DNA from: a virus | DNA length: 30,805 bases | Strand: one strand, 5' to 3' | Virus record (IMG/VR): IMGVR_UViG_3300036719_000569 | Coordinates: 1-30,805 of that record | Shown: piece by piece, positions 1-30,805 of the stretch | How positions within the stretch are numbered: position 1 is the stretch's first letter | How the letters are laid out: each line of letters opens with the position of its first letter | Made by a program: the position numbers and the translations under genes | The notes under the pieces: model-generated | The model's input: the letters and a program-made list of their open reading frames with translations, nothing else | The model's database searches: none | What the model was told of the DNA's origin: nothing

Positions 1-5
1 ATACT

Positions 6-671
6 ATGAAATTTTCTGACCGCACTCTTACAATTCTCAAGAGTTTTGCTACAATCAACAAATCAATCGTACTGAAGCCTGGCCAGGTCTTGCGTACGAT
101 TACTCCGGAAAAAAACTTCATCGCCATCGCAAACATTGAAGATCAGTTCCCAACCACTGCTGTTATCTATGATCTCTCACGTTTTCTTTCGATGCTGAGC
201 CTTTATCAAGACCCAGATGTGGAATTCCTTGAAAATCATTTCATCATCTCTGAAGGCAAGCTTAAGATGAAATATGTCTATGCAGACATCTCGATGGTCC
301 ATGCAGCTCCAGAAAAAGAAATCGCCATTCCTTCTTCCGACGTTTCGGTTAGCGTGAAATGGTCCGATCTTCAGTCTGTGATCAAGGCTGCTGGTGTTTT
401 GCAGTTTAGCGAAATCGCATTCGTCGGCGAAGATGGCAAGTGCTTCCTTCGAGCAATCGACAGTAATAACAAATCGTCAGACGCATTTGGTGTAGAGATT
501 GGTACCACCAACGACACGTTTACTCTCATCCTTAAGACTGACAACTTTAAGTTGCTTCCTCAGGATTACGAAGTGACTCTCTGCGCAAAGGGTGTATCGC
601 TCTTCAAGGGTGCTGATGTATCCTATTACGTTGGTGTTGACTCTAAGTCAACGTACAAGAAAGGAGAGTAA
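6..671 (+). CDS. 45: Sliding clamp (DNA polymerase processivity factor, gp45)
   Basis: Trimeric ring that tethers the phage polymerase to DNA and, in T4, also acts as the mobile activator of late transcription. The 221-aa product is close to T4 gp45 (228 aa) and starts in the family style (MKFSDRTLTILKSFATIN). Identity is supported by position: the clamp-loader large subunit, small subunit and RegA follow in the T4 order 45-44-62-regA. The ATG at 6 is preceded by only five bases of window, so its ribosome binding site and promoter are not visible. The end of the gene contains the AAGGAG ribosome binding site of the next gene. The TATAAATA promoters downstream make the clamp's late-transcription role plausible here, by inference. 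Confidence 0.93.
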   Translation: MKFSDRTLTILKSFATINKSIVLKPGQVLRTITPEKNFIAIANIEDQFPTTAVIYDLSRFLSMLSLYQDPDVEFLENHFIISEGKLKMKYVYADISMVHAAPEKEIAIPSSDVSVSVKWSDLQSVIKAAGVLQFSEIAFVGEDGKCFLRAIDSNNKSSDAFGVEIGTTNDTFTLILKTDNFKLLPQDYEVTLCAKGVSLFKGADVSYYVGVDSKSTYKKGE

Positions 672-672
672 T

Positions 673-864
673 ATGTCTGAACAAGTTAACATCTCTCTTC
701 AAGATATCTACACAGTCCTTTCTATTATCGATATCTGTGTTAAGCGCGGAGCTATCGAAGGTTCTGAGCTTACTACTGTTGGTACTATCCGTGATAAGTT
801 TGCTCTATTCATTGAGCAGAATAAGCCAAAGGAAACAAAGGAACCGGTAAAAACTGAAAACTGA
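673..864 (+). CDS. Small conserved-looking protein, 63 aa, unknown function
   Basis: I do not recognise a function. The frame is open further upstream into gp45, but the ATG at 673 is the likely start because AAGGAG lies at 661-666, six bases before it. It begins one base after the gp45 stop. The product begins MSEQVNISLQDIYTVLSI and looks helical, with a hydrophobic first half, a GAIEGSEL turn and a charged Lys/Glu-rich tail; no cysteine motif or membrane span is evident. Lying between clamp and clamp loader, it is probably co-transcribed with them; a role in replication is only guilt by association. Confidence 0.75.
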   Translation: MSEQVNISLQDIYTVLSIIDICVKRGAIEGSELTTVGTIRDKFALFIEQNKPKETKEPVKTEN

Positions 865-899
865 GCTCCAACCTTACACACCACACCGGAGATTATATT

Positions 900-1853
900 A
901 TGGCACTTGATACAAATACTGAAGAAGTACTCTGGGTTGAACGTTATCGACCCAGAGTCATTGAGGATACAATTCTTCCTCAGAAGACTAAAGATGTCTT
1001 CAAAAGATTCGTTGCAGATAAATCCATTCCTAACCTGCTACTGACTGGTGGCCCAGGTATGGGTAAGACCACAATTGCGAAAGCAATGCTGAACGAGCTC
1101 GGTTGCGATTACATCGTAAAGAACGGTTCGTTGAATGTTAACCTCGATACTCTTCGTTACGAGATCTCGACCTTTGCATCTTCCGTTTCATTCAGTGGTG
1201 GTCGTAAATACGTTATCCTTGATGAAGCCGACTATCTCAATGCAGCTAACGTTCAGCCTGCTCTTCGTAACTTTATCGAAGAATATTCAAAGAACTGTGG
1301 CTTTATCTTTACGTGTAACTTTAAGAACCGTGTTATCGAGCCACTTCGTTCTCGTCTTTCTGAAGTTGACTTTACGATTGAGAAGTCAGATCGTCCAAAG
1401 ATGGCTGCTCAGTTCTATAAACGTGTTCTCGCAATTCTAAACGCAGAAAACGTAGAACACGATAAGGATGTCGTCGCAAAGATTATCGAAAGGCATTTCC
1501 CAGATTTTCGGCGTGTACTTACCGAACTTCAATCTTATGCAGCATCAGGTAGGATCGATGAGGGTATCTTCACAAACATCAAGCAGGAGTCGATCGAACA
1601 ACTCTTTTTGATGTTGAAAGAAAAGAACTTCGTTGAGATGCGCAAGTGGTGTTCGAATAACAGTGACCAAGACGCGAATGAAATGTTTCGTACCATCTAT
1701 GACGCCGCAACAGACCGTGTAGAACTTAAGAGTCTTCCAGGGTTTATCGTTACTCTTGCTGATTATATGTATAAGTCTAGCTTCGTTGCCGACCACGAAG
1801 TCAATATGGTTGCCTTCTTGACGGAGGTAATGTTCGAGGCCAGCTATAAATGA
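900..1853 (+). CDS. 44: Clamp loader large subunit (gp44, AAA+ ATPase)
   Basis: ATP-driven loader subunit that opens gp45 and places it at primer-template junctions; in T4 four gp44 copies assemble with one gp62. The 317-aa length matches T4 gp44 (319 aa). Walker A is GGPGMGKTT at residues 50-58, Walker B is VILDEAD at 105-111 with the DExD-like acidic pair, and a sensor-1 style IFTCN follows at 136-140. The arginine-finger segment reads SRL (about 151-153) rather than the SRC common in bacterial loaders. CCGGAG at 886-891 precedes the ATG by eight bases. Its TGA stop overlaps the ATG of the next gene (ATGA at 1850-1853), which implies translational coupling. Confidence 0.96.
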   Translation: MALDTNTEEVLWVERYRPRVIEDTILPQKTKDVFKRFVADKSIPNLLLTGGPGMGKTTIAKAMLNELGCDYIVKNGSLNVNLDTLRYEISTFASSVSFSGGRKYVILDEADYLNAANVQPALRNFIEEYSKNCGFIFTCNFKNRVIEPLRSRLSEVDFTIEKSDRPKMAAQFYKRVLAILNAENVEHDKDVVAKIIERHFPDFRRVLTELQSYAASGRIDEGIFTNIKQESIEQLFLMLKEKNFVEMRKWCSNNSDQDANEMFRTIYDAATDRVELKSLPGFIVTLADYMYKSSFVADHEVNMVAFLTEVMFEASYK

Positions 1854-2056
1854 GTTGGCTTTCTTTCTTTTCTAAAAAACCAAAAGTCTGTTTCTTTTGT
1901 AAAACAGATCTGAAAGAAAGCAGCGCGTTCACTCTGCAGTACTCATCTACAGAAGGACTTCACAGTGCAAAGATGTGCAGTGAATGCGCAAAAACTTTTG
2001 ACGATTTTGCAGATATAAAGGATGAAGCGCATGCCTCAAGATTTGACTCCTTTTGA
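1850..2056 (+). CDS. Four-cysteine (zinc-ribbon-like) small protein between gp44 and gp62
   Basis: This 68-aa product has two CxxC pairs, CFFC near residues 14-17 and CSEC near 43-46, the spacing expected of a small treble-clef or zinc-ribbon fold. The start overlaps the gp44 stop by four bases (ATGA), and the 3' end overlaps the start of gp62, so it is sandwiched in the clamp-loader operon. T4 has no gene here that I know of. It could bind zinc and help assemble the loader or polymerase, but that is inference; I do not recognise the family. The overlaps on both sides and the cysteine pattern make a real gene likely. Confidence 0.72.
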   Translation: MSWLSFFSKKPKVCFFCKTDLKESSAFTLQYSSTEGLHSAKMCSECAKTFDDFADIKDEAHASRFDSF

Positions 2057-2438
2057 TTTTGTAAAGTCTGCATCTCATAATAAGAAGGATCTTATCCGTG
2101 AGGCAGACTATCCAGAACAAGCTGAGAAGCAGTATGTTCCGTTTATTGTAAACCGAGCATTCGCTGCCTTTGAAGATAGTATACTACATGCTAACACGAT
2201 GAATATCAATCATCATCTATTCAAAGACGCGCAGTACCGGTATTATCTCGGTGCCCTGCGTCCACGCAATCGTTTTTCAAAATGGCTCAAGGAAGAGAAG
2301 AACCCAGACCTTGATGCAATTCAGGAACACTACTCGGTGAACAGAACCGTCGCAAAGATGTATCTGAAAGTTATGTCTAAGGAAGACCTGGTTAAGCTTC
2401 ATAAGAGATTCAACAAAGGTGGAGAAGCTAAATTATAA
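2031..2438 (+). CDS. 62: Clamp loader small subunit (gp62)
   Basis: Non-ATPase subunit that completes the gp44/gp62 clamp loader. I place the start at ATG 2031 (MPQDLTPFDFV) because AAAGG at 2017-2021 lies nine bases upstream; an in-frame ATG at 2022 is too close to that site. The 135-aa product keeps the gp62-like DFVKSASHNKKDL opening and the YVPFIVNRAFAAFEDS segment but is shorter than T4 gp62 (187 aa). It overlaps the preceding four-cysteine gene by 26 bases, and its stop lies inside a TATAAATA element. Position directly after gp44 and before RegA supports the call. Confidence 0.88.
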   Translation: MPQDLTPFDFVKSASHNKKDLIREADYPEQAEKQYVPFIVNRAFAAFEDSILHANTMNINHHLFKDAQYRYYLGALRPRNRFSKWLKEEKNPDLDAIQEHYSVNRTVAKMYLKVMSKEDLVKLHKRFNKGGEAKL

Positions 2439-2441
2439 ATA
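2434..2441 (+). promoter_or_regulatory. Possible T4-type late promoter before regA
   Basis: Exact TATAAATA overlapping the gp62 stop codon. By T4 spacing, transcription would begin near 2447, giving RegA a leader of about 53 bases. The same octamer marks the intergenic gaps elsewhere in this window, but this copy overlaps coding sequence and could be chance. Confidence 0.4.
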
Positions 2442-2499
2442 CTCGGATGGTCTTTATGAGCATCATCGCAATAATAATAACTATAAAGGTGAACTCATC

Positions 2500-2904
2500 A
2501 TGGAGAAAGACTTATTCCGAGGGGTTGGCGTAGAGATAACACTTCCGAATCCTGATAACTTTCTTAAGATAAAAGAAACGTTAACTCGTATTGGTATATC
2601 CTCGAAAAAAGAAAAGAAACTATATCAGTCCTGCCATATTCTACACAAGCAAGGGCGCTATGCGATTCTTCACTTTAAAGAACTGTTTATACTTGACGGT
2701 AAAGAGAATACTTTTGCTGACGAAGATAGATCTAGAAGAAACACTGTAATAAACCTCCTAGAAGAATGGGATCTACTTAAGATAGTCGACCCATCCAAGT
2801 CTGAAGATCCGGTTGCTCCACTTAGCCAGATAAAGATACTATCGCATAAAGAAAAAGATGAATGGATATTAGAACCAAAGTATAATATCGGAAAAAAGAA
2901 GTAA
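2500..2904 (+). CDS. regA: RegA translational repressor
   Basis: RNA-binding protein that, in T4, represses translation of many early mRNAs, including gp45, gp44 and its own, by binding near their start codons. The 134-aa product (T4 RegA 122 aa) carries the family blocks: EITLPNPDNFLKIKETLTRI near residues 12-31, LYQSCHILHKQGRYAILHFK, a RRNTVINLLEEW helix, and a final EWILEPKYNIGKK. The start is set at ATG 2500, with AAAGGTG at 2485-2491 eight bases upstream; the frame is open 27 codons further up, but that stretch is low-complexity (HHRNNNN) and lacks family similarity. Autoregulation through the leader is expected from the family but not demonstrated here. Confidence 0.94.
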   Translation: MEKDLFRGVGVEITLPNPDNFLKIKETLTRIGISSKKEKKLYQSCHILHKQGRYAILHFKELFILDGKENTFADEDRSRRNTVINLLEEWDLLKIVDPSKSEDPVAPLSQIKILSHKEKDEWILEPKYNIGKKK

Positions 2905-2920
2905 TTTAAGGAATTATATT

Positions 2921-3430
2921 ATGAAGGCGTTTCGTTTAAATAAAAAAGCAGAACTACCAAAGTTTTCTACGACCGGTTCTGCTTGCTTTGATATTAAAGC
3001 ATGTTTTGATAATAACAGCAAGATCACGTACTACAATGCTCTAAATAAAGAATCTGTATCACATGCGCGTGTTATCAATAATAAAGTATGCGTGCAGTTG
3101 TATCCAATGCAGAAAATGTTAATACCAACTGGTCTTATCTTTGATATTCCAGAAGGTCACGTCCTAAAGATATATCCGAGATCCGGTTCGTCGCTAAAAA
3201 AGAGTCTAGTTCTTGCGAATGGAACCGGTATTATAGATTCCGATTATGTAGAAGAAACATATGTGATTCTACAGAATACATCGGATGCAGTAGTCATCAT
3301 CGAGGATGGCGAACGCATTGCGCAGGCAATGCTTGAGAAGACTTTGGTGTATACCATCGAAGAAGTAGAAGAGAGACCGTCTCAGAAGACGGAAAGAAAC
3401 GGAGGTTTCGGAAGCACCGGGATCTCTTAA
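2921..3430 (+). CDS. dut: Deoxyuridine triphosphatase (dUTPase)
   Basis: Hydrolyses dUTP to dUMP and pyrophosphate, keeping uracil out of phage DNA and feeding dTMP synthesis. All five motifs of the trimeric dUTPase family are visible in the 169-aa product: STTGSACFDIKA (16-27), PRSGSS (86-91), GIIDSDY (103-109, with the catalytic Asp and substrate-stacking Tyr), GERIAQ (130-135) and the C-terminal flap RNGGFGSTG (159-167). About 25 extra residues (roughly 29-55) lie between motifs 1 and 2 compared with short bacterial enzymes. TAAGGAATT precedes the ATG. T4 itself uses a different, dimeric dCTPase-dUTPase (gp56), so this is an alternative solution in the same niche. Confidence 0.95.
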   Translation: MKAFRLNKKAELPKFSTTGSACFDIKACFDNNSKITYYNALNKESVSHARVINNKVCVQLYPMQKMLIPTGLIFDIPEGHVLKIYPRSGSSLKKSLVLANGTGIIDSDYVEETYVILQNTSDAVVIIEDGERIAQAMLEKTLVYTIEEVEERPSQKTERNGGFGSTGIS

Positions 3431-3453
3431 CACGCAACACACAGGAGAACAAG

Positions 3454-3675
3454 ATGACCACTAAGAACCCATTCGAGATCCGCGCAGAGATCCTTCAGCT
3501 TGCCAAGGATTATATGGATCAAAGCTATCATATGAATTTGAATTTCATGCAAAAGTCCATGGAAGAAGGTAGAAAGACCTTCGAAGAATATCAAGAAGCC
3601 GCAAAAATGTATTCTACTGACGACCTTATGAAGAAGGCTCAGGAAATGTACACCTTTGTTTCTAAGAAGGACTAA
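3454..3675 (+). CDS. Small helical protein upstream of AOX, 73 aa
   Basis: Function unknown. The product starts MTTKNPFEIRAEILQLAKDY and is predicted by eye to be almost all helix, rich in Met, Lys, Glu and Tyr, with no cysteines or membrane span. It resembles small NPFEIRAE-type proteins that I associate with T4-like cyanophages, a recollection I cannot verify. CAGGAG at 3441-3446 provides a good ribosome binding site. Its stop is only three bases before the AOX start, so the two are almost certainly on one message and may be translationally coupled. Confidence 0.8.
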   Translation: MTTKNPFEIRAEILQLAKDYMDQSYHMNLNFMQKSMEEGRKTFEEYQEAAKMYSTDDLMKKAQEMYTFVSKKD

Positions 3676-3678
3676 TAT

Positions 3679-4284
3679 ATGACAGAGAAACATCACGCAC
3701 CAAAGGATGTTTCTGATAGGATCGCGTTGGGCTTTACAAAGGCCCTTCGCTTTATTGCGGATACCTTCTTTAAAAAGAGATACGGTCATCGAGCTGTGGT
3801 TCTAGAGACCGTGGCGGCAGTACCAGGAATGGTCGCGGGCGCAGGATTGCATCTTAAATCTTTGCGCACAATGAAAGACGATCGAGGTTGGATTAAAGAA
3901 CTTTTAGATGAAGCAGATAACGAACGTATGCATCTTATGACATTCGTTGAACTCGCAAAACCAAATATGTTTGAGCGTATCATCATCTTAATCGCACAGG
4001 CAATCTTTGTTGGTTTCTATGCAATCGTATATTTCTTTTTTCCAAAGACTGCACATCGCATCATTGGTTACTTTGAAGAAGAAGCCGTTCGATCCTATAC
4101 AGAGTTTCTTTCTGAGATAGACAGCGGAAAGATACAGAACGTTCCGGCTCCAAGGATCGCAATTGATTATTGGAAGCTGCCAGAAGACGCAACTCTACGT
4201 GACGTTGTTCTCGTAGTAAGAGAAGATGAAGCAGGTCACAGGGATAGAAATCATGAAATGGCTGATGAACTTAATCACAAGTAA
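3679..4284 (+). CDS. aox: Alternative oxidase (AOX, di-iron ubiquinol oxidase)
   Basis: Membrane-surface quinol oxidase that reduces O2 to water without pumping protons, bypassing the cyanide- and NO-sensitive cytochrome oxidases. In the 201-aa product all ligand motifs are present: LETVAAVPG (E43), NERMH (E82, H85), EEEAVRSYTEFL (E133-135) and DEAGH (E184, H187). AOX signatures LHLKSLR, NVPAPRIAIDYWKLP and DATLRDVVLVVR match bacterial and mitochondrial AOX rather than plastid PTOX. A hydrophobic stretch around 100-121 fits the monotopic membrane helix. There is no targeting peptide, so it is essentially a catalytic core. It starts three bases after the 73-aa gene and is followed by a terminator. 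The intact motifs suggest an active auxiliary metabolic gene taken from a bacterial host; activity is inferred. Confidence 0.95.
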   Translation: MTEKHHAPKDVSDRIALGFTKALRFIADTFFKKRYGHRAVVLETVAAVPGMVAGAGLHLKSLRTMKDDRGWIKELLDEADNERMHLMTFVELAKPNMFERIIILIAQAIFVGFYAIVYFFFPKTAHRIIGYFEEEAVRSYTEFLSEIDSGKIQNVPAPRIAIDYWKLPEDATLRDVVLVVREDEAGHRDRNHEMADELNHK

Positions 4285-4348
4285 TATTCATAAAGATATG
4301 AGCACGCACAGAATTCATACAACAAAGTATGAAGACCTATGCATGTGA

Positions 4349-4356
4349 TATAAATA
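4349..4356 (+). promoter_or_regulatory. T4-type late promoter upstream of hsp20
   Basis: Exact TATAAATA in the 157-base gap between AOX and Hsp20. With T4 late-promoter spacing (element at -13 to -6) the start would be about 4362, which falls inside the 5' arm of the adjacent terminator hairpin. It would give hsp20 an 80-base leader. Confidence 0.75.
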
Positions 4357-4359
4357 AAT

Positions 4360-4388
4360 GCGGAGATGCCAATCGGGTCTCCGCTTTT
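4360..4388 (+). terminator. Rho-independent terminator after AOX
   Basis: Seven-base-pair stem GCGGAGA (4360-4366) / TCTCCGC (4378-4384) with an 11-base loop and TTTT at 4385-4388. It would end messages from the replication/AOX block. Because the late promoter start maps within its left arm, late transcripts should form only a shortened hairpin at their 5' end. Confidence 0.75.
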
Positions 4389-4391
4389 ATA

Positions 4392-4410
4392 AACCGGTCA
4401 GATGACGGTT
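4392..4410 (+). promoter_or_regulatory. Small hairpin in the hsp20 leader
   Basis: AACCGGTCA (4392-4400) can pair with TGACGGTT (4403-4410) with one bulged G and a two-base loop, which would have to open slightly. It lies 20 bases upstream of the AAGGAG ribosome binding site (4430-4435). Function unknown; possible 5' stabiliser or thermosensor-like element, weakly supported. Confidence 0.3.
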
Positions 4411-4441
4411 AAACACAACTCGCTTTAATAAGGAGAAAGAT

Positions 4442-4888
4442 ATGAATACTCGTAGAATAAACCTAGATCTATTAAATGATCCATTCTTCATTGGTTTTGA
4501 CTCGTTCTTAGATAAGTTCGATCAAATTAATAAATCCAATGCATCAAACTATCCACCATACAATTTAATTAAAACGGGCGAAGATACATTTCTAATTGAA
4601 CTTGCTGTCGCAGGTTTTAACGAGAAAGACTTTGACGTAGAACTGCATAACAGTATTCTTACTATTCGTGCTGAAGTCGCCGAAAACGAAACAGTCACGA
4701 ACTACCTTCATAAAGGGATCGCAGCAAGAAGCTTTATTCGTAAGTTTACTCTAGCGGACACGATTGAAGTAAGCAGTGTATCTCTTGAGAACGGTATGCT
4801 CAGAGTTCAATTGCTCAACGTGATACCTGAGGAAAAGAAACCAAAGAAAATTCCAATTGCAAGTAATAAAGAACTTCTTTTAGAGTGA
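4442..4888 (+). CDS. hsp20: Small heat-shock protein (Hsp20/alpha-crystallin family)
   Basis: ATP-independent holdase chaperone that binds unfolding proteins. The 148-aa product has an N-terminal arm ending in PPYNLIKTGEDTFLIELAVAGF and an alpha-crystallin domain (about residues 38-130) with FDVELHNSILTIRAEV, the IAARSFIRKFTLADTIEV block and the LENGMLRVQL strand typical of IbpA-like proteins. A C-terminal KKIPIAS supplies the I-x-I type oligomerisation motif (IPI). AAGGAG at 4430-4435 is six bases before the ATG. It is the only gene between a late promoter and a bidirectional terminator, so it appears to be a single-gene late unit. Hsp20 genes are common in T4-like phages of cyanobacteria and, as I recall, rhizobia; a role in virion assembly or host proteostasis is inferred. 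Confidence 0.94.
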   Translation: MNTRRINLDLLNDPFFIGFDSFLDKFDQINKSNASNYPPYNLIKTGEDTFLIELAVAGFNEKDFDVELHNSILTIRAEVAENETVTNYLHKGIAARSFIRKFTLADTIEVSSVSLENGMLRVQLLNVIPEEKKPKKIPIASNKELLLE

Positions 4889-4891
4889 ATG

Positions 4892-4918
4892 AAAAAGGGA
4901 GCGAAAGCTCCCTTTTTT
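4892..4918. terminator. Bidirectional terminator between hsp20 and the leftward tail operon
   Basis: Stem GGGAGC (4897-4902) / GCTCCC (4907-4912) with a GAAA tetraloop, A5 on the left (4892-4896) and T6 on the right (4913-4918). It can terminate both the rightward hsp20 message and the leftward tail message, and it overlaps the stop codon of the latter (4917-4919). Confidence 0.9.
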
Positions 4919-6785
4919 ATTGCGCGCCGGATGGGCGTGATAGAAAGTCTAGATCGGATCTGCTAGACCCAATCACATTCACGGTTGTTGCAGGGCTTCC
5001 ACCGTTAATGCTTGAACTGGTTACACTGTTATCGCTATTGTCTACATTGACATTAACTTGCTGAGCACCGCCGCCTGCTCCAGCGCCATTCACAGTTGCT
5101 ATACCACTTACGGTATCTTCTGAGACAACACCCGAGAGAGCTTGTCTTAACATTACGATATTCTTAATAGCAGTATCGTAATCAACATCCGGAGAAGCTA
5201 GCCCTTTGATCGCGGCGCCAAAGATATATCCGCCTTCTTCTCCCATGATCGCGGCTTCTATAATAGGAACTGCTTCCTTAAGATCTTCAGCAAACTCTCT
5301 TATTCTAAGTTTTTTCCCATCAAACTGAAGTTGGCCGATCTTATCTAGAGATACGGTCAATCTATCTAATGCGTCTGCTCCTTGAGTAAGCTCATCGGCA
5401 TTATCCGCCAATTTCATGAGCTGTTCAAATGGGCTATCAACACCGAAGAATGAAAGGACAGCCGTGACCGCGTTGGCCATCGTTCCTACAAAGTTACCTG
5501 CGGCAAATGCTGTAAGACCAGCGCCAATACCAACCATCGATAAGAAAAACTTGCTGCTTTCTCCAATAAAAGTATCATCTCCAGGAAGTGAGTCGCCAAT
5601 AGAAAGAAGCGCAAGCACGTCACTCTTGATCTTAAGTGCCCAATCTTCATCATTCATTAAGGCAGACAGGCCTGAAATCGCACTACCTGCACTAAAGACT
5701 GCAAGACCTGTTCCTATGCCAGTCATGGCTGCTAGGAACGTACCAGTTTCACCGAATGCTTCAGTTGTGCCGCCAAGAGAATCTTCTATCGACATTAATA
5801 TTCCAACGTCGTCTTTGATCTTTTGCGCCCAGTCTGTGTTGTTTATTAATTCTGCTATACCTACGCCAGCCGAACCTGCCCCAAACAATGCAAGACCTGC
5901 TGCGATACCACTCATGACTGCCAGGAAAGTACCGGTTTCACCGAATGATTCTAGTTTACCACCAAGAGAATCAGAAATAGATAGTAATGTTAGGACGTTA
6001 TTCTTGGTATTTTGCGCCCACTCTTCTCCACCGCCGAACCGCGCAAGCACTTCGCCAATGCCAGCAATTCCACTGCCAATGCCGAATGCTGCAAGACCGA
6101 GAGCCAGCCCAGTCATCGCCAAACCAAACGTTCCGCCTGTAAGAAGAAAATCTATATTGCCTCCAGCGGCGTCAGAAATTGATAGTAGAGTTAATACATT
6201 ATCTTTTACACTCTGAGCCCAGTTATCTACACCTAAGTAATTATTTAAGGCGTCAGCCAATCCGGCCGCTGCACTACCAACTCCGAACGATGCTAAACCT
6301 ATACCGATACCTGTCATTGCAGCTGCAAATAAGCCACCTTCTGCAAAGAACTGTAACATTCCAGCCGAGAAGGATTCAGAAATAGAGAAAAGCTCTAATA
6401 CGTTTTCTTTTACTTTTGCACCATCAAAATCTTCAAGCGCTTGTAAAAAATAACCCCCACCAGCTAGCAATGCACCGATACCAAGACCAGCTGCCCCAAC
6501 ACCCATGCCGATGCCAGACGCAGCGCTTCCTATTCCGCTTCCAATCCCCGATGCTACATTACCAACACTAGATACTGCGCTGCCTATACCAGTTCCTATA
6601 CTGCCAATCCCAGATAAAGCTCCACCTAAAGAGCTTCTATTTGCGCTCCCAAGCTGTGATGCCCTTTGTTGCGATGCAGACATACCTTGCTGTAAAACAA
6701 GTATGTTTGACAACACGGAGCTCTGACCAGAGATGTTCGTGTTAATAGATTCTAGGACTATTTTTAGGTCGTCTAATGTTGCCAT
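4917..6785 (-). CDS. Probable tail tape-measure / baseplate hub protein (gp29 position), repeat-rich
   Basis: The 622-aa product has a heptad-like N-terminus, a Gly/Ser/Ala-rich hydrophobic stretch (about 50-115), five tandem units of 63-68 residues starting near 125, 193, 260, 323 and 386, a charged helical section (455-550) and a low-complexity tail. Each unit contains a DNVLTLLSISD-type helix, then a GxxxxMTGIGxGLAxF hydrophobic segment and usually a closing W-A. Length (T4 gp29 is 590 aa), hydrophobic Gly-rich repeats and position directly after the gp26/gp51-like chaperone genes fit a tape measure, which runs inside the tail tube and sets its length. I see no clear sequence match to gp29, so this is inference; it could be another hub or membrane-puncturing protein. 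Its weak AGG site ends about seven bases before the ATG, suggesting coupling to the upstream gene. Confidence 0.68.
   Translation of the reverse strand: MATLDDLKIVLESINTNISGQSSVLSNILVLQQGMSASQQRASQLGSANRSSLGGALSGIGSIGTGIGSAVSSVGNVASGIGSGIGSAASGIGMGVGAAGLGIGALLAGGGYFLQALEDFDGAKVKENVLELFSISESFSAGMLQFFAEGGLFAAAMTGIGIGLASFGVGSAAAGLADALNNYLGVDNWAQSVKDNVLTLLSISDAAGGNIDFLLTGGTFGLAMTGLALGLAAFGIGSGIAGIGEVLARFGGGEEWAQNTKNNVLTLLSISDSLGGKLESFGETGTFLAVMSGIAAGLALFGAGSAGVGIAELINNTDWAQKIKDDVGILMSIEDSLGGTTEAFGETGTFLAAMTGIGTGLAVFSAGSAISGLSALMNDEDWALKIKSDVLALLSIGDSLPGDDTFIGESSKFFLSMVGIGAGLTAFAAGNFVGTMANAVTAVLSFFGVDSPFEQLMKLADNADELTQGADALDRLTVSLDKIGQLQFDGKKLRIREFAEDLKEAVPIIEAAIMGEEGGYIFGAAIKGLASPDVDYDTAIKNIVMLRQALSGVVSEDTVSGIATVNGAGAGGGAQQVNVNVDNSDNSVTSSSINGGSPATTVNVIGSSRSDLDFLSRPSGAQ
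5436..6413 (-). repeat. Five degenerate coding repeats of about 63-68 codons
   Basis: Within the 622-aa protein, units begin near residues 125, 193, 260, 323 and 386. The most alike are units 3 and 4, which share SLGG and FGETGTFLA plus a WAQ entry. The units are diverged at nucleotide level, so they are old protein repeats rather than recent DNA duplications. Confidence 0.85.
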
Positions 6786-6793
6786 GTCTTGGC

Positions 6794-6961
6794 CTACTTT
6801 CTCTTTTCTTCTTCTTTCTTAATGTAGTCCACTAAAAGATCGTAGTATAGATCTCTTTCAAAAGGCATAGAACTTTCAATATCAAACATACTGTATTTGT
6901 GGTGTTGAACCATACCAAACATCTTATTATAATATATGGACAGGTTTGTATGACTCAACAT
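6794..6961 (-). CDS. Tail-assembly chaperone-like ORF (gp51-like), 55 aa, overlapping gp26
   Basis: Reading leftward, ATG 6961-6959 overlaps the gp26 stop (TAATG) and the frame runs to TAG at 6796-6794. The 55-aa product begins MLSHTNLSIYYNKMF and contains QHHKYSMFDIESSMPFERDL followed by YYDLLVDYIKKEEEKRK. The Met-Pro-Phe-Glu-Arg-Asp-Leu-Tyr block resembles the short second chaperone ORFs that follow gp26-type genes in myoviruses. It lies in the -1 frame relative to gp26, two codons beyond a T-TTT-TTT heptamer, so it may be made alone by coupled initiation and also as a gp26 fusion by ribosomal frameshift. T4 gp51 is much longer (249 aa), so equivalence rests on position and is tentative. 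Confidence 0.75.
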   Translation of the reverse strand: MLSHTNLSIYYNKMFGMVQHHKYSMFDIESSMPFERDLYYDLLVDYIKKEEEKRK

Positions 6962-7662
6962 TAGATAAAAAAAGTTTGGGTTCCTTGTATTACGAAAGTC
7001 TTATCTTCGCCTGCTCTATTTCTATACGGTATCTCGTGTCTTATCTTAGGAATTGTATCAAAGAATTCTTTAAGCTTCTTAACGGAATCTGCGTGAAGAC
7101 TCTCAACAAAAGTGTCTACTTCTTTTTTCGTAAAGTCTTTAAAGTTATACACTTCTTCTTCTGATACTAATCTATCCATGCAAGATAGCATTATTTCTAA
7201 GTTCTTTTCAGCGCTTGGTTTCTCTTGCGTTAAGAAGTCAAAGAATACATCTATGCTAGGATACTTTAAGAATAGAGTATATGTGTCATTAAGTTTTATT
7301 CTATTCGTATGTTTATCGTCTCTTTCTACCTTAACGTTATTTAGATCCAATTCGAGCTGCACCTCGTCTTTTGTATCCGGATCTTCGATCTTAAACTTTA
7401 CGATGTTATCGATCGACTTCGCTCTTATATTAATAAGAAGATACTCTAGATCAAACAACGCAAGATCTTCGATGTCGTAATCAATTAAACAGTTATTCAC
7501 GACTTGTTTCACTGAGTTTATAATCTGTGCCGGATCTTGAGTCTCTTGAGCGATGAGAAGTATCTTTTCTTCCTTTACAGTGAAGGGTCTAAACTTAACT
7601 TTCTTATCGTTCGACGGAAGTTTAAGTTCGTATATAGGTAGGGTAATCTTAGGTAGCGCCAT
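6961..7662 (-). CDS. 26: Baseplate hub/tail assembly protein gp26
   Basis: The 233-aa product opens MALPKITLPIYELKLPSNDK and continues with FRPFTVKEEKILLIAQET, the hallmark start of the T4 baseplate hub subunit family (T4 gp26, 208 aa). The middle is acidic and the C-terminal half helical. AAGGAG about seven bases upstream gives a strong start. The last codons are ACT TTT TTT ATC TAA, a slippery run, and the next chaperone ORF overlaps its stop. In T4 gp26 acts in hub assembly around the tape measure; the arrangement here is the one used by G/G-T tail chaperones of other long-tailed phages. Confidence 0.88.
   Translation of the reverse strand: MALPKITLPIYELKLPSNDKKVKFRPFTVKEEKILLIAQETQDPAQIINSVKQVVNNCLIDYDIEDLALFDLEYLLINIRAKSIDNIVKFKIEDPDTKDEVQLELDLNNVKVERDDKHTNRIKLNDTYTLFLKYPSIDVFFDFLTQEKPSAEKNLEIMLSCMDRLVSEEEVYNFKDFTKKEVDTFVESLHADSVKKLKEFFDTIPKIRHEIPYRNRAGEDKTFVIQGTQTFFI
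6967..6973 (-). promoter_or_regulatory. T-TTT-TTT slippery heptamer, candidate -1 ribosomal frameshift site
   Basis: Seven consecutive A on the + strand give, on the coding strand, T TTT TTT with both TTT codons in the gp26 zero frame, the X-XXY-YYZ rule satisfied. After a -1 slip the reading continues TAT CTA ATG into the 55-aa chaperone-like ORF, producing a fusion of about 289 aa. No downstream pseudoknot was worked out by eye. Confidence 0.6.
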
Positions 7663-7677
7663 ATCATAGTCTCCTTA

Positions 7678-8475
7678 TTATCTAAAAATATTTCCAATAT
7701 TGCTCAGACCGGTTTTTATCTGAGACAATGAATTGTTCACATTTATGAGCTTTGTGTTAAAATTAGTGAATGAGTTAATTGCATCTTGAACAGAAGTCGG
7801 CAGGTTACCTTGGTTTATAAGTTGACCTGTTGTGCCAATTCTGTTGATTAGTTCTAAGAAGCCGTTTCCTCTATTATTTCTTTCAGAGTAAGTACCTGGT
7901 TTAAAACCAGATACACTTAGATGCGAGTATGCAAAGTTGACTGTAGCTGTTGCGTATGAATCGGTGTCTGACCAAGATAGAGTTTCTCCAGATATCTCTG
8001 TTGGAAACGCGTCCTCGAGAACATACTCATAGTAACCGTTTGAGTCTGTGCTATAGCTTCGTATTACAATACGAGTCGATATGTCCTTTACGTACCCAAC
8101 TTCATACGGAAGCTGATCGTTAACTGAATTATACCCACCTCTAGTATAGTCAAAGTTTATAACACTTTGTAACCATTGGTGAAAAAAGCGCAATACTTGA
8201 TGATCCGAGTCCAACATAAAGACTGCATTAAATGGCGAGTGCGTCATCTGTGTTGGGATGGATTGTCTTACGCCGAACCCGTTTGGAAAGTTATCAGTGA
8301 CCGCAACGTTTACTCCAGGCGCCTGCGCAGTTTGACAAAAGAATCTTAAATCACGCAGAGACATTCCGTTATTAAATGGCGGCACGTTCATAATCTCAAC
8401 AACAAACAAATTCTTACGGGCTGGTCCACCGTACTTATTCATTGTGCTCTTAAACTCGTTTATATTGAATGGCAT
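7678..8475 (-). CDS. 54: Tail tube-fold protein, probable gp54 tube initiator (gp19/gp54 family)
   Basis: The 265-aa product has the tube-protein layout: an early strand pair around FVVEIMNVP, a LRFFCQTAQAPGVNVAV segment, a MLDSDHQVLRFFHQWLQSV helix, and a closing YEYVLEDAFPTEISGETLSW then TATVNFAYSHL. These match the shared fold of T4 gp19 (tail tube, 163 aa) and gp54 (baseplate-tube junction, 320 aa). The extra C-terminal 80 residues and the location in the baseplate cluster with gp48 across the promoter favour gp54, the initiator on which tube polymerises. It abuts the stop of the preceding gene without a gap. A second tube paralogue cannot be excluded. Confidence 0.72.
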   Translation of the reverse strand: MPFNINEFKSTMNKYGGPARKNLFVVEIMNVPPFNNGMSLRDLRFFCQTAQAPGVNVAVTDNFPNGFGVRQSIPTQMTHSPFNAVFMLDSDHQVLRFFHQWLQSVINFDYTRGGYNSVNDQLPYEVGYVKDISTRIVIRSYSTDSNGYYEYVLEDAFPTEISGETLSWSDTDSYATATVNFAYSHLSVSGFKPGTYSERNNRGNGFLELINRIGTTGQLINQGNLPTSVQDAINSFTNFNTKLINVNNSLSQIKTGLSNIGNIFR

Positions 8476-9093
8476 TTATCTTCCGCCTCTTATGATCTTT
8501 CTTGAGTCTTCCCAGACTTTAGTCTTACTTGCTCCAACGAAGTTTTCTGTCGGCAAGAAAAGTGCCATGTCCCACTCAGCTGGATTGATGTACACAAGTC
8601 TCGTTCTTACTTGTGACGCTAGGTAGTGTTTCACGGTCGGCCTGAACTCTTTGTATTGAGAAGCACCATTCAATAAACTATATGAAGCCCTTAGTTTAGT
8701 TGTTTCGTCAAAGTTATCATTTGATGTGACATTATATAACGCATCCATTAATTTAGCTCTTTGTGGCAGCGGCAAGTAGTGAAAGTTAATGCCAAGGAAC
8801 CCGCCCTTTGCTTTATTTATCGGGAATATAAGAGGAAACCTATCGTAATAAGGAAGTGTTTCTTTGTGCTTTGGATCATACACAAACATGTACATATGAC
8901 CGATGCGAAATCTGTTTTCGTATCGGTCAGTTCCCATTTCACGTACGAATTTTAATTCTTTATCTCTAAACTCAGATCTTGCAATGCCGTTTGCTTGGTC
9001 GCGATACCAATCACGAGCAGCCTTTGTTCTCGCAGGAACTTGGCCGGAACGAATTCCCTTTAGGAGAAGATCGTCAAAAACCTTTGCTGCCAT
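8476..9093 (-). CDS. Conserved virion-type protein, 205 aa (possibly gp2-like)
   Basis: I recognise the type but not a proven function. The sequence GHMYMFVYDPKHKETLPYYD followed by RFPLIFPI and GGFLGINFHYLPLPQRAKL recurs, from memory, in many T4-like phages as a structural or unnamed protein. The N-terminus is basic and helical. It starts one base after the gp4 stop and ends flush with the tube-protein start, so it is translated in a tight late operon. T4 has gp2, the DNA-end protector, next to gp4, which suggests that role by position only. Confidence 0.8.
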   Translation of the reverse strand: MAAKVFDDLLLKGIRSGQVPARTKAARDWYRDQANGIARSEFRDKELKFVREMGTDRYENRFRIGHMYMFVYDPKHKETLPYYDRFPLIFPINKAKGGFLGINFHYLPLPQRAKLMDALYNVTSNDNFDETTKLRASYSLLNGASQYKEFRPTVKHYLASQVRTRLVYINPAEWDMALFLPTENFVGASKTKVWEDSRKIIRGGR

Positions 9094-9094
9094 C

Positions 9095-9553
9095 TTACTT
9101 AATTCCTAAATGATCTTCGGTTATGATTTGAAACTGCCAACCCTTTTCGGCGCAGAACTTTCTTGCTGCTATCCATTTTGCTTCGTTTACACCGTAGGTC
9201 TTCACTTCGTTGATGTACCTTCTTGAAACTCTGCCGGATGGCGTCGCATTCTTTTTCCTTATATCCGGTGGCTTTGTTTGAGCCTTGGGTTTTATCTCTA
9301 TCATTAATGTCTCGGTAGTTCCGCTTGCGTTCTTTTTCCTTAAAACGACGTCTGGAAAATAACGATGCATTCTTCCATCTACCGGCGACACGTATGGAAC
9401 AATGTATTCTTCAGAAGCCCACCATAATACGTCAGGATGTTCATCAAGGTGACGAAAGAATTTAAATTCCCATAACGAACGATATGTAATTTTAGTCGGA
9501 TCGCCGTTGTACTTCTCTGGGTGTTTTGGTCTAAATCGGCCTTTGTAGGACAT
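9095..9553 (-). CDS. 4: Head completion protein gp4
   Basis: The 152-aa product closely follows T4 gp4 (150 aa), which completes DNA-filled heads so that tails can join. It begins MSYKGRFRPKHPEKYNGDPT, then ITYRSLWEFKF, SSEE-like WASEEYIVPYVSP, and RMHRYFPDVVL. The residues E29, D68, E86 and K88 (PD...EIK) make a PD-(D/E)xK nuclease-like site, as noted for this TnsA-like family. It is the first gene of the leftward operon, its ATG 36 bases from the estimated late start near 9589. Confidence 0.95.
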   Translation of the reverse strand: MSYKGRFRPKHPEKYNGDPTKITYRSLWEFKFFRHLDEHPDVLWWASEEYIVPYVSPVDGRMHRYFPDVVLRKKNASGTTETLMIEIKPKAQTKPPDIRKKNATPSGRVSRRYINEVKTYGVNEAKWIAARKFCAEKGWQFQIITEDHLGIK

Positions 9554-9569
9554 GTCTTTCCGTTTTCAA

Positions 9570-9577
9570 TATAAATA
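9570..9577 (+). promoter_or_regulatory. Rightward late promoter (gp48 operon)
   Basis: Exact TATAAATA in the 59-base gap between the divergent gp4 and gp48 genes. T4 spacing predicts initiation near 9583, 30 bases upstream of the gp48 GTG. It faces the leftward promoter at 9595-9602. Confidence 0.88.
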
Positions 9578-9594
9578 GAATCAATCTCATATCC

Positions 9595-9602
9595 TATTTA
9601 TA
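9595..9602 (-). promoter_or_regulatory. Leftward late promoter (gp4 operon)
   Basis: TATTTATA on the + strand, TATAAATA on the - strand. T4 spacing predicts a start near 9589 reading left into gp4. The element also overlaps the start of the AAAGGA ribosome binding site of gp48 (9602-9607). Confidence 0.88.
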
Positions 9603-9612
9603 AAGGAAACGC

Positions 9613-10572
9613 GTGTTGGGAAATATAAACGACTTTCCGCAGCCAGCCATCAGAACAAGTAAAGCTTCTGCAACAATACAGAGCTTAAGGTTCCCTATTC
9701 ATAATCAGGGTGCTCATAGAATGCTGATGGTTTTCAATCAGTATAAGTATGTAGCTCCGGGTCAAAGAGGATTGAACAAACTAGGAAGTACCGGAAGAGG
9801 TAACGTCACCGGTCCAACTCCTGCTGGAAAGACCACAATAGAACTACCGCTGCCGGTAAATCTTCAAGATTCATACAACGTTCGTGTTCAAGGATACGAC
9901 GCAGAACTCAGTGGTGCTCTAGTTGCCGGAGCAGCATCTCAATTTGCAGGCGCTGGAGACTTGAGCTCAGGAAACATCGCTACTGCGCTCGGCGGTGTGC
10001 TTAGTGGTTCTGGATTGGATGCAAACTCTATACTATCTCCTAACATGGGTGATATATCTAGAAACGTTGCGTTTCTCGGAAGAAGAAGCCTTCCTTCTAA
10101 TCTAGGAAGAGCTGTTGACACTGGACTAGGAAACACTATTAACCCAAAGACATCACTCTACTTTGATGGTGTTAACTTAAAGCAACTAACGTTTGATTGG
10201 AACCTAGCTCCACAAGACGCTCGGGAATCCGATGTAATACGTGATATAACGAATACGATTAAGCGAAACATGCTACCGACATACGGCACCGCCGTTGGAT
10301 TTTCACAAGCTCTCTTAAACTATCCAAGCACCGTAGATATATTCCTACTGGGCGTAGACCAGCAGTACTATATGTACTTTAAGACATCCATGATACAGGG
10401 ATTTAACGTGAGCTATACTCCACACGGCCTAGCTATCGTAAAGGGTGGAAAGCCAGCAATGGTTAGTTTGAGCATGAATCTCGTTGAAGCTGACATCCAT
10501 ACCGCAGAAGATTATGGTGGTGCTTCAACATTTTCACCGTCTGTTGTACAAACTAGCATAGATGAAAGATAA
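9613..10572 (+). CDS. 48: Baseplate tail-tube cap gp48
   Basis: Caps the hub and forms the junction from which the tail tube starts. The 319-aa product (T4 gp48 364 aa) has the recognisable LRFPIHNQGAHRMLMVFNQY start, a Gly/Ala/Ser-rich middle (about 105-165), and a C-terminal tube-like region with NPKTSLYFDGVNLKQLTFDW and PSTVDIFLLG. It begins with GTG, supported by AAAGGA at 9602-9607 with five-base spacing; there is no ATG nearby that preserves the conserved N-terminus. First gene of the rightward late operon, two bases before gp53. Confidence 0.85.
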   Translation: MLGNINDFPQPAIRTSKASATIQSLRFPIHNQGAHRMLMVFNQYKYVAPGQRGLNKLGSTGRGNVTGPTPAGKTTIELPLPVNLQDSYNVRVQGYDAELSGALVAGAASQFAGAGDLSSGNIATALGGVLSGSGLDANSILSPNMGDISRNVAFLGRRSLPSNLGRAVDTGLGNTINPKTSLYFDGVNLKQLTFDWNLAPQDARESDVIRDITNTIKRNMLPTYGTAVGFSQALLNYPSTVDIFLLGVDQQYYMYFKTSMIQGFNVSYTPHGLAIVKGGKPAMVSLSMNLVEADIHTAEDYGGASTFSPSVVQTSIDER

Positions 10573-10574
10573 AA

Positions 10575-10961
10575 ATGAGCGGCGAATATTTTCAAAAACT
10601 ACCAGAGGTAAGATATAACAACGTTCTTGTGAGAGATATCACAAGACGAGTTAACTTTCTTAAACAGTCGATAGAAAACCCGTACGCGTTTCTTCCCTAT
10701 ACGATAGAAGAAGGCGATCGCGCAGAAGACATCGCCTATCATTACTACGGCGATCCGAACTATGCATGGCTCGTGTATCTATCAAATAATATCATTGACC
10801 CGTATCACGATTGGCCTATGGATGAAGATACGTTCCATAATTATCTAATCGATAAGTATGCTGAGAAATCAGGAAAAACAGGATACGAAGTGATAGACTG
10901 GGCGCGTGATACTACGGATGCATTTGGCGACAATATAGTCTATTACTATAAAGAGGTATAA
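10575..10961 (+). CDS. 53: Baseplate wedge protein gp53 (LysM-like)
   Basis: The 128-aa product begins MSGEYFQKLPEVRYNN and contains a LysM-like segment (about 41-73), YTIEEGDRAEDIAYHYYGDP then YAWLVYLSNN, followed by DPYHDWPM, all typical of gp53. In T4 (196 aa) gp53 clamps neighbouring wedges around the hub to close the baseplate. The LysM fold here is structural; peptidoglycan binding is possible but unproven. It starts two bases after gp48. Confidence 0.92.
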   Translation: MSGEYFQKLPEVRYNNVLVRDITRRVNFLKQSIENPYAFLPYTIEEGDRAEDIAYHYYGDPNYAWLVYLSNNIIDPYHDWPMDEDTFHNYLIDKYAEKSGKTGYEVIDWARDTTDAFGDNIVYYYKEV

Positions 10962-10963
10962 AC

Positions 10964-11215
10964 ATGGCAGTTGATTTTATTAGACTTGCACCAGATAGTT
11001 TTCGAACTATCTTTCTTCGTAAAGAAGATCGTGTAATCCTAAGAACAGAAGCTGGAAGACGTATCGTAATTAAGCGTATCATTCCTGCTGAATGGGTTCC
11101 TTATCGCGTTTACGAATACGAACAGGCATTAAACGATAATAAGAGAAATATACAACTCGTTGATCGTGTATACCTATCGCAGATCGAAAAAGAGATTGAA
11201 GACAAGATAAGATGA
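10964..11215 (+). CDS. Small basic protein between gp53 and gp27, 83 aa
   Basis: Unknown function. The product reads MAVDFIRLAPDSFRTIFLRK at the start, then a RRIVIKRIIPAEWVPYRVYE strand-like region and a charged helical tail. It is mostly beta followed by helix, with no cysteines. It begins two bases after gp53 and its stop overlaps the gp27 ATG (ATGA), so it is made together with hub proteins and may be a minor hub component or assembly factor. Confidence 0.8.
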   Translation: MAVDFIRLAPDSFRTIFLRKEDRVILRTEAGRRIVIKRIIPAEWVPYRVYEYEQALNDNKRNIQLVDRVYLSQIEKEIEDKIR

Positions 11216-12498
11216 GTGGATTTGTTTTACCTGGTTACTATAAGCTTATCTCAGCGGTAGTCACGCCGCTGAACGGCGACGGCATAGAGATACTTAGCTT
11301 AATTCCAGAGTTTACGATAGAAGAGTCTCTTGATAAGGATAGCATACGTGGAACTGCATCTGTGTATGACAATATCGGTCTGTTAGAAGATCTTCCTTTA
11401 AGAGGAGAAGAACTCCTTACGATTCAAATCGAAGACTCGCTAAAGAATAAAGTAACGCATGAGTTTGCGATATACAAAATCACAGATGTGAATATTAAAA
11501 AGACGAACGATGGTCTTACTTATAAAATACACTTTATGTCTAAGTATTCGTTTGAAGCAATGTTTCGAAGAATTATCGAACCGTTTAACGATACGATTTC
11601 TAATATAGTAGAAAACGTGTTTCAAAACTACTATGTAGGACCTAAACAGCTCATTCTCGAAGATACGATTGGATTATTCCGTTGCATCGTTCCAAACTAT
11701 ACTCCTATGCAAACTATGAACTTTCTTGCAAACAGAGCATACAGTCGAAAGAGTCCGTCGTGCTCTTTCCGTTTTTTTGAAACATCTGATAACTACTACT
11801 TCGTATCTGACGAGTATCTTATCAATCGCTTCCTTGAGAATAAAGAAGAGATTAAAGAGTTTACATTTAGTGATGCAGTAGACAAGTCTGGTACAGCGTT
11901 TCTCGCTCAGATGAAGAACCTCGTTGAGATAAGAAACTCAGATAGAGTCAACACCGCGATGGATCTCGCGTCCGGTTCCTATCGTAGCAACGTAATTGAG
12001 ATCGACCTCATAAAGAGACAAGTTACACTCCCTGGCAAGTCAAATAAGTATGAGTATAACTATCAGGATGCCAAGAAGAAGTACATGTCCGTGTCAGGAA
12101 AGGGAGAGGGTGAAGACTCTCATACGGACGAATTCATAAACGGATACTTTACTCCTGAGAATGAAAGAAGATATATCGTCATACGGGACTATGACGACTC
12201 GGGCACTCAGCAACTGAGAGGTGATCAGTTCATTCCTGAGATAGTATCTAACCGTCTTGCATATCGCCATCACTTAAATCACACTATCGTGTACGCGAAG
12301 GCGCATGGCCGCCTTGATTTCAGTGTTGGTGATATCGTTAACATTAAGATTCCTGAGTTTAAGATGTCGCCTAACCCGCAGCAGAATAGACAGCTATCCG
12401 GCTACTATATGATAAATGATCTAACGCATGTCTTTAATAAAGACATACATCAGACTGATATGAAACTTGTTAAGTATGATTGGAGTACAACAGAATGA
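11212..12498 (+). CDS. 27: Baseplate hub protein gp27
   Basis: Trimeric hub ring that links the tail tube to the gp5 spike. The 428-aa product (T4 gp27 391 aa) opens with a tube-domain-like FTIEESLDKDSIRGTASVYD and LRGEELLTIQIED, then FRRIIEPFNDTISNIVENVF, the NYTPMQTMNFLANRAYS segment typical of hub proteins, and ends in QLSGYYMINDLTHVFNKD, a motif seen across contractile-tail hubs. It overlaps genes at both ends by four bases (ATGA), and gp5 follows directly. Call rests on these blocks and on the 27-5 adjacency. Confidence 0.86.
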   Translation: MSGFVLPGYYKLISAVVTPLNGDGIEILSLIPEFTIEESLDKDSIRGTASVYDNIGLLEDLPLRGEELLTIQIEDSLKNKVTHEFAIYKITDVNIKKTNDGLTYKIHFMSKYSFEAMFRRIIEPFNDTISNIVENVFQNYYVGPKQLILEDTIGLFRCIVPNYTPMQTMNFLANRAYSRKSPSCSFRFFETSDNYYFVSDEYLINRFLENKEEIKEFTFSDAVDKSGTAFLAQMKNLVEIRNSDRVNTAMDLASGSYRSNVIEIDLIKRQVTLPGKSNKYEYNYQDAKKKYMSVSGKGEGEDSHTDEFINGYFTPENERRYIVIRDYDDSGTQQLRGDQFIPEIVSNRLAYRHHLNHTIVYAKAHGRLDFSVGDIVNIKIPEFKMSPNPQQNRQLSGYYMINDLTHVFNKDIHQTDMKLVKYDWSTTE

Positions 12499-14342
12499 GA
12501 GAGACTGGTGTTGGGTTATACGAGCCGCTCTTCTTTATCGGAGTTGTAGAAAACAACGTTGATGAGAGACTTGAAAAGAGAGTACAGGTCCGTGCCTTCG
12601 GAGTGCATGGAACTGTGGATCAGGTACCAACCGAGAGTCTGCCGTGGGCTACTCTTATATACGGTAGCTACGATCCAAACTCCCCTCTACCTCCTATAAA
12701 CTCATTTGTATTCGGCTTCTTTGTTGATGGCCGTGATGCACAGCAACCTATGATCCTTGGTCTTATACCTACACAGTTAACCGAAGTGATTAATCCTTCG
12801 GTCACCGGGTGGGGCGCAGTTCCTGGTCGTGACTCAAGTATAATCGCAAAAGGATCTACTCCTGACGATTACGGCCAGCCGTCAAACTCGAGACTCGAAA
12901 GAGGAGAGAACCTAGATCAGACATATGTTCTTCTGCAAGAATTGAACCGTGTAAAGGACGTGCCTACCGCAAAGATGAACAGCGATGATCCGTCGCCTGC
13001 ATTCGAAGAACCAGCTCCAGCATACAACGCACAGTATCCATACAATAGAGTTATTGAAACGGCAAGCCACTCGATAGAACTTGATGACACTCCAGGTGCA
13101 GAGAGAATTACGATATTCCATAGATCAGGTTCATACGTATCTATTGACTCGAACGGCACATCGGTTCATAAGTCAATCTCTGATAAGTACGAGGTCAACG
13201 ATACACATCAACACGTATATGTTGGTGGTAAGAGTCAAGTGACTATCATGGGAGATAGCCGAGTTCTCGTAAAAGGAAATAAGGTAGAAGAAGTTGAAGG
13301 CGACTTTATGCAGATCGTTCACGGTAACCATCTGTTATCTGTTGCCGGTCAGATGAACTTAAACGGAAGCGAAGAAGTTCAGATGCGAGCCGCCAAGCTT
13401 CGTTTTGAAGCTAACGTTGAGAACATCAATTTAAAATCGAGCAGAGCAATCAACATTGAGAGCGGAAAGTCAATCAGTGTCAAGTCTGGTGAGGCTATAG
13501 CTATACAATCAACAGACCGACTTGATATTAAGTCTGGAACAAATCTATTCTTAAATGCAGAAGACATAGGACATCTTCGAGCTCAGACTGTTAGAATAGG
13601 CGGACAGTCTCGGGTTGACATTAATGCTTCTAATGTTTATATAGACGACAACGTTAGTATGGCTAACGGATCTGCAGTAAGCCCGTCAGTAGCAACAACT
13701 GCGGTAGCTGCAGAGGGTACAGAGCTTCCAGAACCTGCATCAAAGAGTGCAAGCACGACTCAATATAGAAACAGTTCATCGCTTGGATCCGCTGGATACG
13801 CATCCCAGGATGAAGGTGGTGGAGGTTCTTCTTCTAGCGCTAGCGGTGCAGATCCTGCGGTAGAGTATACCGGATCGGCAAACGCAAGTATGGATCTTCT
13901 TACGCTTGTAAAATCTTTCGAAGGATTTAGTGAGTACCCGTACGAGGATTACGGACAATGGTCGATTGGTTACGGCAGTGGTGTTGGTCCTTCAAGTCAA
14001 CCGCCTAAGATACCCGGACCTATATCCGAGCAAGAGGCGACACGCCTTCTAAGCGAGAACCTGCAGAAGTTTATTGTTAACGTTGAGACGATAAATCAGA
14101 AGGGTAACTATAATTGGACGCAAGAGTCGAAAGACGCTCTTACTTGCTTTGCTTATAACATTGGCAGTATAAATGAACTTACGGCCAATGGTACAAGAGA
14201 TAATGCCACGATCGCGGCCAAGATGTTAGAGTATTCAAAAGCTGGCGGCGTTACTTTGAGCGCTCTTGTTCAGAGAAGAACTATTGAAAGACAAAAGTTT
14301 TTAAACGGTCTCGCTGGTACTAGCAGCGGTACACTTGTTTAA
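12495..14342 (+). CDS. 5: Tail spike gp5 with C-terminal lysozyme domain
   Basis: Trimeric needle that pierces the outer membrane and cuts peptidoglycan. I choose ATG 12495 (MRETGVGLYEP): GGAG at 12482-12485 is nine bases upstream and it overlaps the gp27 stop; a TTG at 12480 is less likely. The 615 aa comprise an OB-fold (about 10-100, FIGVVENNVDERLEKRVQVR), a gp5C-like beta-helix (about 180-385, YNRVIETASHSIELDDTPGA then VGGKSQVTIMGDSRVLVKG), a Gly/Ser linker (386-462) and a GH24-like lysozyme (about 463-610). Lysozyme residues visible are E476, D485 and S490 (WSIGYG, Thr in T4). In T4 the lysozyme lies between OB and helix, not at the end. Activity is inferred. Confidence 0.92.
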   Translation: MRETGVGLYEPLFFIGVVENNVDERLEKRVQVRAFGVHGTVDQVPTESLPWATLIYGSYDPNSPLPPINSFVFGFFVDGRDAQQPMILGLIPTQLTEVINPSVTGWGAVPGRDSSIIAKGSTPDDYGQPSNSRLERGENLDQTYVLLQELNRVKDVPTAKMNSDDPSPAFEEPAPAYNAQYPYNRVIETASHSIELDDTPGAERITIFHRSGSYVSIDSNGTSVHKSISDKYEVNDTHQHVYVGGKSQVTIMGDSRVLVKGNKVEEVEGDFMQIVHGNHLLSVAGQMNLNGSEEVQMRAAKLRFEANVENINLKSSRAINIESGKSISVKSGEAIAIQSTDRLDIKSGTNLFLNAEDIGHLRAQTVRIGGQSRVDINASNVYIDDNVSMANGSAVSPSVATTAVAAEGTELPEPASKSASTTQYRNSSSLGSAGYASQDEGGGGSSSSASGADPAVEYTGSANASMDLLTLVKSFEGFSEYPYEDYGQWSIGYGSGVGPSSQPPKIPGPISEQEATRLLSENLQKFIVNVETINQKGNYNWTQESKDALTCFAYNIGSINELTANGTRDNATIAAKMLEYSKAGGVTLSALVQRRTIERQKFLNGLAGTSSGTLV

Positions 14343-14360
14343 GTATTCGGAGGATAACCT

Positions 14361-15875
14361 ATGACCACGAGTGGTCTGTGCAGTAGAAGAAATTGCGTAA
14401 CTAGAGTTGGTGATTCTGGCGAGATCATAGAGCTTGAGATTCCTCAGGCTCTTGATATCGGAGAGTTTAGTGCCGCATCACTCAACGACTTATACCAGAG
14501 CGGTGTTGTCTCTTCTCCTGGAGATAACGATCCTATCACCGTGATTACAAGACAGTATGGAACGGATCCTTTCTATTCTTCCGTTGCGGCGGTTAACCAA
14601 TACTTTACGAGACCCGACGTTAGAAACCTCATTAATCCGGATAGACACCCCCTGTTAGATGAGAGAGTAAACACCGGTGTTGTCTTCACTCCTGTAGAGA
14701 TAGCAGATTTTATACGTGAGTATGGCTATACCCCGATTACTCTATCTGTATCTAGCTCCATCGTATCTATCAAGTTAATTAATGAATTCGAAGCGTTCTA
14801 CACAAAGAACTTTACTCAGAGTACTATCGGCAGTTTCTGCGCTCTCGTTCCTAGCATATTTGGTGCTATAGGAGCATTCTTTACGGCCCTTGACGGAATT
14901 GCAGATTTAGTCAATAAGCTAAAGAACTTCGCACTTAACTTTTCTCTAGCAGGTCTGTTGAATCAGCTTAAAGATAATATAACAAAAGTATTGGATAAAG
15001 TAATTGATAAAGTGAAGAACATTATCGAAAACTTTTCAATCGCAGATGTTATTTCTGAAGTAAAGACATTTATAGTAGAAAAGATAGGTGGTCAGTTTCA
15101 AAAGATAAAAGAAGCTGCGATGAAGTTCTTTGATCCTGAAAACTTAAAGAACTTTAAGAATAAGATACAAGCAATCATAGACTATGCGGTCGGCGTGTTT
15201 AAAAACCCGACTCTTGAAGATATCCAGTTTCTTCTATATAGATTCTGCCAATTCGTTTCACAAGTAGAGAACGGCATCAATGCAATTAAAAACCCCCTCG
15301 ACACCTTTGTGAATTCATATAAAGATACGATAAGCATTCTAACATCAAACTCAGCCGCAAATAGCGCGCGATCCGTCACTGCTGGTGGAATTCGTTACGA
15401 TCTTCCTGCTCGTGGTACTGGAATAAATACAAGTAGAGAAATTTATACAGCAGCTGGAGATATTCCGCCAATGGGCCCGGAAGATTTTCAAGCAGTAACT
15501 CCTTGGAACGAAGGCAAGGGTGACTCTAGAGTAACGTTTAACGGTAGGTGGGTTGCTGCTTTAGGCAGAGATGGTTGGGAGAAAGTTGACATTGGAGTAA
15601 GAGCAATGTTAATGAAGGTTCAGAAAGACTTTGGCCGACCTCTGTTTGTAAATAGTGGATACAGATCGCCTGAATATAATGCAAAATTAGACGGGGCCGC
15701 TAAGAACTCGTATCATATGCAAGGAAAGGCTTTAGATATATCTTGGTCTGGTCTAAACAATGAAACTAAAGAAGAGTTTATAAGATTGGCGAGAACGCGT
15801 GGATTCAGAGGAATAGGAAGATACAACAGCTTCATTCATATAGACGTAGGACCAGAAAGATCGTGGTCCGGCTAG
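14361..15875 (+). CDS. Virion structural protein with C-terminal M15 peptidase domain
   Basis: The first 370 residues of this 504-aa product are not recognised; they include a hydrophobic stretch (about 155-185) and long amphipathic helices (185-310). The C-terminus (about 385-504) is an M15-type metallopeptidase: NSGYRSPEYNAKL, then HMQGKALD (H452, D459) and FIHIDVG (H493, D495), the zinc ligands of D-Ala-D-Ala endopeptidase/carboxypeptidases. It likely cleaves peptide crosslinks of peptidoglycan. TCGGAGGAT precedes the ATG with good spacing. Lying between gp5 and gp25 in a late operon, it is probably a hub- or needle-associated entry enzyme rather than a holin-partnered endolysin; a lysis role cannot be excluded. 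Confidence 0.87.
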   Translation: MTTSGLCSRRNCVTRVGDSGEIIELEIPQALDIGEFSAASLNDLYQSGVVSSPGDNDPITVITRQYGTDPFYSSVAAVNQYFTRPDVRNLINPDRHPLLDERVNTGVVFTPVEIADFIREYGYTPITLSVSSSIVSIKLINEFEAFYTKNFTQSTIGSFCALVPSIFGAIGAFFTALDGIADLVNKLKNFALNFSLAGLLNQLKDNITKVLDKVIDKVKNIIENFSIADVISEVKTFIVEKIGGQFQKIKEAAMKFFDPENLKNFKNKIQAIIDYAVGVFKNPTLEDIQFLLYRFCQFVSQVENGINAIKNPLDTFVNSYKDTISILTSNSAANSARSVTAGGIRYDLPARGTGINTSREIYTAAGDIPPMGPEDFQAVTPWNEGKGDSRVTFNGRWVAALGRDGWEKVDIGVRAMLMKVQKDFGRPLFVNSGYRSPEYNAKLDGAAKNSYHMQGKALDISWSGLNNETKEEFIRLARTRGFRGIGRYNSFIHIDVGPERSWSG

Positions 15876-15910
15876 TAAGAACACAATCCTTGCCTAGGGA
15901 GGCATAATAA

Positions 15911-16327
15911 GTGGTAGTACAGATCGTAACACCAGTTCGTAAGAGAGTTAGTCTGTTCTCAGACTTTCACAAGGATCTCACGCAGAATCCTATTACCGAA
16001 GACTTGGCAGTGAAGAGAGACGAAGAAGCTGTAAAGGAAGCCATTAAGAACCTCATTCTTACGGATCGTGGCGAGAGACTAATGCAACCACTCGTCGGCG
16101 GAAACATTCGCGCCATGCTTTTCGAGAATAACACGCCATCGACCATAAAGATCATTCAAGAATCAATCAAAGAAACGATTAACTTTTACGAACCGAGAGC
16201 AACACTCTTGGATGTTATAGTTCAATCTTCATTAGATGAATCTACTGTAGAAGTCGCGATCTATTTCTACATAAATAACATTGAACAGCCGATCACCTTA
16301 ACGGTGTTCCTAGAGAGGACAAGATAA
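15911..16327 (+). CDS. 25: Baseplate wedge protein gp25
   Basis: The 138-aa product (T4 gp25 132 aa) is a GPW/gp25-family member: FSDFHKDLTQNP, AVKEAIKNLILTDRGERLMQ, and P-x-x-GGNIRAMLFEN are the diagnostic blocks, including the EPR in FYEPRATLLDV. It forms the wedge core with gp6 and helps nucleate the sheath. The GTG start at 15911 is supported by AGGGAGG (15896-15902) eight bases upstream. Its stop is immediately followed by the gp6 ATG. Confidence 0.96.
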   Translation: MVVQIVTPVRKRVSLFSDFHKDLTQNPITEDLAVKRDEEAVKEAIKNLILTDRGERLMQPLVGGNIRAMLFENNTPSTIKIIQESIKETINFYEPRATLLDVIVQSSLDESTVEVAIYFYINNIEQPITLTVFLERTR

Positions 16328-18112
16328 ATGGCTACGAAACCAATTAACGAACTAGATTTCGCAGCATTAAAAGATCAGTTCATTACATTCCTTAAGGGCC
16401 AGACTCAGTTTAAGGATTACAATTTTGCTGGTTCAAATATGAACGTTCTTTTGGATGTTCTATCATACAACACGTATATGAATAACTTTTATACGAACAT
16501 GGCAATTGGCGAGATGTTTCTTGACTCTGCGGTTCTTAAGAACTCGGTCGTATCGCACGCAAAGGAATTAAACTATCTTCCAAGATCTAGAACTTCTGCG
16601 AAGGCTATAGTTAACCTGTCCATCTCTGCACCGACAGAGACTTCACAGACGATTACTATACCTCGTTTCACCGAATTCACATCTACTTACCAAGGATCTA
16701 CTTTTACATTCATAACGAATGAAGTGTATGCTGCGCGTAGAACATCAGGAAGCACGTTCGTTGCGGCCAACGTAGAAATATTTGAAGGAGAGATACTTAC
16801 GAACTTTGAGAAAGACGGCTTCTTCCTGGATGACCAGAATTTCTTGAGATGTAATCTTACGAACGATAACATAGACACTAGTACAATCGAAGTGTATGTA
16901 GATGAAGTCGCTACTGAAAATCAAAATCAATTCCTATACACGCCAGATATCTTCGGTGTCACACCAACGAGTAAGGTGTTTTATTTAGATCCATACTTTG
17001 ATGATAGATACTCGATCTACTTCGGAAGAAACATCTACGGTGAGCAACCAGGCGTAGACATTGATGTTAAGGTACAGTATAGAATTTGTAGCGGTTCAGA
17101 ACCAAACGGCGCAGCTCGCTTTGGTACTAGTTTTATTCCAAACGCAACGGTCACGACAGTAGAAGCTGCGAGTGGTGGAGCTGAGCGTGAGACGATTGAT
17201 AGCATAAAGTACTTTGCTCCAAAGTCACTGCAGATCCAAGAAAGAGCTATAACCGCAAGAGACTACGAAGTTCTTCTTCGTCAAAGATTTCCAGACATTC
17301 AGTCAGTGTCAGTCTATGGTGGAGACGAGTTGGATCCTCCGCAGTATGGAAGAGTCGCGATATCGGTAAATCTACAGGGAGAAAGAATTCTTTCAAACAC
17401 GAATAAGAATTCCTATGTTGCTTTTCTTTCAGACAAGAGTCCTCTTTCTATAGAACCGATATTCGTTGATCCAGAATTCCTATACATAGAAGCTATCGTG
17501 GACATATCATTTTCTCGTAAGCTTACGACCAAGTCAACAGCTCAGCTCGAAACTCTTATAAGATCGGCCATACTTAACTTTAATCAAACGAACCTAGATG
17601 ATTTCGGTGAAATTCTTAGATCATCGAGACTATCTTCAATCATAGATGACTTGGACGATGGAATTCTGAGTAACTCGCTCTGCGTGAACCCTATTATTGA
17701 ATATAAGCCGGTTCTAAACCTTGCGCTCAATCCTAAGTTTAAGTTTGAAAGTCAACTCGTAAAACCTTATCCTTACAAATCAGTAAATGGTTTCGCTGAC
17801 TTTAAACCAGCCATCGTAAGTACACCATTTACTTATCGCGGAATTCTATCAAAGATACAGGATGATGGCGCTGGAAATATGCAAATTATCAGTGCTGGCG
17901 CAGTTAATACTGAAATACTTAAACCAAATGCTGGCACCGTGGATTACACAACAGGCGAAGTAAGGCTCATAAACTTTATAGTAGAGTCTTTCACAGGAAA
18001 TGGTATTAAGATCTATGCGGCAACAACATCTGTTGATATAACAGCGCCAAAAAGCAGAATTCTTACAGTTCGCGACGAAGATGTATTAGTCAACTTCATA
18101 GAGACAAACTGA
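16328..18112 (+). CDS. 6: Baseplate wedge protein gp6
   Basis: Core wedge protein whose ring holds the baseplate and expands upon contraction (baseplate J-like family). The 594-aa product (T4 gp6 660 aa) begins with INELDFAALKDQFITFLKGQ then FKDYNFAGSNMNVLLDVLSY and the N-terminal helical block up to LNYLPRSRTSAKA. The middle has beta-rich regions, and SIKYFAPKSLQIQERAITAR with DYEVLLRQRFPDIQSV is the J-like signature. It starts right at the gp25 stop and its TGA overlaps the next ATG. Confidence 0.95.
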   Translation: MATKPINELDFAALKDQFITFLKGQTQFKDYNFAGSNMNVLLDVLSYNTYMNNFYTNMAIGEMFLDSAVLKNSVVSHAKELNYLPRSRTSAKAIVNLSISAPTETSQTITIPRFTEFTSTYQGSTFTFITNEVYAARRTSGSTFVAANVEIFEGEILTNFEKDGFFLDDQNFLRCNLTNDNIDTSTIEVYVDEVATENQNQFLYTPDIFGVTPTSKVFYLDPYFDDRYSIYFGRNIYGEQPGVDIDVKVQYRICSGSEPNGAARFGTSFIPNATVTTVEAASGGAERETIDSIKYFAPKSLQIQERAITARDYEVLLRQRFPDIQSVSVYGGDELDPPQYGRVAISVNLQGERILSNTNKNSYVAFLSDKSPLSIEPIFVDPEFLYIEAIVDISFSRKLTTKSTAQLETLIRSAILNFNQTNLDDFGEILRSSRLSSIIDDLDDGILSNSLCVNPIIEYKPVLNLALNPKFKFESQLVKPYPYKSVNGFADFKPAIVSTPFTYRGILSKIQDDGAGNMQIISAGAVNTEILKPNAGTVDYTTGEVRLINFIVESFTGNGIKIYAATTSVDITAPKSRILTVRDEDVLVNFIETN

Positions 18113-20244
18113 TGCCAGTAGAAAAGCTAATATCGTTTCATATAGAACGACAGTTCCCGGCCATCTATCGTGAAGATGGTCAAGAACTTATTCAATTGGT
18201 AAAAGAATACTATAAGTTTTTAGAAACAAACACCGAACAGAGTTTATATAACGGAAGAAGACTCTTTGAGTATAAAGATATAGATACTACTCTTGAAAGT
18301 ATGCTGATATTCTTTAAGAAAAAGTATCTCGCAGATCTTCCGTTCGATGGTGACACCGTAAGAATTGTTGTAAAGAACATATTAGGTCTGTATCGTAGAA
18401 AAGGAACTCAAGGCGGGCTCGAGCTCTTCTTCAATATTTTTTATAACGAAAGCATCAAAGTATACTACCCAGCCAAAGATATGTTTAGACCTTCCGATTC
18501 TGAGTGGAAGAAAGGCACCTATCTTCAGATGATGCCTAACAATGGGCTATTCACTTCAACAAAAACAACTCAGACATATACATATAAAGACCTAATCGGT
18601 AAACAAATCATTGGTGCATCTTCAAGAGTAAAGGCTACAGTTGATAAGATAAACTTCGTCATCGTCGGTAATACTATTACTCCAATACTTTTCATTAATG
18701 ATGAGACTGGAAGTTTTATTGGTAAAGAAAACATAATAAGTGAATTCAGTGGTATACCTATAAGCTTTGGTGTTATCAATGGATCTCTAACATCAATAGC
18801 AGTGGATGATAATTTTGGTGGATCGATAGGAAACGAAATAGGTGACATAGTAACATTTAGAACCGACAATGGGTTTGGCGCAAAAGGGCTCGTCACCGCA
18901 GTTACTGAGAATTTTTCGGGTTTCGTTAGATACGATATTGAGGACGGGGGCTGGGGTTACTCTGTAGATACAACAAAGCTTCTTGTTTCTAACCAAACGA
19001 TATTCCTTGATAACGAGGGCGGAAAGTTTCAACTGCTAGAAGCTTTAGAAGATGATTCTGGAAATAGAGGCATCGTGATCGGGCAGAGTAATACTGCAAT
19101 TGGTTTAAAGATGGATGTTGGAGATGAATTTACGAACACGTCTATCATTACGACAATGGATAGAGACATAAATGTTAATATTACAACACTATCGCCATTG
19201 ACTCCAATACGAATTTTGGAGAAGAATGATAGCTCACCAGGTCCTCTCTATCCAGAAACGTTAGATACTGACGACGTTATTCTCGCAGAGATTGATAACG
19301 AGGAGAGCGTGTCTCTTATCTTTGATCTAATTGGTGATTACGCAAACGTTGCTCTTAATGCTGCAAACTACAACGACCCGCCGGCAGAACAGCCTATGAG
19401 TGGTTTTCCTGACACCGATCCAATTACAATCAGTACACCTCTTAACGAGGCGTTCGATTTAACGCCTATCGATATAGGAAGAATTGTTAGGTTTGATAAT
19501 ATAAACCCAGGTACTGATTATGAAAACGATGTATTTGCTATAGCATATGATACACGAATATCACTTTTCAAAAAGAGAAATCAGCTAGTTACTCTTTCTA
19601 ATATGCCAGCAACGATAAGTGTTGGAAGTTTGGTAACACAGGAAAGTACGAATGGAAAAGTAGTCTCTATAAATAATAATACTCTTACGATTACGCCATA
19701 CACTTACGCCGGATTTAATAATACATCAGGTCTTATATTCAAAGGTGTTAACTATGGCATTGTTGGTGTGTCGACAGACTTTAATTCGCCAATTGCCGGA
19801 TTTAATGCTACTATAAATGCAGTAACATCTTTCGGAGTAGGAAAGATAACCAACGTATCTGTAATCGATTCTGGTTACGGTTATACTCATAATACGATTG
19901 CCGATATCATAGACGCGGATGGAGAATTGGCATCAAAAGGAACGATCTCAGCTTTAGGCCCAGGATCTACAGAAGGATATTGGGCTTCATTGGACTCGCA
20001 TATAAACGGATATGTTTTAGACGGTGCGAGTCTAACATACTATGACTCCGGTAAGAGAGTTCAGGATAGTAATTACTATCAAGAATTTTCATATGAGATT
20101 CTTTCTACAGTAAATCTTCCGGAATACGAAGAGTCTTTAAGAGAAATCGTGCACGTTGCTGGAACAAAAGTCTTTGGTAGATTTAACCTAGAAGACGTTA
20201 TGTCAACACCGATATCTTCTAGAATTATTATTGACGCGGAATAA
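18112..20244 (+). CDS. Baseplate wedge/structural protein in gp7 position, 710 aa
   Basis: The N-terminal 150 residues, MPVEKLISFHIERQFPAIYR onward with LVKEYYKFLETNTEQSLYNG and YRRKGTQGGLELFFNIFY, resemble structural proteins found after gp6 in T4-like cyanophages, as I recall. The rest is beta-rich, with GG-x-GY modules such as IEDGGWGYSV and VIDSGYGYTHNTIADI, and the C-terminus ends ESLREIVHVAGTKVFGRFN. T4 gp7 is 1032 aa and I see no direct match, so gp7 equivalence is by position between gp6 and gp8. Start overlaps the gp6 stop (TGATG). Confidence 0.75.
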   Translation: MPVEKLISFHIERQFPAIYREDGQELIQLVKEYYKFLETNTEQSLYNGRRLFEYKDIDTTLESMLIFFKKKYLADLPFDGDTVRIVVKNILGLYRRKGTQGGLELFFNIFYNESIKVYYPAKDMFRPSDSEWKKGTYLQMMPNNGLFTSTKTTQTYTYKDLIGKQIIGASSRVKATVDKINFVIVGNTITPILFINDETGSFIGKENIISEFSGIPISFGVINGSLTSIAVDDNFGGSIGNEIGDIVTFRTDNGFGAKGLVTAVTENFSGFVRYDIEDGGWGYSVDTTKLLVSNQTIFLDNEGGKFQLLEALEDDSGNRGIVIGQSNTAIGLKMDVGDEFTNTSIITTMDRDINVNITTLSPLTPIRILEKNDSSPGPLYPETLDTDDVILAEIDNEESVSLIFDLIGDYANVALNAANYNDPPAEQPMSGFPDTDPITISTPLNEAFDLTPIDIGRIVRFDNINPGTDYENDVFAIAYDTRISLFKKRNQLVTLSNMPATISVGSLVTQESTNGKVVSINNNTLTITPYTYAGFNNTSGLIFKGVNYGIVGVSTDFNSPIAGFNATINAVTSFGVGKITNVSVIDSGYGYTHNTIADIIDADGELASKGTISALGPGSTEGYWASLDSHINGYVLDGASLTYYDSGKRVQDSNYYQEFSYEILSTVNLPEYEESLREIVHVAGTKVFGRFNLEDVMSTPISSRIIIDAE

Positions 20245-20268
20245 ATAGAGCAAAATAGGTTTAGGAAA

Positions 20269-21921
20269 ATGTCTGTCATCACAAGTAAATATAGATCTGA
20301 TACTGCACGACGCTTCGTTGATGATGTAACATTCAACGATTACTATATGTTTGTGTCAAGCACAGCAAACACAACCGTGATTAATTCAGAAAAATCAAAA
20401 ACGGAATTTCTTGAAAAAACTATCTTTGGAAAGAAGATAGGTGCACAAGAAGTTTTCTATATGATTAAGAATTATCCTTGGGAAATAGATGCAGTATACG
20501 ACCAGTACGACGATAATTTAGATATGTCAAACAAGAAGTTCTACACAGTTGTCTATCCAGTGAATAACGAGGTTGGTGACTATAGAGTCTATAAGTGTCT
20601 ATTCAATAACGGCGGAGCAAAATCTTTAACACCGCCTAATTACAGTGTATCTCAACAGGATCAGATTTATGCTTTGGCAGATGGGTATGTTTGGAAGTAT
20701 CTGTTTAATATTAGTGAGTTAGAATTTGATGATTACAATACTCGCGGATACATACCTATTATGTCGACTGAGAGTGGTAACACGGCAGTTCAAACAAGTT
20801 CTATAAGTCAGATTGTCATAACAAATTCAACAAATAGAGGATATGAAAAGTCTGAAGGATTTGTTTTTCAAACAGCAACTGGAACTGGCGAGATAGTTAT
20901 AACGGCAAGTAGTGGAACTCTTAATGCGATTGAAAACTATTACTCAGGATATACATTCTACGTAACAAGCGTATTTGGTAATGACTCGAGGTCTTACGTA
21001 GTAGATACTTATACTTACGATCCTGCTTCAAAAAGAGCAGTCATTACGTTAACCGAAGCACCGGATTATACCGTTCTTACTGACTCCGCTTCTTACAAAC
21101 TATTACCTCGCATTGAAATAAAGGGCGATGGAACTGGAGCAGTTGGGCTAGCCGATGTGTCGGCAAATGGTTCTATAATAGGTGTCACAATGCTGTCCAA
21201 AGGTTCTGGTTATAAGAATGCAACCGCGTTTGTTCCAGACCCGTTTTCTTTCGACCCAAATTCGCTAAACTCTCTTAATGAAAGAGCTATACTAAGACCA
21301 ATTCTTTCTTCGGCTGGTGATCATGCTTCGAACTTAATCGATGAACTTATGTGCAGGCACATTCTTGCGTACACGACTCTTACGGAGACAGACAACTTTA
21401 CAGTTCCAGCTACAAACGACTTCACGAGCATTGGTATTGTTAAGAACCCTGAGTTTAAAAATGCAGGAAACAATGACATATTTGATAACCGTATAGAACT
21501 AGCTCTTGACAGTCACTCTCTTTCTGTAAATGAAATAGTTACACAGATAGAAACGGATGTTAATAGTTCATTCTATAACGAGGTAATATTTAGCGGTAAA
21601 GTTCATCAAGTTTCAAATAACTTTGTGTATATATGTGAGTACATGGGGCCGTATCCAAATTCCTCTTCATTTGCAAACACTGATTTTAGCGACATCTCGC
21701 TTAACATAAATCTGCCGATAAGATCTGCAGACAATCAAATACTTAATATAAATACAGATAACGATCCAGAGTATCCACTAGAATATGACATAGATTACCC
21801 AGGGTTTTCAATATCACCATATGTTCAGAGAACTGGAGAAGTTTACTATATGAATAGCTTCTTTCCAATTACGAGAACTGAAGAGTCAAGGGAACGATTT
21901 AAGATACTTCTTGAATTTTAA
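20269..21921 (+). CDS. 8: Baseplate wedge protein gp8 (enlarged)
   Basis: The ends match T4 gp8: VITSKYRSDTARRF at the start, GDYRVYKCLFNNGG and ADGYVWKYLFNI (T4 has GDGYVWEYLF) in the first third, and a terminal EVYYMNSFFPITRTEESRER. The product is 550 aa against 334 in T4, with about 200 extra beta-rich residues in the middle, including GTGAVGLADV and a GSGYKNAT module. In T4 a gp8 dimer bridges gp6, gp7 and gp10 in the wedge. AGGAAA just before the ATG is the likely ribosome site. Confidence 0.88.
   Translation: MSVITSKYRSDTARRFVDDVTFNDYYMFVSSTANTTVINSEKSKTEFLEKTIFGKKIGAQEVFYMIKNYPWEIDAVYDQYDDNLDMSNKKFYTVVYPVNNEVGDYRVYKCLFNNGGAKSLTPPNYSVSQQDQIYALADGYVWKYLFNISELEFDDYNTRGYIPIMSTESGNTAVQTSSISQIVITNSTNRGYEKSEGFVFQTATGTGEIVITASSGTLNAIENYYSGYTFYVTSVFGNDSRSYVVDTYTYDPASKRAVITLTEAPDYTVLTDSASYKLLPRIEIKGDGTGAVGLADVSANGSIIGVTMLSKGSGYKNATAFVPDPFSFDPNSLNSLNERAILRPILSSAGDHASNLIDELMCRHILAYTTLTETDNFTVPATNDFTSIGIVKNPEFKNAGNNDIFDNRIELALDSHSLSVNEIVTQIETDVNSSFYNEVIFSGKVHQVSNNFVYICEYMGPYPNSSSFANTDFSDISLNINLPIRSADNQILNINTDNDPEYPLEYDIDYPGFSISPYVQRTGEVYYMNSFFPITRTEESRERFKILLEF
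21747..21754 (+). promoter_or_regulatory. Possible internal late promoter before the 1759-aa gene
   Basis: Exact TATAAATA inside the last 180 bases of gp8, giving a predicted start near 21760 and a leader of about 170 bases for the next large gene. Could be chance in A+T-rich coding sequence. Confidence 0.35.
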
Positions 21922-21931
21922 GGAAAAATAA

Positions 21932-24900
21932 ATGCCAATTAATAAAGACCTGAATGTTGCGCCGTACTTTGATGATTTTGATATAACGAATCAGTTCCAT
22001 CGCGTGCTTTTTAAACCGTCTTACGCGGTTCAAGCTAGAGAATTGACTCAGATGCAAACGATTCTTCAGAATCAGATCGAGCAGTTTGGTGATAATATAT
22101 TTAAAGAAGGATCTATCATAAAGGGATGCAACTTTACAGAGTTATCAGACTTAAACTACGTTAAGCTTACGGATGTTACTGGATTTGACCCAACTCAATA
22201 TGTTGGATTTACAGATACGGTCACTATAAGCGGTGTTGATTACGTAAGAGATAACACATACGAACTCGAAGGAGTTGTGACAGGAGTCCGAGCGACCGTC
22301 TTAGCTGCGACGCGTGGTTTTGAAACAAGAAACCCAGATCTTAACACGTTCTTTATTAACTACAAAACAACATCTTCTGGAAATAAAGTCTTTCAGGCTG
22401 GCGAAAGACTTAGAATATACAAAGTAAGTGTGTACGAACAAGGAACGAGCATCAATAGAGACGAAACAGAAGTTCTGACTGATAAGACTATCAACGTTAC
22501 TACGTTCGCTGGGGCAGTTGGCAACTCTTTCGGACTTAAATCTGCGCCAGGTATCATATTCCAAAAGGGTCACTTCCTATACGCTGAAGAGCAGCTTGTA
22601 ATTGTTTCAAAGTATACGAATGTACCGAACAGTGTGTCGATAGGTTACACAGTTCAGGAAAGAGTAATTAATGCGTTCCAAGACTCGTCTCTATATGACA
22701 ATGCAAACGGATCTTTTAACCAAAATGCTCCTGGCGCAGATAGACTAAAACTTATTCCAATACTTACAGCTCTTCCAACTTCTGAAGCTGATGCTGACAC
22801 TACATTCTTTACTCTTACACGCTATGTAAACGGTAATGCAGTTCTTCTTAGAGACGTATCACAGTATAACATTTTAGGCGAAGAGATGGCTCGTCGCACG
22901 TATGAAGAATCTGGTGACTACATTGTCAATGACTTTCAAACTACAGTCGTAAGAAGAGATGGTAATCTAAAAGCTTCTATCGGAAGTGGAGTCGCGTATG
23001 TTAAGGGTCATAGAGTAGAAAATCTTAGAGAGATTTTCCTCGATATAGATGACATATCGGAAGCTTCGGTTGATGATAGAGCAAATCAGGGCGTATCTTT
23101 TAACTATGGCGGGTACCTTGACATACTCGATACTAGCGTAGGAGGCGTAGTCCCATTAGGAACATTTGCAACCGTTTCTCTCAGAGACGGTGGAAACTCT
23201 GTCCTAGGAACTGCGAGAGTTCGTAACATCACTGATACCAAAATCTTCCTGTTTGATGTTAGATTGTCGGGTGCTAATCAGATATCGCAAGTGGAAAGAG
23301 TTGTTGGAACTTCCGGGTACATACCAGTTGCAAACAATTCTGTTATAAAAGAAACAAGTTCTTCATCAATGGTATTTGACACGGGAATGCTGAGTCTTAA
23401 ATCTACTAGCAACCTGTCAATTCCAGTAAGAGCAAGAAAAACTATTACTGGAACTGCTACTACTTTTAACATCACGCCTGACGCTGGCGAAGATTTTAAT
23501 CTAGAGAATGATGATATACTCTTTGTAGATAACACAAGTACTAGAAGAGATGTGACTAGTGCTGTTCTATCTGGTGCTGACCTCCAAGTCACCCTTGGTT
23601 CTACACCATCGACTCCTTCTACGATCTATTACAATAAGAGAATTACTAGTGCAAGCCCGTTTACGAAAGTTAGCGCTGAACTATATGTTAAGTGCACCTT
23701 CGCAAATAACGACATCGTATCATCCACAACTAGATATAATCTAGGTTTTCCAGATGTGTATGAGATCGTCTCTATTACAGACTCAGAAAGCAAAACTGTT
23801 ACTTCTAGCTTTAAGCTTAAAACCAACCAAAGAGATAACTTCTACGATCATTCTTATATAGAATATATTCCTGGAAGACCAGTACCCGCGGCCGGTTTAA
23901 TGACAGTTCGTTTTAAAGCATTTAAACTAAACGACACAACAGGAAGCTACTTCTTTACTGTAGATAGTTACCCTGGTGCTGTCGCCAAGAATAAGATACA
24001 GCCGTTCGTTTCATCTTCAGGAAAGGTCTATAATCTCAGAGACTGTCTTGACTTTAGACCATACGTACAACCGCTATCGCCGGCCACATATATAAATGCG
24101 GCTGTTCTTGGTACAGCGCCAACTGTAAGCAATGGATCAACAGGTGTTAACGTTGCGCCGAGCTTCTCCGGTTCATATACGATACTTACACCATCTCACG
24201 ATCAGTTTGGAGAGATAGACTACGAGTTCTACCTAAACAGAACCGATGCGGTAATTCTTGACTCTTATGGCAGAATATCATTGTTAAGAGGAACGGAAGT
24301 AGAGAATTCTATTCCGCCAATCATATCTGGCGATCAGGTTAAGATCGCGGAAATATTCGTACCAGGAGCGCCAGCACTTACACCAGAAGAAGCTGACGAA
24401 CAGGATAGACCTCAGTATGCTGTGCAGATCGTTCCTAAAGGTACAAAATCTTATCGTATGAAAGATATCGAAAACTTAGAAAAGAAGATCGACAGCTTAG
24501 AGTATTATGTTCTGCTGAACACCCTAGAAGCCGATACAAAAAATCTAAACATTGTTGATGAAAACGGTCTAGATCGTTTTAAGAACGGCATCATAGTTGA
24601 TCCCTTTAACGATCTTAGTATAGCCAACCTAGAGAATGTGGAATTTAATGCTGCGCTGGACTTTACAGAACAATCGCTTATGCCATCTGTAAAAACATTC
24701 CCGTTAAACCTTAAGTATAAGTCTGCATCTTCTGCGACGCTGTTCCCAACCACGTCAAATGCAAAGGTCGGAACACTTCAGAGAAACACCGACGTATCCA
24801 TCATATCGCAACCCTACGCCACAGAATTTAGAAACTGCGTAAGTAACTTCTATTCATATCGTGGCATTGGCGAAATAGAACCGGAATACGACGCAGTCTA

Positions 24901-27211
24901 TGATACTGTCACTAACCCAGTTAATATAGGTTTGAATAGAAGACGCTTAACTGTGTCGACTGCCGCTACACAAGAGCTTAATCCGTTAACGTCAACCGCT
25001 ATTCAAGCCAACACAAATAACACGAACCAACGCCGCGTTGGCGATTTTGTTACGAACTTTACATTTAATCCATTCATGAGAGGCCGTGACATTAATATAT
25101 ACATGTCTGGTCTTCGCCCTAACACTCGCCACTATTTCTTCTTTGATGAAGAAGATGTGAACCAATTTGTGTTCCCAGGAAGCAATGTTAACTCCCCGAG
25201 TGAAATAAGAAGACGCGGTGTTGCTAACGCGGCGGTCGAAACAGATGCGAACGGCGTCTTGAGGGCGGTGTTTAGTCTACCATCATCAAGGTTCTATGTT
25301 GGAGACAGAAAACTAGAAGTAGTTGACGTTGACACGCACGCTGCGATTGATAGCGCCAGCACATCGTATGGTTTTGTAACCTATAGAGCATATAACTTCT
25401 CTGTAGAAAAAGCATCTTTAACAGTCTCAACTCGCCGTGCAGCTTCTACTGCAACAACAACCACGGATAGAAATGTTACAAGAAGACCAACTGAAGGTGA
25501 TCGCGGGCGAGACCCGTCGCCAGATCCAATTGCTCAGACCTTCTTCATAAAATCTGGCATGGGTCTTGGATCTGACACTGTATTTGTCTCTAAAATAGAT
25601 CTGTTCTTCAAGAGAAGAAGTAATATAAACGGCGTAAATGTTGAATTAAGAGAAGTTATAAATGGTTATCCTTCATATGACGTGATACCGTTCTCTAAAG
25701 TACACCTAACTCCATCAGAAGTACTTACTTCAGATGATGCTTCTGTCGAAACAACGGTAACTTTTAATGCCCCAGTTCGTCTTGATGTTGAAAAAGAATA
25801 TGCAGTAGTCGTAATACCAGATGCAGCCGATCCTGACTATCTAATCTTTACATCAAAGGTTGGTGGAGTTGATCTAACACCAGGCGCGAATCAAGGACTT
25901 CCAATCGTCCAAGACTGGGGTGATGGTGTTCTATTCACATCTACAAACAATCGCGCGTGGAAGTCATATCAAGACGAGGACATTAAGTTTGTACTGTATC
26001 GCCATAACTTCAATGCAAGTGCTGGCACTATCACACTTACAAATGATGACCACGAGTTTATCTCAACAGAGAACAACATCGGAACATTTAAAGTTGGAGA
26101 GACCGTATACAAGCTTGAGTCTAAAGACGGGACTACTGGAGCTAACTTAAGCACCGTTTCCGGAAATAATCAGATCAGCGGAACGAATCTTTCAGCCACA
26201 TATTCTGCCGGCGACTTTGTTCTGATAAGCAACGGTACTACAAACAGACAGATCTTTAAAGTTGTTAGCGCAAACTCTACAGTGATAGTTGCGGATAGAC
26301 CATCATATTTCACGGATAGTACAAGTGGTTTACCGATTACAATGGGTATACTTCGTCACTATGACTTTAGATATCCGGATTTTATCATTCTCGAAGAATC
26401 TTCTGCAACTTCTACACGAAAGTTTGCTGCCGGTAACACAGTGTACGGATTTGATAGCGCTGCAGCTGCGACGATAACCACGGTTGATAACGTTGAGTTC
26501 AGCTACATTCAGCCAATGATTCATAGAACGAACGATAGCGTAACCGCAACGACTCTATCTGGAACACTCGTCGATCCAGCCAACCCGTCAAACACATATA
26601 GCTTGCCGATGCAATTCAATGACAAGGCGTTGTTTAGTAAGACCGGCATGGTTGTGTATAGTAAGTCTAATGACATCGCAAGAGAAAAGACTCTAGACCT
26701 TACGGTGTCTATGTCTAACAACTCGAATGTCACTTCGTCTCCTTTCATTGACATCGAGACTGCGTCCATTCTTGCTTATCAGTGGAAGATCACCAACGAT
26801 TCGACAACTACTTCTAAGTACATATCTAAAACCGTAGAATTGGCTGAAAACCTAGATGCAGAAGATTTCCGTATCTATGTAACAGGATACAGACCACGTG
26901 GTACAGATATCGCAGTATACATCAAAGTGCAATCAGCAGATGACCCAACTGTGTTCGAAACGAACGATTGGATAGAGTTAGAACTTACTGGTGGAGTTAA
27001 TCTATATTCATCTGTAAGCAATGTTAATGACTTTAAAGAGTATGTGTATCAAGTATCTAACACCAATAAAAACTTAGGTGTGATTACATATACGAATGGT
27101 ATTGGAACCTTTGAAGGTTATCGCAGATTTGCAATAAAGATAGAGTTACTCTCCGAAGATATCTTTAAAGCGCCAAGACTTCTAGACTACAGAGGAATAT
27201 CACTAACATGA
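21932..27211 (+). CDS. Large baseplate/tail structural protein (DUF4815-type), 1759 aa
   Basis: The N-terminus, APYFDDFDITNQFHRVLFKP followed by YAVQARELTQMQTILQNQIE and FGDNIFKEGS, is characteristic of the DUF4815 proteins of T4-like marine and other phages. The domain seems to run to about residue 900, including YNLRDCLDFRPYVQP and a coiled-coil-like MKDIENLEKKIDSLEYYVLL. Downstream are beta-rich modules: NPFMRGRDINIYMSGLRPNT, a DPIAQTFFIKSG segment, and repeated jelly-roll-like stretches. T4 has gp10-gp12 in this position; this single protein may replace them as the wedge arm that carries fibers, which is inference. AAGGAA lies six bases before the ATG. Confidence 0.85.
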   Translation: MPINKDLNVAPYFDDFDITNQFHRVLFKPSYAVQARELTQMQTILQNQIEQFGDNIFKEGSIIKGCNFTELSDLNYVKLTDVTGFDPTQYVGFTDTVTISGVDYVRDNTYELEGVVTGVRATVLAATRGFETRNPDLNTFFINYKTTSSGNKVFQAGERLRIYKVSVYEQGTSINRDETEVLTDKTINVTTFAGAVGNSFGLKSAPGIIFQKGHFLYAEEQLVIVSKYTNVPNSVSIGYTVQERVINAFQDSSLYDNANGSFNQNAPGADRLKLIPILTALPTSEADADTTFFTLTRYVNGNAVLLRDVSQYNILGEEMARRTYEESGDYIVNDFQTTVVRRDGNLKASIGSGVAYVKGHRVENLREIFLDIDDISEASVDDRANQGVSFNYGGYLDILDTSVGGVVPLGTFATVSLRDGGNSVLGTARVRNITDTKIFLFDVRLSGANQISQVERVVGTSGYIPVANNSVIKETSSSSMVFDTGMLSLKSTSNLSIPVRARKTITGTATTFNITPDAGEDFNLENDDILFVDNTSTRRDVTSAVLSGADLQVTLGSTPSTPSTIYYNKRITSASPFTKVSAELYVKCTFANNDIVSSTTRYNLGFPDVYEIVSITDSESKTVTSSFKLKTNQRDNFYDHSYIEYIPGRPVPAAGLMTVRFKAFKLNDTTGSYFFTVDSYPGAVAKNKIQPFVSSSGKVYNLRDCLDFRPYVQPLSPATYINAAVLGTAPTVSNGSTGVNVAPSFSGSYTILTPSHDQFGEIDYEFYLNRTDAVILDSYGRISLLRGTEVENSIPPIISGDQVKIAEIFVPGAPALTPEEADEQDRPQYAVQIVPKGTKSYRMKDIENLEKKIDSLEYYVLLNTLEADTKNLNIVDENGLDRFKNGIIVDPFNDLSIANLENVEFNAALDFTEQSLMPSVKTFPLNLKYKSASSATLFPTTSNAKVGTLQRNTDVSIISQPYATEFRNCVSNFYSYRGIGEIEPEYDAVYDTVTNPVNIGLNRRRLTVSTAATQELNPLTSTAIQANTNNTNQRRVGDFVTNFTFNPFMRGRDINIYMSGLRPNTRHYFFFDEEDVNQFVFPGSNVNSPSEIRRRGVANAAVETDANGVLRAVFSLPSSRFYVGDRKLEVVDVDTHAAIDSASTSYGFVTYRAYNFSVEKASLTVSTRRAASTATTTTDRNVTRRPTEGDRGRDPSPDPIAQTFFIKSGMGLGSDTVFVSKIDLFFKRRSNINGVNVELREVINGYPSYDVIPFSKVHLTPSEVLTSDDASVETTVTFNAPVRLDVEKEYAVVVIPDAADPDYLIFTSKVGGVDLTPGANQGLPIVQDWGDGVLFTSTNNRAWKSYQDEDIKFVLYRHNFNASAGTITLTNDDHEFISTENNIGTFKVGETVYKLESKDGTTGANLSTVSGNNQISGTNLSATYSAGDFVLISNGTTNRQIFKVVSANSTVIVADRPSYFTDSTSGLPITMGILRHYDFRYPDFIILEESSATSTRKFAAGNTVYGFDSAAAATITTVDNVEFSYIQPMIHRTNDSVTATTLSGTLVDPANPSNTYSLPMQFNDKALFSKTGMVVYSKSNDIAREKTLDLTVSMSNNSNVTSSPFIDIETASILAYQWKITNDSTTTSKYISKTVELAENLDAEDFRIYVTGYRPRGTDIAVYIKVQSADDPTVFETNDWIELELTGGVNLYSSVSNVNDFKEYVYQVSNTNKNLGVITYTNGIGTFEGYRRFAIKIELLSEDIFKAPRLLDYRGISLT

Positions 27212-27384
27212 TAAGAGACGAAAGATCGAGAGCACTTATCAACGATGACCTGGCTGCTCTAAATAAATACAAAGTAGACAGGGATCGAGTGAGAAAGATA
27301 GAACAAATCTATAAAGAGTTACCAGAGATAAGAAGAGTTCTTTCTTCCTTATGTGAAAGATTAGACAAGATAGAGAGCACATAA
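27208..27384 (+). CDS. Small coiled-coil protein, 58 aa
   Basis: The ATG at 27208 overlaps the previous stop (ATGA), and the frame runs to TAA 27382-27384, two bases before the fiber gene. The product, MIRDERSRALINDDLAALNK onward to ELPEIRRVLSSLCERLDKIE, is highly charged and has hydrophobic residues at heptad spacing, suggesting a short coiled coil. Perfect packing between two genes on both sides supports expression. It could be a fiber assembly chaperone or linker; I do not recognise a family. Confidence 0.72.
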   Translation: MIRDERSRALINDDLAALNKYKVDRDRVRKIEQIYKELPEIRRVLSSLCERLDKIEST

Positions 27385-27386
27385 AC

Positions 27387-28409
27387 ATGGCAAAAACCGG
27401 TATAAGTCAGGTCACTACTTCGGACACGTTTCAACAATGGTTGGATAGGACCAACGACTTAGTAGATATAGTGAGTTCCGATGCTATGACGGCCTCAGCA
27501 TTAGGCGATACCACAACTGGTAATTCGACTCTGATTGGATCGTTCACTGCAAATACTGTGATTGCATTTAATACTTTGCGCGCTAATACCTTATCTCCTA
27601 AAGTAGGATCGTCAGCAATAGAAGTTACGTCACCTGTAACAATTAATACACCAACACAAACGATTCAAACTCTTATAAGCACGAACGCACCTAGAGTGAA
27701 TTATTCAAATGCTTCCGTGATATGGCAAGTTGGCTTTGAGTCAAACGCAAACACCAGTTTTATAGTTGACACTGGATCGGGAACTAGAAAACTTTCTGTA
27801 TCTCCATCTGGCGATCTTACTATTGCAGGAAATATGAATGTTGGAAACAATCTTGTTGTTGATAATAACCTTACTGTAACTGGAACGATAACTGGAAATA
27901 TTTCTGGTGCAGTGACTGGAAATATAACTGGAAACGCAGCCACAGTCACAAACGGTGTATACACGATTGGCAACCAATCAATTGCTGGCATTAAGACATT
28001 TACTAATAACACACCGAGTACTAGTAGGACGACTGGTTCTGTCGTCATCACGGGCGGTCTAGGTGTAAGCGGAGCTATTAACGCAGGTGGCGAGATCACG
28101 GCTTTTGCTACTTCTGATAGAGAATTGAAAACAAATGTAGAAAATATTACAGACGCTCTATCAAAGATTGAAAAACTGAATGGTGTTACTTTTAATTGGA
28201 ATGACTTAGCTAAAGAAGTTGAGAGTAAAGATACTAGTGTTAAAGAAGTTGGTGTCATCGCTCAAGAAGTAAACCAAGTATTACCGGAAGTCGTAACAAC
28301 TCGAGAAAACGGATACATGGCTGTTCGTTATGAAAAATTAGTACCGCTATTAATCGAAGCGATTAAAGAACTTCACGAAGAAATAAAAACTTTGAAGAAT
28401 GGTAGTTAA
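27387..28409 (+). CDS. Tail fiber with C-terminal S74 intramolecular chaperone
   Basis: The 340-aa product has an N-terminal attachment part (MAKTGISQVTTSDTFQQWLD), a beta-repeat shaft with TGTITGNISGAVTGNITGN-like strands (about 160-235), and an S74/endosialidase-type chaperone from S243. The catalytic Ser-Lys pair sits in SDRELK (S243, K248), followed by FNWN, VGVIAQEVNQVLPEVV and YMAVRYEKLVPLLIEAIKEL, the hallmark blocks. In this family the trimerised chaperone cuts itself off before the Ser. The mature fiber would be about 242 aa. It starts two bases after the 58-aa gene, which it may share translation with. Confidence 0.92.
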   Translation: MAKTGISQVTTSDTFQQWLDRTNDLVDIVSSDAMTASALGDTTTGNSTLIGSFTANTVIAFNTLRANTLSPKVGSSAIEVTSPVTINTPTQTIQTLISTNAPRVNYSNASVIWQVGFESNANTSFIVDTGSGTRKLSVSPSGDLTIAGNMNVGNNLVVDNNLTVTGTITGNISGAVTGNITGNAATVTNGVYTIGNQSIAGIKTFTNNTPSTSRTTGSVVITGGLGVSGAINAGGEITAFATSDRELKTNVENITDALSKIEKLNGVTFNWNDLAKEVESKDTSVKEVGVIAQEVNQVLPEVVTTRENGYMAVRYEKLVPLLIEAIKELHEEIKTLKNGS

Positions 28410-28449
28410 AACTCTTTGTTCTCTAAATATCATGTTGGTATTTCTTCGA

Positions 28450-28457
28450 TATAAATA
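28450..28457 (+). promoter_or_regulatory. Late promoter before the pentapeptide-repeat gene
   Basis: Exact TATAAATA in the 72-base gap after the S74 fiber. The predicted start near 28463 gives a leader of only about 19 bases, which still contains GGGA (28467-28470) ahead of the ATG at 28482. Confidence 0.8.
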
Positions 28458-28481
28458 AAAGAAAAAGGGATCTCGACAACC

Positions 28482-30805
28482 ATGTCTAAAATATCCGAAC
28501 TTGGTAAAATTACCGGCGGTAATACAAAATCCAGAGACTTGTTTGTAACTGTCAGCCTCGATCAGGGCGACGACGGCACGAAGAATATTACTCGTGCCGA
28601 ACTAGTAAAAGCTATTCAGCAAGAAGTTTTTACTAATATAAAGATTAATGGCGGCGATTATATTCAAAACATCCCGCTTACAAACGTAACGATTACGGGC
28701 TCGGTCATCAACACTTCTACGATGAACAACTCGACTATCAATACGTCGGTGTTGAATAACTCGGATATTAATAACTCTGACATAGACGAATCCGATATCA
28801 CGAACTCTACGATGGAATCATCCGTCATTAACATTTCAACTATGAATGCGTCGTTTATTAACGCATCGATACTAACAGACGTTATCATAGACGATTCAAC
28901 TATAAACGACGCAATTATAAATGATTCCACTATAAACGACGGGATCATAAATGACTCAACAATAAACGACCCGAACATTAACGTTGATGAAGCATTTGCT
29001 CCTGACATATCAAATACGGATTACTTCTATCTTAAGGACGTTTCTTTAGGCAGAACTGTCGCGATCTCTTACGAGGATCTATACAAAGAGATATCTAAAA
29101 CCGCAAAGAAAGCAAACAAAGTATACGTCGGTGTTGATGGAGATGATACGAACCCAGGAAGTTATCTAAAGCCAGTTGCAACTCTCGCGCGGGCATTCGA
29201 ACTTGCACAAGAAGCTGCGGCCGGTGGTATACCTTCTGGTTATCCTGGAGATAACAGCCCAGGCATCCCAACGGCGATTACCGTTTTTCCTGGCGACTAT
29301 TACACAAACGGAAACCTTTCTCTTCCGGATCGTTGCACGATGGTGTCGACAAACGGACAGTATGCAACTCGTATCATTCAGAACCCTGGATACGAAAGAG
29401 AAAACGTCATACTCATAGGATCTGGCTGCTATGTTCAAGGTTTTTCTTTCTTTAATAATATTGTTGATAACTTTGACTATCCGTCTAAAGGGTTCGCTTT
29501 TTCGTTCCGCCCTGGTGCTAAAATCATTCGTTCGCCATATTTAAGAGACTGCAGTCAGATAGCGAACTACTTTGGAAGAGAGATCCCTCCTCTATTAAAT
29601 CCATTCAACAGCCGTGGTACAATTGAGGATCTAGGATACGAGGTAGAAGTTACCGGAGTTACCGGAACTTGGGAAGTTGACGACCTAGTTACGGCTAACA
29701 ACGGCGTAACAGGATATGTGTCAAGAGTCACCGAGATTGGATCTGGAACGATATACATCAGAAACAATAGCGATGATCTTGAAGTTGGGTCACTCATTAC
29801 ATCTTCATCCGGCGGAACGGCTATCATTGATGCAGTTCTAGAAGAAGACTATCCTAACAAAGAAGTAGGAAGAGGTGGGGGGACTGTACTCGCAGACCGA
29901 GCATTAGTCGACCAAGACTCAATCTTCCCATACATACTTTGCTTTGGTGTTACACCTAGAACTCAGAATGGTTTGGGTTATGTTGCGAAGAATGGCGCAG
30001 GTATTAATGGCATCAGCTCTCTTTCCATCTTCTCGCGCTGTGCGTTCTATTCTCTAAACGGCGGTCAGATTACTCTAAACAACTCTGGTACTCAGTTCGG
30101 CGACATATCTATGCGCGCGAAGGGATCTACTCCGGTCCAAAACCCTAGATTAACGACCGCTACTCTTGTAGAGAACGACGGTCTTGCAGATGAAATACTC
30201 GCAGGCGCAAACACAATCATAGACGACATGTGGGACTATCTAACGATCACTGAAGGGTATTCTGCAAACACTGTAAACGAAGAACTTACTCGTAGAGATG
30301 CTCTAAACTTTATACGTTCTATCACAAACGATTTTCGTGAAGGTACACAAACAGGAACTCGTATATTTACAGCTGGCCTCTTTAATTATGAAGGAAGACA
30401 TGTATTCTCGGTGTTTAATCCAAACACCGATGGCTTAAGATACATAGGAAGCGTAGCTACTGTTGGAGCTCTACCTAGTGGAGTTACGGTAGAAGTAAAT
30501 GATGCGTATGTTGTATATACCAGTGTATCAAATATCTATGACGGAGACGTCTACTACTGGGATGGATCTGCGTGGACTAACGACGGGCCAAATGATATAA
30601 CTCTTCTTAACGCCTTTACAGATTCGTTTACTCATATGGGTGACTATATTAAGATAAACTTTACACTAACCGCCACAGAAGAAAATATGGTTGACGGTCT
30701 TGTAGATGACGTCCTCATAGCAAGCTTAAGAAATCCTCGCATTCTTCGTTTCGGTAGCCTCGTAGAGAGTCTCTCACACCAGTTTAACCTCGCAAGTGCA
30801 GGCGT
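28482..30805 (+). CDS. Large appendage/structural protein with pentapeptide repeats (partial at window end)
   Basis: Open from ATG 28482 to the end, at least 774 residues, 3' end not in the window. The N-terminal region MSKISELGKITGGNTKSRDL through IQQEVFTNIKINGG looks like an attachment domain. Residues 79-168 are 18 consecutive five-residue units (STMNN, STINT, SVLNN ... STIND), a pentapeptide beta-helix. Then KVYVGVDGDDTNPGSYLKPV with PTAITVFPGDYYTNGNLSLP, CYVQGFSFF and FSRCAFYSLNGG suggest a right-handed beta-helix (pectate-lyase-like) spike body. An ESLSHQFNLASAGV segment ends the visible part. A tailspike or long fiber is the most likely role; no receptor or enzyme residues are identified. 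Confidence 0.85.
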   Translation, partial: MSKISELGKITGGNTKSRDLFVTVSLDQGDDGTKNITRAELVKAIQQEVFTNIKINGGDYIQNIPLTNVTITGSVINTSTMNNSTINTSVLNNSDINNSDIDESDITNSTMESSVINISTMNASFINASILTDVIIDDSTINDAIINDSTINDGIINDSTINDPNINVDEAFAPDISNTDYFYLKDVSLGRTVAISYEDLYKEISKTAKKANKVYVGVDGDDTNPGSYLKPVATLARAFELAQEAAAGGIPSGYPGDNSPGIPTAITVFPGDYYTNGNLSLPDRCTMVSTNGQYATRIIQNPGYERENVILIGSGCYVQGFSFFNNIVDNFDYPSKGFAFSFRPGAKIIRSPYLRDCSQIANYFGREIPPLLNPFNSRGTIEDLGYEVEVTGVTGTWEVDDLVTANNGVTGYVSRVTEIGSGTIYIRNNSDDLEVGSLITSSSGGTAIIDAVLEEDYPNKEVGRGGGTVLADRALVDQDSIFPYILCFGVTPRTQNGLGYVAKNGAGINGISSLSIFSRCAFYSLNGGQITLNNSGTQFGDISMRAKGSTPVQNPRLTTATLVENDGLADEILAGANTIIDDMWDYLTITEGYSANTVNEELTRRDALNFIRSITNDFREGTQTGTRIFTAGLFNYEGRHVFSVFNPNTDGLRYIGSVATVGALPSGVTVEVNDAYVVYTSVSNIYDGDVYYWDGSAWTNDGPNDITLLNAFTDSFTHMGDYIKINFTLTATEENMVDGLVDDVLIASLRNPRILRFGSLVESLSHQFNLASAG
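28716..28985 (+). repeat. Pentapeptide-repeat tract with a 30-base tandem core
   Basis: Eighteen five-codon units in one frame, with Ile/Met/Leu at position 3 and Ser or small residues at position 1. At 28893, 28923 and 28953 near-identical copies of a GATTCAACTATAAACGAC-like stretch recur with an exact 30-base (two-unit) period, showing recent tandem duplication. Confidence 0.9.

Follow-up and report, generated by a model that had tools for sequence, protein, structure and literature searches.

A probable programmed -1 frameshift between gp26 and a gp51-like domain in a T4-related marine phage

The gp26 locus of an uncultivated T4-related marine phage very probably encodes two isoforms of a tail assembly chaperone (TAC) by means of a programmed -1 frameshift. 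This reading is based on the slippery heptamer, the frame relation, their conservation, an RNA fold signal across relatives and homology, all of them sequence-based. The core idea is already published, and the locus is an additional member of a known system. The link between T4 gp26/gp51 and such chaperones was not known to the earlier note on this DNA as an established one. Judging by the papers that cite it, Vladimirov et al. 2022 had already brought this link into print at the bioinformatic level.

The sequence analysed here, called the window, is the IMG/VR virus record IMGVR_UViG_3300036719_000569, a 30.8-kb fragment of 30,805 nt. Its source is a marine T4-related phage. Pfam and PHROG matches identified a clamp loader, a gp4-like head closure gene, a gp2-like end protector, a tail tube-like gene and gp26, and a gp48-like tube cap gene lies on the strand opposite gp26. 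The identical gp26 gene is also found in a record of 217,966 bases (G001) and in locus L003. We found no near-identical DNA to the locus in the isolate phages searched. The features of the locus are listed in Table 1.

Table 1. Features of the gp26 locus, in positions of the window.
Feature	Position	Strand	Evidence
gp26-like gene, short form (TAC-N), 233 aa	6961..7662	-	PF12322 E 1.2e-56; phrog_150 E 3.3e-63
Putative slippery heptamer T_TTT_TTT, placed for tandem -1 slippage in the gp26 frame	6967..6973	-	sequence; conserved in relatives
Zero-frame stop TAA, one codon past the slip site	6961..6963	-	sequence
-1 frame segment, 57 aa + stop, gp51-like C-terminal domain	6794..6967	-	phrog_634 'baseplate hub assembly catalyst' E 2.8e-18
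-1 ORF taken alone, 55 aa, own ATG 6961-6959	6794..6961	-	ORF list
SD-like AGGA, 8 nt ahead of the heptamer, may act as a stimulator	6982..6985	-	anti-SD pairing
Predicted stem, 5' arm, 13 bp, starts 6 nt after the heptamer	6948..6960	-	predicted RNA fold
Predicted stem, 3' arm of the same 13-bp stem	6903..6915	-	predicted RNA fold
622-aa ORF immediately downstream, candidate tape measure gene	4917..6785	-	position
Tail tube-like gene directly upstream	7678..8475	-	phrog_45 tail tube E 6e-35; PF23849 E 2.4e-11

On the minus strand gp26 ends with ACT TTT TTT ATC TAA TG, where the ATG of the -1 ORF overlaps the TAA. The earlier note had read T-TTT-TTT as exactly in frame for -1 slippage and had described a 55-aa ORF whose ATG overlaps the gp26 stop; we found both in place. 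The TTTTTTT heptamer starts in codon phase 2, which is the X_XXY_YYZ register. A fusion of about 289 aa had been predicted as well, and the recomputed product of a -1 slip is a gp26-gp51-like fusion of 289 aa (232 + 57). The broader proposal, a programmed -1 frameshift in the layout of tail assembly chaperone genes, is strongly supported by the comparison with relatives.

Most ribosomes would terminate at the TAA and release gp26 alone (TAC-N, 233 aa). A fraction would slip back by one base on T_TTT_TTT and produce the 289-aa fusion (TAC-NC). The slip would probably be aided by the stem 6 nt downstream, and perhaps by the SD-like AGGA upstream. If the system works like lambda gpG/gpGT, recruitment of the tape measure protein would fall to the C-terminal domain, and the gp26 part would coat the tape measure until the tail tube replaces it. 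We infer the slippage itself, its efficiency and the chaperone role.

The earlier note had proposed an alignment of the locus in related phages as a check. The first 30 IMG/VR relatives, with 34-100% gp26 identity and several of them nearly identical to one another, carried the T_TTT_TTT heptamer and the -1 domain in 30/30 cases, the domain of L002 being cut by a contig end. The full junction set comprised 112 IMG/VR loci from three scans (30 + 2 + the best 80 of 570), which gave 70 distinct 90-nt junctions. An in-frame T_TTT_TTN was present in all 70, spelled TTTTTTC in 57, TTTTTTT in 12 and TTTTTTA in one. The -1 frame relation was kept throughout, with the domains of L084, L129 and partly L002 cut by contig ends. 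In L031 the T run is longer than in the other junctions.

Among isolate phages, gp26 matched 676 records at E 0.01, and with the threshold relaxed to E 1 it matched 832. Fourteen isolates were examined first, chosen for spread and some of them via a gp51 match, and the heptamer was found in 13: S-WAM1, Mosig, phiM12, P-SSM2, PG216, D481, Aeh1, LPCS28, RL38J1, RHph_I1_18, Atu_ph04, DLP6 and S-PM2. The exception was K469, which resembles Ackermannviridae. The heptamer of Mosig is 31 nt ahead of the stop and that of RHph_I1_18 is 34 nt ahead, with the -1 frame remaining open in both. The conservation of the heptamer is well beyond chance.

Such a recurrent junction bears on the explanation that a single gene was broken by an indel from assembly or sequencing. 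Homopolymers are error-prone and T4 gp51 is a single uninterrupted fused frame, as this explanation would have it. The identical junction type, however, recurs across many metagenome contigs as well as isolate genomes, and since these independent records show the same junction, an indel origin is in practice refuted.

The T run could also be a by-product of a conserved Phe-Phe motif in AT-rich phages. Several genomes are AT-rich, and 7/8 T4-type loci retain Phe-Phe at the end of gp26, so these residues have a role at the protein level. In those T4-type loci, however, Phe-Phe is kept without the heptamer, the codons being GAG/GAA TTC TTT or GAG TTT TTT. We compared codon choice in 22 representatives with less than 75% identity, drawn from 125 loci (112 + 13 isolates) which all bear the heptamer, K469 having been left out beforehand. 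All 22 have TTT as their first Phe codon there, each with a T before it. The high-GC phages DLP6 and RL38J1 are the most telling cases: their other gp26 Phe codons are all TTC (0/11 and 0/14 TTT), but TTT with the preceding T is kept at the site. With lineages treated as independent, the product of the per-gene TTT frequencies (with pseudocount) is 10^-8.7, and it falls to 10^-19.6, under the same treatment, when the preceding third-position T is included. Synonymous breaks of the T run beside an intact -1 domain, which the earlier note had named as refuting, occurred in 0/70 heptamer-group junctions, and the heptamer-free Ackermannviridae-type junctions have different residues there. The RNA fold peak described below is local to the slip. 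We therefore regard a Phe-Phe by-product as very unlikely.

A stronger rival to the frameshift treats the 55-aa ORF as a gene in its own right, with termination-reinitiation at the TAATG overlap and without any fusion. In 67/70 junctions, that of the window included, an ATG follows no more than six codons from the slip. The TAATG of the window allows reinitiation, and the ORF is annotated as a separate gene in the records of Mosig, phiM12, P-SSM2 and S-PM2. Against this, the other three junctions (L016, L030 and L031) lack ATG, GTG and TTG among the six codons that follow the slip, and the domain is kept. The same was seen in 4/13 isolates, Mosig, Aeh1, LPCS28 and RHph_I1_18, where no start codon occurs in the first ten codons of a kept domain; in RHph_I1_18 an ATG is the 11th codon. 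Reinitiation also leaves the conserved heptamer and the codon choice unexplained, the ATG of the window sits at the foot of the predicted stem, and both parts are fused as one gene in T4. A separate gene thus seems improbable to us, if less so than a by-product of Phe-Phe.

We noticed two annotation details along the way. In Aeh1 (L040) the -1 frame behind gp26 encodes a gp51-type domain, at about 4205-4387, without a start codon. In S-WAM1 (L033, 2911) gp26 is annotated as 195 aa, without the N-terminus of its relatives, and the -1 domain is unannotated. The gp26 start of S-WAM1 is probably annotated too late.

The programmed frameshift would be expected to come with stimulators. We folded 70-nt windows and compared them with dinucleotide shuffles (100 in one run, 40 in the offset profile). 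The stretch starting 4 nt after the heptamer had a mean z of -2.87, with 16/22 representatives below -2, and 27 other offsets from -600 to +480 gave mean z values between -1.20 and +0.25, so the fold peak is local to the slip. In the separate 100-shuffle run z was above -2 in 8/22 representatives and positive in L042 and L044. Some 240 nt past the slip there is a second, weaker fold signal (mean z -1.20, 21 representatives).

In the window itself the predicted stem includes one G-U and one U-G pair. At 6 nt after the heptamer it falls within the 5-9 nt range for a downstream structure, and it is weak on its own, with a modest z of -1.61 (13/200 shuffles as good) and -1.38 in another run. The stem position varies between lineages. 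Covariation of the window-type stem was modest: its score was reached in 9/500 shuffles and its number of covarying pairs in 405/500. In 47 cyanophage-type sequences the covariation was better, the score being reached in 0/500 shuffles, and a version slid by two columns ties with it. Since the A5 stem was derived from one of its own sequences, the slid control favours this stem.

Upstream of the heptamer, anti-SD pairing at AGGA ranks in the best 6% of gene windows (measured in L003, which has the identical gene), and over the 22 representatives the SD-like site ranks on average in the best 8%. A good SD-like site is missing in L031, L035 and L044. The site overlaps a conserved Glu/Gln-Gly motif of the protein, so a protein constraint may account for it.

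We next turn to T4, in which the same parts are arranged differently. The gp26 of the window belongs to the same Pfam family as T4 gp26. Residues 1-201 of T4 gp51 match PF12322 (E 3.9e-52), which makes this N-terminal part a paralogue of gp26. Its C-terminal end matches phrog_634 (E 1.2e-23), the family of the -1 segment in the window. When a profile of 22 -1 domains was aligned with the T4-type gp51 C-terminus, hhalign gave a probability of 96.7, compared to 0.1 for the reversed control. T4 gp51 thus consists of a PF12322 part and a C-terminal domain of the -1 type, and is the fused form encoded as its own gene. In contrast to the window, T4 has genes 26 and 51 on opposite strands, so a frameshift cannot join them.

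The T heptamer was found at the gp26 end in 0/8 T4-type loci (T4, L049, L050, L051, L053, PMBT63, NM4.3 and phiAS4, the first four nearly identical). Separately, T4 (locus L032), L049, L050 and L051 have an in-frame TTTAAAR heptamer 103 nt before the gp26 stop. PF12322 genes numbered one per record in 6/6 frameshift-type records and two in 2/2 T4-type records, in a count for which record completeness is not stated; the frameshift-type records were G001 and five others, one of them a 61.8-kb fragment. The T4-type split, with two PF12322 genes, was thus not found in G001, the carrier of the identical gp26.

K469 led to a further type of junction. We collected 25 Ackermannviridae-type loci: K469, nine records which are similar to K469 or distant from the rest, among them Pseudomonas phage Cygsa01 (L157), and 15 closely related IMG/VR records found using the S117 gene (together L038, L147, L148, L150-L155, L157 and L158-L172). 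A search of the viral contig collection with the K469 gp26 gave no match. In 25/25 loci gp26 ends with NTT TTY NNN TAA and the canonical heptamer is absent. No ATG, GTG or TTG occurs in the nine -1 codons from the junction in 18/25, and 15 of these 18 are the related IMG/VR records. The -1 ORF matched the heptamer-group domain with an hhalign probability of 97.1 (reversed control 0.5), and its direct comparison with T4-type gp51 gave only 29.9. Judging by these features, the NTT_TTY junctions may be a variant of the frameshift signal. A limited literature search, with the full text of Vladimirov et al. 2022 outside it, returned nothing on a chaperone frameshift in Ackermannviridae.

Tentatively, the system could have been reshaped stepwise over the T4-related phages, a scenario we hold to be possible but somewhat doubtful. 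The full cassette of SD-like site, T_TTT_TTN and stem would be that of marine, cyano- and other lineages. The Ackermannviridae type would rely on heptamer-free, single-tRNA slippage on T_TTY, with the -1 domain kept and often without a start codon. In the T4 group the gene would have been duplicated and the heptamer lost. If this is true, Ackermannviridae use a minimal slip signal.

We also looked at the predicted structure of gp26. The AlphaFold2 model (mean pLDDT 86.8) aligned with the HK97 tail assembly chaperone 2ob9 at a VIA-align Z of 7.8 over 83 residues with an rmsd of 3.6, where a Z below 8 can reflect a common arrangement. The other top matches were 3fgx (Z 7.9), YqbN 3klu (Z 6.9), which we take to be an XkdN-like TAC family member, and 5ir0 (Z 5.0), and the next match stood at 2.6. 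All four cover gp26 residues 1-93. Foldseek gave no significant match to the model (best E 0.41, HK97 TAC E 0.95), and a sequence search with the gp26 profile gave no solved chain at E 1. In the model, the N-terminal domain of gp26 appears to resemble the HK97 tail assembly chaperone. The 5ir0 protein belongs to a PICI-like element of Vibrio cholerae, and a satellite-borne chaperone-like protein of this kind might interfere with tail assembly.

The earlier note had the fusion followed by a tape measure candidate. The 622-aa ORF does adjoin the locus, but its identity as the tape measure is positional: it has no PHROG match and no Pfam match above cutoff. Eight ORFs in the equivalent place elsewhere gave a mixed result. 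Three match tape measure PHROGs (L013, a close relative, at about 1e-8, phiM12 and RHph_I1_18) and five do not (L005 without a match, L021 and PG216 with unknown-function families, L031 and S-WAM1 with endolysin-type families). Since its own family match is absent and the relatives are mixed, we assign the 622-aa ORF by position.

The arrangement recalls that of lambda gpG/gpGT, a system also mentioned in PMC10885494. Xu, Hendrix and Duda reportedly described the conserved tail frameshift in 2004. Both have two overlapping ORFs between the tail tube and tape measure genes (the latter positional here) and a -1 slip near the end of ORF1 with a minor long form, which is predicted from sequence for the window. 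The window differs from lambda in its T_TTT_TTN heptamer and in its PF12322 protein with no solved-chain match. Nearer to the window, Vladimirov, Gautam and Davidson are said to have reported in 2022 (Virology 566:9-15) that several T4-like groups use frameshifting and that the genes are split in the T4 group.

PMC12846349, citing Vladimirov et al. 2022, describes poly-T -1 frameshift signals as known in the TAC-N genes of T4-like phages, and PMC10885494, citing the same work, mentions that in some T4-like phages the short form has its own gene and the long, fused form another. With its predicted short and long TAC forms and its putative poly-T slip site, the window would belong to the same system as these citing papers outline it, and differs in being another, uncultivated member. 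For the TAC locus of Vandenendeviridae/Andersonviridae, a -1 frameshift was proposed from conservation, at a short T run near the TAC-N end (PMC12846349, section 3.8.3). The motif given there is GTTTTT, whereas the window has the full T_TTT_TTT. The RNA fold profile, the codon control and the start-codon tally were computed here.

These results have consequences for how T4-related phages are annotated and understood. The C-terminal domain can be annotated wrongly in phage records or left without annotation, S-WAM1 being a case of the latter. According to PMC3037559, cyanophage gp51 is about 20% of the usual length and gp51 is 'missing only in Aeh1'. The frameshift would account for both oddities, and gp51 would be reported missing in Aeh1 because the -1 domain there has no start codon. 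Finally, the frameshift reading supports a testable role of T4 gp26 and gp51 as tape measure chaperones.
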